Below are positions 1 through 64,000 of a DNA stretch of 64,000 bases, piece by piece. Source of the DNA: Synechococcus sp. Nb3U1 (GTDB taxonomy: Bacteria; Cyanobacteriota; Cyanobacteriia; Thermostichales; Thermostichaceae); contig NZ_JAKFYQ010000001.1 of NCBI RefSeq assembly GCF_021533835.1, forward strand, positions 1,026,079-1,090,078. Reading direction: 5' to 3'. Made by a program: the position numbers and the translations under genes. The notes below the pieces were generated by a model. It was not told the origin of the DNA, made no database searches, and saw only the letters and a list, made by a program, of their open reading frames with translations. Each line of letters starts with the position of its first letter. Position 1 is the first letter of the stretch.

Positions 1-641
1 GCAGCCTCCAGGTGTTCTTGCTGTTGTTGGATTTGAACCTCTAGAGCGGCGCGGGTTTCGGCCCATTCCGCCGCCGCTTGCTCCCATTGGGCGGTGCTTT
101 CCTGAAGGGATCCCAGCTTGGCCTTTATGGACTCCGTCTCGCTAACGCGAACGGCGGCCAACTCCTCCCAAGACTGTTGCAGGCGAGCTTGTTCCTGCCG
201 CAGTTGGGCTTGCTGGGCCTGAAGCTGCTGGTACTGTTGCTGTAGGGTGAGCATTTGCCCCAAGGTCTGCTGCAATTGGGCGGCTTCCTCCGGGAAGGCT
301 TCTGGCGAAATCACCTGTAGGGCCTGCTGATAACAGGCGATGGCGATCTCCAGAATCACTAGGGGTTGAACGGGCGGATCCAGTTCTGGGTGGGGATCCC
401 ATTTTTGAACTAACTGACTGAACTTGAGCAACAGCTGGGTAATGGCGCGGCTAACCGCCAAGTTTTTGCTGCGGAACTTTTCGCTGGCCCATTGACGAAT
501 CTCCTCCGCGAGCTGGGGCAGATGGTTGGAGTGCTGGTGGAGCAGTTCATACAGCGGTTGGGGATCCCCGTTCACTTGGTAGGTACGCTCCAGTAGGGTT
601 TGCAGCAGGCTTGTGGCGGCTGGGGTGATGGTGGTGGTCAT
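1..641 (-). CDS. coiled-coil protein downstream of pixJ (3' end outside window)
   Basis: The visible 213 codons begin with MTTTITPAATSLLQ. The ATG at 641 is preceded by a strong Shine-Dalgarno GGAGGGATCC. Residues about 85-110 (YQQALQVISPEAFPEEAA) resemble one helix pair of the TPR-like repeats common in cyanobacterial CHAT/TPR proteins. From about residue 120 the chain is Gln/Glu/Ala-rich with strong heptad character, so it is a long coiled coil. It starts 12 bp after the pixJ stop and is probably the last gene of the phototaxis operon. In Synechocystis the gene at this place is pixL (a CheA), and nothing CheA-like is visible here. A motility-linked coiled-coil protein such as HmpF is possible but not shown. 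Confidence 0.75.
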   Translation of the reverse strand, partial: MTTTITPAATSLLQTLLERTYQVNGDPQPLYELLHQHSNHLPQLAEEIRQWASEKFRSKNLAVSRAITQLLLKFSQLVQKWDPHPELDPPVQPLVILEIAIACYQQALQVISPEAFPEEAAQLQQTLGQMLTLQQQYQQLQAQQAQLRQEQARLQQSWEELAAVRVSETESIKAKLGSLQESTAQWEQAAAEWAETRAALEVQIQQQQEHLEA

Positions 642-653
642 TCGGATCCCTCC

Positions 654-3455
654 TTAGTCAACGCGGAAACGGCTGATGTGGGCTTCCAGTTCGCCGGAGG
701 TGGCCAGCAAGTCCTGGAAGGAGTGGGCGATACGATCGGAGTCTTGGGCGGTTTGGCTGGCGATGACGGCCACCGCTTGCATGGCTTGGCTCAGGGTTTC
801 TGACTGCTGGGTTTGGCTGGCGGTGGAGTGGCGGATCCCGCTCACCAGTTGGTTGATCTGCTGGGTAGCGGCGGCAATCTCGTTCAGGCTTTGGCGGGTT
901 TCGTTAACCAGGTTTGTGCCTTCCACCACCTGGGAAATGCCGATTTCCATGGTCTCGATTACCTCCTGGGTTTCCGCCTGGATCTCCTGCACCAACCGCT
1001 CGATCTCGTTGGTGGCATTGGCGGATTGGTAGGCCAAGGAGCGCACTTCATCCGCCACCACCGCAAACCCGCGCCCATATTCCCCGGCCCGTGTGGCCTC
1101 AATGGCGGCATTCAAAGCCAGCAGGTTGGTTTGGGTGGCGAAGTTCTCGATCAGGCGCACCACTTTGGCGATCTTCTGGGAGGATTCCCCCAAGCGTTTA
1201 ATTTTCTTGGCGGTCTCGGAAACGGTTTCCCGAATATCGAGGATCCCGTCCACGGTGCGCTCCATCACGGCATCCCCGGCTTCCACCCGCTGGTTGGCCA
1301 CCTGTACGGCCTGTTCCACCTGCTGAGCGTCTCGGGCCACCTGCTCGATGGAGTTCACCATGGTGTCCAGTTGGCCCAGGGCTTGGTTCAGTTCCTGTAC
1401 CTGCTGGGCTGCTTGACCTGCTAGGGCATCGACGGCCTCGCTACTATCGCTGGAGGTTTGAGCCACCTTGCCTGCCGCCACTTTCACCTGCCGCACCAGC
1501 TCCCGCAGGCTCTGGATGGTGGTGTTGTAGCCATCAGCAATGGTGCCAATTTCATCTTCCGTGAGGGGGGCGCGTACCGTCAGATCCCCTTGGAAAGACG
1601 GGGCCAGAGCCTGAAGTACTCGCAAAGCCCCTTGCTGTAGGTTTTCTTTGGCACCTCGCTCCCGCTCGGCAGCGACTGCTAACTCGGCGTTTTTCTGTTG
1701 CAGCTGCTCCAGAAACTCAATCTGCTGCAGGGCAATGCCAAACTGGTTGGCCACCTGCTGCACAAACTGGATCTCCTCCGGTTGCCAGACGCGGGGATCC
1801 CGGCATTGATGGACACAGAGCAGCCCCCAGACGCTTTCCCCCTTGAGCAGCGGCACCACCAGATGGGCGCGTACCTGAAACTGCTCCAGGATCTCCAGAT
1901 AACAATCACTCAACCCCGCTTGGTGCACATTCTCCAGCGCTTGGTAGCGGCCCTGGGCGTAGAGAGGGACATATTGTTCTCCCAGGCAGTGGTCGTGCAC
2001 ACGGGATCCCTGGGCAGTGCCAAAACCGGGCAACACATCCTCGGCGGTGCAGATCGAGTCATTCATACTGGTGCTGAGATCCAGTTGGAAAATCGCCACC
2101 CGATCCGCCTGCAAAAATCGTCGTACCTCCCGCACCGTGGTGCGAGAAATACTGGGCAAATCCAGAGATTGCCGGATCCGATCCACCAGGGTGGCCAGGG
2201 TTCGTTCCCGCTCCACCAGCTTAGATAGGGAGTCATTTTTACCTTGCAGTTCCACCAGGGCATCCGCTTGGCGGGCGGCCACCCCCAGTTGCTTGCCGAT
2301 TTGGTTCAACCAGTCGATCTCTTTGGGCTGCCATTGGCGGGGTTCGGAGTTTTGGTAGGCCCCTAGGATCCCCCACACCCGCTGCCCGGAAAATACCGGC
2401 ACCAATACGTAGGCTCGGGCTTGAAATTGCTCCAACAGGCGCAGGTGACAGGGATCAAACCCCGTGGTGTAGATATCATCAATGGCCTGGTACTCGCCGC
2501 GGGCGTAGCGGCCCCCCTGGGTTTGTTCCAGGTTGCTATCTTTGACACTCTGGCCCACCAGGGGCACCCAGCCACCGGCCACGGATTCCGCCACAAAGTC
2601 GCCGCTCCAGTCGGGGTTGAACTTGTAGATCACCGCCCGATCACAGTTGAGCAGCTTGCGCACATCCTGGGTTACCACCCGGAAGATCTCATCCGGACTG
2701 AGGGGTTCTCGTACCCGTTCGATGATTGCCTCGATACGTTGCCGTTCTTCGTTTTGCCCCTGCAACTGGGCTTTGAACTCATGAATCTGGATCAGCAAGC
2801 CCAGGTCACGGCAAATCTGGGCGAGCAAGCTCATTTCTGGGGCTGACCACACATGGGATCCGATGCAATGCTGCACCACCAGTAATCCCCAGGATCCCTG
2901 TTCGGTGCTGATGGGCATGGCCACCAGCGAGCGCACCTGAAACCGCTCTTGCAGTTGTTGCTGGTAGGGGGTGAAATCCGCCTCATAAACGTTGGCGATG
3001 GCACAGCCTTTTTCCTGCTCGTAAAGGGGGGCCGAAGCTAAACCAAAGGCCAGAGCTGGCAACGCCTCCCCTAGAGCGGGGGTGAATCCTTCCCGTACCG
3101 ATTCAGCGACAACGGATCCCTGGGTTTTGTCCGGGTTATAGTGATAGACCAAGACGCGATCCGCTCCCAAAGTCGCACGCACCTGTTGGGTGGCCTCTTC
3201 CAGAAGGGATCCACTTTGGCGCAGTTGTTGGGTAAGGGCCAACCCAGCTTCGGATCCCTCTGGGAAGGGCAGATGGCTGAGCAAATCGCTAACTTGGTGC
3301 AGCTTCTCCTTGATCCAGTGGGGATCCATGCGCTCCTGATCCCCATCCCGTTGGTCAAGCTGATCCCGTAGCTCAGCCAGTATCGCCGATATTTGGCTTC
3401 TGGATGAAGTCACTGTTCCATTGATTCGAGTCGGGGCTTGAAGAGTGATAACCAT
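654..3455 (-). CDS. pixJ: phototaxis methyl-accepting protein with three GAF domains (PixJ-like)
   Basis: 933 aa. Three GAF domains lie at about 80-225, 245-405 and 425-580, followed by a HAMP-like linker (about 610-670) and a methyl-accepting signalling domain with the hairpin tip [23 protein letters not shown]2 has [13 protein letters not shown] and GAF3 has [16 protein letters not shown]; both place a Cys where cyanobacteriochromes attach bilin. GAF3 also has an upstream DHCL in the DXCF position. GAF1 lacks the Cys (FTPYQQQL). No transmembrane segment is evident, unlike many PixJ proteins, so a soluble receptor is inferred. It follows pixI by 63 bp. Likely role: a light-sensing receptor steering type IV pilus phototaxis. 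The family call is firm; the photosensory role is inference. Confidence 0.85.
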
Positions 3456-3518
3456 GGGTGTCCATCCAATTGATATTGATTACGAGGGTTGATGCAGAAA
3501 AAACTTGAGAGCCAATCT

Positions 3519-4058
3519 TTAGGCCAGCAGGGTTTGGGCAATCGCTTGGGCATCCAGGATCAACAGAGGCTGACCCGCTTCAGAAAGGTAATATCCCTGA
3601 AAAAGATGCTTCTGGGCTGGCTTCACCACCTCCAGAGATAAGGGCAAAATCCGCTCAGGAGGGAAAGCAAAAAGAGTTTGCACTGAATCCACCAGTAGCC
3701 CAAATATTAAGCTCTGCTTGCTCGATGGAGCCGAAACGGCCACATCCTGCCCTTCTGCCAACAGCACACTGGCGCGCCCCTGTTCATTTCTACGAAATGG
3801 GGATCCCCCCAACAAAAGGGGCAAATCCAAAAGCCAAATTGCTTCGCTACGCCAACTGATCAAGCCCAACAGCAACGGGGACATATCCGGTACCGGTAAG
3901 ATTCGCTCTGGCGAAACAGGCAAGACTTCCCGTAGCTGCTGTAGGGGCATTAACAGCGATAAGTCCTCCACTTGGAACTGTAAATATCGCTCCGTTCGCT
4001 CCAGTTCCCGTTCCGGGACAAGCTGGGAGCCCCTCAGCTCTGTCAGCAGATCCAACAT
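3519..4058 (-). CDS. pixI: CheW-like adaptor (PixI-like)
   Basis: 179 aa from the ATG at 4058, which follows GAGGAG at 7 bp; a TTG 24 bp further upstream is open but has no ribosome site. It is a CheW fold with YLQFQVEDLSLLMPLQQLREVLPV near the N-terminus and LLLGLISWRSEAIWLLDLPLLLG in the centre. The protein would couple the PixJ receptor to a CheA/PixL kinase. It lies between pixH and pixJ with 11 and 63 bp gaps, the order known from the Synechocystis pix operon. The central variable loop includes serines and a glutamine-rich stretch; no oddities otherwise. Confidence 0.85.
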   Translation of the reverse strand: MLDLLTELRGSQLVPERELERTERYLQFQVEDLSLLMPLQQLREVLPVSPERILPVPDMSPLLLGLISWRSEAIWLLDLPLLLGGSPFRRNEQGRASVLLAEGQDVAVSAPSSKQSLIFGLLVDSVQTLFAFPPERILPLSLEVVKPAQKHLFQGYYLSEAGQPLLILDAQAIAQTLLA

Positions 4059-4069
4059 CGGGTTGCTCC

Positions 4070-4432
4070 TCAGCGAATCCAACGCTTGACGGTATCGATC
4101 AATTCAGTTGGGTTCAGGGGTTTAGTCAGGTAATCATCCGCTCCACCCATGCGGCCCCAGGTTTTATCCACATCCGTGCCTTTTGTGGAACAAATTACGA
4201 TGGGAATATTTTGGGTAGCGGGATTGGCCTTGAGTTTGCGACACAACTCGAACCCACTTTGTCCGGGCAAAATCACATCCAGCAAGATCAAGTTGGGCTT
4301 TAGGTTTTGCAGTTTCTGCTCGGCTTCTTCCCCACTACCCACCAGGGATACACTGAACCCTGCTTTTTGTAAGCTGAGGCTGATCAACTCGGCATCGGTG
4401 CGGCTATCTTCGACAACAAAAACACTGTTCAT
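4070..4432 (-). CDS. pixH: CheY-like response regulator (PixH-like)
   Basis: 120 aa single receiver domain from the ATG at 4432, chosen because GGAGAAACCC sits 6 bp before it; a start 30 bp upstream is also open. Phosphorylation site residues are present: acidic pair in FVVEDSRTDA, acceptor Asp in LILLDVILPG, Ser/Thr in VICSTKG and Lys in YLTKPL. The protein has no output domain, so it works by protein-protein contact, as CheY/PixH does at the pilus motor. It is in the order pixG-pixH-pixI-pixJ. Confidence 0.87.
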   Translation of the reverse strand: MNSVFVVEDSRTDAELISLSLQKAGFSVSLVGSGEEAEQKLQNLKPNLILLDVILPGQSGFELCRKLKANPATQNIPIVICSTKGTDVDKTWGRMGGADDYLTKPLNPTELIDTVKRWIR

Positions 4433-4503
4433 GGGTTTCTCCAAAGGATATGCAAGTGTCATTCAGGTAAGGACAAAGGTGAGAACAAAACGGTGGACAA
4501 CCC

Positions 4504-5775
4504 TCACACAGACTTTTTCAGAGGCAGATGTTTGTGCAAAATCGCCCCAATCCGCTCGGCATCCACAGGCTTGGCCAAGAAATCGGTGGCCCCCACCATG
4601 CCTGCTCGCACCCGATCCACCAGGCCATCGTTCCCGGTCAGGATCACAACAGGCAACTGTTTCAAAGCAGCCGCCCGTCGGATCTGCGCGCAGATCTCAT
4701 AGCCATTGGCGATGGGCATGACCAAATCCAGAAACACCAGATCCGGCTTGGCTTTGAGCAGGGTGGGGATGGCCTGTAGGGGATCCTGCACTGACTGAAA
4801 CCGGTAGCCCAATGGGGTGAGGATCCCTTCCAGGGTTTTGCAAATAATGGGACTATCGTCGATGCAGACCACCAACGGTTTGTTGGCATGGGGAGAAGGC
4901 GCAGGTATCGGGTTGGTTTTCAGAGGAGCGATCGCCACCGGCTCTTTCAGGATCTCGGTGGTCGGTTCGGCGGGGAGTGCCGGAGCAGGGCGAAACTCCG
5001 AGAAGCTCATGATCCCAACCGCAACATAACCGTTCAAGGTTTGGCAAAAGGGCAACAGTTCCTGCTGCATCTTCAGGGCCAAATGACGGAGGGTGCGTTG
5101 CCCATTGATCAACCGAGTGAGCACCTCAAAGTGGAGTGGCGCTTCTTGTTTGAGCAAATCGGGGCGACAAATGCTCGGGATTAAGTTGGGAGAAACGGCG
5201 GCCAGGCCAGCAGCTTTCCATCGGTGCCATTGCTCACGGGCTTTGCTGAGGGCTAGTTCTGAGCGGATCAAGGTGAGAGGGGATTGCACCCCATCTTTGT
5301 GATTCAGTTGGTAAGAAACCCGATCCTCACCTTCAATAAGAGTCTGTACATGGGACTCCACATCCTGTAGCAGATCGAACAACACTTCGTTCAAGCCTGC
5401 TTCGATCAGCTCGACCAATTGGCTGCGGCTTAGTTGTTGCCGTTGCAGTAATCCCGATAGAATCGCGTACTCGCGAATCGGAGCTTGAGCAGGCACCAGG
5501 CTTTGAATCTCAATTTCATCCACCCCAGGACAATACTGGGAGAGCAGTCGCCGCCAGCGGTGGTAAGTATTGTGTCCGCCCGTTTGCCAAACGAAACGCC
5601 CCAAGCAGAGATAGAAACTCCAACGCAGCTCCCCAATGCCAAAAATATCCAGCCGGCCACTGAAGCGCTCATCGCTCAATTGTTGCAACAGGGATCCTAG
5701 GGGGGCTTCGCCACAACGAATGAGATCTATCGGCTCTGAGTTGGGAGTGCGGGGGAAAAGAGGGCTAGCATTCAT
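4504..5775 (-). CDS. pixG: PatA/PixG-type PATAN-receiver response regulator
   Basis: 423 aa. The N-terminal half is a PATAN domain (GSLLQQLSDERFSGRLDIF... then a helical segment rich in Gln/Leu). The C-terminal receiver starts near residue 300 with VVCIDDSPIICKTLEGIL, acceptor Asp in LVFLDLVMP, Thr in VVILTGND and Lys in FLAKPVD. In cyanobacteria this architecture is CheY-like regulators such as PixG, PilG and PatA, which control pilus-driven movement or patterning. It begins 58 bp after the EAL phosphodiesterase gene and precedes pixH by 71 bp. A run of Pro-rich residues (about 265-295) links the two domains. Confidence 0.85.
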   Translation of the reverse strand: MNASPLFPRTPNSEPIDLIRCGEAPLGSLLQQLSDERFSGRLDIFGIGELRWSFYLCLGRFVWQTGGHNTYHRWRRLLSQYCPGVDEIEIQSLVPAQAPIREYAILSGLLQRQQLSRSQLVELIEAGLNEVLFDLLQDVESHVQTLIEGEDRVSYQLNHKDGVQSPLTLIRSELALSKAREQWHRWKAAGLAAVSPNLIPSICRPDLLKQEAPLHFEVLTRLINGQRTLRHLALKMQQELLPFCQTLNGYVAVGIMSFSEFRPAPALPAEPTTEILKEPVAIAPLKTNPIPAPSPHANKPLVVCIDDSPIICKTLEGILTPLGYRFQSVQDPLQAIPTLLKAKPDLVFLDLVMPIANGYEICAQIRRAAALKQLPVVILTGNDGLVDRVRAGMVGATDFLAKPVDAERIGAILHKHLPLKKSV

Positions 5776-5833
5776 GACTTTTTCCCTACTTGTCTTAGTT
5801 TGATTGAGAGTTGTGAAAGGAATGGGGTTTTAT

Positions 5834-6850
5834 TCAAAAGCAAGCAGCTGCTACAGGCACCGTCGGTAACCAAGACTGCACCTGTTCTGGAGTGAGCGGG
5901 AAAGATAGGTGATACCCTTGGCCCATCGGGCAGCCAATGTTCTGGAGATGCTCTAATTGCTCAGGGGTTTCAATACCCTCAGCTACAACCGCCAGATCCA
6001 ACTGCTGAGCCAACAGCAAAATCAACTGCAAGGTGTCCCACCGTTCTTTGGCCACAAAACTTTGGTCAATTTTGAGGAAATTCAGAGGCAAATTATCCAG
6101 GCAACTGAGGGAGGAGTAGCCAGTACCAAAGTCATCCAGGCCGATTTGGATCCCGAGTCTTTGCAGATGTAGGAGCTGCTGGCTGGCCTTGTCATAGTTT
6201 TGAACAGCAGAACTTTCGGTCAGTTCTAGGCTCAGGTGGCGAGCCGGGAACCCCGTTTCCAGCAAAACTCTGCTAATTTGTGCTCTCAGATCGGGCTGAT
6301 CCAGTTGTCGGGCAGAAAGGTTGACACTCAGTTGCAGAGGTCGACCCAGTTGTTTCTGCCACTGCACCATCTGTTGGCAGGCGGTTTTGAGCACCCAGAT
6401 CCCCATCTCGTGGATCAAGTCACTACACTCCGCCACCGGAATGAATTCACTCGGAGGGATCCACCCCCGTTCCGGATGTTGCCAGCGCAGCAGAGCCTCA
6501 CATCCAACTAGTTCCCCCGAATCCAGGCGGAAAAAGGGTTGGTACTGCAGAAGCAGTTGTCCACGGCCCAGCGCCAGCTTAATCTCGCTGTCTAAGCTTT
6601 GGGAGAGCACCGCTTGGCAAGAAATCCCTTCAGGAACACTCGGCCCCCGCAATAAAGACAGCAGATGCAGAGCATTCTGGATCCCGGCCTCCAGCAGCTG
6701 CCGCCCTTTCGGGGAGTGCAAGTTCAATCGACCCTGGTGAATCAGCCGCAAGGTTCCCCAAAGAGTAGCCAGGTGAGACTGCACCTCGTCCGTTGTCGCT
6801 TCAGACAACTTTGGCAATTCTGCGGAGGGCTCTAGGGGAGGCTGCAACAT
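5834..6850 (-). CDS. EAL-domain cyclic-di-GMP phosphodiesterase
   Basis: 338 aa from ATG 6850; a TTG 33 bp upstream is also in frame, and neither start has a clear ribosome site. The N-terminal about 90 residues are helical and unassigned. The EAL domain (about 95-330) keeps the catalytic set: CEALLRW, SVNLSARQL, LELTES, DDFGTGYSSL, LKIDQSF and AEGIET. It should hydrolyse c-di-GMP to pGpG. There is no GGDEF partner and no membrane span. The gene is 58 bp upstream of pixG on the same strand, so it probably heads the phototaxis operon and lowers c-di-GMP, which favours motility over attachment. It is divergent from the response regulator at 7139. Confidence 0.85.
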   Translation of the reverse strand: MLQPPLEPSAELPKLSEATTDEVQSHLATLWGTLRLIHQGRLNLHSPKGRQLLEAGIQNALHLLSLLRGPSVPEGISCQAVLSQSLDSEIKLALGRGQLLLQYQPFFRLDSGELVGCEALLRWQHPERGWIPPSEFIPVAECSDLIHEMGIWVLKTACQQMVQWQKQLGRPLQLSVNLSARQLDQPDLRAQISRVLLETGFPARHLSLELTESSAVQNYDKASQQLLHLQRLGIQIGLDDFGTGYSSLSCLDNLPLNFLKIDQSFVAKERWDTLQLILLLAQQLDLAVVAEGIETPEQLEHLQNIGCPMGQGYHLSFPLTPEQVQSWLPTVPVAAACF

Positions 6851-6860
6851 AAGGTGTTCG

Positions 6861-7092
6861 TTTTTGCGTATGTTTACGTACAATTCGAGACTAAGCTCTC
6901 ATGAGGGAAAAGACCGGGAAATGAATGGGGAAAGCGAGAGATTACGCATTTTTGCGGATCCTTATACGCCATAGATCTGGGATCTACAGATGCCCGAATG
7001 GACTCCTGTCAGGGATCCGCAGCTTGTCTATTTCTGAGGCCAAGCTCTAATCCTTACACGCTGATTTACGTGTTTTTACGGTATTGTATAAT
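6861..7092. promoter_or_regulatory. divergent promoter region with repeated TTTACG/TTTGCG half-sites
   Basis: Three pairs of similar hexamers occur between the EAL gene and the response regulator: TTTTTGCG/GTTTACG at 6861-6878, TTACGC/TTTTTGCG at 6942-6956 and TTTACG/TTTACG at 7065-7080. Half-sites within the flanking pairs are spaced about one helical turn, as in OmpR-family direct-repeat operators. A perfect TATAAT lies at 7087-7092, with the 7065-7080 pair in the -35 position and the regulator ATG at 7139. Binding by the adjacent OmpR-type regulator is inference. Confidence 0.45.
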
Positions 7093-7138
7093 TTTTTCAA
7101 TCCACTCGATCCCTCGATTCCGAGGTCTGCCCTGGCAT

Positions 7139-8911
7139 ATGAAAATCGTCTTGGTTGAGGATGACCAAGTTCTGGCCCAGCTTATTTCCGATCGCCTGCG
7201 CAAAGAGCACTATGTGGTGGAGATGGCCACCAATGGCCTGGAAGGGTTGAAATTGACTCGCGTTACGGCAGCCGACCTTTGGATTATCGATATTGAGCTG
7301 CCCAAGCTAAATGGTTTTCAACTGTGTCAGCGCCTCAGGCAACAAGGGATCCAAGCGCCAGTTTTACTGCTCACGGCACGGCGAGGGGAGACAGATCTGC
7401 TGACGGGGTTTAACCTCGGGGCGGATGATTACCTGGTTAAGCCTTTTCAGATATCGGAATTGCTGGTGCGGGTGCGGGCTTTGCTCCGCAGACCTCGGCA
7501 ACTGCAAAACACTTTGTTGTCCTGGGGGGTGTTGGAACTCAGTACAGAAACTGCCACGGTCACCTATGGGGGGAAACCTGTATCCTTACGCCCCAAAGAA
7601 TACAAGTTGCTGGAGATTCTGATGCGGCATGGGCGCCAAATACTTAGCTATGAGCAACTGTTTGACCAGCTCTGGACTTTGGAAGAAACCCCCAACAAAG
7701 AATCCCTAAAAGCTCATATCAAAGGGCTTAGAAAAGCTCTGAAACAAATTGATGCTCCCCTGGATATCATCGAGGCGATTCGTGGCTTAGGGGTTCGCCT
7801 GAACCCCACTTACGAAACAGCAGAACCTAAGAACTCAGAGTCTTCCTCGATCCTGTCGCAATTACAAGAAGCCTGGCCCAGCTTCAAGCCCAAAATGATG
7901 GAGCGTATTCAACTGATCGAAACCGCCCTCGGCCACTTGGAAAAAGGTCAACTCTCCCCCGATCGGCGGGAACAAGCTCGCACTGCCGCCCATACGCTAG
8001 CGGGATCCCTGGGCACCTTCGGTTTTGCTGGAGGGACTCAATTGGCCCAAGAACTGGAAGATGGATTGTCTTTTTCTAGTGAATCTTTACAACGGCTACA
8101 GGAGAAGATCCTGCAACTGAGAAAGGAACTAGAACAGGATCCCTTTGCTAATCCGTCCCCAAGAGATCTTTCTCTACTGCTGATCGGTTCAAACCCAGAA
8201 ACTCTGGCTATTCTCAAAAGTTTTTCCAGCCAATCAGGGATCCGGTTGGAACAAGTTGCTTGTCCCCGCGATGCCAAGTTGCTGATGGGATCCGTAAATG
8301 TTTTACTATTGGACTTGGATCACCCTAAAGCTGAGGAGCAAGGGATCCAATTAGCCAAACGGTTTGGGATCCCTTACATTCTCGTTTTGCAGGAAGATCA
8401 ACTGGCTGCACGAATTGAAGCTCGACGAAAAGGTGCATCCGGGTGTGTGATCAGCCCTTGCCCGCCGGAGTTACTTCTACAAACAGTGCGGCGCGCTGCC
8501 CAGAAGGTTAACCCGCTATGGATGAACGTGCTGGCGGTAGATGATGATCCCCATTTTCTGGAAATCCTTAAAGTGATGCTTGGGAACTTTTCCCAGCTCA
8601 CGTTTTTACAGGATCCCCGGGAATTTTGGCCCGTTCTTCAGTCCATCATGCCGGATGTGCTGCTGTTGGATGTCAAAATGCCCCATTTTTCCGGTATTGA
8701 TTTATGCCATGCGGTGCGTACCGATTCCCGCTTCGACCGGATCCCGATTGTGATGATCACGGGTCACCCTGATGAACTGAGTGCAGCAGGGGCTTTGGCG
8801 ATTGGGGCCAATGATTATTTGAGTAAACCTATCCATAGCCAGGAATTGCACCTCTGTTTGGCTCGCCATCGGTTTGGTTCTGCTTCAGCAGTTGCATCGA
8901 TGGGATCTTAA
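7139..8911 (+). CDS. multidomain OmpR-type response regulator (REC-wHTH-HPt-pseudoREC-REC)
   Basis: 590 aa from ATG 7139 (MKIVLVEDDQVLAQ); the frame is open 141 bp further up but that part looks non-coding. REC1 (1-120) has VEDD, acceptor Asp in LWIIDIELP, Thr in LLLTAR and Lys in YLVKPF. A winged-helix domain follows (about 130-225, ending GLGVRLNP). An HPt domain (about 240-330) has the His in TAAHTLAGSLGTFG. The middle receiver (about 345-460) lacks the acidic pair and the conserved Lys, so it is a pseudo-receiver. REC3 (about 462-585) is complete (LAVDDDPHF, LLLDVKMP, VMITG, YLSKPI). It is a phosphorelay hub that binds DNA, type known in cyanobacteria, divergent from the EAL-pix operon. 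Confidence 0.85.
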   Translation: MKIVLVEDDQVLAQLISDRLRKEHYVVEMATNGLEGLKLTRVTAADLWIIDIELPKLNGFQLCQRLRQQGIQAPVLLLTARRGETDLLTGFNLGADDYLVKPFQISELLVRVRALLRRPRQLQNTLLSWGVLELSTETATVTYGGKPVSLRPKEYKLLEILMRHGRQILSYEQLFDQLWTLEETPNKESLKAHIKGLRKALKQIDAPLDIIEAIRGLGVRLNPTYETAEPKNSESSSILSQLQEAWPSFKPKMMERIQLIETALGHLEKGQLSPDRREQARTAAHTLAGSLGTFGFAGGTQLAQELEDGLSFSSESLQRLQEKILQLRKELEQDPFANPSPRDLSLLLIGSNPETLAILKSFSSQSGIRLEQVACPRDAKLLMGSVNVLLLDLDHPKAEEQGIQLAKRFGIPYILVLQEDQLAARIEARRKGASGCVISPCPPELLLQTVRRAAQKVNPLWMNVLAVDDDPHFLEILKVMLGNFSQLTFLQDPREFWPVLQSIMPDVLLLDVKMPHFSGIDLCHAVRTDSRFDRIPIVMITGHPDELSAAGALAIGANDYLSKPIHSQELHLCLARHRFGSASAVASMGS

Positions 8912-8944
8912 AGGGATCTCACGGGGACTGAGTAACCTATCAGT

Positions 8945-9166
8945 TCAATTCAGTACCTTTTCCACAAACTCTGTTCTAATCCAAGAATTCAGATCAATAC
9001 CGACAAGGTTTTCACTACCCGGGATCCCTTGCAGCGTCGAAAGGTGTTCTTTGAGCCAGTCGGAGCGGATGGTAATGTCTTGAAAGAAGAGGCCAGGGTG
9101 AGGGTTCTCCGGACAACCCCTAAGGTCATTAAAAGCTGTCTCCTGAGGCATAACATGGGCCACCAC
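8945..9166 (-). pseudogene. possible C-terminal remnant of an ABC substrate-binding protein
   Basis: An open stretch of about 73-80 codons on the minus strand reads like real protein: TAFNDLRGCPENPHPG, then ITIRSDWLKEHL, then GIDLNSWIRTEFVEKVL at the end. The ending resembles the C-termini of NMT1/TauT-type binding proteins. It runs opposite to the ABC permease and ATPase that lack such a partner, and its open frame is cut by TAA where the NosL-like gene begins. I interpret it as an inverted gene fragment; the family match is from memory and weak. Confidence 0.25.
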
Positions 9167-9173
9167 ATGGGGG

Positions 9174-9551
9174 ATGGCGGCTGGCGAGAATTATGTCCTC
9201 TCGGGCGAGGATGATCTGACTGGCGAGCTGATTGAGGATCCCTTGATAGCAGCCCAGTTGTGGGTGGGTGGTGAGGAGCTAACCCTTAACTTTGCTTCAA
9301 TCAAAAATATGCTGACTAAACTTCAGGAGTTGCGAGCAGAAGGTAAAGCAGCCCGTGTGATCTTTGTTCATGATCGCAACAATGGCTGGAAACTATTTGC
9401 GGAAAATTCTTTCTTTGTACAAAATGGCGAAGAAATTTCCGCCTTCCTGCTGGAGAAAGACGCTCAGGCTTTTGCCAATGAAGTGGGATCTTCTGTGATG
9501 GGCTTCCGCGCCTTGCAACAATCTCAGCAGGCAATGGCTTTGCCCCAATAG
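9174..9551 (+). CDS. NosL-like protein without signal peptide
   Basis: 125 aa. The order DPLIAAQLWVGGEE, LTLNFASIKNML, ARVIFVHDRNNGWKLF, SFFVQ and AFLLEKDAQAFANEVGSSVMGF follows the NosL pattern (substrate-facing strand, FDD-like segment, VxDxxxxxW, AFxxxxDAxxFAxxxGG). NosL proteins are copper-binding lipoproteins of about 170 aa with a signal peptide and an N-terminal Cys/Met motif; both are missing here. In another frame just upstream, HNMGHHMGDGG is Met/His-rich, so the 5' end may be lost by frameshift or rearrangement. An ABC permease gene begins 42 bp downstream. The NosL assignment is moderate; function unknown. Confidence 0.5.
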   Translation: MAAGENYVLSGEDDLTGELIEDPLIAAQLWVGGEELTLNFASIKNMLTKLQELRAEGKAARVIFVHDRNNGWKLFAENSFFVQNGEEISAFLLEKDAQAFANEVGSSVMGFRALQQSQQAMALPQ

Positions 9552-9593
9552 ATTCGAATCCCCAATTGTCCTTGACCTATTTTGGAGTATCTG

Positions 9594-10484
9594 ATGACAA
9601 TACCACAGTCCAAGTCTCCCCTACTCCAATTGTATAAAGGGGTTGCTTACCGCATAGACTATCTGATTAAGCAAAAGCAATCCATTTATCTTCATCCTCC
9701 AGAAAAAGTCATGTCTCTATGGGAGAATAGGCAATTTCGGCGTGTCTTGTCCTTGATTCTCTTTTTCGGGATCTGGCAAATTCTGTCTACGATCAACTTT
9801 AATTTCTTTATCAATTTTCGCTTCATTCCTTCACCCGTACAGGTTTTTCAAGCCACTATTAACTTTCTATCTCGTAATCCCTGGCTACATTTTAAGGCCA
9901 GCATTAGTCGGGTATTAATTGGTTATCTTGTTGCCGTCGGCCTGGGATGTAGTTTAGGGATCCTGATTGGCTGGTTTCAGAAGATAGAGGATCTGATCTT
10001 CATTCCCTTGGAGCTTCTTCGTCCTATCCCTGCTGTATCCTGGATACCGCTGGCAATTTTGATGTTTCCCAATGCTGAGACTGGCATGATTTATATCACA
10101 TTCGTGGGAGCTTTTTTCCCCATTTTGATTAGTAAAATTCGCGGGGTGGAGGATACAGATCCCTTACTGTTACGAGTTGGACAATCCCTAGGTGCTAAGC
10201 AACACCATGTTTTTACAGATATTGTCATTCCAGGAGCTTTGCCTAGCATTGCCAGCGGTTTGGTGATTGGTATGGGAAACTCTTGGTTCTGCTTAGTCAC
10301 AGCTGAAATCTTGGCGGGTCGTTATGGAGTGGGCTACATTACTTGGGAGTCTTATATAACCTCCCACTATCCACCAATTGTCATGGGGATGTTGATGATT
10401 GGCTTCATGGGGGCATTTAGTGCTTGGGGTGTGGATCAACTAACTCGATTGCTAATGCCTTGGAGAGTTCAACGAGCGAAATAA
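9594..10484 (+). CDS. NitT/TauT-type ABC transporter permease
   Basis: 296 aa from ATG 9594, with GGAG 6 bp upstream; a TTG at 9582 is less likely. About six hydrophobic spans and the family loop with EAA-like pattern VGQSLGAKQHHVFTDIVIPGALPSIASGLVIGMG. This is the membrane subunit of nitrate/sulfonate/taurine/aromatic-type importers (SsuC, TauC, NrtB). Base composition is more AT-rich than neighbours and GGATCC is nearly absent, so the gene looks acquired. It is followed 78 bp later by its ATPase. No binding-protein gene accompanies the pair, so the substrate cannot be named. Confidence 0.85.
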   Translation: MTIPQSKSPLLQLYKGVAYRIDYLIKQKQSIYLHPPEKVMSLWENRQFRRVLSLILFFGIWQILSTINFNFFINFRFIPSPVQVFQATINFLSRNPWLHFKASISRVLIGYLVAVGLGCSLGILIGWFQKIEDLIFIPLELLRPIPAVSWIPLAILMFPNAETGMIYITFVGAFFPILISKIRGVEDTDPLLLRVGQSLGAKQHHVFTDIVIPGALPSIASGLVIGMGNSWFCLVTAEILAGRYGVGYITWESYITSHYPPIVMGMLMIGFMGAFSAWGVDQLTRLLMPWRVQRAK

Positions 10485-10562
10485 TAAAAATCACTTTTTC
10501 GATCTGATTTGATGTTGTCCTAGTTCGGGTCAAGATTAGAATCTCTGTTGAGGTCAATTGCC

Positions 10563-11381
10563 ATGACTAACTTACTCTCCACACATACATCTGCAATCAC
10601 AAAAGGATATGTGGAGGTTGAGAACTTGAGTATGACATTTTCTCGACGGGGAGAGATCATTCATGTTTTTGATACCATTAATTTCAAGCTGGATCCAGGA
10701 GAGTTTGTTTGTCTGTTAGGACCATCCGGTTGTGGAAAATCAACCGTTCTGAATGTAATTGCTGGTTTTCTTAAGCCTACCAGTGGTTATGTTTTTATCA
10801 ATAAGCGTCATGTGGATGGGCCTGGTGAGGATCGAGGGTTTGTCTTTCAGCAATATTCGCTTTTGCCCTGGAAAACCACTTTCCAAAACGTTGAGTTTGG
10901 TCTCAAAATCAAAGGTGTCTCCAAAAAAGAACGCACAGATTTAGTCAATGACTTTTTAAATCGGGTTGGCCTCTACAAGTACCGAAATGCTTTTCCGCAT
11001 CAACTTTCTGGGGGAATGCAGCAGCGGGCTAGTATTATCCGTGCTCTGGTGAATTCTCCTTCTGTTTTGTTGATGGACGAGCCCTTTGCTGCTCTTGATG
11101 CTCAAACTCGTCACATGATGCAAGAGTTGCTGTTGGATATCTGGCAGGAGTTCCAGCCTACCATCATTTTCGTGACACATGATATTGATGAAGCAGTGTT
11201 TTTGAGCGATCGGATTTTTGTGATGGGTACTAACCCAGGGCGTATCAAAGCTAAGGTTCCGATTTCGTTGCCTCGGCCACGATATATTGATGTTAAGCTA
11301 ACAGGAGAGTTTTTGTCTCTGAATCGTCAGATCTTTGACCTAATTCGAGAAGAAACACTTAAGAATATGATTCATTCATAG
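10563..11381 (+). CDS. NitT/TauT-type ABC transporter ATPase
   Basis: 272 aa from ATG 10563; GAGG lies 9 bp upstream, and a TTG at 10548 is open. Walker A is LLGPSGCGKST, the signature LSGGMQQRASIIRAL, Walker B VLLMDEPFAALD, and the switch His is in VTHDIDEAV. It is a cytoplasmic ATPase of the SsuB/TauB/NrtD class that pairs with the permease at 9594. Like that gene it is AT-rich and GGATCC-poor (two copies in 1.8 kb for the pair). It lies just before a MITE-like element. Confidence 0.85.
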   Translation: MTNLLSTHTSAITKGYVEVENLSMTFSRRGEIIHVFDTINFKLDPGEFVCLLGPSGCGKSTVLNVIAGFLKPTSGYVFINKRHVDGPGEDRGFVFQQYSLLPWKTTFQNVEFGLKIKGVSKKERTDLVNDFLNRVGLYKYRNAFPHQLSGGMQQRASIIRALVNSPSVLLMDEPFAALDAQTRHMMQELLLDIWQEFQPTIIFVTHDIDEAVFLSDRIFVMGTNPGRIKAKVPISLPRPRYIDVKLTGEFLSLNRQIFDLIREETLKNMIHS

Positions 11382-11401
11382 CAATCCCGATAATTTCTCC
11401 C

Positions 11402-11531
11402 TACAGCCCTTTCACGGGTTTCCTGTGACGATGCCTGTACTTGCGTCCCCTGCAAGGCCTCCGGCCCGCTGGCGCGATGAGCAACTGATTGGCAAGATTT
11501 GCTATGCTACATGACTAGAGAAAGGGCTGTA
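11402..11531. mobile_element. MITE-like element with 12 bp inverted ends
   Basis: TACAGCCCTTTC at 11402-11413 is matched by its exact reverse complement GAAAGGGCTGTA at 11520-11531. If TA is the duplicated target, the element is 126 bp with 10 bp inverted repeats, as in IS630/Tc1-mariner-type insertions. The interior is GC-rich with no gene. It sits in the 215 bp gap between the ABC insert and the carotenoid oxygenase gene. No second copy was seen in the window. Confidence 0.6.
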
Positions 11532-11596
11532 TCTACGGTTGAAGAGTTTAATCTTGCCCAGTTGAAAGAGGCGACCCAAGTTTTCTGAACTCACGT

Positions 11597-13057
11597 TTAC
11601 TCCACCCACACCTGCGGGGTAAAGCTGCCGTGCAATCCATAGGGGATGTGATGCCGCAACGGGATCCGCGCAATGGGGCCAGCAGCTAGGTCTTGCGCTT
11701 CTAGGATCACCACCTGAGAGCGCTGGCTGGCAGCGTCAAAAATTACCGTGACTATCCACCCTTCGTCTTCTGCATGGCTATCGGGATCCGGGATGAACAC
11801 CGGCTCACCGACAAATCCACGCGGAGCAAAGCTGTACTGCTGAGTGCGGCCTGTTTCAGTATCCAACTTCAGAATGGCTTGTAGAGGCGCATTGGGACCA
11901 GGGACATGGGTGGTGCCGATGTAGAGGTAGCGATGGGATCCCCCCATACAATTCGGATGAATGGCCGGAAATTCCACCGAACGATCCAACAGCAGTTCGC
12001 GGCTAACCGTGCCCGCTTTAGGATCCAGATAAAACCGCCACAACTTGCCCGCCGGGATCTGGGTGAAATCAATTTGCAGATAATCGGCATTGGGCTCTAG
12101 GGCAGGGTATTCCTCATAAAGAATGGCATCTACGATCACTTGCTCTCCGGCTTCATAGCCGTTGACAAAGTGGAAGACAAACCCCGGTTCTGTTTCCAGT
12201 TGGATCGGAGTGCCGCTGTTGGGAAAAAGCCAGATGCGAGTGGGATCCCCTACTTTCAGGGTGAGACAGGTCCCCGCAGATTGCCAGCCCAGCACAAAAG
12301 GTAAGGGATTAAAGGCTACCGGATTTTGAAAAAAGATGCGGTAATGGGGAGTCCAAACAAAATCGTGCAGGAAAGCAAAGCCAGGGATCTGATATTCCCG
12401 CTTTTCGGTTAGCTGTCCCTTCGGATCCAGACGATAAAACAACAGCGTCGAGTTCAGGGCAGCGCGTACCCCAAAGGCGATCAGATCTCCAGTGGCCGGA
12501 TCCCGTCGTGGGTGAGCGGTAAAAGGCTGATGGGCAGCAATGCCTCCGGCAAACGTTTCGATCCCTTCGGTCGCCAAGGTCTTTGGGTTGAGGCGATAGG
12601 GAGCACTGGCTTCCCAGAGGGCCAAGAGTTTCTCCCCTTGGTAGATCACATTGGTATTGGCCGGATTCTTGAACTTTAGATCAAGAAAATTGGCCCACCA
12701 GCCGCCGGGCTTTTGAGTTCCAAACACCCCTCGATAAAGCACCCGTCCGGCTTTTTCCTCCGCCTCAAACTCGCGGGTGCGCACAAACCGGTTGCGAAAA
12801 TGGACTTTCCCATCCACAAAGGTGATGGCGCAGATCATGCCATCTCCATCGAACGGATGGCCGTAACGCTGGGATCCCGCTTCCAACTTGCCCGGCCCAT
12901 TCCGAAAAAGGGTACCCCTCAACCGGGCAGGGATCCGCCCCTCCAGTTCCGAAATCCAGTAGTCATACTCTTGGGACAAAGAGCGGTAGCCCAGCTGCCA
13001 GTCGGCGGTGCTGTAGGTGGAGGTAGCGGCACTGACCATAGAAGATCTCAACGGCAA
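11597..13057 (-). CDS. carotenoid/apocarotenoid cleavage oxygenase
   Basis: 486 aa from TTG 13057, which has GGAGG 6 bp upstream; the first ATG (13039) has only a weak site. It is a seven-bladed beta-propeller enzyme of the RPE65/ACO family. The four iron-binding His are visible in GGIAAHQPFTAHPRR (either His), AFLHDFVWTP, FVFHFVNGYEAG and, at the C-terminus, GLHGSFTPQVWVE. The start region RIPARLRGTLFRNGPGKLE is typical. The reaction is oxidative cleavage of a polyene chain, giving retinal or apocarotenals; exact substrate is not readable from sequence. It is a single gene between the ABC insert and ffh. Confidence 0.85.
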   Translation of the reverse strand: MPLRSSMVSAATSTYSTADWQLGYRSLSQEYDYWISELEGRIPARLRGTLFRNGPGKLEAGSQRYGHPFDGDGMICAITFVDGKVHFRNRFVRTREFEAEEKAGRVLYRGVFGTQKPGGWWANFLDLKFKNPANTNVIYQGEKLLALWEASAPYRLNPKTLATEGIETFAGGIAAHQPFTAHPRRDPATGDLIAFGVRAALNSTLLFYRLDPKGQLTEKREYQIPGFAFLHDFVWTPHYRIFFQNPVAFNPLPFVLGWQSAGTCLTLKVGDPTRIWLFPNSGTPIQLETEPGFVFHFVNGYEAGEQVIVDAILYEEYPALEPNADYLQIDFTQIPAGKLWRFYLDPKAGTVSRELLLDRSVEFPAIHPNCMGGSHRYLYIGTTHVPGPNAPLQAILKLDTETGRTQQYSFAPRGFVGEPVFIPDPDSHAEDEGWIVTVIFDAASQRSQVVILEAQDLAAGPIARIPLRHHIPYGLHGSFTPQVWVE

Positions 13058-13218
13058 GCAACGCCTCCCATTTTCGCTTAAAGTTTTGTAAAGTAGCCAG
13101 CATCTCCGGGTGGGGATCAGCCCTTTCCCGAGGATCCACGGGATTGAGCCACCCTAACTGGACTATGGTAGAAAATGCCCCAAACGGGCGGGATCCCTTG
13201 ACAGGATAAACAGCACCC

Positions 13219-14691
13219 ATGTTTGATGCCCTCTCCGAGAAATTGGAATTGGCCTGGAAAAAGCTGCGCGGCCAGGACAAAATCACCGAAACCAACATTC
13301 AAGAAGCCCTACGGGAAGTGCGGCGGGCCCTGTTGGATGCGGATGTCAACCTGCAGGTGGTGAAGCGATTTATCGACGAAGTCCGGGAGGCGGCCCTGGG
13401 ATCTGAGGTGATCATGGGAGTGAACCCGGATCAGCAGTTCATCAAGATCGTCCACGACCAATTGGTCAAGGTGATGGGAGAAGCCAACGTGCCCATTGCC
13501 CAGGCGGAGCAGCCCCCCACCATCATCCTCATGGCCGGTTTGCAGGGATCCGGGAAAACCACCACCTGCGCCAAGCTGGCCCTATATCTGCGCAAGCAGG
13601 GCAAGCAACCCCTGATGGTGGCGGGAGATATCTATCGTCCGGCGGCCATCGACCAACTGAAAACCCTAGGGCAACAAATTCAGATCCCTGTCTTTGATCT
13701 GGGCAAAACGGATCCCGTCGAGATTGCCCGCCAAGGCGTAGAAGCGGCCCGGCAGCAGGGCTGTGACTATGTAATCCTAGATACCGCCGGGCGCTTACAA
13801 ATTGACCTGGAGATGATGGCGGAGCTGGAGCGGGTCAAGGCCACCGTACAACCCCACGAAATTTTGCTGGTGGTGGATGCCATGATCGGCCAGGAAGCAG
13901 CCAATCTCACCCAAGCCTTTCATGACCGGCTGGGCATTACCGGGGCCATCCTCACCAAGTTGGATGGGGATACCCGCGGTGGAGCAGCCCTCTCGATTCG
14001 GCAGGTGTCCGGGCAACCGATTAAGTTCATTGGGGTGGGAGAAAAAGTCGAGGCACTGGATCCCTTCTACCCGGATCGCATGGCTTCGCGCATCTTAGGC
14101 ATGGGGGATATCCTCAGCCTGGTGGAAAAAGCCCAAGAAGAAATTGACCTGGGGGATGCCGCCAGCATGGCGGAAAAGATGATGACCGCCCAGTTCGATT
14201 TCACCGATTTCCTCAAGCAAATGCGCATGATCAAACGCATGGGATCCCTGGGGGGGCTACTGAAATTGATGCCGGGGATGGGCAAAATCAGCGATGACCA
14301 GCTGCAAAAAGGGCAAGACCAACTGGCCCGTTCCGAAGCGATGATCAACTCCATGACCCCAGAAGAGCGCAAAAATCCCGATCTCTTGGCCCGCAGTGTT
14401 AGCCGCAAACGTCGCGTGGCCAATGGATCCGGCCACAAATTGGAGGATGTCAGCCGTTTGGTCAGCGATTTTCAACGGATGCGCGACATGATGCGCAACA
14501 TGGGCATGGGTGGCGGGTTTCCCGGCATAGGCGGTTTGCCTGGCATGGGCGGTGGACGTAACCCTCTCCCCAGTGGTGGTCCCAGTTGGCGCGGGCGCTC
14601 AGCCGCTCCTCCTCGGCAGCAACCCAGCCGTAAATCGGGCAAAGGCGGCGGTAAAAAGGGCGGTGGCAACCGCGGTTTTGGAGGCAAGTGA
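13219..14691 (+). CDS. ffh: signal recognition particle protein Ffh
   Basis: 490 aa. The N domain begins MFDALSEKLELAWKKLRG. The GTPase has the P-loop GLQGSGKTTTCAKLA, the DIYRPAAIDQL segment, DTAGRLQID and TKLDGDTRGGAALS. The Met-rich M domain (about 300-450) binds SRP RNA. The C-terminus is a Gly/Pro/Arg/Lys-rich tail typical of cyanobacterial Ffh. It targets nascent membrane proteins to FtsY and the translocon. trmL follows with a gap of 17 bp, probably one operon. Confidence 0.97.
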   Translation: MFDALSEKLELAWKKLRGQDKITETNIQEALREVRRALLDADVNLQVVKRFIDEVREAALGSEVIMGVNPDQQFIKIVHDQLVKVMGEANVPIAQAEQPPTIILMAGLQGSGKTTTCAKLALYLRKQGKQPLMVAGDIYRPAAIDQLKTLGQQIQIPVFDLGKTDPVEIARQGVEAARQQGCDYVILDTAGRLQIDLEMMAELERVKATVQPHEILLVVDAMIGQEAANLTQAFHDRLGITGAILTKLDGDTRGGAALSIRQVSGQPIKFIGVGEKVEALDPFYPDRMASRILGMGDILSLVEKAQEEIDLGDAASMAEKMMTAQFDFTDFLKQMRMIKRMGSLGGLLKLMPGMGKISDDQLQKGQDQLARSEAMINSMTPEERKNPDLLARSVSRKRRVANGSGHKLEDVSRLVSDFQRMRDMMRNMGMGGGFPGIGGLPGMGGGRNPLPSGGPSWRGRSAAPPRQQPSRKSGKGGGKKGGGNRGFGGK

Positions 14692-14708
14692 GAACGGTTA
14701 GGAACCCA

Positions 14709-15161
14709 ATGCCTCTCCACATTGTTTTGGTTGCACCAGAGATCCCTGCCAATACCGGCAATATCGCCCGTACCTGTGCAGCCACCGATACATCTTTACA
14801 TTTGGTGGATCCCCTGGGTTTTCGCCTCTCGGATCGCTACCTAAAACGGGCCGGACTGGACTATTGGGAGCACGTCCAATTGCAACGTTACCCCTCCTGG
14901 CAGGTCTTTACCCAGACTCACCCTGAGGCACGTCTGTGGTGTTTTAGCGTACGCGGCAAGGAGCCTTATACAGAAGTGGCCTATCAGCCCGACGATTGGC
15001 TGGTGTTTGGCAGCGAGAGCAAAGGCTTAGATCCAGTGTTTTTGGAGCACTACCCCAGCGTGCGGATCCCCTTGAGTGGGCCAGTGCGCAGCCTAAACTT
15101 GAGTAATGCCGTAGCGATTGCCCTGTTTGAGGCGCTGCGTCAACTGGGATCCCAGGTTTAA
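14709..15161 (+). CDS. trmL: tRNA (cytidine(34)-2'-O)-methyltransferase TrmL
   Basis: 150 aa from ATG 14709, with AGGA just upstream; an upstream GTG at 14688 overlaps the ffh stop. It is a SPOUT methyltransferase with the knot motifs APEIPANTGNIARTC, LVFGSESKGL and IPLSGPVRSLNLSNAVAIALFEA. It methylates the wobble ribose of tRNA-Leu species. It lies immediately behind ffh. Length is normal for TrmL. Confidence 0.93.
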   Translation: MPLHIVLVAPEIPANTGNIARTCAATDTSLHLVDPLGFRLSDRYLKRAGLDYWEHVQLQRYPSWQVFTQTHPEARLWCFSVRGKEPYTEVAYQPDDWLVFGSESKGLDPVFLEHYPSVRIPLSGPVRSLNLSNAVAIALFEALRQLGSQV

Positions 15162-15356
15162 TCTCTCCTGCAACCGATGCACCTATCACTATGGCATCAT
15201 CTTCACAACAAGATTCAGGTTTGTGCGCTGATTGGATAGGATGACCATGGAGCCACTCGGAGAAAGCTTGTATCCTAGAGGTTAAGCGGCCCCGGCAGAA
15301 ATCAGTGGGTCAAGCTCGAGCTATCCTTGTTGGTTGCTTATGTTGATTTGGATCCC

Positions 15357-17783
15357 ATGAGTGCGCTTCTCTCCCCAGCAACCGATTTGCTGGACGAGTT
15401 GCGAGAGCTTTTCCCTTTTGCGCTGGATGACTTTCAGATCCAGGCCATGCAAATCCTGGCAGCAGGAGAATCGGTGGTGGTGTGCGCCCCAACGGGATCC
15501 GGCAAAACTTTAATTGGGGAATATGCCATCTATCGGGCTCTCGCCCAAGGCAAGCGAGTTTTCTACACAACGCCCCTCAAGGCCCTTTCCAACCAAAAAT
15601 TTCGAGATTTTGGCCAGCAGTTTGGCTCAGAACGGGTTGGTTTGCTCACTGGTGATATCTCCATCAACCGAGAAGCCCCTGTTTTGGTGATGACCACCGA
15701 AATCTTCCGTAATATGCTCTACGGCACGCCGGTATCCTTGGCGGTTTATGCCTGCGGCACGCTGACGCGAATGGCCGATGAAGATGTGGCGGAAGCGATG
15801 ACAGGGGATCCCTTGCAGGATGTGCAGGCGGTGATCCTGGATGAATGCCACTACATGAACGACCAGCAGCGGGGCACCGTTTGGGAAGAATCGATCATCT
15901 ATTGTCCCCCCACCATCCAGCTCATTGCCCTCTCTGCCACCATTGCCAACAGCGACCAACTGACAGATTGGATGAACCATGTACATGGCCCCACCCATTT
16001 GATTGACTCTGACCATCGCCCCGTTCCTCTGCAGTTTCACTTTGCCAATCACAAAGGGCTTTTCCCCTTGCTGGAGCAAACCGAGTCGGGCCAATGGATC
16101 CGCAATCGCCGCTTGCGGAGCAAACGGCCTATCCCCCACGAGCGTTCCCGATCTGGGGTGCCGGATATGACGCAGGTGTTGGAAAACTTACGTCAGCGGG
16201 ATATGTTGCCAGCTATCTATTTCATTTTCAGTCGCAAAGGCTGCGATGCAGCGGTGGCCAGTGTTGGTGCTTTGGATTTGATCGCTACCCCGGCAGAACG
16301 GCAGCGGCTGGCTCAGCAGATCGACCAATTTTGTCGGGAAACCCCAGAAGCGGTTCGTCAAGATCACCTCAATGCCCTCTATCGCGGCATCGCCGCCCAC
16401 CATGCCGGCATGTTGCCTGCTTGGAAGGGGTTGGTGGAGCATCTGTTTCAGCAGGGGTTGGTGAAGATTGTCTTTGCCACAGAAACCTTGGCTGCCGGGA
16501 TCAATATGCCTGCCCGCACCACAGTCATCTCCTCCCTCTCCAAACGCACCGATACAGGCCATCGGCTTCTAACCGCTTCTGAGTTTATGCAAATGTCGGG
16601 GCGGGCCGGACGACGAGGGAAGGATGTGCTCGGGCATGTGGTAACGGTGCAATCTCCCTTTGAAGGGGCGCAAGAAGCGGCGCGGCTAGCCACCGCTGGG
16701 GCGGATCCCTTGGTGAGCCAATTTACCCCCACCTATGGCATGGTGCTGAACCTGCTACAGAAGCACTCCCTGGAGGCGGCTCGGGATCTGATCAACCGCA
16801 GCTTTGGCCAGTATTTGCTCTCGTTGCAAAAGTTGCCCGAACAACACGAACTCCAGCACACCCGTGCCGAGCTAGAGGAGCTGGATCGCACCCTGGGGGA
16901 TATTTCCAGTGAAGATGTCACCCGCTACGAGAAGATGCAGGCTCAACGGCGGGAAGAACGGCGTGTTCTGCGGTATCTGGTGAAACAACGGGAAGCAGAG
17001 CCGGATCCCACCCTGCGATTGCTGGCTTTGCCCCATATTCAGGCACAAGAAGAGAAAATCCGTGCCCTGGAAACCCAAATTCGATCCAATCCGGCTCACA
17101 AAGTCGGTAAAAAACTATTAGGCCTGCAAGAAAAACGACAACGGCTGCTGAAACGCCTCGAACACCTAGAACGACAAAGCGATTCGGTTCAGGAGCTGCG
17201 CTGGCAGCAATTCATGGCTTTGGTGCAGGTGTTGCAGGATTTTGATTGTTTGGAAAACCAAGGGGATCCCCAACCCCAACCCACTGCAAGTGGAGAAGTG
17301 GTGGCGGCTTTGCGGGGGGATAATGAGCTGTGGCTGGCGTTGGCTTTGTTGTCTGGGGAATGCCAGGGTTGTGAGCCTCATCATTTGGCGGGGGTAGTGG
17401 CGGCTCTGGTCACAGAATCCCCCCGTTCGGGCACCTACAGTCGGCTGCACACTTCTGGGCTGGTAGAGGATGTGTTGCACGGGTTACGGGGCTTGCGACG
17501 GCAACTGTTTCGCAGCCAACGGCAGCATCAGGTGTTCCATATGCCGATTTGGTTTGAGCCGAGTTTGGCAGGGATCGTCGAACATTGGGCCCAAGGGATC
17601 CCTTGGGAAACCCTGGAAGCCAACACCAACCTAGATGCCGGAGACCTGGTTCGCTTGATTCGCCGCACCTTGGATTTACTCTCCCAGATTCCCCACGTAC
17701 CCCATCTGCCGCAGGAGCTCCGGGAGAATGCTCGCCAAGCTCAAAAAATGTTGGATCGCTTCCCGATTAGCGAATTGATCTGA
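15357..17783 (+). CDS. Ski2-like DEAD/DEAH-box RNA helicase
   Basis: 808 aa from ATG 15357 (MSALLSPATDLL); a TTG ten codons earlier is open. Motif I is APTGSGKT, Ia TTPLKALSNQK, II DECHYM, III LSATIAN, V about ATETLAAGINMPARTTV and VI QMSGRAGRRGKD. A basic coiled region (about 520-640) and a C-terminal DSHCT-like helical part follow. This is the Mtr4/Ski2-type family found in cyanobacteria and chloroplasts (ISE2 is a plant relative), likely acting on structured RNA. The stop codon lies in a 9 bp repeated sequence. Confidence 0.9.
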   Translation: MSALLSPATDLLDELRELFPFALDDFQIQAMQILAAGESVVVCAPTGSGKTLIGEYAIYRALAQGKRVFYTTPLKALSNQKFRDFGQQFGSERVGLLTGDISINREAPVLVMTTEIFRNMLYGTPVSLAVYACGTLTRMADEDVAEAMTGDPLQDVQAVILDECHYMNDQQRGTVWEESIIYCPPTIQLIALSATIANSDQLTDWMNHVHGPTHLIDSDHRPVPLQFHFANHKGLFPLLEQTESGQWIRNRRLRSKRPIPHERSRSGVPDMTQVLENLRQRDMLPAIYFIFSRKGCDAAVASVGALDLIATPAERQRLAQQIDQFCRETPEAVRQDHLNALYRGIAAHHAGMLPAWKGLVEHLFQQGLVKIVFATETLAAGINMPARTTVISSLSKRTDTGHRLLTASEFMQMSGRAGRRGKDVLGHVVTVQSPFEGAQEAARLATAGADPLVSQFTPTYGMVLNLLQKHSLEAARDLINRSFGQYLLSLQKLPEQHELQHTRAELEELDRTLGDISSEDVTRYEKMQAQRREERRVLRYLVKQREAEPDPTLRLLALPHIQAQEEKIRALETQIRSNPAHKVGKKLLGLQEKRQRLLKRLEHLERQSDSVQELRWQQFMALVQVLQDFDCLENQGDPQPQPTASGEVVAALRGDNELWLALALLSGECQGCEPHHLAGVVAALVTESPRSGTYSRLHTSGLVEDVLHGLRGLRRQLFRSQRQHQVFHMPIWFEPSLAGIVEHWAQGIPWETLEANTNLDAGDLVRLIRRTLDLLSQIPHVPHLPQELRENARQAQKMLDRFPISELI

Positions 17784-17802
17784 TTGATCTGAGTTGATCT
17801 GA
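17775..17802. repeat. 9 bp unit TTGATCTGA repeated three times
   Basis: Two copies are directly adjacent (17775-17783 and 17784-17792) and a third follows after one extra base (17794-17802). The first copy contains the stop codon of the helicase gene, so the repeats only lengthen the 3' untranslated region. Confidence 0.9.
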
Positions 17803-17850
17803 ATCTCCACACTTGAGCAAACCCGAAACAAAGATTTACAGCCAGTCTAT

Positions 17851-17897
17851 TGAAACTAATTCTCAAATAAGCGTACCCTAGCGTAGGTCAGCTTATT
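17851..17897 (+). promoter_or_regulatory. Fur-box candidate and hairpin upstream of isiA
   Basis: TGAAACTAATTCTCA at 17851-17865 matches the 7-1-7 Fur box TGATAAT-n-ATTATCA at 11 of 14 defined positions. It is directly followed by a nested inverted repeat: AATAAGC (17866-17872) pairs with GCTTATT (17891-17897), and CCTA-GCG-TAGG lies inside. The site is 213 bp before the isiA ATG, leaving room for a long leader in the 294 bp gene-free gap. Iron control is known for isiA in other cyanobacteria; Fur binding here is inferred. Confidence 0.45.
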
Positions 17898-18077
17898 GAG
17901 TGTACTTCTCATTTAGCCTCTGTCGAAGCTAAGGTTTACCGCCTCTGTTTCATCCAGCGGCTGTCTTTTGTCGCCTCTCTGTCCAGCTTTTCACTCTAAA
18001 GGGTGAGAAAGGTCAGCTTTGGTCAAGCGATTGGGATCCCTCAAAACTGACATTAGATACTATTAGGAGTTGTCACC

Positions 18078-19115
18078 ATGCAAACCTACGACAACCCGCA
18101 GGTCACCTATGAGTGGTACGCGGGCAACGCTCGTTTCGCCCATTTATCGGGTCTGTTCATCGCTGCCCATGTGGCTCAAGCTGCCCTGACCACTCTTTGG
18201 GCGGGGGCTTTTACCCTGTTTGAGATCTCGCGCTTCAATCCCGAGCTACCGATGGGGGAACAGGGGTTGATTTTGCTGCCCCATCTGGCCACGTTGGGAT
18301 TTGGAGTGGGTGAAGGGGGGCAGATCCTCGATACCTACCCCTATTTTGTCATCGGAGTGCTGCACCTGATTTCCAGCGCCGTTTTGGGGGCGGGTGCACT
18401 CTTTCACACCATCAAGGGGCCAGAAAACCTCAAAGATGCCGAGGGAAGAGCCAAACGGTTTCACTTTGAGTGGAATGACCCGGCCCAGTTGGGCATGATT
18501 CTCGGGCATCATCTGCTGTTTCTGGGGGCAGGTGCTTTGCTATTGGTGGGTAAAGCCATGTACTGGGGTGGATTGTACGACTCAACTCAGCAGGTGGTTC
18601 GCACCGTCACCCAACCGACATTGGATCCTTGGGTGATCTATGGCTATCAAACCCACTTTGCCAGCATCACCAGTTTGGAAGACTTGGTGGGGGGGCATCT
18701 CTTTGTCGGGATCCTCTTGTTGGCAGGCGGGATCTGGCATATCCTCACGCCACCGTTACCCTGGGCCAAGCGGGTGTTGATCTTTTCTGGGGAAGCGATT
18801 TTGTCCTATTCCTTGGGGGGAATTGCCCTGGCGGGATTCGTGGCTGCTTACTTTTGCGCAGTCAATACCCTGGCCTATCCGCCGGAATTTTATGGTCCTC
18901 CTCTCACGGTGAAATTGGGCATTGCACCTTATTTTGCTGACACGATCAAGCTGCCTCTAGGTGCTCATACCGCCCGTGCTTGGTTGGCCAATGCTCACTT
19001 TTTCTTGGCCTTCTTTTTCTTGCAGGGGCATTTGTGGCATGCGTTGCGAGCCATGGGCTTCGATTTCAAACGGGTGGAGCGCGCTTTGAGTGTACCAGAG
19101 TCAGCCTCCTCTTGA
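18078..19115 (+). CDS. isiA: IsiA/Pcb-type chlorophyll-binding antenna (CP43-like)
   Basis: 345 aa. AGGAG precedes the ATG by 7 bp. Six membrane spans with paired chlorophyll-ligand His: [73 protein letters not shown] and [24 protein letters not shown]. The large lumenal loop of PsbC is absent, which separates it from CP43 and fits IsiA/Pcb. IsiA forms rings around photosystem I under iron limitation. No flavodoxin gene (isiB) follows; instead a hydrolase-like gene does. IsiA versus another Pcb paralogue is not fully settled. Confidence 0.88.
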
Positions 19116-19218
19116 GGGCTAGTCCTTAGAGATCGGGACGTTCTTGAGGATGGGGATAAAGCGGCTGTGGGCCAGTAGGATCCCTATCCTCTGTTTTGAC
19201 CGCATTCGAGGTATGGGT

Positions 19219-19986
19219 ATGAGTTTGAGCTTGATTGAACCGAAGCCAGCAGGGGTGTTGTGGTTAAGTGTGTCACCCAGTCTGAAGCTTTTTGATCAGC
19301 CGTTGTTGCAGTACTTGCGAACTTCTTGCCCTATTGCGCACTGGGAGTATCACCAGAGCCAGGATGAGCCCAGTGGTCTGGAGACGGCTCTAGTCTTACT
19401 GTGCGAGCACCTGCACACTTTGCCACAACCGGTGCATGTCATCGGTCATGGCCTGAGTGGGGTACTGGCCTTACTCTTGGCGGCACTGCACCCGGAAAGG
19501 GTACGCTCTTTAACAGTGCTAGCGGTGGCTGGACAGCCCATGGCCACTTGGCATGCTCATTTCTATGTGCAGCGGCAATTGTTGCCCTGTAGCCGGGAAC
19601 AGTTGCTCATTCGCACCGCAAAAATCCTTCTGGCTGAACAAGGGTGGGAACGGGTACGACCTCTGGCCATGGCTTTGGCCAAGGAGCTGGATACTTCTCC
19701 CGTGCCTCATTCTGTATTTCGGGTAGTTGGGATCCCTGTTCCCCTGGTCAGGGTGCCCATGCTGGTGTGTGGCAGCCAAGATGATCCGATTGTGGATCCA
19801 GTTGGGTTAGCGCAGTGGCAGGATCACCTCAAGCAGGAGGATCACCTATGGAGCTGTCCGGCGGGTCGACATTTTTTCCACTATTTCTTCCCCCACAGAG
19901 TGGCATCGCGAATACTAGAGTTTTGGCGTGGGCTGGGAGAAATCCCCTTGGCCCATTCGATGAATCCTTTGGCCTCTGAGGGCTGA
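19219..19986 (+). CDS. alpha/beta-hydrolase-fold protein behind isiA
   Basis: 255 aa from ATG 19219, preceded by GAGG; earlier in-frame starts at 19150 and 19213 are possible. The fold is recognisable from VHVIGHGLSGVLALLLAALHPERV and VPMLVCGSQDDPIVDP, with a late His in AGRHFFHYFF. The nucleophile elbow reads G-H-G-L-S-G where active enzymes have G-x-S-x-G, so the catalytic Ser appears replaced by Gly. It starts 103 bp after isiA and probably belongs to its transcript. A hydrolase gene (isiC) is described in isi operons of some cyanobacteria; equivalence is inferred. It may be a non-catalytic protein. Confidence 0.65.
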   Translation: MSLSLIEPKPAGVLWLSVSPSLKLFDQPLLQYLRTSCPIAHWEYHQSQDEPSGLETALVLLCEHLHTLPQPVHVIGHGLSGVLALLLAALHPERVRSLTVLAVAGQPMATWHAHFYVQRQLLPCSREQLLIRTAKILLAEQGWERVRPLAMALAKELDTSPVPHSVFRVVGIPVPLVRVPMLVCGSQDDPIVDPVGLAQWQDHLKQEDHLWSCPAGRHFFHYFFPHRVASRILEFWRGLGEIPLAHSMNPLASEG

Positions 19987-19990
19987 TACG

Positions 19991-20221
19991 ATGTCTCTTC
20001 CACCTCCCCTGAGCATGATGATTGCCTGGCTGTTGCTGCTGCTGCCTCTATGGACCGTTGGCAGAGCGATTGCCGCCATTCTGCATCAAGCCCAACAAAT
20101 GCACCGCATCCCCTGCCACAACTGCAGGTTTTACAGCGGGGATCCCTACTTGAAATGTACAGTACACCCTCGTCACGCCCTAACAGAATCTGCGATCAAT
20201 TGCCCTGACTTCAAGGGGTAG
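19991..20221 (+). CDS. small membrane protein with four Cys
   Basis: 76 aa, starting 4 bp after the hydrolase stop, so translationally linked. One N-terminal membrane span (MMIAWLLLLLPLWTVGRAIAAIL) is followed by HRIPCHNCRFYSGDPYLKCTVHP and a final INCPDF. The four Cys (CxxC plus two single) suggest a metal or redox site facing one side of the membrane. I recognise this as a type conserved in cyanobacteria without known function. It ends 6 bp before the convergent panB. Confidence 0.7.
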   Translation: MSLPPPLSMMIAWLLLLLPLWTVGRAIAAILHQAQQMHRIPCHNCRFYSGDPYLKCTVHPRHALTESAINCPDFKG

Positions 20222-20227
20222 GATCCG

Positions 20228-21013
20228 TTAGCCGGGCGGAAAAGCCTTTTTCTGGACATCGAGGGCAAAGGCTTGTACCGCTTCTAGGATGACCTGCCGT
20301 AGGTTGGTATAGGCTTTGGCAAAGGGTGGGATCCGCTCGCTTAGCCCCAACAAATCGTGGGTGACCAGGATCTGCCCATCACAGTCTGGCCCAGCGCCAA
20401 TCCCCAAGGTGGGGATCCCCACCTGTTCCGAGATTTGGGCAGCCAATTGCGTGGGCATGTGTTCCAAAACCAGGGCAAATGCCCCTGCCTGCTCTAGGTT
20501 CAGGGCTTCCTGCCGCAAACGCTCCGCTTCTGGAGAGGTTTTGCCCTGCTGACGATAGCCCCCCAGTTGATGTTTGGCCTGTGGGGTGAGGCCAATATGC
20601 CCCAAGACCGGGATGCCGCGCTGAACCAAAAAGGCCACCGTTTCCACCATGTCGGGGTAGCCCCCTTCCAACTTGACTCCATTTACGCCTGCCTCTTTCA
20701 TCAACCGTCCTGCTGAGAGGAGGGCCTGTTCTTTGTGGACTTGGTAAGTCATGAAGGGCAAATCCGCCACCAAGAAAGCTCTCTGTGCCCCGCGGCGCAC
20801 CGCCTGTGCATGATGCAGCATCTCTTCGAGGGTGAGGGGTAAGGTACTGGTATACCCCAAACTGGTCATGGCTAGGCTATCGCCCACCAAAATCAAATCG
20901 ATCCCTGCTTGATCCAAAATTTGCGCGATGGCATAGTCGGCAGCCGTCAGAGCAACCAAAGGTTGGCCATCCTGCTTGGCTCGACGAAAGTGGTGAATGG
21001 AAAGGGCAGCCAT
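20228..21013 (-). CDS. panB: ketopantoate hydroxymethyltransferase
   Basis: 261 aa. It transfers a hydroxymethyl group from methylene-THF to 2-oxoisovalerate, the first step of pantothenate synthesis. Visible motifs: [62 protein letters not shown] and [20 protein letters not shown]. Start [18 protein letters not shown] is typical for PanB. It converges on the gene before it and shows no anomalies. Confidence 0.95.
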
Positions 21014-21119
21014 ACTTTCATGATCTCATCAACTGGATCCTGCTGGGGGTGACTGTGGCCAGACGGGAGACTCCCTTTACCATTAAGATCGTAAGATCGG
21101 GTAGGCTGAGTTTCACCCT

Positions 21120-21206
21120 GGAAGGGTGGCAGAGTGGTTGATTGTGGCGCTCTCGAAAAGCGTTGTGGCTGCAAGGTCACCGTGGGTTCGAATCCCACCC
21201 CTTCCG
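21120..21206 (+). tRNA. tRNA-Ser (anticodon CGA)
   Basis: The acceptor GGAAGGG (21120-21126) pairs with CCCTTCC (21199-21205), discriminator G at 21206. The anticodon stem is GCGCT/AGCGT with loop CTCGAAA, so the anticodon is CGA (reads UCG). A long variable arm follows, as in class II tRNAs. The T arm GTGGG-TTCGAAT-CCCAC is at 21182-21198. CCA is not encoded. Confidence 0.93.
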
Positions 21207-21276
21207 TTTCCTAGGAACCCTAGAAGCCGAGAAATACTGTCGAAGGGCGGTCATCCCGCTTCTAGGGGAATACCCT

Positions 21277-21573
21277 CTACAGGTTGACAGCAAGTCTCAG
21301 GACGATACCGACCAAAGCAACGGTGGCAGCTCCAATCAGGGCAAAAGCAAGATTAACCACCTGGGTACTTGCCTTCTGATAGGAGTCGATCCGATCCAAA
21401 ATCACTCGGTTCTCTGTCTCCTGCTCAGTCCAGCGTTGCGCTTGATCTACCACGACGATTTCCAGCCGCTCGTTTGTCCTGGCAACATCCTGGCGGATCC
21501 CTTCGACATCCTGGCGGATCCCTTCGATCGCGCTCAGCACATCTCTAAGAGTGGGCTCACTGGTGGCTGTCAT
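21277..21573 (-). CDS. small coiled-coil protein with C-terminal membrane anchor
   Basis: 98 aa. The N-terminal two thirds is a coiled coil with the heptad-like repeat EGIRQDV occurring twice in a row, encoded by a perfect 21 bp tandem duplication. The C-terminal end (NLAFALIGAATVALVGIVLRLAV) is one membrane span. Small tail-anchored coiled-coil proteins of this kind are common in cyanobacteria; function unknown. It lies alone between tRNA-Ser and the 576 aa protein gene. The start is not certain; GGAGG lies about 8 bp upstream of ATG 21573. Confidence 0.6.
   Translation of the reverse strand: MTATSEPTLRDVLSAIEGIRQDVEGIRQDVARTNERLEIVVVDQAQRWTEQETENRVILDRIDSYQKASTQVVNLAFALIGAATVALVGIVLRLAVNL
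21485..21526. repeat. perfect 21 bp tandem duplication inside a coding region
   Basis: Two identical 21 bp units (21485-21505 and 21506-21526), each containing GGATCC, lie in frame in the small coiled-coil gene and double the peptide EGIRQDV. As the length is a multiple of three the gene stays open. Confidence 0.92.
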
Positions 21574-21693
21574 CTAGAGCCTCCTTAGATCTCGAGAATA
21601 TGGGATCCCATCTGGTTGTTACCCTCGATTTTTCCTTTCCGCTTGGCTTGTTCAAGGACAGTCTCCGCAATCTGTGAATATCCCTTCATGAAC

Positions 21694-23424
21694 TCAGGGC
21701 TGAATCAGGCGGCGCTCCGTGACTCTATCACTTTGTTGTTGTCGATCCGGGCTAACGGCCCAGGCTTCAAAAATGAGCTCTGGTACTCCCGGCGGGATGG
21801 TCATGCGAGTGAGAGCTTGCCACTGCCCCTGTTCATCACAAGAAAAATCCAACAGCCAGCGGGGGCCATCCACCAAAGAGCGGGTGCGGCCATGCTTCAC
21901 CCAAAACTTGATCCAAAAGGGGGCCTGATGGGTAAATCCACTGGGGGGAGGCTCGGCGAGGGCGGGTAACCGCAGCACCACATCGAAGTTATCTCCGGCT
22001 CGGAGCTGCTCTGGTACCAACAGTTGAGGGGTGGGGCAAAGTCCGGGCGGATGGGGAGGGAGAAGAGACTCACCGATGGGAGCAGCAACCACGTCTGGCG
22101 GGAAAACCCCTTCGGATGAGGGCAGCTCGGGGGTAGGAGCTGGCAACTCTAGTTCGGCCACAGGGATCCGACTCAGCTCCGGCTCGGGGGTAAGTTGCGG
22201 ACTAAGGTCTGCGGAGGGGAGTTGGAGGGCTTGTGGCTCGGTGGCTGGGGAAGTTGCGGTAGCAACTACTTGCGGCTGAGCGGGAGTTGTCGTTTCTGGC
22301 TCGGTGGCAATCGGTTCGGCAACCTGAAGGACAGGTGGAGTGGGATCCCCCTCACGCATAGGGGTGCTCTGTTGCCAAATGCGGAGCAACTTTTGCAGGG
22401 TACGCTCGGGAGAAAGAAGAGTTGTGGTAGAGGAACGACGGCTGCTTGCGGCTTGGGCGGCTCCTTCCCGCAAACGGGTGAGCGGGATCCCAGGGCTTGG
22501 GGCAGAGGCTTCCTCTGCGGGAGGAGAGTTGAGGCTATCACTTTCCCCCCGACAGCGAATGGAAAAGGCAATCGTCAGGGGCTGGGAGGGGCTGTTCGGA
22601 TCCCGCCAACCTGTGGAGGTGGGGGTTAAGACCAATTCCCCATTCAGGGGGCGTGTCCAGGTGTGGTTGGGCAAGGTAATGGGAATGCTGAACACCGCCG
22701 TGCGAGCCTCGGGAGGAAATTGGATCAGCCGTTGCCCCTCAAAAATCGGTAGATCTTTCCCTTGCTGCCAAACCTGAACCCGCAGCTCGCCACTACAGCC
22801 AATCCGACCCGTCAACACCAGCACTTCATCTGGGGATCCCTCTAACTCCGTGTGCATGAGGGAAAACAGCTCTGCCGCCCATTCTGGGGTGGGCTCCGGT
22901 GTCGATTCGGGGGAGAAGGGAACCCGTTCTGGCAAAGCATCTTGCGGGTTAGCAGGGGGCACAGGCTCCGGCTCAGCCAGAGGGGGTAGCGCCATCTCTA
23001 GGGGCCTACCCATTGGCAGACTAGAACCCAATCCACTCGGCATCACCTGGAAGCGCAGACAATTTTCCGCTTCGGCTTCGCCAAACAGCTCGGCAATTAA
23101 GTCGGCATCCCGACAGTGCAGTTCCCAAAAGCCCGGGGTGAGGTGGCTAGCCGGAAGAATAATGCCAATGCCTTCATCGTTGGTGCGAACAGAACGACTT
23201 TGGGTTTGGGCAGGCGTGGTGTTGAGATCTTCTTTGGAAGCGGGTGAAGTTGGTAAGCTCTCCCCTGGAGCAAGTGGGTATTGGCGTACCTCGACTGTAA
23301 TGGTGAAGTGAGGTTGTGGAGAGCGGGCCACGATGGTGTAGGTGTCTTCCTCCAGCACCGTTCCCTCTGCTGGCACCGGTTCCCAGATTTCCTGGCCTTC
23401 ACGCCTAACCCAAAAGCTCAACAT
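21694..23424 (-). CDS. large Pro-rich protein of unknown function coupled to hisS
   Basis: 576 aa from ATG 23424, 7 bp after the hisS stop; the reading frame is open into hisS, but that part is shadow. Three beta-rich blocks are separated by Pro/Glu/Ser-rich linkers: an N-terminal block (LSFWVRREGQEIWEPVP to about 60) and a following HCRDADLIAELFGEAEAENCLRF, a middle block (about 205-310, including VLVLTGRIGCSGELRVQVWQQG) and a C-terminal block (from about 460, TPQLLVPEQLRAGDNFDVVLRL to the end). The blocks look like Ig-like or carbohydrate-handling folds, but no catalytic motif is evident. No signal peptide. I do not recognise a named family. Confidence 0.75.
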   Translation of the reverse strand: MLSFWVRREGQEIWEPVPAEGTVLEEDTYTIVARSPQPHFTITVEVRQYPLAPGESLPTSPASKEDLNTTPAQTQSRSVRTNDEGIGIILPASHLTPGFWELHCRDADLIAELFGEAEAENCLRFQVMPSGLGSSLPMGRPLEMALPPLAEPEPVPPANPQDALPERVPFSPESTPEPTPEWAAELFSLMHTELEGSPDEVLVLTGRIGCSGELRVQVWQQGKDLPIFEGQRLIQFPPEARTAVFSIPITLPNHTWTRPLNGELVLTPTSTGWRDPNSPSQPLTIAFSIRCRGESDSLNSPPAEEASAPSPGIPLTRLREGAAQAASSRRSSTTTLLSPERTLQKLLRIWQQSTPMREGDPTPPVLQVAEPIATEPETTTPAQPQVVATATSPATEPQALQLPSADLSPQLTPEPELSRIPVAELELPAPTPELPSSEGVFPPDVVAAPIGESLLPPHPPGLCPTPQLLVPEQLRAGDNFDVVLRLPALAEPPPSGFTHQAPFWIKFWVKHGRTRSLVDGPRWLLDFSCDEQGQWQALTRMTIPPGVPELIFEAWAVSPDRQQQSDRVTERRLIQP

Positions 23425-23431
23425 AACTCCG

Positions 23432-24697
23432 TCACCTCTCCAACTGGGATCCCAAATAATTCGCCAAATCGGCTTGCAAGAGGGTTTGCTGTTCACCTGT
23501 AGGCAAATGCTTAAGCTGCACCTCTCCGGCGACAGCCTCCGCATCCCCCAGAGTAACAGCCCAAATGGCCCCACTGCGGCTGGCTCGTTTGAACTGTTTA
23601 CCGAAGGCACTGCCACTCAGATCCAGTTCGGTGTGGAAACCGGCTTGGCGTAGAGATTGGGCAATTTGTAGAGATTGGGCCTCTGCTTTCGCCCCGCGCG
23701 AGATGACATAAACCTGAACTGGGGCAGAGGCAACCCTTCCTTGTTTTTTTTGCAACAGCAAGACCAGCCGCTCCATGCCCATGGCCCAGCCCACTGCCGG
23801 GGTAGAGGGGCCACCCAGTTCCGCCACTAAGCCATCGTACCGACCGCCCCCACAGACGGTGCTTTGGGCTCCCAAATCGGGAGAGACGATCTCAAAGGCG
23901 GTGTGGGTATAGTAGTCGAGGCCCCGCACCAAATAGGGATCCAACTCATAGGGGATCCCCAAACTTTGCAGTTGGGCTTGTACCTGCTCGAAGAAGGCTT
24001 GGGAGTCTGAGCTGAGGTGCTGCAGCAGTTTTGGTGCCCGATCCGCAATTTCGCGGGTACGCGGATCCTTGCTGTCGAGAATGCGCAGCGGGTTGCGGGT
24101 GAGTCGGTCTTGCGAATCGGGATCTAGTTCCTCCCGAAACGGGGTGAAATAGTCCACCAGCGCTTGGCGATAGGCGAGCCGATCCTGCGGATCCCCAATC
24201 GAGTTGAGCAACAAGGTTAGGTTCTCCGCCCCCACCGCCTGCAACAGATCCCAGGCCAGGGCGATCACTTCCGCGTCGGCGCGGGGATCCCGGCTGCCGA
24301 TCAGTTCCAAGCCCAACTGATGAAACTGGCGTTGCCGGCCCGCCTGCGGGCGCTCGTAGCGAAACATCGGCCCACAGTACCAAAGGCGCTGCACATCCCC
24401 CGCCGCCTGTAAGCCATGTTGGATATAGGCCCGCACCACCCCGGCGGTATTCTCCGGGCGCAGGCTCACCTCCTGCTCACCCCGGGTACTGAAGGAGTAC
24501 ATCTCCTTGCCCACCACATCGGTGGCGCTGCCGATGCCACGGGCAAACAGCTCCGTCAACTCAAAAATGGGGGTGCGAATTTCCTGGTAACTGGCCCGAC
24601 CCAAGATCTCGCGGGCCTTAGCCTCCACCTGCTGCCAAATCCCCACCTCCTCCGGCAGAATATCCCGTGTGCCCCGCACCGCCTGGATAATCTCCAT
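23432..24697 (-). CDS. hisS: histidyl-tRNA synthetase
   Basis: 421 aa class II synthetase. Motifs: QAVRGTRDILPEE at the start, motif 2 region RLWYCGPMFRYERPQAGRQRQFHQLGLE, the histidine-specific LVRGLDYYTHTAFEI and VCGGGRYDGLVAELGG, and motif 3 PAVGWAMGMERLVLLL. The C-terminal anticodon-binding domain starts near residue 325. It charges tRNA-His. The 576 aa unknown gene follows within 7 bp. Confidence 0.97.
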   Translation of the reverse strand: MEIIQAVRGTRDILPEEVGIWQQVEAKAREILGRASYQEIRTPIFELTELFARGIGSATDVVGKEMYSFSTRGEQEVSLRPENTAGVVRAYIQHGLQAAGDVQRLWYCGPMFRYERPQAGRQRQFHQLGLELIGSRDPRADAEVIALAWDLLQAVGAENLTLLLNSIGDPQDRLAYRQALVDYFTPFREELDPDSQDRLTRNPLRILDSKDPRTREIADRAPKLLQHLSSDSQAFFEQVQAQLQSLGIPYELDPYLVRGLDYYTHTAFEIVSPDLGAQSTVCGGGRYDGLVAELGGPSTPAVGWAMGMERLVLLLQKKQGRVASAPVQVYVISRGAKAEAQSLQIAQSLRQAGFHTELDLSGSAFGKQFKRASRSGAIWAVTLGDAEAVAGEVQLKHLPTGEQQTLLQADLANYLGSQLER

Positions 24698-24781
24698 CCC
24701 TTATCTCCCTCTCTCGGGCGGGTTCGTCCGCGCCATTGCTCACCCATTCTCAACCATAGCGCCAGCGGACTGCTGACCGGA

Positions 24782-25588
24782 TCAGTTTCTCTGGGGCTGA
24801 AGTTCCGAGCCAGGTGCGCCAGGATCCAGCGCACAAGGATAGGCAGCAGCGATTTGGCTGGTAGCGACAACCGCAGCGGTGGTGGCCCGCAAAATTGTCG
24901 CCCCAAGCGAGACGGGCACTCCCTCCCGCGCTTGGGCCTGCCGGAGTTCAGCTGCCGTCCACCCTCCCTCGGGGCCAACGGCAATAGCCACCTGAAAGAC
25001 GGGATCCGCAGCCACCACCGATTTAGGCAAAGCCTGCAGCAAGAAAGGAGCCTCTTGGCGAGCCACAGTAACCCCCCACCAGTTGGCCCTGAGCTCCCTG
25101 ACCCAGTCCGTCCAGGCGGTAGGGGAATCAATCTGGGGCCAGCGCAAGCGCTCACATTGTTCTGCGGCCTCTTGCACAATTTTTTGCCAGCGTTCCTGCC
25201 GCCCTGACCCCGGCTCCAATACGGTTCGCTCCGTCAGCAAAGGGGTGATCTGGGCCACCCCTAGCTCCGTGACCTGACGAAACACCTCGTCAAAGCTCGG
25301 CCCTTTGACGACGGCCAGTCCCAGATGAATGTGAATCGGCAACTCCCGTGGTCGGGTTTCCACCCATCCCGCGATCCGGGATCCCTGCGGCTGCCAATGG
25401 GCCAACCATAGGATCCCAGAGCCATCGAAGACCAGAAAGGGATCCCCGAGCTTGAGGCGGCGTACCCGCTGTAAATAGTGCTGTTGAGAGCCAGTTAAGT
25501 TCAAGTTGCCCGCCGGATCCCGTTGCTCGGGCGCAATCGCCAGCCGGGGCAGGGCACTTAGGTCATGCGTGCGTTCAGACAACACCAT
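24782..25588 (-). CDS. rsmE: 16S rRNA (uracil(1498)-N3)-methyltransferase
   Basis: 268 aa from ATG 25588, which overlaps the prmA end by 31 bp; the frame is open further but those codons are prmA shadow. SPOUT motifs: LPRLAIAPEQRDP near the start, GLAVVKGPSFDEVFRQVTELGVAQITPL, IAVGPEGGWTAAEL and SLGATILRATTAAV. The enzyme methylates U1498 of 16S rRNA. Overlap with prmA indicates cotranscription and coupled translation of two ribosome-modifying enzymes. Confidence 0.93.
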   Translation of the reverse strand: MVLSERTHDLSALPRLAIAPEQRDPAGNLNLTGSQQHYLQRVRRLKLGDPFLVFDGSGILWLAHWQPQGSRIAGWVETRPRELPIHIHLGLAVVKGPSFDEVFRQVTELGVAQITPLLTERTVLEPGSGRQERWQKIVQEAAEQCERLRWPQIDSPTAWTDWVRELRANWWGVTVARQEAPFLLQALPKSVVAADPVFQVAIAVGPEGGWTAAELRQAQAREGVPVSLGATILRATTAAVVATSQIAAAYPCALDPGAPGSELQPQRN

Positions 25589-26523
25589 TCCCCCCGTCTC
25601 CAGAGGGCCGCCACCAACCATTCGTTGGCCTCCAACATTTCCGCCACAAACTTGGCCTGATCGATCAAAATACCGCTGAGAATCAGCCATCCCCCCTCAT
25701 TCACCACCAGGCGAAACTCTGGGATCATATCCAAAATCACATCCGCCAAAATATTGCACACCAGCCCATCCACCATTTGGGGAATATGCTCTAAGCTGCC
25801 CTGGGCCACCGCGATGCGATCCGTCAACCCATTCATATCGCGGTTGAGAAGCGTCGCCTGTACCGCTACCGGATCCGTATCCACTGCAAACACCTGCTTC
25901 GCCCCCAACAGAGCTGCCGCCAACGACAAAATACCAGAGCCACAGCCCACATCCGCCAAAGTCGCCGCCGGGGGATCCTCATGCACCGGATCCTGGCGCA
26001 CCTCTCCCCAGGTTTCCAGGCGCATTTCCAGCGACTCCAGGCATAACTGGGTGGTGGGGTGTATGCCCGTACCAAACGCCATACCCGGATCCATGCGCAA
26101 CAGGTGACGACCGGGATGAGGTGGGGGATCCAACCAGGCCGGACAAATGAGCAACTTGTCTCCAATAGCCTGCGGCTGCCAATGGCGCTTCCAGGTGCTG
26201 CTCCAATCCTCCGGCTCTAGGCGTTCCCAACGCAGTTGTGGGGTACGGTGACCGGCGATCAGGGCATCTTGCCGTAGACGTAGGGAGAGGGCTGCTAAAT
26301 CCAAGAGAGTGGTGTGGGGCCAAGGCAAATAGGCGTGGATGCTCAACTGTCCTTCCCCATAGGTTTGGCTGGTCATGCCCTGAGAACCAAAGCTTTCCAG
26401 CCGCCAAAAGATCAGATCCTCTTGGGGAGCAGCAGCAATTAGGTTGAGATCCCACCAAGCGGCACTGGGATCCGGGGAGTGAACAGGTGCGGTCAAGGTT
26501 GGATCGGCAACAGTCGCGCTCAC
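25558..26523 (-). CDS. prmA: ribosomal protein L11 methyltransferase
   Basis: 321 aa from GTG 26523, chosen because GAAGGA lies 6 bp upstream; the frame is open 57 bp more. The N-terminal domain (WWDLNLIAAAPQEDLIFWRLESFG) recognises L11. The methyltransferase domain has MAFGTGIHPTTQLCLE, DVGCGSGILSLAAALLGAKQVFAVDTDPVAV and a NILADVILDMIPEF motif, all typical of PrmA. It trimethylates L11. Overlaps rsmE by 31 bp. Confidence 0.93.
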   Translation of the reverse strand: MSATVADPTLTAPVHSPDPSAAWWDLNLIAAAPQEDLIFWRLESFGSQGMTSQTYGEGQLSIHAYLPWPHTTLLDLAALSLRLRQDALIAGHRTPQLRWERLEPEDWSSTWKRHWQPQAIGDKLLICPAWLDPPPHPGRHLLRMDPGMAFGTGIHPTTQLCLESLEMRLETWGEVRQDPVHEDPPAATLADVGCGSGILSLAAALLGAKQVFAVDTDPVAVQATLLNRDMNGLTDRIAVAQGSLEHIPQMVDGLVCNILADVILDMIPEFRLVVNEGGWLILSGILIDQAKFVAEMLEANEWLVAALWRRGEWCCLNARMT

Positions 26524-26839
26524 AGGGATTCCTTCAACAGACAAAAGGGAAAAAACAAACACATAGAGGCTGAGCCACAAGAGCCAGGCAAAACCGGCAG
26601 AGCCTTAGAATCTAGCTCGACTAAGAGAGCAGTAACCGCCCGGATCCCCCCGATTAGGGGATAGCCCGCACCTGCTCTTTTGATACCCAGCTTAGCCTCA
26701 TGAGATAAAGTAAATTAAAAGAATTGGAGCCATTGTTGGCATTCTTGATTGAACCTCGGTGATCTTGCGGATGGCTGGGGTTCAGTTGCCCCTTTCTTAG
26801 GCAGGTTGAGTGTACTGAGCGTCGATGGAGTGAGGGCAG
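26524..26839. other. 316 bp divergent intergenic region
   Basis: This gap separates leftward prmA from the rightward ACT-domain gene, so it must carry both promoters. The prmA ribosome site is at its left end. No convincing ORF, RNA gene or repeat was found. A short CCCC-GATTA-GGGG inverted repeat near 26647-26660 is the only structure, and the middle (26690-26750) is AT-rich. Confidence 0.5.
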
Positions 26840-27691
26840 ATGCAGGTGGCAAGGTTGATGTCAGCCGAGCAGTCGATACAGCAGAGCACCCTAAAACCCA
26901 AAGTCGCCCCTTTGCGGGTTGCTGAAGAGCGGGAGATCAGGAAAATGGTCGCCAATGTAGAACCACAGCCGATCAAAGTCAGCACTCGCTCGGCCCTGAT
27001 GCGGCGCTTCAACCAAAGCTTTCCCTCTTTTTACAGCCAGTTTGTCAGTAGTGAGGTGCAGGCACAAAATCTGCGTTTAGCCTATGCCCTCTATCAAACC
27101 CGTAAGGCCGTAGTGCAAATGCAGGACGAACGGCGCAAAACGGTGGTTTGTCTGGCCTATCGCAACCAACCTTCCCTGCTCAGCGATCTGTTTGGGGTAC
27201 TCACTGCCTTTAATCTGTCGGTGCATGGTATCAACCTCTATGGGCAGATCTACTCACCCCATTTGGTGTTTATCCGTATCACCGTATCCCGAGATGGGAA
27301 TAGCCTGTCTTCCCAAACCAAGCTCAATTTGGAACGAGCTATTCACGAGTGCTTGGCGGGTGTCTTTCGCGTTCATGAAACCTTGGCTTTAGAGTTTGAT
27401 CTCAAAGCTGGGCTGAAAGACACACAGGTTTCTTTTTATTCGGATCAAGTGTTTCATTTACCCACCCTTCTGGTGGATACCGATAACCAACCGGGTATGT
27501 TTTATCGGGTGATGACTGCCCTTTGGCAGGAGGATCTGACGGTGATCAACCTGAATTTGATGTTGCGCCGCGATCAAACCCGCTTTATTTTCTATCTTTT
27601 GGGGCCGGATTCTTCCACTTCGATGCCGGAGTTTTTGGGGCAAAAATTGGCCCTGAGCATCCAGCAGCGGCTACAAGGGGATCCCTATTAA
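26840..27691 (+). CDS. cyanobacterial protein with two ACT-like domains
   Basis: 283 aa; GAGGGCAG just before ATG 26840 is a usable ribosome site. After a basic N-terminal part (1-90), an ACT-like domain lies at about 98-180 (CLAYRNQPSLLSDLFGVLTAFNLSVHGINLYGQ) and a second at about 205-275 (TLLVDTDNQPGMFYRVMTALWQEDLTVINLNLML). ACT pairs like these are found in GlnD and ACR-type proteins that sense amino acids. There is no catalytic domain, so a ligand-sensing regulator is likely; the ligand is unknown. Stands alone, facing pcyA at its 3' end. Confidence 0.7.
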   Translation: MQVARLMSAEQSIQQSTLKPKVAPLRVAEEREIRKMVANVEPQPIKVSTRSALMRRFNQSFPSFYSQFVSSEVQAQNLRLAYALYQTRKAVVQMQDERRKTVVCLAYRNQPSLLSDLFGVLTAFNLSVHGINLYGQIYSPHLVFIRITVSRDGNSLSSQTKLNLERAIHECLAGVFRVHETLALEFDLKAGLKDTQVSFYSDQVFHLPTLLVDTDNQPGMFYRVMTALWQEDLTVINLNLMLRRDQTRFIFYLLGPDSSTSMPEFLGQKLALSIQQRLQGDPY

Positions 27692-27733
27692 GGTCAAATC
27701 CGCTAAAATCCGCTCTCCTCTGCTCTGAGGATT

Positions 27734-28483
27734 TCAATCCACTCCAGGGCTGGGGGGTAAATCAAAGAGGACGGTGTTCATGTAGCGCTCGGCCCATGCG
27801 GGGCCAAAGGTTTTTTCCAAGACACGACGGGTACGATCGTTCTGCTGTTGCTGGCTGCAGTAGCGGTACTGTCCCTGATAGTTGGCCAGAATCTGGCTCG
27901 GATCCGTCTGCGGGGTCATCTGCTGGGCAAGCTGACAGTGAATCTCTAGATAGCGGCTGGCTAAGGCCAAAAACTGATCTGCTTCTTCCTCATCACTGGG
28001 GCGAATAAACAGACAGTAAGGAGAGAAAATGTCTCCCCACTGGGGTAGCTCTCGCCGTTGCTGAAACGGGGCCAGACGGGATCCCGAGGCTTCCAACTTT
28101 TGGATATAAGGCTGCGGCAAGTTCGGCGTCACCGGCGACAGATCGACAATGGCAGCGCTCACCTGTCCCCGACCGGCCACGATGTCACAGCCAAACATCG
28201 GCAGAGCATACTGCGGCTGCGGGAACATAACGCAATGGAGGATATCCAGGCTTTGTCCGGCACGGGCTAGCTCCAGGTGCAGCTTGCGAAAGGGATCCCC
28301 TTGGTAGCAACGGTTTTCGATTTGCAATTTTTCCCCATCCAAGCGGCCTTCCACATAGCCGAGATCTTCGGGTAGAGCGTAGGGTTCAAGCGTGAGGCTG
28401 GATCCCCAAATGTTTAGGATTGCCTCCGACAGGCGCTGGATTAGAGGATGCAGTTGAGTTTGTAAAGCAGGAGCGGTGAGCAT
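27734..28483 (-). CDS. pcyA: phycocyanobilin:ferredoxin oxidoreductase
   Basis: 249 aa from ATG 28483; a TTG three codons upstream is open. PcyA reduces biliverdin IXa to phycocyanobilin with electrons from ferredoxin. The active-site His and Asp lie in [22 protein letters not shown] (H in LHCV, D in CDIV). Other family landmarks: [27 protein letters not shown] and the C-terminal [18 protein letters not shown]. The product serves phycobiliproteins and probably bilin-binding photoreceptors such as the PixJ-like protein in this window. Single gene. Confidence 0.95.
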
Positions 28484-28593
28484 GGGATCCAAAAAATAAA
28501 CCAGTGGGGTAACCCTTGCGGGCCAGGGCTTGGCCCACCTTCTCCACTATCCCATCCTTTCGTCAGCCAGATCCCAAACACCCCTGAGCTTCT

Positions 28594-29496
28594 CTACTCC
28601 CGCACTGCCCCTGCCGTCAGCCCCCGCACATAGTAGCGCTGCAACACCAAAGCCAAGATCAACACCGGCACCACCGCGATCACCCCCAAAGCACTCATGC
28701 GGCCCCAGGCCACCTCGTAGGTGCTAAAGGCTTCTAAAACCCCCAAGGTTAACAGGCGTGTGCGCACCCCTGACAACACTAACGGGCTGAAAAAATCGTT
28801 CCAGGAAAAAATGAATCCCAACAGGCTAACGGTGATCACCCCCGGCAATGATAGCGGCAACGCCACCCGCCAAAAGGCCCCCCAGCGACCACAACCATCT
28901 ACCAACGCCGCTTCCTCCAACACCTGCGGCATCCCAACAAAAAAACCGCGCATGAACCAAGCGACAAAGGTGATTTTGAACACGCTCTGCAACAGAATTA
29001 GCCCAGTGTAGCTATCCAGCAGGCGTAGATCCCGCATCATCAAGTAAAAGGGCAACAGCAACGCAATCGGCGGGAACAGGCGGATCCCCAACAGCGCCAG
29101 GGCCAACCCATTGGCCAAAACCCCCGGTTGACGGGCCAAGCCATAGCCCGCCGGGATCCCCAACAGCAAGGCCAGTAGGGTGGATCCTACCGAGACGATC
29201 AGGGTATTGACCAGGTAGCGCCCCACTGGCACCTCCCGCCACAGGGCCCAGTAGTTTTCCCAGCTGGGCCGAAAGACTTGAAACAGGTTAATGGTTTGGG
29301 ATCCCTGGCCAGTTTTGAGGGAGATAAGCAGCATCCATCCCAACGGCAACAAGAACACCAGCAGCACCAAAGCTGTCAGCAGATACAGCAATACAGGTCT
29401 GAGCCAGCGGTTCCGCTCTTTGGTAAGGGGCTGGGCGAGGGGCTTAGGCTCTGGTGCCACAGCGGTTTTGGGATCCCTCTCCTGGATCAGGTTCAT
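28594..29496 (-). CDS. carbohydrate ABC transporter permease (MalG-type)
   Basis: 300 aa from ATG 29496, whose ATGA overlaps the stop of the upstream permease; a later-looking upstream start is shadow. Six spans with the EAA loop EAALVDGCGRWGAFWRVALPLSLPG that contacts the ATPase. This is the second membrane subunit of a CUT1 sugar importer. No binding protein or ATPase is in the neighbourhood, so the ATPase may be shared with another system. Substrate unknown. Confidence 0.88.
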   Translation of the reverse strand: MNLIQERDPKTAVAPEPKPLAQPLTKERNRWLRPVLLYLLTALVLLVFLLPLGWMLLISLKTGQGSQTINLFQVFRPSWENYWALWREVPVGRYLVNTLIVSVGSTLLALLLGIPAGYGLARQPGVLANGLALALLGIRLFPPIALLLPFYLMMRDLRLLDSYTGLILLQSVFKITFVAWFMRGFFVGMPQVLEEAALVDGCGRWGAFWRVALPLSLPGVITVSLLGFIFSWNDFFSPLVLSGVRTRLLTLGVLEAFSTYEVAWGRMSALGVIAVVPVLILALVLQRYYVRGLTAGAVRE

Positions 29497-30431
29497 GGCG
29501 CGCGATCCCCCCAACCCACCGCCCAACCGTAAAAGGCCAAAAACAGCAACAAAATCCCCATCAGCAGCACCGATAGTGCCGCCCCATAGCCCACATCGAA
29601 AAACGTCAGGCCGACCTTGAAAATGTGGTAGTTGATCACCTCGGTGGCTCGCCCCGGCCCCCCACCTGTGATCACAAACACCGAGTCGAAGATCTTAAAC
29701 AGCTCCATCGCCCGCAGCAGCAAGGCAATCACCAGCACCGGCCTTAGCAACGGCAGAGAAATGTGGCGAAAACCTTGCCAGCTATTGGCTCCATCCAGTT
29801 GAGCTGCTTGCAACAGTTCCGGCGGTTGGCTTTGCAGGCCTGCAAACAGGGTAATCGCCAACAGGGGCGTCCACTGCCAGATATCCACCCAAATCAAGGC
29901 CCAGAGCGCCGTGTGGGCTTCTCCGATCAAGCCGCGCCCCAACGGGATCCCTAGTCCTCCCAGCAGTTGCGATACCAGGCCAAAATCAGGGTTGTACAGC
30001 GCCCGCCACACCAAGGCCGCCACCACCGGAGCTAGCGCCATTGGGGTCAGCAACAGAGCTCGCGCCCAGCCCATGCCTGGCAATCGCTGATCCAGCAACA
30101 CCGCAATCCCCAAACCCAGGATCAACTCCAGTCCAGAAGCGACTCCCACAAACAGCAGAGTATTCCCCAGGGATCCCAACACCTGCGGATCCTGCAAAGC
30201 CTGAATGTAGTTTTGCAGGCCCACAAAAGTACTGGAGCCAGTGGGATCCGTCAGTCGATACCGAAACAGGGAGATAACCAGCGCGTATCCCAGCGGATAG
30301 AGGGCAAATGCCAGCAAAAAGGCCAAGGCAGGCCAAGTCCAAGTCAGAAGCCCCCAGCGCTTCAGAAGAGGCATCCATAATGCTGCTAAATGCACCCTCA
30401 ACCTTTGCTGCCCCCGGATCGGATGGTTCAT
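29493..30431 (-). CDS. carbohydrate ABC transporter permease (MalF-type)
   Basis: 312 aa from ATG 30431. About six hydrophobic spans starting WPALAFLLAFALYPLGYALVISLF, with the EAA-like loop LLQAAQLDGANSWQGFRHISLPLLRP. It pairs with the MalG-type permease through the ATGA overlap. CUT1-type importers carry oligosaccharides or osmolytes; in cyanobacteria glucosylglycerol transport is one example, but nothing here fixes the substrate. An 8 bp tandem repeat lies just upstream. Confidence 0.88.
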   Translation of the reverse strand: MNHPIRGQQRLRVHLAALWMPLLKRWGLLTWTWPALAFLLAFALYPLGYALVISLFRYRLTDPTGSSTFVGLQNYIQALQDPQVLGSLGNTLLFVGVASGLELILGLGIAVLLDQRLPGMGWARALLLTPMALAPVVAALVWRALYNPDFGLVSQLLGGLGIPLGRGLIGEAHTALWALIWVDIWQWTPLLAITLFAGLQSQPPELLQAAQLDGANSWQGFRHISLPLLRPVLVIALLLRAMELFKIFDSVFVITGGGPGRATEVINYHIFKVGLTFFDVGYGAALSVLLMGILLLFLAFYGWAVGWGDRAP

Positions 30432-30439
30432 CCAGGCTC

Positions 30440-30455
30440 TATCCTGTTATCCTGT
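30440..30455. repeat. 8 bp tandem duplication TATCCTGT
   Basis: Two adjacent copies (30440-30447 and 30448-30455) directly upstream of the MalF-type start. Slightly further up, GGTGTACCAACA is followed by GGTATACCAACC, an imperfect 12 bp tandem (about 30476-30499). Confidence 0.85.
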
Positions 30456-30501
30456 CATTCTCGTCAGGTTTCTGTAGGTGTACCAACAGGTATACCAACC
30501 C

Positions 30502-30927
30502 TCAGGCGGGCTGTAACAGCGACCGTAAGATGCTGAGATACTCGTTGATGTTGCGCTGGTTGCCGCCAAAGTCATACTCCCCAACACGGCCTACGGAGGT
30601 GATCTCTAGGCGAGTTTGACTGGGATCCCCTTCCACTGGCGACAGAGTCACCGTCAGATCATCCACAAATTTGAAAAAGTTAGTGCGGGAAATCCCTTTC
30701 ACTTGCAGAGCCTGGGCATCCACGGATCCCAGTTCCCCCCGTTTCCACACCTGAAAGGCTTGTTCAGCTGCTTTGAGCACCTGCTCGGGGCTGGCCGAGA
30801 GCACGACCTCCTGTTGAGCACGATTGTTGGGAGAGCCGCCCACAGTAGCAGCCTGTACCGCCGGGATCCCGCCCACGAGGGCAAACAGCAGCACGACCAG
30901 CAACACCAAGGGTTTCCAGAAAGACAT
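30502..30927 (-). CDS. secreted DUF1499 protein
   Basis: 141 aa. Signal peptide MSFWKPLVLLVVLLFALVGGIPAVQAA with predicted cleavage after VQA. The rest follows the DUF1499 pattern: SPEQVLKAAEQAF, GISRTNFFKFVDDLTVTLSPVEGD, TRLEITSVGRVGEYDFGGNQRNINEYL. DUF1499 proteins are small exported or lumenal proteins of unknown function. It stands between the sugar permeases and aminopeptidase P on the same strand, with gaps of 62-70 bp. Confidence 0.75.
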   Translation of the reverse strand: MSFWKPLVLLVVLLFALVGGIPAVQAATVGGSPNNRAQQEVVLSASPEQVLKAAEQAFQVWKRGELGSVDAQALQVKGISRTNFFKFVDDLTVTLSPVEGDPSQTRLEITSVGRVGEYDFGGNQRNINEYLSILRSLLQPA

Positions 30928-30989
30928 GCGAGTAAGCGGTGAAGTTTACATCCCTTATTATTATCTCTCAAGATCCCGGCCTTCGATCC

Positions 30990-32822
30990 TCAAGGCTCTC
31001 CTAATCCACAGGCCTGTTTCAACCAGGCGGCATCTTGTTCATCCAACGTGGCGTGGTGGAGCTCGTAGACCTGCTGGTGGTAGTGATCAATCCAAGCGGT
31101 TTGGGCCTCATCGAGTCGTCCCCAGTCGATTAACCTGCGATCAAACGGGATCCAAGTCAGGGAGCGAAAGCCCATCCATCCTTTTGGCTCACCAATAGCA
31201 ACCACTTCGTAGAGATTTTCGATGCGGATCCCACCCCATCCCGGCAGGTAGTAGCCCGGTTCGATGCTGTTGATCATACCCACCTTGAGGGCGGTGCTGG
31301 CCCGTCGGTGGATCCCGTTTGGCCCCTCATGCACATTCAAGAAAGCCCCTACCCCATGTCCGGTGCCGTGGCCGTAGTCTAATCCGGCGTGCCAAAGCGT
31401 CGAGCGGGTGATGCCATCCAAAGAAGCCCCGTAGGTATCCGGCGGGAAGATCTGGCGAGCGCATTGAATATGGGCCTTGAGCACCTCTGTATAGCGTTGT
31501 TGGCACAAAGGATTCGCTGCCCCTTGGCCAATCCAAACGGTGCGGGTATCGTCGGTGGTGCCCCCTTCGTATTGGGCTCCCGAATCCAGCAGGAAAAGTT
31601 CACCCACCCGCAAAAGCATGTTGGGATCCGGGGTGCCGTAGTGGATGATCGAGCTGTTAGGGCCGGCTCCGGCAATGGTATTAAAGCTGAGGCCTACCCA
31701 GCCCTCTTCCTCCTGGTAGTGCCGCTTCATGGTGGCCGCCACATCCGCTTCGCTGATCGGGATCCCTTGTTGGATTTGCCGGTCAATCCAGGCCAGGGTA
31801 CGAATCTTCGCTCGACTGGCTCTGCGATTGGCCCGCCGCATCTGCTCCAGTTCCACCGGATTTTTGATGGCTTTCAGGGCTTCTACCGGATGATCCAGAT
31901 CCCGACAGGCCACATTCTGCAATAGGTTCTGGGTGCCTTGGGTGGTGTGTTTAGCATCCAGCCCCACCGGAGCATCGTTTCTGGCCCAGAGAGGCAGGTG
32001 TTCCACGTAGCTGGCGTAGGACAGGATTTCCACTCCCGCTTCCTGCAGGCTGCTCTGCGCTTCTGGGCTGAGCCGTTCCACATCGGTAAAGAGAGCCGCT
32101 TTTTGGGTGCTGACCAAGCCATAGGCCCGAAACACCGGGTTATAGGGAATATCGGATCCGCGCAGGTTAAACAGCCAGGCCACTTGATCCAACTTGGTGA
32201 GGGGCAATAACCCGACTCGCTTCTGCTGCATCTGTTTCCGAACTTGGCCCAGCTTTTCGGTGACTGTGGCTCCGCTCAGGCTGGTGGGCACCGCATAAAT
32301 CGGTTGGGTAAAAGACTCTGATACCCCCTCAGAGGGTTTAGAGTCAGGTGTGGATCCCTGTCTTGCCCTATCCACCAGGTTTTCTGAGGTGGGGATCAGC
32401 AACACACCTCCCGCCTGAGTATGGGTTTTCAGTTGTCGATAAGTAGCCACCGAAACTGTGAAGGGATCCACCCCCAAGCGAAACCCGGATCCCAGGGCTT
32501 CGATGATCTCCATCAGGCTAGGCTGATCCGGCAAGCCCCCTTTGATCAGGGTGAAGAGGCTCAGATCCACCTCCTGTTCGGCCTGTTCGTGATAGCGGGG
32601 ATCCACCCACAGCCAGGCTTTGTCCCGACCGATGAGGGCATCCCCCGCCGAACCAGTAAACCCTGTGATCCACTGCCGTCGCTTGCGATTTTCCGGCAAA
32701 TATTCGTTCAAATGCTCATCTGCTGAGGGCACCCAAAACCCATCCAGATCCTTTTCTTGCAAAAGCTGCCGTAACTGCTGTAGGCAGGCTGGAATATCTA
32801 AGCGGGGTAAGATTCGAGTCAT
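30990..32822 (-). CDS. Xaa-Pro aminopeptidase (M24B, long form)
   Basis: 610 aa with three domains, the long XPNPEP1-like form. The N-terminal domain starts PRLDIPACLQQLRQLL, DEHLNEYLPENRKRRQWITGFTGSAG. The catalytic domain keeps the dimetal ligands: LLDSGAQYEGGTTDDTRT (two Asp), GHGTGHGVGAFLNVHEGP (His), INSIEPGYYLPGWGGIRIEN (two Glu). It removes N-terminal residues before proline. A cytosolic enzyme is expected as no signal peptide is seen. Confidence 0.93.
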   Translation of the reverse strand: MTRILPRLDIPACLQQLRQLLQEKDLDGFWVPSADEHLNEYLPENRKRRQWITGFTGSAGDALIGRDKAWLWVDPRYHEQAEQEVDLSLFTLIKGGLPDQPSLMEIIEALGSGFRLGVDPFTVSVATYRQLKTHTQAGGVLLIPTSENLVDRARQGSTPDSKPSEGVSESFTQPIYAVPTSLSGATVTEKLGQVRKQMQQKRVGLLPLTKLDQVAWLFNLRGSDIPYNPVFRAYGLVSTQKAALFTDVERLSPEAQSSLQEAGVEILSYASYVEHLPLWARNDAPVGLDAKHTTQGTQNLLQNVACRDLDHPVEALKAIKNPVELEQMRRANRRASRAKIRTLAWIDRQIQQGIPISEADVAATMKRHYQEEEGWVGLSFNTIAGAGPNSSIIHYGTPDPNMLLRVGELFLLDSGAQYEGGTTDDTRTVWIGQGAANPLCQQRYTEVLKAHIQCARQIFPPDTYGASLDGITRSTLWHAGLDYGHGTGHGVGAFLNVHEGPNGIHRRASTALKVGMINSIEPGYYLPGWGGIRIENLYEVVAIGEPKGWMGFRSLTWIPFDRRLIDWGRLDEAQTAWIDHYHQQVYELHHATLDEQDAAWLKQACGLGEP

Positions 32823-32868
32823 GGCCGAGCAGGAAGAGCACTAGGTTCACAATCTTAATCGAATTCCT

Positions 32869-33240
32869 TCATTCCTCAGGAAATCCGGCCTCCCGCCATC
32901 CCCGCATCCCACCATCCATGGAGATCACCTTCTGATAGCCCATTTTTTTCAGGTTGTCTGCTGCCAAAGCGGAGCGAAACCCGCCCCCACAATAAAGGAT
33001 GATCTCGGCTTCTTTATCGGGAATGGCTGTTTCAATATCCCGCTCAATAATACCCTTGCCCAAATGGATAGCCCCGACGGCATGGCCGGCCTGCCATTCT
33101 GACTCTTCCCGCACATCCACAAAGTAAAAGGGATCCCCTTGCAGTTGCTTTTGCCGTACCTGCTCAACCGTTAGCTCTTGGATGCGGCTTTTAGCCTCGT
33201 TGACCAAGGCTAGAAACGCAGGGGAGTGATGGGGGGCCAT
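32869..33240 (-). CDS. single-domain rhodanese-like protein
   Basis: 123 aa. Rhodanese fold with FYFVDVREESEWQAGHAVGAIHLGKGIIERDIE and the active-site loop LYCGGGFRSALAA, whose Cys would carry the persulfide. Ends with GWREAGFP as in many rhodaneses. Likely a sulfur-transfer or redox protein in the cytoplasm. It is divergent from the secreted protein gene at 33352. Confidence 0.9.
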   Translation of the reverse strand: MAPHHSPAFLALVNEAKSRIQELTVEQVRQKQLQGDPFYFVDVREESEWQAGHAVGAIHLGKGIIERDIETAIPDKEAEIILYCGGGFRSALAADNLKKMGYQKVISMDGGMRGWREAGFPEE

Positions 33241-33351
33241 GGGGAATTTACTTTTGGGTAAACTTCGTGAGCCGGAATCCAGCTCACCTCCTGGATCTTA
33301 AACGGTACAAGGCTAGACTGGAATGCAGATTTGCTTGCTGGAGGCCACAGT

Positions 33352-34248
33352 TTGAGATCCCCATTGATCGGTTTACAACAGCTTTTCACCCTGACCTCTG
33401 TCTTGTGTTTGGGGATCCCGTTCGTGGCTGTCTTTCCAACAGAGGCTTTAGCCCAGCCAGCCCCGACCCAATTGGAAGGTGGGATCCGACGGCAAGTTAG
33501 CAATCCTCCCCCTGAGGCTCTCATTGCTCTGCTCAATCAACAGATCGAAGCAGCCAATCGCCGCGATTTGGAAGGGGTGATGGCCACTTACAGCCCTGAG
33601 TTTCGCCATCAGGATGGTTTAGACCGAGAGGCGGTGGAGCGCTCCATTCAAAAGCTCTGGGAAAATCACCCGGATCTCACCTACTCTGCTCAAATTGTAT
33701 CTTGGCGGCAGGTGGGCCCCGATATCATTGCCGATGTGTCGAGCCAGCTGGAGGGCTCCCAGGCCTCGGTACGGGGCAGCTTTCAGGTGGAAGCCTCAAC
33801 TTTGCTGCGCAATCGCTATCGCCCGGATCCGGCTAACCCCGAACAACTGCTGCTGATCGACCAAGAGGTGTTGCAAGAAGCAAGCACCCTCACCTCCGGT
33901 TCGGCCCCGCCCACGGTCACCCTCAATCTGCCGGATGTGGTCAAGCCGGGATCTACCTATTCCCTGCAGGCGATTGTGGCGGAGCCCTTGACTCGTTCCT
34001 TGCTTTTGGGGGCGGTTACGGAACAACCCATCACCTCCTCTGGCTACCCAGAAGTCACCTCTTTCCCCCTCGAACCCTTGCAGGCAGGTGGGATCTTCCG
34101 TCAGGCGGATGCCCCAAAAGAACCGGGCGCGGAGTGGATTTCCGTGATGCTGGTCAATCAAACGGGCATTACCCTAGAGAGCCGTCGGCTCACCGTTAGC
34201 GACCGCTTGGCCCTGGAGGGATCCCTGTCTGCTCCCGCCAATCCTTAA
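33352..34248 (+). CDS. exported protein with NTF2/SnoaL-like domain
   Basis: 298 aa from TTG 33352, chosen because GGAGG lies 7 bp upstream; an earlier TTG has no site. Signal peptide is hydrophobic with ALAQP as probable cleavage. An NTF2/SnoaL-like domain (about 55-165) has PEALIALLNQQIEAANRRDLEGVMATYSPEFRH. The rest (about 190-290) is beta-rich, with VTLNLPDVVKPGSTYSLQAIV. Conserved in cyanobacteria to my knowledge, function unknown. It precedes the 41 aa lipoprotein. Confidence 0.7.
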   Translation: MRSPLIGLQQLFTLTSVLCLGIPFVAVFPTEALAQPAPTQLEGGIRRQVSNPPPEALIALLNQQIEAANRRDLEGVMATYSPEFRHQDGLDREAVERSIQKLWENHPDLTYSAQIVSWRQVGPDIIADVSSQLEGSQASVRGSFQVEASTLLRNRYRPDPANPEQLLLIDQEVLQEASTLTSGSAPPTVTLNLPDVVKPGSTYSLQAIVAEPLTRSLLLGAVTEQPITSSGYPEVTSFPLEPLQAGGIFRQADAPKEPGAEWISVMLVNQTGITLESRRLTVSDRLALEGSLSAPANP

Positions 34249-34321
34249 AGAATCTTCACAGGATAGGGAATGCCTTTGGGGTAATCTGTGCTGTCAGTTG
34301 TGCTCGTCAAGGCAGGAAACT

Positions 34322-34447
34322 ATGCGTTCTTCAGCTCGCCTGCTCTACTTTTTGGTGCTGGGCCTATTTTTGGTTGGTTGCAGCGGTGGCAACTCCGTCG
34401 GTGCGCCAGTAGTGGATCGGCAAACCCCTGCTCCTGGGGGCAATTAA
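34322..34447 (+). CDS. 41 aa putative lipoprotein
   Basis: Short ORF with AGGA 5-6 bp before ATG 34322. It begins MRSSARLLYFLVLGLFLVGC, a signal peptide ending in a lipobox (LVGC), then SGGNSVGAPVVDRQTPAPGGN. A mature peptide of about 22 residues would be lipid-anchored. It lies 73 bp downstream of the exported protein gene. Too short for a family assignment; the complete lipobox and ribosome site support it being real. Confidence 0.6.
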   Translation: MRSSARLLYFLVLGLFLVGCSGGNSVGAPVVDRQTPAPGGN

Positions 34448-34524
34448 GCCCTCAAAAAATTCTGGATCAGGTTAGCCCCATTACCCCAGTTATTCAACCG
34501 CCGGAACCTAGCGCTTCTTCAACC

Positions 34525-34546
34525 GTAATGGTCACGTAATGGTCAC
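34525..34546. repeat. 11 bp tandem duplication GTAATGGTCAC in pstS
   Basis: Two copies at 34525-34535 and 34536-34546. The extra copy creates a TGA; without it the pstS end reads VTITVEEALGSGG, like other PstS C-termini. Confidence 0.9.
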
Positions 34547-34929
34547 GATGGGTTGCCCTCGGAAGGCAGTTCCTACCAACCGCTGCTGAAAGTGGCTACG
34601 CGCCATCTCGTAAGCTCGCTTGGACAAGGGCAAGAATCGTACCAACGGGATCCACCGCTCCGGCGCACTCAGATAAGCACGGATAAAGTTATCAATTTCC
34701 GGCTTTTGATCCAAAGATTCCAGATTGATGTAGAGCAACAGAGGCCGACTCAAGGGGCGATATTCCAAGTTATGGATGGTCTCTAGCTTAGGATAGATAG
34801 AGCCGCGTCCAGAATCCACGGCAACAGGTTTGAGAGCCTCCCAATGGCGCAGGTAATTGCCAATATCGAAGAAACCTAAAGCATTGGGATCATTACTAAT
34901 GTTTTCTACTAAGAAAGTCACATCCTCAC

Positions 34930-34943
34930 TAGCCACTAGCCAC
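34930..34943. repeat. 7 bp tandem duplication TAGCCAC in pstS
   Basis: Two copies at 34930-34936 and 34937-34943. Without one copy the protein would read TDYVASEDVTFLVENISNDP, so the duplication is the frameshift. Confidence 0.92.
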
Positions 34944-35615
34944 GTAGTCGGTGCGACTGGATCCCGCTTGCCCCACCACCACCTGGGTGAAATAGTCATA
35001 AGTACCGGAATCTTGGCCACGGCCATACAGATTCAATGGGCGATCAGGCCATGATGGACGAATCTGTGACCAACGAGTCACTTGTCCTTCAGCGCTCGGT
35101 TGCCAAATTTGTCGCAGTTCCTGAAGCGTCAGGTTGTCTATCCAAGCATTATCAGGGTGAGCCACAATTGAAATAGCATCCATCGCCACAGGGATTTCAA
35201 TGTACTGGATGCCATTGGCCTCACAAACAGCAATTTCTTCGCGGATAATCGGGCGTGAAGCATTTTGAATATCGCTTTCTCCAGCACAAAACTTGCTAAA
35301 CCCGGCACGGGTTCCCGAAAAATTCACCACCACCTCAGCAGCCTGACGGTTGTTGCGCAGGTAGCGACGCTTGGCAGCCTCTGTCAGCGGGAAGACGGTG
35401 CTAGAACCATCGATCACAATTCGATTGGCATCCCCAGATTGAACCACTCCTGCCTATACCAAAACTAGCGCAAAGCCAGCACCCAAGAAGAGTGCCACCA
35501 GCACCATAGCTAGGCCCAAGGAGCGTCTAAATCTGCCCAAAACTATGCTCAACATAACATTGGATCCCCCAAATATTCTCAAGACTAAATTAAAAAATTC
35601 AGTCTGGACTTGATA

Positions 35616-35888
35616 TTAATGCTTGATCAGCTTCTTGAGACTTTCCCGCATACTATGCAGCACCTCATCCAAAAGTGCTTTGAGATCTTGCCAGACTTCA
35701 TCAGTAGCTTTGACCAGATCTTGAGAGCGAATTTTGGCAGATTCCAGATGTTGCTCTAGGCGCTCAATTTCTTTGTGCTGGGCAGCTTCTCGAGCTTCAC
35801 GATATTCGGATTTGAGAATTTCTAGAGCTTGTGTAGCCTCTGCGATCTGCTGCTCAAGCTCTTGGAGATATTCGGCTTTGGAATTCAT
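35616..35888 (-). CDS. small cytoplasmic coiled-coil protein in phosphate locus
   Basis: 90 aa from ATG 35888, preceded by GGAGCAGGG; a start 30 bp upstream is possible. It is nearly all charged coiled coil (ELEQQIAEATQALEILKSEYREAREAAQ, then RLEQHLESAKIRSQDLVKATDEVWQDLKALLDEVLHSMRESLKKL). No membrane span or signal. It lies 71 bp after the Na/Pi transporter and 60 bp before the pstS remnant on the same strand, so it may be a phosphate-regulated partner of one of them. Function unknown. Confidence 0.65.
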   Translation of the reverse strand: MNSKAEYLQELEQQIAEATQALEILKSEYREAREAAQHKEIERLEQHLESAKIRSQDLVKATDEVWQDLKALLDEVLHSMRESLKKLIKH

Positions 35889-35959
35889 AGACCCTGCTCC
35901 GGAGGAAAGGTTTTTCAATCAACAAGGGATCCCTCGAAAAGCTTCTAAAGCAGAGTGCC

Positions 35960-37144
35960 CTAGAACAAAAAAGAGATACCTAAACAAACTGTTGGCAGCA
36001 CAAAGAAAACTCCCGCCACATAGATGAGTGCCACAGCTTTGCGTTCGCTGGCTGCTGCTGCCAAAGATTCTGCCCCAAGTACCGGTAAACCTCGCATAAA
36101 CGGGATCCCGAAAATGAGGATCACCCCGATAAAGTTGAACAGGAAATGAACCATGGCGATTTCCAGTGCAGGCAGAGCTGTTGCCCCCGTAACCGGCGTT
36201 GCTGCTAGCAGGGCTGTCACACAGGTGCCAATGTTAGCTCCCAAGGTAAAGGGATAAATTTCTGCCATGCCAAACACCCCGGATCCAGCCAGGGGCACCA
36301 TCAAACTGGTGGTAGTGGAGGAAGACTGCACCAGAATAGTCATCACTGTTCCAGAAAAAATGCCCATCAGCGGCCCACGACCGATGGCGGTATGCAGGAT
36401 ATCTTTGGCCTTACCCACCAACAATTGCTTGAGGAGCTTGCCCACAAAGTAAATCGAGAAAAAGATTAGAGTAATGCCGAGAATGATCTGCACAATACCG
36501 TTGAAAGGGACGGGCAGGATATGGGTGCTACGGGTGATCAACTTGGCCGTTGGGGCAGTAGCTATGCCAACAAAGTTGAGCCCCTTCATACTGAGGGATC
36601 CTTCCCCCACCAACAGGGATCCCAGAGCCAAGCTCAGCCGCTCTAGAGGATGAAAAAGAATTTCTAAAGGCAGGAAAATAGCCACTGCGATGATGTTGAA
36701 CATATCCAACACCGTCGCTGCCGAGAAGGCCCGCCGAAACTCCTCTTTATCTGCCACATGTCCGGCACTGACCAGAGTATTGGTAATCGAGGTGCCGATA
36801 TTGGCCCCCATGATCATCGGTACAGCAGTTACTACGGGCAATCCACCCGCCACCAAACCCACCACAATCGAGGTGGTTGTACTGGAAGATTGAATAAGGG
36901 CTGTAGCTACCGTGCCGACAATCAAACCCAAAAAAGGATTGGTGGCAAAAGCAAAAAGGGCATTGGCTTGTTCCCCAAGGGCAACCTTAAACCCAGAACC
37001 AATGACACTGACTGCAACAATCAGAAGGTAAATGAGCGCTAAAACACTAACCCAATTCAAAAAAGGCTTGTAACCGGCTTCACGCGCTAACGGAAGCGCT
37101 GTCGCTTGATTACTACTCATAAAAGTCGCTTGATTACTACTCAT
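35960..37144 (-). CDS. Na/Pi cotransporter family protein (NptA-like)
   Basis: 394 aa, about eight to ten spans. It carries two copies of the family QSSS motif: ATALIQSSSTTTSIVVGLVAGGLP and TILVQSSSTTTSLMVPLAGSG, each followed by a GANIGT box (IMGANIGTSITNTL and TLGANIGTCVTALL). It should import phosphate with sodium. The N-terminus is doubled: MSSNQATF is followed directly by MSSNQAT, because of a 24 bp tandem duplication covering the start codon; the first ATG has GAGG 8 bp upstream. A Pho box lies 38 bp further up. Heads a locus with the coiled-coil gene and decayed pstS. Confidence 0.9.
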   Translation of the reverse strand: MSSNQATFMSSNQATALPLAREAGYKPFLNWVSVLALIYLLIVAVSVIGSGFKVALGEQANALFAFATNPFLGLIVGTVATALIQSSSTTTSIVVGLVAGGLPVVTAVPMIMGANIGTSITNTLVSAGHVADKEEFRRAFSAATVLDMFNIIAVAIFLPLEILFHPLERLSLALGSLLVGEGSLSMKGLNFVGIATAPTAKLITRSTHILPVPFNGIVQIILGITLIFFSIYFVGKLLKQLLVGKAKDILHTAIGRGPLMGIFSGTVMTILVQSSSTTTSLMVPLAGSGVFGMAEIYPFTLGANIGTCVTALLAATPVTGATALPALEIAMVHFLFNFIGVILIFGIPFMRGLPVLGAESLAAAASERKAVALIYVAGVFFVLPTVCLGISFLF

Positions 37145-37148
37145 AAAA
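37101..37148. repeat. perfect 24 bp tandem duplication at the nptA-like start
   Basis: Identical 24 bp units at 37101-37124 and 37125-37148, each containing an ATG. The duplication adds eight in-frame codons at the N-terminus. Confidence 0.93.
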
Positions 37149-37181
37149 AATGCCTCAAACCGAACTCATCTTATGAGTCTT

Positions 37182-37200
37182 GAATTAAGCAGAGATTAAG
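37182..37200 (-). promoter_or_regulatory. Pho box (two repeats) upstream of the Na/Pi transporter
   Basis: Read on the minus strand, CTTAATCT and CTTAATTC are separated by 3 bp (11 bp period). This fits the cyanobacterial SphR/PhoB box YTTAAYYW, the first copy fully and the second at 7 of 8 positions. A -10-like ATAAGAT follows about 7 bp downstream, and the ATG at 37144 is 38 bp away. Phosphate control is inferred from this and the gene. Confidence 0.6.
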
Positions 37201-37388
37201 GAAAAGAGAAATTCTGGTGTAAGTTTCTTATGTTTTTCTTGTATTTACTATTTGCATATTCAACCATCTACTCTCCCGCACACCGAACGGAGTCACTGAC
37301 AAAGAGCAGTCTAGCGGATCATCAACTGGAACCTGACTGTCGGGAGGAACCCCAAGCGAGCGAGAACCTGAAGGCTCTTCAGTTTAGT

Positions 37389-37811
37389 TTATTCAGGCAA
37401 ATCGATCGGGGGAGCATCCTGAGTTCGGTTGCGCCACAACACCAAGGGAATACTCAGTAACCCGAACAAAGCCACGACCCCAGCCATCATCCAAATCACT
37501 AGGCGGCTCGGGCGAAAATTCCCCTGCTCAATTTGCCGGAGTACCTGGTTATACCGCCAGGCAGAAAGACCAATCATCAGCACTCCAAATACAACCAGCA
37601 ACAGCCCCAGGTTTTCTGCATTCAAGAGGGCATGAACCGGATCCGCCTGTTGTGGATCTTGGGTTACATTCACCTGCAGTTGTCGCAAGAACAAGCTAAA
37701 GCGCGCAATGGCAAAGCCAAAGCCAATCAGGGCAATTGAAGTACGCAACCAAGCCAAAAAGGTACGTTCGTTCGCTTGATGTTCTCGTTGTCGGTCGGGG
37801 GGGAGGTTCAT
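37389..37811 (-). CDS. DUF202 (YidH-type) membrane protein
   Basis: 140 aa from ATG 37811; the frame is open upstream to 37928, but family members begin near here. DUF202 core: REHQANERTFLAWLRTSIALIGFGFAIARFSLF, then two more spans (LGLLLVVFGVLMIGLSAW and LVIWMMAGVVALFGLLSIPLVLW). Such proteins are small inner-membrane proteins of unknown role. Between it and the Na/Pi gene (37201-37388) I see no gene. Confidence 0.75.
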   Translation of the reverse strand: MNLPPDRQREHQANERTFLAWLRTSIALIGFGFAIARFSLFLRQLQVNVTQDPQQADPVHALLNAENLGLLLVVFGVLMIGLSAWRYNQVLRQIEQGNFRPSRLVIWMMAGVVALFGLLSIPLVLWRNRTQDAPPIDLPE

Positions 37812-37956
37812 GGATTCAATTTTAGAGCTTGGGATCCCGATCATCGAGCCCATCTCTGGAAATAACACCTCTAGCTGAAGTTTTTCGCAAACATCGTTAT
37901 TAGCCTTCTCTCTCCACCTCCCATCCAATCGAGGTCAGGCGACGTAGCCCTCTAGA

Positions 37957-38874
37957 TCATTGCCCTTGATAAATGCTCATAATGCTTTGCAGTAGCCGAA
38001 TCGCTTCCGCCTTCGGTCGTTGAAAAGAATTGCGTCCGATAATCGAGCCAAAACCGCCTCCATCCCGAATGCCCCGAATTTCTTCGAGCAGCTCGGTTTC
38101 TCCAATCGCAGGCCCACCGGAAAAAATGACGATCCGCCGCCCATCAAAAGCACATTGCACCACATGCCGGATCCGATCCGCCAAGGTTGAAATCGGGATC
38201 CCTTCCTTCTCATAAACTTTGCGGGTTGCTTCCTGTTCAATATGAGCGGTGGGCAGTTTGACCTTGATGATGTGGGCGCCTAACTGGGCTGCAATATGAG
38301 CCGCATAGCCACAAATGTCGATGGCAGTTTCCCCCTGCTTAGAAATGCCGGATCCACGAGGATAAGACCAGATCACCACCACCAACCCGTACTGTTTTGC
38401 TTCTTCGGCAATGGCTCGAATCTGTTCGTACATCTCAAAGCGGTAGCTAGAGCCGGGATAGATGGTAAAGCCAATGCCCACGCAGCCCAAGCGCAACGCA
38501 TCCGCGACACTGCCGGTGATTGCCTGGATCGGATCCGCCTCATTTTGCAAGAGATCGTGGTCATTCAGTTTCAAAATCAACGGGATCTGTCCGGCAAATT
38601 CTCGTGCCCCTGCCTCCAGAAACCCCAATGGGGCCGCATAGGCATTGCAACCGGCTGCGATGGCCAACTGAAAGTGATAGCGCGGATCGTAGGCCGGCGG
38701 GTTGGGAGCAAAACTGCGGGCGGGGCCATGTTCAAACCCCTGATCCACAGGCAAAATCACCAATTTTCCCGTACCTGCCAGGGATCCGTGTTCGAGGAGA
38801 CGCGCCAGATTCGTCAGGGTGCCTGGGGTGTCGCTGCCGTACCAGGAGAGGATTTTTTGTGTAATCTCAGACAT
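37957..38874 (-). CDS. class I fructose-bisphosphate aldolase (DhnA type)
   Basis: 305 aa. A (beta/alpha)8 barrel of the archaeal/DhnA class I type, often annotated fbaB. Visible: LVILPVDQGFEHGPARSF, LKLNDHDLL, GFTIYPGSSYRFEMYEQIR, VVVIWSYPRGSG, HIIKVKLPT with the Schiff-base Lys, VIFSGGPAIGETELLEEIRGIRDGGGFGSIIGRN for phosphate binding. It interconverts fructose-1,6-bisphosphate with triose phosphates in glycolysis and the Calvin cycle. Single gene. Confidence 0.9.
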   Translation of the reverse strand: MSEITQKILSWYGSDTPGTLTNLARLLEHGSLAGTGKLVILPVDQGFEHGPARSFAPNPPAYDPRYHFQLAIAAGCNAYAAPLGFLEAGAREFAGQIPLILKLNDHDLLQNEADPIQAITGSVADALRLGCVGIGFTIYPGSSYRFEMYEQIRAIAEEAKQYGLVVVIWSYPRGSGISKQGETAIDICGYAAHIAAQLGAHIIKVKLPTAHIEQEATRKVYEKEGIPISTLADRIRHVVQCAFDGRRIVIFSGGPAIGETELLEEIRGIRDGGGFGSIIGRNSFQRPKAEAIRLLQSIMSIYQGQ

Positions 38875-39008
38875 GGGAGGAAGTGGGGATGACGATTTCA
38901 GGCTAACCTTCTCTCCTGAGAGGAGACTGAGCAGGTCATTTTCTAATCGGGGTCGAGGCAGCCTAGAATGTCGCTGGGATCCTTGCTGCCGGGAGAGGAG
39001 CGCAAACC

Positions 39009-39470
39009 ATGGTGAAATCCGATTCTGCCCACTTGCTTACCCCTGATTTTCGCCTTAGTTTGGCCATTCTGGCGCTGTCAGTGCCCTTATTTTGGCTGTC
39101 TTTTTGGGCGGCCTTGGGGGTGGGGCTATTTGGCCTGTTTTTGGTGGTGCAAACCGCTCTGATTGGGCTGGCCTTTACCAAAACAGCTTTGCAAGTGTAC
39201 AGCGGCTCCAAGCGGATTCGAGAGTTTCCCTACAGTGAATGGCGGGACTGGCAAATTTTCTGGCCTGCGCTGCCGATTTTGTTCTTTTTCCGGGAAACCC
39301 AAAGCATTCATTTTTTGCCGACGTTGTTCAATCCTGCCGAATTGCAAAGCTGCCTAGAACAGCGGGTGGGATATCTGCACCCGAAGCAAGAACCCTTGAC
39401 TTCAGCAACAGAGAATAGTTCGGGATCCCCAGAGACAGCCAAGTCAGAACAGGCTCCATCCAGTCGATAA
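39009..39470 (+). CDS. DUF3119-like cyanobacterial membrane protein
   Basis: 153 aa. Two close hydrophobic spans (LSLAILALSVPLFWLSFWAALGVGLFGLFLVVQ), then a soluble part with FTKTALQVYSGSKRIREFPYSEWRDWQIFWPALPILFFFRETQSIHFLPTLFNPAELQSCLE, which fits DUF3119. The family is found in cyanobacteria and chloroplasts with no settled function. The following YfiH-family gene starts 6 bp after, suggesting an operon. Confidence 0.75.
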   Translation: MVKSDSAHLLTPDFRLSLAILALSVPLFWLSFWAALGVGLFGLFLVVQTALIGLAFTKTALQVYSGSKRIREFPYSEWRDWQIFWPALPILFFFRETQSIHFLPTLFNPAELQSCLEQRVGYLHPKQEPLTSATENSSGSPETAKSEQAPSSR

Positions 39471-39476
39471 ATACCC

Positions 39477-40289
39477 ATGCACAGTTCCAAGATGTGGGTT
39501 TGGCAACAAACAGAAGGCTTGCGCTGGTTACAGTGTCAGCTTCTGTCAGACTGGCCCCACGCTTTTGGGTGTCGCCAAATTCACCCCCATCAGCCTCCCC
39601 GGTTGGCGGCTCAGTTGCAGTTACCCCCCGACCGAGCCGTATGGGGCCACCAGGTGCATGGCCCCGATTGGATCTGGGCAGACGAAGTTGAGCTCACTTC
39701 AACTCCCGATCACTCAATGTTGCCTGAACCCTCTTCCGAAACCAGAGAAGTGGCCATAACTCGCCCACAAGTGGATGCGGTGATCGCCCGCCAGGGATCC
39801 GACTCCGCTTGGGTATGTACCGCCGATTGTGTACCGATTTTGGTGGCCAGTCAGCGGTGGGTGGCAGCCATTCATGCCGGATGGAGAGGAACCGCCGCCA
39901 ACATTTTGCCCAACGTGTTGCAACAGTTTGCCCAGGCCGGGATCCCTGTTGAACAAATCCGTATCGCTATTGGGCCAGCCATTTCCGGTGCGGTGTACCA
40001 GGTCTCCGCAGAGGTGGCAGAGCAGATCTTACAAACCCTTCCTTCCTCTGCAGCGGCTCATTCGGCCCTCCTAGACGATCCGCATCCCGGCAAAGTGCGT
40101 CTGGATCTGCGCCAGGTTCATCAAGCTCAGGCCCAAACCCATGGGATCCCGCCGGAGCACATCGCCCTCAGCCCCCATTGCACCCTCAGCCAGCCACAAG
40201 ACTTTTTTTCCTACCGCCGCGATGGATCCCTGAAGGATGAGCAAGGGCGCCATTGTGTGCAGTGGTCAGGGATTGGTTTGCGGGCATAG
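39477..40289 (+). CDS. YfiH/PgeF-family multicopper-like purine nucleoside enzyme
   Basis: 270 aa. Family landmarks: AVWGHQVHGPDWIW, WVCTADCVPILVASQRWVAAIHAGWRGTAANILPN (Cys and His of the metal site), GPAISGAVYQVS and a C-terminal LSPHCTLSQPQDFFSYRRDG. YfiH/LACC1 proteins act on purine nucleosides and in bacteria PgeF hydrolyses misincorporated Ser in peptidoglycan precursors. The older label is polyphenol oxidase. Which activity applies is not decidable from sequence. Confidence 0.85.
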   Translation: MHSSKMWVWQQTEGLRWLQCQLLSDWPHAFGCRQIHPHQPPRLAAQLQLPPDRAVWGHQVHGPDWIWADEVELTSTPDHSMLPEPSSETREVAITRPQVDAVIARQGSDSAWVCTADCVPILVASQRWVAAIHAGWRGTAANILPNVLQQFAQAGIPVEQIRIAIGPAISGAVYQVSAEVAEQILQTLPSSAAAHSALLDDPHPGKVRLDLRQVHQAQAQTHGIPPEHIALSPHCTLSQPQDFFSYRRDGSLKDEQGRHCVQWSGIGLRA

Positions 40290-40360
40290 CCGCACAAAAT
40301 TGAGAAAAAATTGAGAATAATAGTCATAATGTCATAATACCTATCCCTGGCGAGGATCCC

Positions 40361-40690
40361 ATGCTTCGGAGTGCCGGATTGTTTTTTATGGCTCTGTCCC
40401 TCAGCATTCCTTTCGGAGTAGAGGCAAATGCACAAAGTTTGGGGGCGGTCAACCGCGCCAGCCAACTGCAGCTGAATATCGGAGCGGGGCGAGGTGGATC
40501 CCCAGCGCCTGTGGGTGCTTCGGGTTCTGTTGAAGATAGGGATGCCTCGACTCCTTCTGCGCAAAGGTGGGCAGAGTGGCATATTCGCGCCAATGTCTGT
40601 ACGGGAAACTTATCTACGGAAGAGTTGGCGGAACTATTTCCGCTGGTGGATCAAGCTTTGGTGGATACGGTTTGTCAGAGGGGAAGTTAG
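40361..40690 (+). CDS. small secreted protein, unknown
   Basis: 109 aa. Signal peptide MLRSAGLFFMALSLSIPFGVEANA with cleavage after ANA. The mature part has a Gly/Ser/Pro-rich linker and a short C-terminal domain with two Cys (RANVCTGNLSTEELAELFP and DTVCQ), possibly one disulfide. I do not recognise a family. AGGA-type ribosome signal (GAGGATCCC) precedes the ATG. The 153 bp after it (40691-40843) contain no gene that I can support. Confidence 0.6.
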   Translation: MLRSAGLFFMALSLSIPFGVEANAQSLGAVNRASQLQLNIGAGRGGSPAPVGASGSVEDRDASTPSAQRWAEWHIRANVCTGNLSTEELAELFPLVDQALVDTVCQRGS

Positions 40691-40843
40691 CCGATGAGTC
40701 GAGATGATGTTTATCCGTTCGTCCGACGGCTCCTGCCTCTAGCGCTTTTCCGTTCTCAGTCGGAATGAGGTTGGAGCACTGCGACGAATCTCGGTAGCTT
40801 GAAAAAGCTGTAAGGTAAAAGGGATGCCCATGGTCGCTGCTGC

Positions 40844-41236
40844 ATGGATTTTGAGAAACTACTGGAAGAGTGGGTTGCAGCCTTCAGCGAAGCTGCCGAA
40901 GCAAGCCTAGCCTCTCTGGAAAACTTCTTCACTGGACTGGCGGAGCAACTGGCTATCCCTTTGGAGGAAACCCTCACCCAATGGGAGCAATTTTGGGGAG
41001 TCAATGAGCCAGAACCGGATCCGGAGCGCTCCAACGAAACTTTCAGCACCAGTACCGTGTATGTCAGCCCGATTGGATTTGGGGGCCTGGTTGTCTACAC
41101 CTACATCGCCACTCCTCCGGGCTGTATCGGGGATCCCACCTGTCGCTATAATGCCCGTTCCCCCGAGTTGCGCTGTGCGGTTAACCCCTGTGGCCCCTGT
41201 GAAGGTTGCCCTCATTACGAAAAAGTGGAGGGGTAG
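40844..41236 (+). CDS. Cys-rich DUF6464-like protein
   Basis: 130 aa. Acidic helical N-terminal half ([29 protein letters not shown]) and a compact C-terminal block [36 protein letters not shown] with six Cys. That block is recurrent in cyanobacterial proteins annotated DUF6464. The Cys spacing suggests zinc or iron-sulfur binding. Function unknown. pyrF begins 2 bp after the stop, so they are likely cotranscribed. Confidence 0.65.
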
Positions 41237-41238
41237 TC

Positions 41239-42000
41239 ATGGGGAGCCCGGCTAGCCCTTCTGTTGTCACTGCCGGTGAGCGTGGGCCTGCTAGGGCTTG
41301 CGATCGCTTGATCATCGCCCTGGATACCTCCTCTTGGGAACAGGCGTTGCAATGGGTGGATTGCTTGCCCCAGGTGCTGTGGTGGAAGGTGGGGTTGGAG
41401 CTGTTTACGGCGGTTGGATCCCCGATTTTGCGGGCCCTAAAAGAGCGGGGCAAGCGGATTTTCTTGGATTTGAAACTGCACGATATTCCCAATACCGTCG
41501 GGCGTGCCACCCAAGTGGCCGTCGGTTATGGGGTGGATCTGCTCACCATTCATGCTAGTGGCGGCAGTGCTATGTTGCGGGCAGCGGCTGAAGCAGCCCA
41601 ATCCAGCCCCTGTCGGTTGTTGGCGGTTACCCTCCTCACCAGCCTCAGCCCCGAACAGGTGCAGCAAGAGTTGTGTATTGGCAAGGATCCCGCTAACTAC
41701 GCCCTACATTTGGCTCAGCTAGCCCAAGCGCAGGGGTTTACCGGCCTAGTTTGCTCCCCCCAAGAAGTCGCGCGGCTGCGTCAAATTTTCGGGTCGGATG
41801 TGTTGCTTGTCACCCCAGGGATCCGCCTTTCTCCCTCCTTTACAGGCGATGACCCGACGGAAGATGACCAACAGCGCATTTGGACTCCGGCTAGAGCCTT
41901 ACAGGCAGGGGCCGATTATTTGGTGGTGGGTCGCCCGGTGACTGCTGCTCCAGATCCTGTGATCGCCTTTCAACAGTTGTGTGATGCTGTTGCCCATTGA
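41239..42000 (+). CDS. pyrF: orotidine 5'-phosphate decarboxylase
   Basis: 253 aa from ATG 41239, with GGAGGGG 5 bp upstream. Type 1 OMP decarboxylase: [16 protein letters not shown], the catalytic KLHD in [24 protein letters not shown], and the phosphate-binding TPGIRL and [12 protein letters not shown] near the end. It makes UMP. The upstream neighbour is the DUF6464-like gene and the next gene overlaps its end by 17 bp. Confidence 0.95.
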
Positions 42001-42664
42001 GCTAGACCTCCTGTGGACTGAGCAGCCTCCTACCCCGGTCACTCCGGTCAAAGTGACCTTCGGAAAAATAGCCTCCCTAGGTTGGGGCAACTTGAGTCTT
42101 GGAATGGTCTTCACTACGGCCAGTTTGTGGTGCCTACCCACCGCTCCTGCCCTCAGTCAACCCAGCATAGAACCCAGCTTTGAAAGATGTCTGGCGGAGC
42201 CGCAAACTTGGGCTGAAGGGCTGACTGAACAGTTACCTTTGTTCTTAAATTTGGCCTTGAGTCGCTCCCGTTCCGAGTTTCAGGTGGTGTTGGTGGGAGA
42301 ACCTGAGGTGGAACCTCTATCTTCACTGGAGGGTTTACCCATCCCAACAACGGGATCCCTTCCGCAGGGCTTTCGACTCTATTTCACCACCCTAGAACGC
42401 CGCTTAGTTCTGGATCCCAATTCAGAAAGAAGCCAAAACCCTTTGGCCGGTCGTCGTACCGAGAGCATTCAACTGGCCTACGAGGCTTACCTCATCCGCT
42501 CTACCTTCAGGGATCCCTGGCAACTGGTACGCCTGCAGGTAACCGGATCGGGTACGGCAATCCGCGATGTTACGGATGGAATCACCGCCCAAGCAATCCG
42601 AAGCTGGCAGCAGGCCGGTTGCCCCTTGACGGGCGATCTAGAGTTAACTAAGCCTTCTGTTTGA
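41984..42664 (+). CDS. exported protein of unknown function overlapping pyrF
   Basis: 226 aa from ATG 41984 (GTG 41981 also open), overlapping pyrF by 17 bp in another frame. A hydrophobic segment [20 protein letters not shown] at about residues 41-60 looks like a signal peptide, so the real start may be ATG 42104. The mature part is beta-rich with two Cys (ERCLAEPQ and QQAGCPLTG), possibly a disulfide, and ends with a predicted [17 protein letters not shown]. No family recognised. Confidence 0.6.
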
Positions 42665-42701
42665 GTTGGAGGGCTGCTCCGATTTCTCGGTCGCGTAAGC
42701 G

Positions 42702-43790
42702 ATGCGTAGCATTATGGAATTGCGCCTGAGGAGAATGAAATTTCCCCCCGCTACTCCCCGCAATCCTCTGCGCCAGCCCCGTGGTTCAGCGCCTCATCTG
42801 AGCTTGAGGAACAAACGTCAACGCTTGGGAGGATCGCTGAGTAACTGGCTCCTCTGGGGTGGCATGGGGCTCTTGCTGGGCCAGCGTCTGCGCTCCATCG
42901 CTCAACCGACACATTTGCAGTGGTGGCGGGTGTTGCCTGCTGGCGGTTCTGAGGGAGCCCTTGGCTCCACCCAACCGGAACTGCCCCTATACCAATCGAT
43001 TGCGGGTGGGCTCTTGCCTTGGCTAGCTCAGGGAACGGGGATCCCCGCTGAAGGGGTGCTGCGAGTGCTGTCGGTGTTGGCCTGCTTGGTGATTCTGCTG
43101 TTGTGTTGGAGCTGGGGCAATTTTTGGAGTGCCGGACTGTGGGGGCTCAGCCCCTGGGTATTGACCCAAGGATTAGAACCGGGCAGCGAGATTTTGGGCA
43201 GCTTGGTTTTGCTCTGGAGTTGTGGCGTGGGTTCCTCTCTCCGCTGGGGAGGGTTGGCTCTGGCCTGTGCCCTTACATCCAAAGTTTGGCCCTTGGCATT
43301 TCTGTTGATGGGGCTGTGGATCAGTCAGCAGTGGCCTCGACAGCGCTGGCGGGGGCCGGGTTTAATCCTGCTGGTGATGGGGCTTTCCTGGCTATGGCGG
43401 ACGGATTTACTTTCAGGGATGACCGTTTCTACCCTGTCTTTACATCGTCTTAGCTACCCAAGCGGACTGGCGGTGTTGGCCACCTTGATGTTGCCTTTGG
43501 GCTTAACCCTGGTACGGCTCGGCTGGCCCTGGGCGGAGCGACAACAGACTCTATTGAGTCTGGCGAGTTTGGGGCATGTCTTGTGGATGGGTTGGCTGGC
43601 TTTGCTGGTTTGGGGGCCCCAGGTGAATGGTCTGCAGCAGAGTGCCCGCTGGGGCTTGGTGGTGCTGCCATTGCTGTGCTTGAGTGCGGGAGGGGTACTG
43701 GCGGAGATCCCTTATCCTCCTTGGCGACGTGTACTGGGATCCCTGCTGTTGGGCAGTTCTTTCCTGTTATCTTGGCAGGCGTTGGCCTAA
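42702..43790 (+). CDS. polytopic membrane protein, GT-C-like
   Basis: 362 aa; ATG 42702 or 42714. After a basic N-terminal segment it has about nine hydrophobic spans. The first lumenal loop PTHLQWWRVLPAGGSEG with Glu/Asp-poor residues is followed by ELPLYQSIAGGLLPWLAQGTGIPAEGVLRVLS, which recalls membrane glycosyltransferases of the GT-C fold (mannosyltransferase-like). The typical acidic first-loop motif is not clear, so the assignment is tentative. Confidence 0.6.
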   Translation: MRSIMELRLRRMKFPPATPRNPLRQPRGSAPHLSLRNKRQRLGGSLSNWLLWGGMGLLLGQRLRSIAQPTHLQWWRVLPAGGSEGALGSTQPELPLYQSIAGGLLPWLAQGTGIPAEGVLRVLSVLACLVILLLCWSWGNFWSAGLWGLSPWVLTQGLEPGSEILGSLVLLWSCGVGSSLRWGGLALACALTSKVWPLAFLLMGLWISQQWPRQRWRGPGLILLVMGLSWLWRTDLLSGMTVSTLSLHRLSYPSGLAVLATLMLPLGLTLVRLGWPWAERQQTLLSLASLGHVLWMGWLALLVWGPQVNGLQQSARWGLVVLPLLCLSAGGVLAEIPYPPWRRVLGSLLLGSSFLLSWQALA

Positions 43791-43822
43791 GCTCAACCGT
43801 TCCCTTTCTGTCTTCCACTCCC

Positions 43823-45037
43823 ATGACCCAAACTCCTATTCGCCCCCAGTTACACAGCTTGTTCGCCGAGCGCGCCAAGACCCTTATCCCTCCCCCCTTC
43901 GGTGCGGAGATTCCCGGTGCGGTGCCGGTGGTGACCAGTTTTGCCTTTGGGCTGGCGGATCCAGCCCTGTTTCCTAAGGCTGAGTTGGCCCAGGCGACAG
44001 CAGAGGTGTTGGCGGAAGATGGGGAGGATGCCCTTAATTACGGCGGTACTTTTGGTGGGCTGATCGACTCAGTGTTGCAGTTGATGCAGGCCAGAGGGGT
44101 ACAGGCCGAACTGGAAAACCTGCTGATCAGCTATGGATCAGGACAGATCCTGGGCCTGTTGCCACAAGTTTTTGTGGAGCCTGGGGATGTGGTGATTGTA
44201 GAAGGGCCCACCTTCATGGGGGCAGTCAGCCGTTTTGCAGCGGCTGGGGCACGCCTCATCTCAATCCCGGTGGATGGAGAGGGCATGGTAGTGGATCACT
44301 TAGAGCAAGTATTACGAGACTTGGCTTACCAAGGGATCCGCCCTCGTTTCATTTACACCATCCCCACGTTCCAAAACCCGAAAGGCTCGACCCTCTCCCT
44401 GGCGCGGCGGCAAAAATTGGTGCAGTTGGCGGCTGACTACGGCGTGGTGGTGGTGGAAGATGACGCATACTACGATCTGCGCTTCGCCGGGGATCCCTTG
44501 CCGACTCTGGCTTCTATGGATCGTGAAGGCTGGGTGCTCTATGTAGGCACTTTCTCTAAGATCGTCGTGCCGGGAGTACGGGTGGGCTGGGCCTGTGGCC
44601 ATCCTGAAATCATTCGGCGGTTGGATATGTTTCGCAGCGAGGGATCCCTGGGCCCTTTTTTGGGGCGCGTGGTGGCTCGCTATTGTGGAGAAGGCCGCTT
44701 GCAACGCCACATTCAACACCTGATCCAGCGTTACCGAGAAAAATGCCAGTTGATGCTGGATAGCTTGGCTCAAGCTTTTCCAGAAGATGTCCGGGTTGAG
44801 GCTCCAGGAGGCGGTTTTTTTGTCTGGTGTGAGCTGCCCCCTGATCTCAAGGCGACGGATCTGCTCCAAGCTACCCGAGAGTTAGGAGTAACCTTCTTAC
44901 CAGGTACCCGTTGTTTTGCAGATGGTCAAGGAGACGATGCGTTCCGTCTTGCCTTTAGCTATCAGCCGGACGAACGCATCGTGACCGGGATCCAAACCAT
45001 CGGAGAAAGGATGCACTCACTCCGTAACAAGCTGTAG
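43823..45037 (+). CDS. PLP-dependent aminotransferase (aspartate/2-aminoadipate class I/II)
   Basis: 404 aa from ATG 43823 (MTQTPIRPQLHSLFAERA). Fold type I: FGLADPALFPKAEL, NYGGTFGGLIDSVLQLM, GSGQILGLLPQVFVEPGDVVIVEGPTFMG, PTFQNPKGSTLSLARR, VVVEDDAYYDLRF and the PLP Lys in YVGTFSKIVVPGVRVGW. It resembles the aminotransferase half of MocR regulators and LysN/Aro8-type enzymes but has no DNA-binding domain. Substrate is not decidable. It converges on fmt with 16 bp between. Confidence 0.85.
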   Translation: MTQTPIRPQLHSLFAERAKTLIPPPFGAEIPGAVPVVTSFAFGLADPALFPKAELAQATAEVLAEDGEDALNYGGTFGGLIDSVLQLMQARGVQAELENLLISYGSGQILGLLPQVFVEPGDVVIVEGPTFMGAVSRFAAAGARLISIPVDGEGMVVDHLEQVLRDLAYQGIRPRFIYTIPTFQNPKGSTLSLARRQKLVQLAADYGVVVVEDDAYYDLRFAGDPLPTLASMDREGWVLYVGTFSKIVVPGVRVGWACGHPEIIRRLDMFRSEGSLGPFLGRVVARYCGEGRLQRHIQHLIQRYREKCQLMLDSLAQAFPEDVRVEAPGGGFFVWCELPPDLKATDLLQATRELGVTFLPGTRCFADGQGDDAFRLAFSYQPDERIVTGIQTIGERMHSLRNKL

Positions 45038-45053
45038 CCCTGCATGATTGGTA

Positions 45054-46025
45054 TTATTTTTCGTCTGTGGACAAAGCTTCAAAACGCATTCCCACCCCCA
45101 ACCGCCCACTATTCATCCAATCCCAAGTCGATTGCTCCTTTTTCCCAGGCAGTTGTGCCCGGCGAAGGAGCAGGGATCCCTCACCGGTCGCCACATACAC
45201 TCCCTCTCCCTTGGCGAATCCCACCACCTCTCCGGGTAGGCCCTGGGGCAGTTCTGGGGGGGCAGGATGCAGCTGAGGGGAGCCAGAGCGAATAATCTTG
45301 ATGCGTTGTCCTTGCAAGCCGGTAAAACACTGGGGGGAAAAGGCGCGAATTTGATGGTGCAGCGCCTGAGCCGGGCGGTTCCAATCGAGGTGGAAATCTT
45401 GTTTCTTGAGCAGAGGGGCGTAGCTAGCCAGGGATCCCTCCTGGGGAATTGGAATGAGTTCTCCCTTTTCTAGTTTCAACAGGGTTTCCACCAGAAGTTC
45501 TGCTCCCATTTGGGCCAGTTGTGCTGTCAATTCCAATCCCGTTTGCTCTGGCCCAATCGGTAAGCTGGCCTGGAGCAACATCGCTCCTGTGTCCATCCCT
45601 TCGTCCATGAGCATGGTGGTGATCCCCGTTTCGGTTTCTCCATGAGCAATGGCCCACTGAATCGGAGCTGCACCCCGGTAGGCAGGCAACAGGGATCCAT
45701 GCACATTCACACAGCCCAACTTGGGCATTTGCAGCACCGTCAGGGGCAAAATCTGGCCATAGGCCACCACCACAAATACATCGGCTGCCAAGGTAGCTAG
45801 CGCTTCCAACACTTCTGCATCCCGCCGTAGACGAGTTGGCTGCCAAATCGGGATTCCATGGGACTGCGCCAAAACCTTTGTGACAGGAGGGATCACTCTC
45901 TGTCCCCGCCCTTGAGGCCGATCCGGCTGACACACCAGCCCCACCACCTCAAATTCGGGTCGTTGCAAGAGGATCTGCAAAGAGGGCAGGGCAAATTCTG
46001 GTGTGCCGAAAAAGACAATCCGCAT
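45054..46025 (-). CDS. fmt: methionyl-tRNA formyltransferase
   Basis: 323 aa. Starts MRIVFFGTPEFALPSLQ. Folate-dependent formyltransferase motifs: VNVHGSLLPAYRGAAPIQWAIAHGETETGITTMLMDEGMDTG, with the Asn/His/Asp catalytic set (NVHG and MDTG). The C-terminal domain begins about residue 205 (QDFHLDWNRPAQALHHQIRAFSP). It formylates initiator tRNA. The next 270 bp (46026-46295) hold the promoter side and a structured non-coding stretch. Confidence 0.96.
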   Translation of the reverse strand: MRIVFFGTPEFALPSLQILLQRPEFEVVGLVCQPDRPQGRGQRVIPPVTKVLAQSHGIPIWQPTRLRRDAEVLEALATLAADVFVVVAYGQILPLTVLQMPKLGCVNVHGSLLPAYRGAAPIQWAIAHGETETGITTMLMDEGMDTGAMLLQASLPIGPEQTGLELTAQLAQMGAELLVETLLKLEKGELIPIPQEGSLASYAPLLKKQDFHLDWNRPAQALHHQIRAFSPQCFTGLQGQRIKIIRSGSPQLHPAPPELPQGLPGEVVGFAKGEGVYVATGEGSLLLRRAQLPGKKEQSTWDWMNSGRLGVGMRFEALSTDEK

Positions 46026-46173
46026 GGTTGAACAGGAGCAGAATCGCCCCTTTCAGTTTAGAGGGGATGGGGGATCTGCGCGGGTTTGCAGATGGGGGTG
46101 TGACAACTCCCGACACCTGTAGCATCCAGCAGCAGTTGGGGACTTGAAGATACAGCCTTCTCCACAACAGGCC

Positions 46174-46227
46174 TACGGGTACGACTACCCCTGCATTTGA
46201 AAGTAGGAGCTTGCATCCTACCCGTAA
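46174..46227. other. structured intergenic stretch with nested inverted repeats
   Basis: In the 270 bp gap between fmt and the GDP-fucose synthase gene: GGGTA-CGAC-TACCC at 46177-46190, GTAGGA-GCTTGCA-TCCTAC at 46204-46222, and TACGGGTA (46174-46181) with its complement TACCCGTA (46220-46227). The two small hairpins would be mutually compatible, and the long one alternates with parts of both. It could be a small RNA, an attenuator or an element remnant; no ORF is present. Confidence 0.45.
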
Positions 46228-46295
46228 ACTAGCCTACCCCGGGCAAGCCATCAAGCTCTGGGATAATAGAGGGCAGCGTTTCTCTACACGGGCTC

Positions 46296-47261
46296 ATGAT
46301 GCCAAATAGCCTCTCCACTTCCATCGATCTCAGCCAGAAGCGAATTTTGCTCACTGGGGGTAGCGGCTTTTTGGGCAAACACGTGATGGAACAGTTGCAA
46401 GTGCTGGGGGTGAGTCCAGAACAAGTGCGGATCCCACGCTCCCAAACCCATGACCTGCGTCGCTTAGAGGTGTGCCAGGAGGTGGTGCAGGGACAAGATC
46501 TGGTGATCCATTTGGCGGCCCATGTAGGTGGGATCGGCCTCAACCAAGCCAAGCCTGCCGAGCTGTTCTACGACAATTTGATCATGGGATCCCAGCTGAT
46601 CCACGCCGCCTATCAGGCGGAGGTAGAAAAGTTCGTTTGTGTCGGCACCATCTGCGCCTATCCCAAATTCACCCCCGTTCCCTTCAAAGAAGAAGATCTG
46701 TGGAACGGTTACCCGGAAGAGACCAATGCCCCCTATGGGGTGGCCAAAAAAGCTCTGCTGGTGCAGTTACAAGCCTATCGGCAGCAATATGGCTTCAATG
46801 GTATTTATCTACTGCCCGTCAACCTCTACGGCCCAATGGATAATTTCGACCCCGCCAGTTCCCATGTCATTCCTGCTTTGATTCGCAAGGTGCATGAGGC
46901 ACAGCTCCAGGCGCAGGATCACCTCTACGTCTGGGGAGATGGCAGCCCGACCCGGGAGTTTTTCTATGCTGAGGATGCGGCCCGCGGCATTGTCATGGCC
47001 AGTCAACTTTACAACGGGGCGGATCCCCTCAACTTGGGTACAGGCGAAGAGATCTCTATTCGGGATCTGATTACTTTAATTTGTGAGCTGATGGAGTTTA
47101 GCGGGGAGATTCGCTGGCAAACCGATAAACCCAACGGTCAACCCCGTCGCTGTTTGGATGTGTCCAAGGCCCGCGAGACAATGGGGTTTGTAGCAAAGGT
47201 CAGCCTACGGGAGGGTCTGCAGCGCACCATCGCATGGTACCGCCAGCACTCAGGCTATTGA
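46296..47261 (+). CDS. fcl: GDP-L-fucose synthase
   Basis: 321 aa short-chain reductase. NAD(P) motif TGGSGFLGKHV, AHVGGI, the catalytic triad region GTICAYPKFTPVPFKEEDLWNGYPEETNAPYGVAKKALL with Tyr/Lys (YGVAKK), and LYGPMDNFDPASSHVIPALIRKV. It makes GDP-fucose from GDP-4-keto-6-deoxymannose, for exopolysaccharide or LPS. No GDP-mannose dehydratase gene is next to it. Its 3' end overlaps the convergent devA end by 12 bp. Confidence 0.92.
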   Translation: MMPNSLSTSIDLSQKRILLTGGSGFLGKHVMEQLQVLGVSPEQVRIPRSQTHDLRRLEVCQEVVQGQDLVIHLAAHVGGIGLNQAKPAELFYDNLIMGSQLIHAAYQAEVEKFVCVGTICAYPKFTPVPFKEEDLWNGYPEETNAPYGVAKKALLVQLQAYRQQYGFNGIYLLPVNLYGPMDNFDPASSHVIPALIRKVHEAQLQAQDHLYVWGDGSPTREFFYAEDAARGIVMASQLYNGADPLNLGTGEEISIRDLITLICELMEFSGEIRWQTDKPNGQPRRCLDVSKARETMGFVAKVSLREGLQRTIAWYRQHSGY

Positions 47262-47987
47262 TTGGCTCTGTAGGCGGCCATCTTCCATGTGCAGCACTCG
47301 ATCCGCCACATCCAGGATGCGGTTGTCGTGGGTCACCATCAGAATCGTACAACCCTGCTCCCGGGCCAGTTTCTCCATCAGGGTCACCACCTCCCGCCCA
47401 GATTTGCTGTCCAAAGCGGCCGTCGGTTCATCTGCCAAGACCAATTTGGGGTGGCTGACCAAAGCCCGAGCAATGGCCACCCGTTGTTTTTGCCCACCCG
47501 AGAGCTTTTCAGGGTAATAGTGAGTGCGATCCGCCAAGCCCACGGCTGCCAGCATCTCCTCCGCCCGTTGCTTGGCCTGCTTGCGGGAGAGATTATCGTG
47601 CAGTTCCAGTGACATTTGCACGTTTTGTGCAGCCGTTAGGCATTTGAGCAGGTTATGAGCCTGAAAAATGTAGCCGACTTGTTTGCGGGCTTGGATCAGC
47701 GTACTCTGCTCGGCTCCCCGCAGTTCTTGCCCCATCATCCGTAGGCTGCCCTCCTGCACTGAGCGCAAAGCCCCCAGTAGGGTCAACAAGGTGGTCTTGC
47801 CGGATCCCGAAGGCCCGGTCATCAGGACGATCTCACCGGAGTTCAGGGTAAGGTTGATATCGAAGAGGATTTGTTTGCGCAGGGATCCCTCACCGAAATA
47901 GTGGTTCAAACCCTCCACCCTCAGCACGGGTTCGCCGGAAGCAGTAACTGGGGGGGCTATAGGCTGGGTGAAGAAAGAGGTAACCAT
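47250..47987 (-). CDS. devA: DevA-type ABC exporter ATPase
   Basis: 245 aa from ATG 47987 (MVTSFFTQPIAPPVTAS); a longer open frame upstream is not coding. Walker A MTGPSGSGKTTLLTLLGAL, signature LSGGQKQRVAIARAL, Walker B LVLADEPTAALD and H-loop MVTHDNRIL. It belongs to the MacB/LolD-like class and serves the permease DevC. In heterocyst-forming cyanobacteria DevBCA exports envelope glycolipids through TolC; in unicellular relatives the cargo is not known. Gene order is devB-devC-devA. Confidence 0.88.
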   Translation of the reverse strand: MVTSFFTQPIAPPVTASGEPVLRVEGLNHYFGEGSLRKQILFDINLTLNSGEIVLMTGPSGSGKTTLLTLLGALRSVQEGSLRMMGQELRGAEQSTLIQARKQVGYIFQAHNLLKCLTAAQNVQMSLELHDNLSRKQAKQRAEEMLAAVGLADRTHYYPEKLSGGQKQRVAIARALVSHPKLVLADEPTAALDSKSGREVVTLMEKLAREQGCTILMVTHDNRILDVADRVLHMEDGRLQSQSIA

Positions 47988-48054
47988 ATTCAAAAAAGGG
48001 ATCCTGACAACCCAGAACAACAACGAAAAACAAGGGAAAAAACTGGAAAACCTG

Positions 48055-49248
48055 TCAAAAAATATCGGCTGGATCCGCTGCTCGCAATCGCCGCACTGCA
48101 ATTGCCCCGGAAATAAAGCACATCGTTACTGCCAAACCTAACACCAACGCAGCGCGATTCAGGGTCATGGCGACGGGCAGCAAAGTGGCATTGGCCGTCA
48201 AATCGTAGAGCAAAATCGACAGGGCAAAAGCCGGAATATAACCCAGCCCCGCCAGGAAAATCGCCTCCTGAAACACCACCCCCAGCAGGTAGCCATCGGT
48301 GTATCCCATCGCCTTGAGGGTGGCATATTCCGCCAAGTGATCCGACACATCGGTATAGAGAATCTGATAGACGATGACGATGCCAACAATAAAGCCCATG
48401 CCTACCCCGAGGCCGAAAATGAAGCCAATCGCCGTGCCTTCCTCCCAGTAGGTCTTCTCCATCTCGATGAAGGTATCCCGAGAGAGCACCCGCACATCCT
48501 CCGGCAGCACTACCCGCATCTGTTGCAAAATCGGTTCTGGATCCACCCCCGGTTGCACCTGCACCACGCCAATATCCACCAAGCCCCGCCCCCGCTGTGG
48601 GAACAGCCGCAGAAAGTTCAAATCGCTGGTCAGGATTGTGCCATCTGCTCCGAAGGTTGCCCCCATCTGGAATAGGCCGCCCACGGTGACCCGCCGATTG
48701 CCCACTTCAGTGATCACCTCTCGTCCCGCCTCAAACCACTCAGGAATCGGGCCAAACTCATTCCGAGAGCTGCGATCAAACAGCACCACATCGGCTTTTT
48801 TGATCTCCTCTAGCTTCGCAGGGGTCAGTTGCGGCAAATCCAGTAAGTCCGCAGAGGGATCCACCCCCACCACAAAGATGCTACGGGTACGACGGGTTTC
48901 CGGGTTCTTCCAAAGGGCGAAACTGACGTAGACAGGTGAGACGGACTGTACACCCTCAAAGCCCAGAGCTTGATAAAGCCGCCGCTGTGAAAAGGTGTCC
49001 ATAGCGATCAGAGCGTTGGATTGGGGGCTGACCAAGAAGATGTCTCCCCGCAAGGCCACATGAAAGCGAATGGCACTTTCCAGCAAACTATCCCGAAAGC
49101 CTAGCTGCATAAACATCAAAATGCAGGCAAAAGCAATTCCGGCCAATGCGACTAAAAGGCGGATCTTTTCCCGCGTCAGTTGTAGCCAAGCTAGGGGGGT
49201 TTTGGTGCGAATGAAGGCGAGACTGAAAAGGGAGGACATCAGTTGCAC
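48055..49248 (-). CDS. devC: DevC-type ABC exporter permease
   Basis: 397 aa from GTG 49248 that follows GAGGGG and abuts the devB stop; ATG 49239 is the alternative. FtsX/MacB-type architecture: first span REKIRLLVALAGIAFACILMFMQLGF, a large periplasmic domain (about 60-265), then three spans (FGLGVGMGFIVGIVIVYQILYTDV, GVVFQEAIFLAGLGYIPAFALSILLYD, AALVLGLAVTMCFISGAIAVRRL). Partner of DevA and DevB. Confidence 0.88.
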   Translation of the reverse strand: MQLMSSLFSLAFIRTKTPLAWLQLTREKIRLLVALAGIAFACILMFMQLGFRDSLLESAIRFHVALRGDIFLVSPQSNALIAMDTFSQRRLYQALGFEGVQSVSPVYVSFALWKNPETRRTRSIFVVGVDPSADLLDLPQLTPAKLEEIKKADVVLFDRSSRNEFGPIPEWFEAGREVITEVGNRRVTVGGLFQMGATFGADGTILTSDLNFLRLFPQRGRGLVDIGVVQVQPGVDPEPILQQMRVVLPEDVRVLSRDTFIEMEKTYWEEGTAIGFIFGLGVGMGFIVGIVIVYQILYTDVSDHLAEYATLKAMGYTDGYLLGVVFQEAIFLAGLGYIPAFALSILLYDLTANATLLPVAMTLNRAALVLGLAVTMCFISGAIAVRRLRAADPADIF

Positions 49249-50403
49249 TTACCCCTCTACATCGATTGCTACATCTACCTGCAGGTTGGTCAGCCCTGCC
49301 ACCCGCTCACTACTTTGCGGGTCGAGACGAATGCGCACCTCCACCACGCGGGCATCCACATCAGCAGCAGGATCGGTATTTAAGACATCTTTTTTGCGGA
49401 TTTGCAGCCCAATTCGCTCCACCTGACCCCGCAATTCTTCTGGCAAGGCGCGGTTGCTAATGGTGGCCTGTTGCCCCAGTTGAATGCGCAGAATGTCGGT
49501 TTCGTAGATTTCCGCCACCACCATCATCTGGTCGGTATTGCCCAGGTCGAGAATGCCGTCGTTGTTGGCGATCGCTTCTCCAGGATAAGTCCGAATTTGC
49601 AACACCCGGCCATCTCGGGGGGAACGGATCAGGGTGCGTTCTAGGCGGGCCTCTGCTAGCTCCAGATTGCGGGCCAGGGATCCCAGTTGCACTTGGGCTT
49701 GGGCCAGAGTGAGTCCCGCTTCGGCGGCCTGGACTTGGGCTTGGGCATTGAGCAGATCTTGAGTACGAGCTGTTTGCAGTTGGGTGAGGGTGGCCTGAGC
49801 TGAGCGCAGTTCCTCCTGCCGTTGCCGCACGACTAGGGAGCGCTGGTCTAGCTCCTGTCGGGAGACCGCCCCCTCCTGCCAAAGGGCCTGAAAGCGGGCC
49901 AAATTGGCTTCTGCATCCGCCAGTTCTGCCTGAATGCGTTCGACAACAGCCTCCTGGGAGCGAATTTGCATCAGTTGGGGTTGATCCAGCTGGCTCACTC
50001 GGGTGCGAGCCTCCTGGATTTGGGCCTGACTAAACCGGGTCTCGGCCTCCAGTCGGGCGCGGGCCTCCTGCAATTGGGCCGCTGCATACTCTCGTTCTGC
50101 TGCCCGCTCAGCATAACTCTCCAGACGGGCCACCACCTGTCCTGCGACCACTTTATCCCCCTCTGCCACCAATAGCTCACCGACCCGTTCTCCGGCAGGG
50201 CCGGCAATGCGCAAGACTTCTCCTTCTGGCTCGATCCGACCCAGGGCACCGATGCGGGGGGGTAGAGGAGTTTCAGCCGCCGCTTCAGAACCCTCTGCCG
50301 ATGTAGACTGCGTGGCGCCCTGTTGGCCCAGAACCAACCCTGCCAACGTTGCTGACCCAAGGATCCCAGCCACCACCATCGACCAAAGCACATGTTGTTT
50401 CAT
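49249..50403 (-). CDS. devB: DevB-type HlyD membrane-fusion protein
   Basis: 384 aa from ATG 50403; ATG 50436 is possible. One N-terminal span (HVLWSMVVAGILGSATLAGLVLG), then a lipoyl-like segment RIEPEGEVLRIAGPAGERVGELLVAEGDKVVAGQVVARLE, a long alpha-hairpin coiled coil rich in Gln/Ala/Arg (about 95-230) and a beta domain ending DVAIDVEG. It bridges the ABC exporter to an outer-membrane TolC channel. It is the first gene of devBCA and is divergent from murC across 242 bp. Confidence 0.87.
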   Translation of the reverse strand: MKQHVLWSMVVAGILGSATLAGLVLGQQGATQSTSAEGSEAAAETPLPPRIGALGRIEPEGEVLRIAGPAGERVGELLVAEGDKVVAGQVVARLESYAERAAEREYAAAQLQEARARLEAETRFSQAQIQEARTRVSQLDQPQLMQIRSQEAVVERIQAELADAEANLARFQALWQEGAVSRQELDQRSLVVRQRQEELRSAQATLTQLQTARTQDLLNAQAQVQAAEAGLTLAQAQVQLGSLARNLELAEARLERTLIRSPRDGRVLQIRTYPGEAIANNDGILDLGNTDQMMVVAEIYETDILRIQLGQQATISNRALPEELRGQVERIGLQIRKKDVLNTDPAADVDARVVEVRIRLDPQSSERVAGLTNLQVDVAIDVEG

Positions 50404-50645
50404 CGAGATCCCGTTAACTTTCTGCGTCTTGAGCATTCTTAAACAAATGTAAAATTTGTTGAGCTAGGATGTCCAGCTGTATTCTTTGGTTTCTGTTTTC
50501 ACCGTATTTTCGCCCCCTTGCTCCGCTGTGAAGCGCGAACTACCTCCCTCAGGGGATTCCTGATATGATGTGGCCTGTTCGGAACCTGTGCTTCGGGTGC
50601 CAATTTTTAGGGTGTGGTGGTCTTTAGGAGTGGGGTGAAGTTGCG

Positions 50646-52181
50646 ATGCTAGAAACGCTTGGGGGGGAGGATCCCATTACGTCGGTGCCGGTTCATCCTC
50701 GGCCTTTGCCCCTAACTTTAGATCCGTTAAATCCATTATTTTCTACCTATCACTTTGTGGGCATTGGCGGGGTGGGCATGTCGGCGCTGGCCTATATCCT
50801 GGCCAAGCAAGGGTTTCGGGTTTCCGGTTCGGATATTGCCGCCAATGGTCGTACCCGCCGACTGGAAGCTTTGGGGGTACGTTTTGTCCAGGGCCATACC
50901 CCGGAGGGGATTATCGGGGATCCGCAGGTGATCTATTCCAGCGCCATTCGCCCCAGTAACCCGGAATTGGCTGCTGCTTTGGGAAAAGGCTTACCGATTT
51001 GGCACCGAACCGATTTGTTGGCGGCCCTGTTTAACCATCGCCCTAGCATTGGGGTGGCGGGCACCCATGGCAAAACTACCACCAGCAGCATGATTGGCTA
51101 CATGTTGCTCTCGGCTGGCTGGGATCCCACCTTAATCATCGGCGGGGAGGTGGATGCTTGGGAGGGCAATGCCCGCCTCGGTCAGGGGGAGTATTTGGTA
51201 GCGGAAGTGGATGAATCGGATGGATCGCTGGTGCGGCTACACCCCAAGGTGGGGGTGATCACCAATATTGAGCTGGATCACCCGGATCATTACACCGATC
51301 TAGATCAAGTGATCCGGGCTTTTCAAGAATATGGGCAACAAAGTCAAACCTTGATCGCGTCTCTGGATTGCCCGAATGTAGCAGCTCATCTATCAGTGGA
51401 TGTGGGCTATAGCCTGCAGGGGCACCCACAGGCCCTCTACCAAGCTCATCAGATCAGTTATGCCGGGGATTCCACCACAGCCGAAATTTGGGAAGGGGGA
51501 TCCCTGCTCGGCCATCTGCGCTTACAAGTATTGGGATCCCATAACCTCAGCAATGCCTTGGCTGCCATTGCCGTGGGTCGCCAGTTGGGTTTGGGGTTTG
51601 CGGTGATCGCCTCAGCATTATCTCAATTTCAGGGAGCCCATCGCCGCTTTGAGCACAAAGGCGAAGTGGGGGGGGTAACCTTCATCGACGATTATGCCCA
51701 TCACCCCAGTGAAATTCAGGCTACCCTGCGGGCCGCCCGGCTACAGCAACGTCGAGTGGTAGCGGTGTTTCAACCCCATCGTCACAGTCGTTTGGCGACC
51801 CTTTTTCAAGATTTTGCCCGCTGTTTTGGGGATGCGGATGTGGTGTTGATCGTGCCCACTTACGGGGCTGGGGAGCCACCTCCTTTGCGTTCCGACAGCT
51901 TGCGGTTGGCGGTGGCGGTGTCTGAGCATCACCCCCATGTACGGCATGTGTTTTCTTTGCAGCAGTTGCCAGAGATATTACGGTCTGTTTTGCAACCTGG
52001 CGATCTGGTGACTTTCCTGGGTGCAGGCGATCTGAATCAGCAGATAGCGGCTACGATGCGGGCATATGCTGTTCAGGCTGAGCGGCAGCCCCTGGCGCAT
52101 CCTAAAAGTGGGTCAGCCTGGTTCGTTCAAGATTCCGCCCTAGACAGAGAGAAGGGTGCATCTGAGGTGTTGGCATCATGA
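50646..52181 (+). CDS. murC: UDP-N-acetylmuramate-L-alanine ligase
   Basis: 511 aa. A Mur ligase: FVGIGGVGMSALAYILAKQGFRVSGSD binds UMurNAc, GVAGTHGKTTTSSM is the ATP loop, EVDESDGSL and ITNIELDHPDHY are catalytic, HNLSNALAAIAVG and FIDDYAHHPSEI are the C-terminal landmarks. The tail (about 470-511) is longer than usual. It adds L-Ala to UDP-MurNAc. Its last bases overlap the murB start (ATGA). The leader has a TATGAT-like -10 near 50563 and a GGGGTGAAG ribosome site. Confidence 0.96.
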   Translation: MLETLGGEDPITSVPVHPRPLPLTLDPLNPLFSTYHFVGIGGVGMSALAYILAKQGFRVSGSDIAANGRTRRLEALGVRFVQGHTPEGIIGDPQVIYSSAIRPSNPELAAALGKGLPIWHRTDLLAALFNHRPSIGVAGTHGKTTTSSMIGYMLLSAGWDPTLIIGGEVDAWEGNARLGQGEYLVAEVDESDGSLVRLHPKVGVITNIELDHPDHYTDLDQVIRAFQEYGQQSQTLIASLDCPNVAAHLSVDVGYSLQGHPQALYQAHQISYAGDSTTAEIWEGGSLLGHLRLQVLGSHNLSNALAAIAVGRQLGLGFAVIASALSQFQGAHRRFEHKGEVGGVTFIDDYAHHPSEIQATLRAARLQQRRVVAVFQPHRHSRLATLFQDFARCFGDADVVLIVPTYGAGEPPPLRSDSLRLAVAVSEHHPHVRHVFSLQQLPEILRSVLQPGDLVTFLGAGDLNQQIAATMRAYAVQAERQPLAHPKSGSAWFVQDSALDREKGASEVLAS

Positions 52182-53149
52182 CTACGGCTCCAGTGATAAT
52201 CCTGCGGGATAGCCCCCGTACGCCTGACCCCTCATTGACCTCTACCTCGAGTTTTGCGGGATTGTCTGGACTGATTCAGTCGGGGATCCCGCTGGCCCCT
52301 CTGACCACTTTTCGAGTTGGGGGCAAAGCTGAGTGGTACTGCGAGCCCCATACGGATTTGGAACTGCGGCAGTGTTTGGGTTGGGCCCGGGCGGAAGGGA
52401 TCCCGGTTACGCTGTTGGGGGCGGGCAGCAATCTTCTAATTAGCGATGCCGGCCTGAGGGGGTTGGTGATCAACACCCGTCGGTTACGCGGGCTGCAACT
52501 GTTGGAAGGGGGGAGAATTTGGGCTGCCGCCGGTGAGCCTTTGGTGAATTTGTCGCGGGTGGCAGCCAAGCAGGGTTGGCAAGGGTTGGAGTGGGCGATC
52601 GGGATCCCCGGTACGGTGGGGGGAGCCGTGGTGATGAATGCCGGGGCTCATGCCTATGCGATGTCGGATGTGCTGATCGAGGCACACATTTTGGATGAGG
52701 AACAGGAGCTGTATCGGCTGGAGCGGGAGGATTTACACTTCGGCTACCGCCGTTCTCGGCTGCAACAATCCCCTTGGACAGTAACAGGTGTAACGCTACA
52801 GTTGCTCCCAGGTGGGGATCCGGCTCAGGTGCAGTTGGCAACCCAGTGCAATCTCAACCAACGCCTGAATTCGCAACCCTATCACCTGCCTAGCTGTGGC
52901 AGTGTCTTTCGCAACCCTGAGCCTTACCCAGCAGGCTGGCTGATCGAGCAGGTGGGGTTGAAGGGCTATCGGATTGGTGGGGCCCAAATTTCAGAGCGCC
53001 ACGCCAATTTCATCCTCAATTGCGATCAGGCTACCGCCACCGATATTCACCATTTAATCCAGTTGGCTCAGGAAAAAGTTAGTCAACAATGGTCCCTGTT
53101 GTTGGAACCAGAGGTGCGCATCTTAGGGCAATTTGACTTTCCCTCTTGA
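52178..53149 (+). CDS. murB: UDP-N-acetylenolpyruvoylglucosamine reductase
   Basis: 323 aa, type I/II FAD enzyme. APLTTFRVGGKAEWYCEP binds FAD, LGAGSNLLISDAGLRGLVI, EWAIGIPGTVGGAVVMNAGAHA, FGYRRSRLQ, the catalytic Ser in PSCGSVFRNPEP and the final EVRILGQF. It makes UDP-MurNAc. It starts four bases before the murC stop, so the two are translationally coupled. Confidence 0.96.
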   Translation: MTTAPVIILRDSPRTPDPSLTSTSSFAGLSGLIQSGIPLAPLTTFRVGGKAEWYCEPHTDLELRQCLGWARAEGIPVTLLGAGSNLLISDAGLRGLVINTRRLRGLQLLEGGRIWAAAGEPLVNLSRVAAKQGWQGLEWAIGIPGTVGGAVVMNAGAHAYAMSDVLIEAHILDEEQELYRLEREDLHFGYRRSRLQQSPWTVTGVTLQLLPGGDPAQVQLATQCNLNQRLNSQPYHLPSCGSVFRNPEPYPAGWLIEQVGLKGYRIGGAQISERHANFILNCDQATATDIHHLIQLAQEKVSQQWSLLLEPEVRILGQFDFPS

Positions 53150-53273
53150 GCTAGCCATGAGGACTGGCTTCGTTTGATACGGTTGAAGTTTTTACAGCAT
53201 GAGAGGCTAACTTTGTCCCAGAATCTGCCTGACCCCGATAGGTGTACCCTCTACCCCAGTTTGTGATTGGCTT

Positions 53274-53540
53274 ATGAGTCAAGAAACGCTTTCTGTACGT
53301 CGGCTGATTCGACGGTTGCACCAGTCCAATACCACTGCCGAAGAACGTCGCCATTTGGTGGAGATCGGCAGCCAGGTGGCTCTTCTGACCCCGGAAGAGG
53401 CTGCTACTTTGGCCCAAGATCCCACACAACTCAATGCCGATCAGCACTATCGTATTTGGGACTGGGTTCATCGCTGGGAACGAGAGCATCGCCATGAAGA
53501 GTCGGAATGGGATCCCTATCCAGAGCGGCACAACGACTGA
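53274..53540 (+). CDS. small helical protein, in frame with a downstream SHOCT-like tail
   Basis: 88 aa. Helical and charged: LSVRRLIRRLHQSNTTAEERRHLVEIGSQVALLTPEEAATLAQDP. It ends at TGA 53538-53540. The same frame then runs on for 60 codons with a SHOCT-like end (see next entry), so a 149 aa gene may have been interrupted by a nonsense codon. The start is ATG 53274, with no strong ribosome site. Function unknown. Confidence 0.5.
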   Translation: MSQETLSVRRLIRRLHQSNTTAEERRHLVEIGSQVALLTPEEAATLAQDPTQLNADQHYRIWDWVHRWEREHRHEESEWDPYPERHND

Positions 53541-53723
53541 ACTGGGAGGCCATATTTCTCACGGGCTTGGGAGGCGCGCTATGTATCCAAACTGGATGAG
53601 GAGAAAGAGGCTGCAGCCGATGTATTTAAATCCCTAGAAAAATTGGCCAACCTGCGGGAGCAAGGGATCCTCACCGAAGAGGAATTTCAAACCAAAAAGA
53701 AAGAACTATTGAGTTGGCTATAA
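53541..53723 (+). pseudogene. SHOCT-like tail after an in-frame TGA
   Basis: 60 codons without ATG or GTG start, in the same frame as the 88 aa gene: AWEARYVSKLDEEKEAAADVFKSLEKL, then the SHOCT pattern ANLREQGILTEEEFQTKKKELL. SHOCT domains sit at protein C-termini and bind other proteins or DNA. As no initiation codon is near, it is either a lost C-terminus or expressed by TGA readthrough. Confidence 0.5.
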
Positions 53724-53724
53724 A

Positions 53725-54384
53725 CTAGGGCAATACCCATCGCCAAGTTTCATTCTCAAACAGGATCCACACTCCCAACCCGATTAAGATCCAGGGCACC
53801 CAATATTCCCCCCGTTCTATCAAGATCTTCACAACCGCTGGCTGCATTGCCAACCTCTGAGCAACGGCAAACCACAACCCTTTCATCAGAAAAAAGATCA
53901 CGCAATAGAAAACCAGCTGTAAAGGGCTACTACTGGCAAACAATGGAACATACAGGCTGATATTGTCCCCGCCATTGGCAAAGGTGAGAACCACCGACAT
54001 CAGCACAGGCGGGGCCAAGAAAGGCAAAGAGGTCAGCCAAGTTTTCTGGGGTGGATGCTCCCGGAGTTCTTCTAGCTCCTTTTCCATCACCTCCTCATTT
54101 CCCGGCCGCCACAGTTTCCAGCAGCCCACAGCAATCGGGATCAGCCCCAATAGCCCAATCACGGCTGGAGGCAACAACAAGCCCCCCAAATAGCCCAAGG
54201 AGCTGATCAGAATTAGCCCTGCCAAGCCAACATAGCCCCCAAGCCAAATATGCCAGGGTTTCCAACTGGGTTGTATTTGAGCCTGAGCAAACAGCAAAGC
54301 TAGCAAGAAAAAGTCATCGATGTGAGTGGCAAAAAAAGCGATAAGCCCTTCTAATAAGGTTGTCCAAAAGGCAGTGACGGACAT
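53725..54384 (-). CDS. CadD-family cadmium/metal resistance transporter
   Basis: 219 aa from ATG 54384 (MSVTAFWTTLLEG). Five to six membrane spans with the family signatures FFATHIDDFFLLALLFAQ and LTFANGGDNISLYVPLFA. CadD proteins confer cadmium resistance in staphylococci; many family members are only predicted. The 54446 membrane protein gene follows on the same strand and may form an operon. Direction and metal are not shown. Confidence 0.82.
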   Translation of the reverse strand: MSVTAFWTTLLEGLIAFFATHIDDFFLLALLFAQAQIQPSWKPWHIWLGGYVGLAGLILISSLGYLGGLLLPPAVIGLLGLIPIAVGCWKLWRPGNEEVMEKELEELREHPPQKTWLTSLPFLAPPVLMSVVLTFANGGDNISLYVPLFASSSPLQLVFYCVIFFLMKGLWFAVAQRLAMQPAVVKILIERGEYWVPWILIGLGVWILFENETWRWVLP

Positions 54385-54445
54385 AGAACTAGTTCTATAG
54401 CAAAAGACAAACAAGAAAGGATCCCGACACCCCCTTCAGACTCGT

Positions 54446-54808
54446 TTAGGAGATGGGGAAGATGGCACTCACATCGACAATATGGAATTGTACCAATCCA
54501 ATGATCGCCAAAGTATAAGCGGTAGAAGAAGCTAGTCCAATCAGGAGATCCCGTTTCACATTGCGTGGTTTTTTGCCTTTTTCGACAACATCCGTAGCGC
54601 CAAACTGCATCATGACAATGCCAATCAAATTGGAGAGCCAGTACCCGACGAGGGTTCCTCCCAGAAGCCACTCAGGCTGCCACAAGCTACAGAGATAGCC
54701 AAACCCATAGGCAATTGGCAGGTTGAAAAATAAATCATTCCACCAGGACAAGGGCGACAACATAAATCCCAAAACCAGTAGGAAGCCTCCCCGCAGCTTT
54801 TTCCACAT
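54446..54808 (-). CDS. small four-span membrane protein upstream of the CadD-like gene
   Basis: 120 aa from ATG 54808. Hydrophobic spans about 8-24, 28-45, 47-66 and 90-112, separated by a Lys/Arg-rich loop EKGKKPRNVKRDL, so it is a compact membrane protein. It precedes the CadD-like gene by 61 bp on the same strand. No family recognised; a metal or lipid role is only suggested by position. Confidence 0.65.
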   Translation of the reverse strand: MWKKLRGGFLLVLGFMLSPLSWWNDLFFNLPIAYGFGYLCSLWQPEWLLGGTLVGYWLSNLIGIVMMQFGATDVVEKGKKPRNVKRDLLIGLASSTAYTLAIIGLVQFHIVDVSAIFPIS

Positions 54809-54910
54809 CCGCCTGCTCTCCCGCGTTTCATCCCCACAATCTTACTTCATGTTGCTTAACGAAAACCTGAAGCTCGATCCTATTCTGAGGATTGGCCTGG
54901 GCATGAGGTT

Positions 54911-55690
54911 CTAGGGATCCCCTAAAAACCGGCAAACCTGCGCGAATACTTCCTCTCGCTCGACATCCAGAGAAATGATGTGATCGGAGTGCTCTAGCCA
55001 ATGCAAGCTTTTCTGCTGGGATCCCAGCTCCCGACAGAGCCACTCCGCCTGTTCGGGATCCACCACCGTATCTTGGCGAGATTGCAGGATCAGGGTCGGC
55101 ACCGGAATGTGGGCCACTTCTCCTTTCACCCGCTCGATCAGCTCCAAGGCGCTGCGCACCGAGGGCAGATTAAAGCTCTGAAAATAGGCTGCTTTTTCCG
55201 CCAAAGCCCGTGCATTCTCATCCCGAAGCGGCAACCTAAGGTGGGGTACATCCTCTAGTAGCCAACCCAGGCTATTGAGGTACTGCTCCGGGCGCAATCC
55301 GTAGAACCACCGGTGGCGAATGGCGAAAAAGGGAGCCAGCAAGACCAATTTGTGCACGGGATGGGCAAAGGCCAGATGCAAGGCCAAAGGGCAGCCGGTG
55401 GAAAAGCCAACCAGAGAGATCCGTGGGTACTCCTGCTGCAAAGCCAGATAATGTTCCAAGACGCGCCCGTACCATTCCGTCCAGCTCGAACGCGGCATGC
55501 GCACAGAGGGGTGATCATGGCCCGGATAGTTGAAACCCTGAACCGTCAGGCCCAAAGCCAGAAGCCGCTCCGCGAGCCACTGCAACTCATAGATGCCACC
55601 CCCCAACCCATGCAACAGCAGACAGGCGTGCGCCTGGGGAGATATCCCGACCTCAGCCCCGCGCCACAAAAAGGGTTCATTGCTCAACAT
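54911..55690 (-). CDS. alpha/beta-hydrolase, carboxylesterase or monoacylglycerol lipase type
   Basis: 259 aa. Oxyanion region HACLLLHGLGGGIYELQWLAERL, nucleophile elbow SLVGFSTGCPLALHLA (Ser in GFSTG), acid in LILQSRQDTVVDPE and catalytic His in LEHSDHIISLDVE. This is the Est30-like class, which cleaves short or medium acyl esters. The catalytic set is complete, unlike the hydrolase-like gene at 19219. It begins 11 bp after the ZIP remnant. Confidence 0.87.
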   Translation of the reverse strand: MLSNEPFLWRGAEVGISPQAHACLLLHGLGGGIYELQWLAERLLALGLTVQGFNYPGHDHPSVRMPRSSWTEWYGRVLEHYLALQQEYPRISLVGFSTGCPLALHLAFAHPVHKLVLLAPFFAIRHRWFYGLRPEQYLNSLGWLLEDVPHLRLPLRDENARALAEKAAYFQSFNLPSVRSALELIERVKGEVAHIPVPTLILQSRQDTVVDPEQAEWLCRELGSQQKSLHWLEHSDHIISLDVEREEVFAQVCRFLGDP

Positions 55691-55701
55691 GGGATCCCTT
55701 A

Positions 55702-56474
55702 TCAGCCCAGCGCAACATCCAGCAGCAGCATCACCACAAACCCACTAATCACCCCAAAGGTGGCCTCCCGTTCTATACCCTGCCGATGGGATTCGGGAAT
55801 GTCTCATCCGAAATGACAAACAACATCGCTCCCGCCGCAAAAGCCATCCCCCACGGCAACAAAGGTTGTGCCAATGACACCACTGTAGCCCCAATGATGC
55901 CACCGATCGGCTCTACCAAACCGGTCAACACCGCCACCTGAAAGGCAAACAGCCGCCGATACCCCTGGGCCACCAACGACAATGCCACCACCAGTCCTTC
56001 TGGCATGTTCTGCAAGCCGATGCCAATCGCCAGAGGCAGACCTTGTACCATCTCGCCGGTGGCAAAACCTACTCCCACCGCCAACCCTTCCGGCAGATTG
56101 TGGAGTGTAATGGCGATGATGAACAGCCAAATGCGCTTCAGGTGAGCGTGGTTCTCTCCTTCCACCCCCTTGAAAAAGTGCTCGTGAGGGAAAAATCGGT
56201 GGGCACTCTCCAGAAAAACCGCCCCCACTAGCAGACCCGCCACCATGATCAGGGCTGCGATGAACCGCGAGTGGCCTAACGCCATGGCCGCTTCTGTACC
56301 CGGTACCAGCAGAGAAAAAGAGGTGGCCGCCAACATCACCCCGCCCCCAAACCCCAACAGGATCCCTTGGGCCCGTTCTGAGATAGAGGAAATGAAAAGC
56401 GCTGGTAATGCCCCCAAAGCAGTGGCCAATCCGGCAATCAGGCTGCCCAGGGATCCAATCTAGATGGGGTGCAT
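55702..56474 (-). pseudogene. decayed ZIP-family metal transporter
   Basis: The ancestral start is ATG 56474 with GGAG 8-9 bp upstream, but the fifth codon is TAG (56460-56462). The frame then runs IGSLGSLIAGLATALGALPALFIS through ITLHNLPEGLAVGVGFATG and IGIGLQNMPEGLVVALSL, the ZIP metal-site motifs, up to FVISDE. There it shifts: reading one frame over after about 55800 gives IPESHRQGIEREATFGVISGFVVMLLLDVALG to TGA at 55702, the usual ZIP ending. A one-base deletion explains this. Internal TTG initiation at 56429 could still give an N-trimmed protein, but its end would be wrong. Confidence 0.8.
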
Positions 56475-56644
56475 GTTCAACTCTCCATAAGTGCAACGAT
56501 CCCTCAGGAAAACAGTCAGGGATCCCTGTCGATTCTCCTCTGCTCATGTGAGCTATGGGTAGATTTGAGCAAAACAATTCGCCACCTTGATGAAATCGAA
56601 ATTGTAAGATTGTTGGCAGTCCTTCTGAGGGTGGGAGAAAACCA

Positions 56645-58117
56645 TTGGCTGAACGGGGCCAGAGGGCCTGGCTAGATCCGCGGCATCTGTGGATGCCCTT
56701 GGCCTGCATCGGAGATGGTCTTTGTATTGGGCTGGCGTTTGCCTTGGCCTATTACCTGCGCAGCCTCTCTCCCCATCAGCTTTTGCCCTGGGATGTGTAC
56801 GCGGGCTTGGGGTTGTTAACGATCCTTAGTTACTGGGCCATTCAAGTGGGTTTGGGAGGCTACAGCGAACCGAAACGCCTGTCCCGCTTTGAGGAGTGGG
56901 CCAGTGTGCTGGTGGGGTTGGGCTTCACCTTCGGCCTAATCTTGGCGGGGGCCTTTTTCATTCGCTCGGTGTCTTTGTCGCGGCTGGTGCTGGGCTATGC
57001 CGGATTACTGGCCCTACTGGAACTCACTTTGGTGCGGGCGGGTTTGCGACTGGGCATGGGCTGGCTGTGCTCCCGGGGATATGGGCGACAGCAGGTGATC
57101 TGGGTGGGATCCAACTCTATGTTGGCGGAGGTGCTGGAACGATTGGGGCGCTCCCCGCAGTTGGGGTTTGAGGTGGTGGCTTGGGCGGGTGAGAGCGCTG
57201 ATTTTCAGGATCAAGTTAACAGCCAGATCGGCGGGGATCCCGGTGGCCCACCAAACCCTGAGGTGGAGTCTTTGGGGGGGAGCGTTGCAGGGATCGAACA
57301 AATTGAGTTGGCTCATTTAACCGCCTATTTGCAAAGTCATCCTGCTATTCAAGAAGTTTGGTTTGGGCAACCCGACTTGGCTACAGCTCCCCTGGTGTTG
57401 AGTTTGCAAGCTCTATCCCGACAAGTGCGCTTGGTGCCGGATATTCTCGCTTTTTTGACCGTTAACCTCAGCCTGCAATCGCTGGATGGGATCCCTTTGT
57501 TCACCCTGCGGGCTCCCCCGTTGCGGTATGCCCATAACCGCTGCCTGAAGCGGTCGATGGATATTCTCGGGGCGCTGCTGGGGTTGATCCTGCTCAGCCC
57601 TCTTTTTTTGGGGATTGCCGCCCTGGTGGCCTGTAGCAGTCCTGGCCCGATTTTTTATTACCAAGAGCGGATTAGTCTGGATGGCCAGCCCTTTTGGATC
57701 GCCAAATTCCGCACCATGCGGGTGGATGCAGAACCAGCGGATCAACCCGGTTGGACTCGCCCTGGGGATCCCCGCCGTACCCGGATAGGAACCTTCTTGC
57801 GCCGGACAAACCTGGATGAACTGCCGCAGTTGTGGAATGTGTTGAAGGGGGAAATGAGCCTGGTGGGGCCCCGCCCAGAGCGCCCCTATTTTGTCCAGCA
57901 ATTTAGCCAGGAGATCCCGAAATATTTGGATCGGCATCTGGTGAAAACTGGCCTGACTGGCTGGGCGCAAATTCACGGCCTGCGGGGCGATACCAGCATT
58001 GCTCGGCGTACCCAATATGATCTGTATTACGTGCAAAACTGGTCGTTGTGGTTGGATCTGCGCATTCTTGCCATCACCCTTTGGCAAGGGATCCGGGGAC
58101 AACTGGCCGGGTACTAA
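56645..58117 (+). CDS. polyprenyl-phosphate sugar-1-phosphate transferase (WcaJ/PssY type)
   Basis: 490 aa from TTG 56645 (GGGAG about 9 bp upstream); ATG 56693 would lose the first span. Four N-terminal spans and a nucleotide-binding-like middle part (about 150-260), then the catalytic sugar transferase domain from about 300: [72 protein letters not shown] and [11 protein letters not shown]. It transfers a hexose-1-phosphate to undecaprenyl phosphate, the first step of exopolysaccharide repeat-unit assembly. The next gene, purC, follows 14 bp later. Confidence 0.9.
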
Positions 58118-58131
58118 AGGTTCCTTTTCCC

Positions 58132-58875
58132 ATGCCATCCTCACCCACCCCACAAGAGCTGCTCTACGAGGGCAAAGCCAAGCGCGTCTATCGCACTGCC
58201 GACCCACAGGTCTATCTCTGCCAATACAAAGACGATGCCACCGCCTTTAACGCCGCAAAGCGGGGATCCATCGCCGGCAAAGGGGAGGTGAACTGCACCG
58301 TTTCCAGCCACCTGTTCACCTACTTGGCCCAACAGGGGATCCGCAACCATTTTCTCGCCCAGATCAGCCCAACTGAAATGCGGGTCAAAGCGGTCACCAT
58401 CCTGCCCATCGAAGTGGTAATACGGAACCGAGCTGCCGGCAGCCTGTGCAAACGTCTGGGCCTAGAGCGGGGGCTGCCCATCGAGCCGCCTTTGCTGGAG
58501 TTCTACTACAAAAACGATGCCCTTGGGGATCCCCTGATCACCCACGACCACATTCGGCTGCTGAAGCTGGCCACCCCAGAGCAGGTGCACCAGATGGGAT
58601 CCCTGGCTTTGAAGATTAATCAGCTGTTGCGAACCTTTTTCCGGAGCTGTCGGTTGGAGTTGATCGACTTCAAGCTGGAGTTTGGCCTAGATCCTGCTGG
58701 AGAAATCTTGCTGGTAGACGAGATTAGCCCCGATACCTGTCGCCTTTGGGATCTGGCGGGGGAGAACACTTCTGAGCCGCGGGTGCTGGATAAAGATCTC
58801 TTTCGTTTTGATCTTGGGAATGCAGTGGCAGGTTACCAGGAAGTCCTACAACGGGTCGTGCAGCAGGTCGAATGA
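58132..58875 (+). CDS. purC: SAICAR synthase
   Basis: 247 aa from ATG 58132. Starts ELLYEGKAKRVYRT and has KDDATAFNAAKRGSIAGKGEVNC, LPIEVVIRNRAAGSLCKRLGLERG, LELIDFKLEFGLDPAGEILLVDEISPDTCRLWD and LDKDLFRFD. It joins CAIR and aspartate in purine synthesis. Single gene, facing hemC at its 3' end. Confidence 0.96.
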   Translation: MPSSPTPQELLYEGKAKRVYRTADPQVYLCQYKDDATAFNAAKRGSIAGKGEVNCTVSSHLFTYLAQQGIRNHFLAQISPTEMRVKAVTILPIEVVIRNRAAGSLCKRLGLERGLPIEPPLLEFYYKNDALGDPLITHDHIRLLKLATPEQVHQMGSLALKINQLLRTFFRSCRLELIDFKLEFGLDPAGEILLVDEISPDTCRLWDLAGENTSEPRVLDKDLFRFDLGNAVAGYQEVLQRVVQQVE

Positions 58876-58883
58876 GGCTGGGC

Positions 58884-58944
58884 TCAGCTAACCAATCAGC
58901 TAACCAAAAGGAATATATCCCTGAACATACATCGAACATACATC
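58884..58944. repeat. two adjacent short tandem duplications (12 bp and 11 bp)
   Basis: TCAGCTAACCAA occurs twice in a row at 58884-58907, and GAACATACATC twice in a row at 58923-58944. They lie in the convergent gap between purC and hemC and touch no gene. Confidence 0.92.
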
Positions 58945-58961
58945 CCTGAACAGAAGTTCAA

Positions 58962-59948
58962 CTAGCTACGGGCTTGGGCAAAAATGGCTTGTAGAATTTC
59001 ATCGGCTCCCTGCTGTTTCAGCTTGTCCGCCAGAGCAACTCCGATCGCTTCGGCCTCCTGCAGGGATCCCGTTTGGCGATCGCGGATCAGCCGTTGACCA
59101 TCCAGTTGCGCCACCATACCCGTCAGATGTAGCTCATCCCCCTGCACTTGGCTGTGCACCCCGATCGGCACCTGGCACCCCCCCTCCAAAGCCCGCAACA
59201 AGGCCCGTTCTGCCAAGCAGCGTGCCGTCGCCTCCGCCTCCGCCAAAGGTTGAATCAGATCCAAAATCCGCTCATCCCCCTGACGGCACTCGATCCCCAG
59301 GGATCCTTGCCCGACAGCATACAAAGACACACTTGGATCCAACACCTGATGAATGCGCTCCCCCTTACCCAGGCGTTTCAGGCCCGCCACCGCCAAAATT
59401 AGCCCATCGTAATCACCGTTATCCAACTTGGCCAGACGGGTATTGAGGTTGCCCCGCACATCCTTAAACCGTAGATGGGGAAAGGCATGGCGCAACTGAG
59501 CCAACCGCCGCAGGGAAGAGGTTCCGATTACCGTTCCTTCCGGCAAGGTAGACAATTGGTAGTCCTGAAACCGCTTGTGTACCACCAAAGCATCCAAGGG
59601 ATCCTCCCGCCGCGTGATTGCCCCCAACATCAGACCTTCTGGCAGACGGGTGGGGAGATCCTTGAGGCTATGCACCGCCAAATCACTGCTGCCATTCAAC
59701 AGGCCCACCTCTAATTCTTTGGTGAACAGGCCCTTGTCACCAATCTTGGCCAGCGCCACATCGAGAATGATGTCCCCTTGGGTGGAGAGGGTGTTGAGTT
59801 CAAAGGTTAGGCCAGGGTGGTGTTCCTGCAACTGCCCCATCACCCAATGGGTTTGCACCAAAGCTAACTCACTTTTGCGGGAGGCAATTCGCACCGCTTC
59901 AGTGGCCAAAGAAGAGGGTTCCGAGGGGGTCAAGGCTGATTCGCTCAT
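58962..59948 (-). CDS. hemC: porphobilinogen deaminase
   Basis: 328 aa. Starts [40 protein letters not shown] and [15 protein letters not shown] bind substrate, and the dipyrromethane-cofactor Cys is in [16 protein letters not shown]. It makes hydroxymethylbilane for chlorophyll and haem. Divergent from the YlqD-like gene. Confidence 0.96.
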
Positions 59949-60009
59949 GGCTCCTGCAAAAAAAGAACACCGTCTTTCACGCTAGCTGAATCTGGGCCGG
60001 GACATGCCG

Positions 60010-60036
60010 TTGACCTTCAAGATCCTTAACTAAAAT
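60010..60036 (+). promoter_or_regulatory. possible promoter in the hemC/YlqD gap
   Basis: TTGACC at 60010-60015 and TAAAAT at 60031-60036 with a 15 bp spacer, in the 279 bp divergent gap. The spacing is shorter than the usual 17 bp, so the call is weak. The remaining part of the gap has no gene. Confidence 0.25.
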
Positions 60037-60227
60037 GGCTTTTTCCCAGCGGCTAAGACTTTACCCTGGGGATCCGAGCCGATAGGATGAGTAAGCGGAT
60101 TCTCCGTCGCGGCGGGGAAAGGTTGGTGTGTCAAAACCCCCTTCTTTGAGCCCGGAAGTCCTGAGGGGACAGTTCTATGTGAGCCTGGTTCCCTGGTTTG
60201 GTTGATAGTCTGCCCGGATTAGGTTTT

Positions 60228-60689
60228 ATGGAAGAAAACAACATCGGCAACGGTACCCAGTTACTGCTCAAGCGCAACATTCCCATCAAGGTGGTGGTCA
60301 CCTCCCTCTGGAAAAGCGAAATGCAGGAGCAACTGCAACGGCAAATCCAGGCCACCGATGCCCAGATGCAGCAGTTGGAGTTTCAAGGCAAGCGGGCCAT
60401 TGCCGAACTGGAAAAGCAGAGCACCAACCCGAACAGCCCGCAAATTCTACAGCAGGTAGAAGCGGTCAAAAGCCGAGTGAACGAACAGAAAATCAAGCTC
60501 CTCGATCAAAAAAATCAACTCCTACAACAGGCCAACCAACTGGGCACACTGGAACTCAACCAAGAGGTGCTGCAGGGCAATGTGGAGAGTTTCTTCCGGG
60601 TGCAGCAAGGAGATAACCTGATCCAGAAGATGCAGGTGGAGATCCTCCTCGAAGATGGGGTGATCAAGGAGATTCGGGGTAACCCATAA
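60228..60689 (+). CDS. YlqD-like coiled-coil protein
   Basis: 153 aa from ATG 60228 (MEENNIGNGTQLLLKR). Short N-terminal strand block LLLKRNIPIKVVVTSLWKSEM, a coiled coil (about 25-115, rich in Gln/Leu/Lys) and a C-terminal strand block FFRVQQGDNLIQKMQVEILLEDGVIKEIRG. This is the layout of the YlqD family, known from cyanobacteria and Firmicutes, without a known role. Confidence 0.75.
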   Translation: MEENNIGNGTQLLLKRNIPIKVVVTSLWKSEMQEQLQRQIQATDAQMQQLEFQGKRAIAELEKQSTNPNSPQILQQVEAVKSRVNEQKIKLLDQKNQLLQQANQLGTLELNQEVLQGNVESFFRVQQGDNLIQKMQVEILLEDGVIKEIRGNP

Positions 60690-60847
60690 GCTCTCTACCC
60701 CCTCGCAACCCCCTCAGGGATCCAACACTTGCCATCTCCCCTTAGCCTGTGGAAACAATAGGTGACAATAAGTAACAGCGTCCCCTTATTGACCTTGAGT
60801 TAGCGGGGGAGATGTGCCAAGTTATTCACCCCGCAAGAGAGATCCCC

Positions 60848-62248
60848 ATGTCTGAGTTCGTCTGGTCAGAACCTGAACCTCTTGAGGATCTGCATCTCCC
60901 CGATTGGCTGCTCACAACGGCCCAACGCCGTCGCCTCAAAGCCCTACTGGTGCTGGTGCTGGTGTGGGGACTGGTCAGCTTAATGCACGGGATCCCGGTG
61001 GCACGATGGTTCACCATTGGCCTCGCCACTCTCATGGTGATCCACATCAATCGGCTACTTCGTCTGCAACCGGCAGCCCCTTTGCCTCCCCTGCGCTGGG
61101 ATCCCCAACACGATCAGGAGCTAGAAACCGAGTCCTCTGAGTCGAAATTGCTAGCCTTGCCCTGCGTGGCCGTGCTGATCCCGGCCAAAAACGAAAGTGC
61201 GGTGCTCCCCCGCCTGCTCGACAGCCTGACTCAGCTTCATTACCCCACCAGCCACCTAGAGCTATGGGCCATCGACGACGGCAGCAGTGACGCTACCCCT
61301 GATATTCTGCGGGAAGCCCAAACGCGGATCCCGCATCTGCGGGTTTACCATCGGCAGCCGGGGCGAGGTGGGGGCAAATCTGGTGCCCTCAATGAGGTGC
61401 TGCCCCTCACCCAAGCGGAGATTCTCTTGGTGTGCGATGCCGACTCTGTGGTGCCGTCGGATTTTCTGGTCCGCACTCTGCCGTTGTTTGCCCAAACTCA
61501 ACGGGCCAGCCGGCGCCCTGTGGGAGCTGTGCAGGTACGCAAGGCGGTCAGCAACGCTGGGGTCAACTTTTGGACAGTTGGGCAGGTGGCGGAAATGGCC
61601 TCCGACAGTTACTTGCAACAGCAGCGGGTGGCTGTTAGGGGCATTGGTGAGTTGCGGGGCAATGGTCAACTGGTACGGCGGGATGTGCTGGAAAAATGCG
61701 GCGGTTGGAACGAAAGCACCCTCACTGATGACTTGGATCTGACCTTCAAGCTGCACTTGGCGGGCGTGGATATTGCCTTTCTGGCGGAGCCGGCCATTGC
61801 CGAAGAAGGGGTCACCTCCTGGAAAAGCCTCTGGCACCAGCGCTGCCGCTGGGCGGAAGGGGGCTATCAACGCTATCTCGACTACTGGCCAGGGATCCTC
61901 AGTCGCCGCATGGGGGTAGCCAAAAGCCTAGATCTGTGGGCCTTTTTCATTTCTCAGTACCTGTTGCCGATGGCTCTGGTGCCCGATACCCTCTGGGTGT
62001 TGTTCACCGGCCATTCCTCGGTGCTTCTACCCCTGAATGCGCTGGTGATGGGCTGCTTGACGGTGGTACTTTATCGCGGGCTACGCCAGGTAGAGGGCCT
62101 ACATGGACGACGACTGTGGTGGCACACCGCACTGGGTTTGGTCTACATGTTGCATTGGTTCCCGGTCATGATTATGACAACGGCTCGCATGTGTGTGCAG
62201 CCCAAACGCCTGAAGTGGGTCAAAACGGTTCACTGTGGAGAGATCTAG
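60848..62248 (+). CDS. family 2 glycosyltransferase, probable glucosyldiacylglycerol synthase (BgsA-like)
   Basis: 466 aa from ATG 60848. Two N-terminal spans, the GT2 domain (VAVLIPAKNESAVLPRLLDSL, ELWAIDDGSSDATPD, LLVCDADSVVP, STLTDDLDLTFKLH, HQRCRWAEGGYQRYLDY with the QxxRW motif as QRCRW) and C-terminal spans. It resembles Synechocystis Sll1377, the enzyme making monoglucosyldiacylglycerol, precursor of the thylakoid galactolipids. Length and topology agree; a related cellulose-type polymerase is the alternative. Confidence 0.75.
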   Translation: MSEFVWSEPEPLEDLHLPDWLLTTAQRRRLKALLVLVLVWGLVSLMHGIPVARWFTIGLATLMVIHINRLLRLQPAAPLPPLRWDPQHDQELETESSESKLLALPCVAVLIPAKNESAVLPRLLDSLTQLHYPTSHLELWAIDDGSSDATPDILREAQTRIPHLRVYHRQPGRGGGKSGALNEVLPLTQAEILLVCDADSVVPSDFLVRTLPLFAQTQRASRRPVGAVQVRKAVSNAGVNFWTVGQVAEMASDSYLQQQRVAVRGIGELRGNGQLVRRDVLEKCGGWNESTLTDDLDLTFKLHLAGVDIAFLAEPAIAEEGVTSWKSLWHQRCRWAEGGYQRYLDYWPGILSRRMGVAKSLDLWAFFISQYLLPMALVPDTLWVLFTGHSSVLLPLNALVMGCLTVVLYRGLRQVEGLHGRRLWWHTALGLVYMLHWFPVMIMTTARMCVQPKRLKWVKTVHCGEI

Positions 62249-62351
62249 AGAAGGTTTAGAGAAGATCCGGAGATTCTGTCAAGGGATCCCTTGGATCCTG
62301 CTATTCTAGTCAAGCGCAAGTCAAACACAATACTGATACTACGGCCCAACT

Positions 62352-63344
62352 ATGGCACGCCTCTACTACGACACCGACGCCAACTTGGAGCTTTTGGCCG
62401 ACAAAACCGTTGCCATCATTGGTTATGGCAGCCAAGGCCATGCCCATGCTCTGAATTTGCACGACAGCGGCGTCAAGGTGATCGTCGGTTTGTATCCCGG
62501 TAGCCCCTCCTGGCCGAAAGCAGAAGCTGATGGGTTGATCGTCAAGTCGGTGGCCGATGCCGCTGCTGCCGCCGACTGGGTGATGATTCTGCTGCCTGAC
62601 GAAGTTCAAAAGGCCATTTTCAACAGCGAGATCCGCCCCCATCTGCAAGCGGGCAATGTCCTGTTGTTTGCCCATGGGTTTAATATTCACTTCGGCCAAA
62701 TTCAGCCACCCGCGGATGTGGATGTGATCATGGTGGCTCCGAAAGGCCCCGGACACCTGGTGCGCCGCACCTACCAAGCTGGTGAAGGGGTGCCCTGTCT
62801 GTTTGCCGTGCATCAAGATGCCTCTGGAATGGCACGGGATCGGGCCATGGCCTATGCCAAAGGGATCGGTGGTACGCGAGCGGGTATTTTGGAAACCAGC
62901 TTCCGGGAAGAGACGGAAACGGATCTCTTTGGGGAACAGGTGGTACTTTGCGGTGGCCTCACGGCTTTGATTAAGGCCGGTTTTGAAACCTTGGTGGATG
63001 CCGGGTATCAGCCGGAATTGGCCTACTTTGAATGTCTGCATGAGGTGAAGCTGATCGTGGATCTGATTGTCGAAGGCGGCCTGGAAAAAATGCGCCACAG
63101 CATCTCCAACACCGCAGAGTACGGCGACTACACCCGTGGCCCCCGCATTGTCACCGACGAAACCCGCGCTGAAATGCAACGGATCTTGGCAGAGATCCAA
63201 ACCGGACAATTTGCCCGTGACTTTGTGCTGGAAAACCAAGCCGGCAAGCCCGGATTCACCGCCATGCGGCGCCGCGAAGCCGAACACCCCATCGAAACAG
63301 TGGGCAAGGAATTGCGGGCCATGTTTAGCTGGCTGAAGAAATAG
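62352..63344 (+). CDS. ilvC: ketol-acid reductoisomerase, class I
   Basis: 330 aa. NADP-binding [73 protein letters not shown] and the metal-binding Glu/Asp in [13 protein letters not shown], ending RAMFSWL. It carries out the second step of branched-chain amino acid synthesis. serS begins 19 bp after it. Confidence 0.97.
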
Positions 63345-63363
63345 GCAGAGATAGGCAATTTTT

Positions 63364-64000
63364 GTGCTGGATCTGAAGTTGCTGCGGGATCACCCGGAAC
63401 GTGTACACCAAGCTCTCCAAAACCGGCGAGCTACTGTGGATCTAGACGGAATCCTCAAATTGGATCGGGAACGGCGGCAGTTGGAAACCCAGCGGGGATC
63501 CCTGCAGGCAGAGAGCAACAGCATCGGCAAAAAAGTTGGGGAGATCATCCGCCAGGGGGCGGATCCCAAGGGAGCTGAAGTCGCCGCCCTACGGCAACAG
63601 GGGATAGATCTGAAAGCCGAGATCGCCCAACTGGAGCAGCAGGAGCGGGAGATCGAGGAGCAGATTCAGTCGCAATTGCTCACGGTGCCCAACTTGCCTC
63701 TGCCGGTGGTGCCGGTGGGGAAAGACGAAACCGATAACCCGGAAGTACGCCGCTGGGGAGATGAGCTGAAGCTAACCCATAGCGTCTTACCCCACGATGA
63801 GATCGCCGAAAAGTGGGGATTGCTGGATTTTGGCCGTGCCGTCAAGGTGGCCCAAAGCCGCTTTGTCGCCATGATCGGGGTGGGGGCAGTCCTGGAGCGA
63901 GCCTTGATCGCCATGATGTTGGACCGTCATATCAGGGCTGGCTATACCGAGGTGATCCCACCCTTTTTGGTCAATAGCGCCGCTCTGCAGGGAACTGGGC
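63364..64000 (+). CDS. serS: seryl-tRNA synthetase (3' end outside window)
   Basis: 212 codons visible, from GTG 63364 with AGATAGG upstream. Starts MLDLKLLRDHPERVHQALQNR; the coiled-coil tRNA-binding arm (about 25-105) follows, then PNLPLPVVPVGKDETDNPEVRRWG, the linker, and the start of the class II catalytic domain (SRFVAMIGVGAVLERALIAMMLDRHIRAGYTEVIPPFLV). It charges tRNA-Ser, including the tRNA-Ser(CGA) found at 21120. Confidence 0.95.
   Translation, partial: MLDLKLLRDHPERVHQALQNRRATVDLDGILKLDRERRQLETQRGSLQAESNSIGKKVGEIIRQGADPKGAEVAALRQQGIDLKAEIAQLEQQEREIEEQIQSQLLTVPNLPLPVVPVGKDETDNPEVRRWGDELKLTHSVLPHDEIAEKWGLLDFGRAVKVAQSRFVAMIGVGAVLERALIAMMLDRHIRAGYTEVIPPFLVNSAALQGTG

Follow-up and report, generated by a model that had tools for sequence, protein, structure and literature searches.

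HLR1-like tandem repeats between an EAL-pix operon and a divergent OmpR-type regulator gene in Synechococcus sp. Nb3U1

The window analysed here, a stretch of 64,000 nucleotides from the genome of Synechococcus sp. Nb3U1, contains near one end a 288-bp gap (positions 6851-7138) between two divergent genes. On the minus strand lies a gene for an EAL-domain protein of the c-di-GMP phosphodiesterase type (5834-6850; Pfam EAL, 1.5e-66), the ATG of which is the complement of 6848-6850. It is followed on the same strand by a PatA/PixG-like gene with DUF4388-like and REC domains (4504-5775, the DUF4388 match falling just below the Pfam cut-off), a CheY-like receiver gene (4070-4462), a CheW-like gene (3519-4082) and a PixJ-like gene for a GAF domain-containing methyl-accepting chemotaxis protein (654-3455), all assigned with Pfam, and by more same-strand genes beyond the window, one of which by eye begins like CheA. 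On the plus strand, starting from the ATG at 7139, lies a gene for a response regulator of 590 residues (7139-8911) in which Pfam identifies a REC domain, an OmpR/PhoB winged helix, an HPt domain and, after the latter, at least one further receiver domain, a layout that we take to resemble that of RcaC. RpaB, which in cyanobacteria acts as the global response regulator for light and redox state, is encoded elsewhere in the same genome (NF045944, 399 bits against a cut-off of 330), as are several other regulators of the OmpR type. The divergent regulator is not RpaB, as it reaches 190 bits against the same cut-off, and the region of its recognition helix differs from that of RpaB. Among six genomes of the genus only one other, G005, encodes a close orthologue of this regulator (83% identity). 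Longer frames, running from an ATG at 6998 for the regulator and from a TTG at 6883 for the EAL gene, were judged non-coding because the additional stretches are not conserved in G005.

Six TTRCG words occur on the plus strand of the gap, starting at 6864, 6874, 6942, 6952, 7066 and 7076, and none on the other strand. They form three pairs, each of exactly 10 bp from start to start. Pair a (6863-6880, plus strand; TTTGCGTA-TG-TTTACGTA) lies 13-30 nt upstream of the EAL start codon, pair b (6941-6958, plus strand; ATTACGCA-TT-TTTGCGGA) can also be read as a partial inverted repeat, CGCA-N4-TGCG, and pair c (7065-7082, plus strand; TTTACGTG-TT-TTTACGGT) lies over the -35 element of a candidate promoter of the regulator. 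A preliminary description of this DNA had reported three pairs of related hexamers between the divergent genes, one of them just before the EAL start, and both observations are borne out. It had given a spacing of about 10 bp to the flanking pairs, which is correct for a and c, although the spacing is not confined to them as b shares it.

Three TTRCG pairs were found in none of 5,000 dinucleotide shuffles of the gap. When the word was left free (any 5-mer with no more than one degenerate base, at a spacing of 8-13), three pairs arose in one of 3,000 shuffles and, across the window, in five of 664 overlapping 288-bp pieces, namely the gap itself, one adjoining piece with a GGRAA word and three from a single A-rich stretch. 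Genome-wide the strict motif TTRCGN5TTRCG shows no excess over reversed controls, with 21 matches in 3,487,976 bases (3.49 Mb) against 26 for the reversed motif; three of the 21 matches sit within 217 bp, in the gap. The cluster of tandem repeats in the gap is real and not a product of chance, though the motif is not enriched genome-wide.

The only promoter-like site found in the gap is a candidate sigma-70-type promoter of the regulator at 7065-7092 (plus strand), TTTACG-N16-TATAAT, with 10 of 12 matches, the first hexamer of which is overlapped by pair c; because 0.7 such sites would be expected by chance, this candidate is not statistically strong. Within that limit the placement of one pair at the -35 position of a TATAAT promoter, as first described, is upheld. 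Transcription of the regulator gene would start near 7099, and relative to this predicted start pair c spans about -34 to -17. The same search of the gap yielded no promoter-like site for the EAL gene.

The box bound by RpaB, HLR1, has the published consensus KTTACAWW-N2-KTTACAWW (PMC13421787; PMC11633204). The first of these papers also gives a rule of position, by which boxes at about -66 to -45 serve activation by RpaB and those at -38 to +23 serve repression. Pairs a, b and c share the geometry of this box, in which two direct repeats of 8 bp are separated by 2 bp. Against the published consensus a matches at 13, c at 12 and b at 10 of 16 positions, scores equalled or exceeded at 7, 44 and 1,190 positions of the window, respectively. 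Boxes of HLR1 geometry are also present upstream of psaA in all six genomes of the genus and, in a common form, upstream of five of 15 hli-family loci. These sites were used to train a half-site model, built from the six psaA loci and the five hli loci that present one common conserved site, picked by eye, with the other ten hli loci dropped. Under this psaA+hli model a ranks first, c third and b 131st among 127,966 positions of the window. The prk sites described below were omitted from it, having been found via a motif seeded by this window; with these included a ranks first, c second and b 38th. Models from a single class of locus are uneven in their ranking of the pairs: a is fourth and c 27th with psaA only, a eighth and c first with hli only, and a 142nd, c second and b 17th with prk only.

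Shuffling the gap 3,000 times never produced two such high-scoring sites under the psaA+hli model. The model is only modestly specific, finding in 400 kb of the genome at the 10-bp spacing five sites that score at least 16 and 12 that score at least 13, the latter against 8, 10, 10 and 12 at other spacings. At a score of at least 15 there are eight sites at 10 bp against four, two, five and two at spacings of 8, 9, 11 and 12, and many of the sites in the 400 kb fall inside open reading frames. The model is therefore not proof by itself, and the case for a and c as HLR1 draws on the presence of two high-scoring sites in one gap, on their position and on the retention of a. One match in the 400 kb adjoins a gene that by eye is psbV-like. 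The next best HLR1-like site in the window is TTTACATTTGTTTAAGAA (50436-50453, minus strand), at the start of a minus-strand open reading frame of 395 residues (49249-50436).

A tandem KTTAC pair of the same geometry is found 69-70 bp before the start of prk in all six genomes of the genus, weakly so in G001. It lies between prk and a divergent gene that by eye is petH-like (L093, L094, L095-L098), and its half-sites often read TTACG or TTATG, with the G at position 6 that is also seen in the pairs of the gap. Four of the genomes with this prk pair have no orthologue of the divergent regulator. In the genome of Nb3U1 the strict form TTACGN5TTACG occurs as well upstream of genes that by eye are SigF-like and class II fructose-bisphosphate aldolase-like (L046, L048).

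Comparison of the gap with that of G005 shows a block of 79% identity over 6840-6958 (query positions 1-119), which stops at the last base of pair b; beyond b the two gaps do not align until the start of the regulator. Identities are 13 of 18 for a, 48 of 60 for the interval between a and b, 16 of 18 for b and 39 of 106 for the interval between b and c. In G005 pair a reads TTTACATTTATTTATGTA and its five substitutions leave it less identical than the neighbouring bases, yet it is the better HLR1, its psaA+hli score rising from 16.6 here to 19.9. When five bases of a were changed at random, 1,920 of 200,000 variants kept the starting score and 222 reached that of G005; with the published consensus the same test is weaker (10,838 and 2,285 of 200,000, respectively). 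In G005 the inverted repeat of pair b is perfect, CGCAT-TT-ATGCG, and its direct repeat is poorer. Of pair c only the second half-site can partly be made out there, in a badly aligned stretch, and the pair as such is not conserved. Conservation upstream of orthologous gene pairs, put forward as a check in the preliminary description, extends in the one such pair, that of G005, to a and b and not to c.

The neighbourhood is also altered in G005. The EAL orthologue (L040, G005:C1:78280-79293) is 91% identical over its length and contains one in-frame TAG, and it is followed by a gene that by eye is ferrochelatase-like and not by pix genes, so that the linkage of EAL and pix genes is not kept there. 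In G007, from another genus of the family, the pair of EAL and DUF4388-REC-like genes is present twice in tandem (L142, G007:C19) before CheY-like and CheW-like genes, these followers being named by eye, and has other neighbours; upstream of the EAL gene no good HLR1 was found there. A search of contigs from GTDB release 220 for further orthologues returned seven loci, all of them distant non-cyanobacterial records.

As judged from sequence, these observations support an operator of the OmpR/PhoB class, made of tandem repeats, between the divergent genes. We put at about 0.5 the probability of the reading in which OmpR-class tandem boxes make the gap a regulatory region and, among these boxes, a and c are most probably HLR1 sites bound by RpaB. 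The two would then plausibly add a new location to those of a known box. By the published rule c would lie in a repressing position, as would a if the start site of the EAL gene is near. In low light RpaB on c, over the candidate -35 of the regulator, and on a, before the EAL start, would block both genes, and in high light RpaB would leave and the regulator and EAL genes would be expressed. With more of the EAL phosphodiesterase and of the RcaC-like regulator, c-di-GMP would be expected to fall, and the EAL protein together with the pix genes might then change movement. Pair b may belong to the same operator or be a separate inverted-repeat site. Binding of RpaB at a or c, the sign of the regulation and its physiological effect are all put forward here as predictions. 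If they hold, the control exerted by RpaB, as the light/redox regulator of photosynthesis genes, would extend to a c-di-GMP phosphodiesterase, phototaxis genes and another response regulator, so that movement would be tied to light stress; in the titles and abstracts of the papers searched, RpaB was not linked to phototaxis or c-di-GMP.

A dedicated operator of the divergent regulator had been the reading of the preliminary description; in this case the RcaC-like protein would bind the pairs and control the EAL operon as well as the promoter of its own gene. In favour of it are the divergent placement, the roughly one-turn spacing of the direct repeats, which would suit any dimer of the OmpR/PhoB class, the rarity of the strict motif elsewhere in the genome and the presence of the regulator together with pairs a and b in the same two of six genomes of the genus. 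Against it, 32 distant full-length homologues, surveyed besides this regulator and its G005 orthologue, show no such array within 400 bp upstream, where single TTRCR pairs occur once at 10 bp and once at 11 bp, and none is seen by eye before a paralogue of the regulator in the same genome; an operator conserved across the regulator family can be rejected. Moreover the pair that lies at the promoter of the regulator itself, c, is missing as a pair from G005, where the EAL gene has the in-frame stop and lacks the pix genes after it, the gap has no L-box of RcaC, and the same class of box stands before prk in genomes without the regulator. Of the original proposal, the tandem-repeat operator of the OmpR/PhoB class is supported and its dedication to the divergent regulator is not, given the match of a and c to HLR1 and the prk pairs. 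With but one close orthologue, and with the regulator and pairs a and b sharing the same two genomes, self-regulation keeps some probability; we regard such an autoregulatory operator as unlikely and as less likely than RpaB at HLR1.

It is doubtful that another regulator of the OmpR family binds here, or that two regulators do, one at a and c and one at the inverted repeat of b. The several other OmpR-type regulators of the genome, and the form of b in G005, would allow for this, but the HLR1 match of a and c requires no further regulator. Rather improbable too, on our assessment, is a shared switch at which RpaB and the RcaC-like regulator read the same or interleaved 10-bp boxes, HLR1-like at a and c and distinct at b. 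Such a switch would let a redox signal from photosynthesis act together with a second phosphorelay in setting the EAL phosphodiesterase and the phototaxis operon, and would wire RpaB directly to c-di-GMP and movement. Very improbable is a reading of the repeats as chance words in an AT-richer gap, in keeping with the absence of c as a pair from G005 but at odds with the shuffles, or of GTATGTTTACGTAC at 6868-6881, which overlaps a and fits the NtcA consensus GTAN8TAC, as an NtcA-type site, a candidate we rejected since its first triplet, GTA, is ATT in G005 while the HLR1 score of a rises.

Set beside known systems, the tandem boxes of the gap show both likeness and difference. The L-box of RcaC, TTGCACA-N4-TTGCACA, has a period of 11 bp; like the gap pairs it is a direct repeat about one helical turn apart, and the locus has adjacent to it a regulator of RcaC-like layout, whereas the gap pairs have a period of 10 bp and the best match to the L-box sequence in the gap, 9 of 14, is equalled at 296 positions of the window. 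PhoB-type operators, or pho boxes, are tandem direct repeats for a winged-helix dimer, an arrangement to which the gap pairs are likewise suited, while the sequence of their half-sites is of the HLR1 kind. With HLR1 the likeness includes the KTTRC core as well as the 8-bp repeats and 2-bp spacer, and c over a -35 would be at a repressing position for RpaB. The gap half-sites differ from HLR1 in having G and not A at position 6, a feature shared with the prk pair of the genus, b departs strongly from HLR1, and the boxes lie not at a photosynthesis gene but in a divergon of phototaxis/c-di-GMP and regulator genes.
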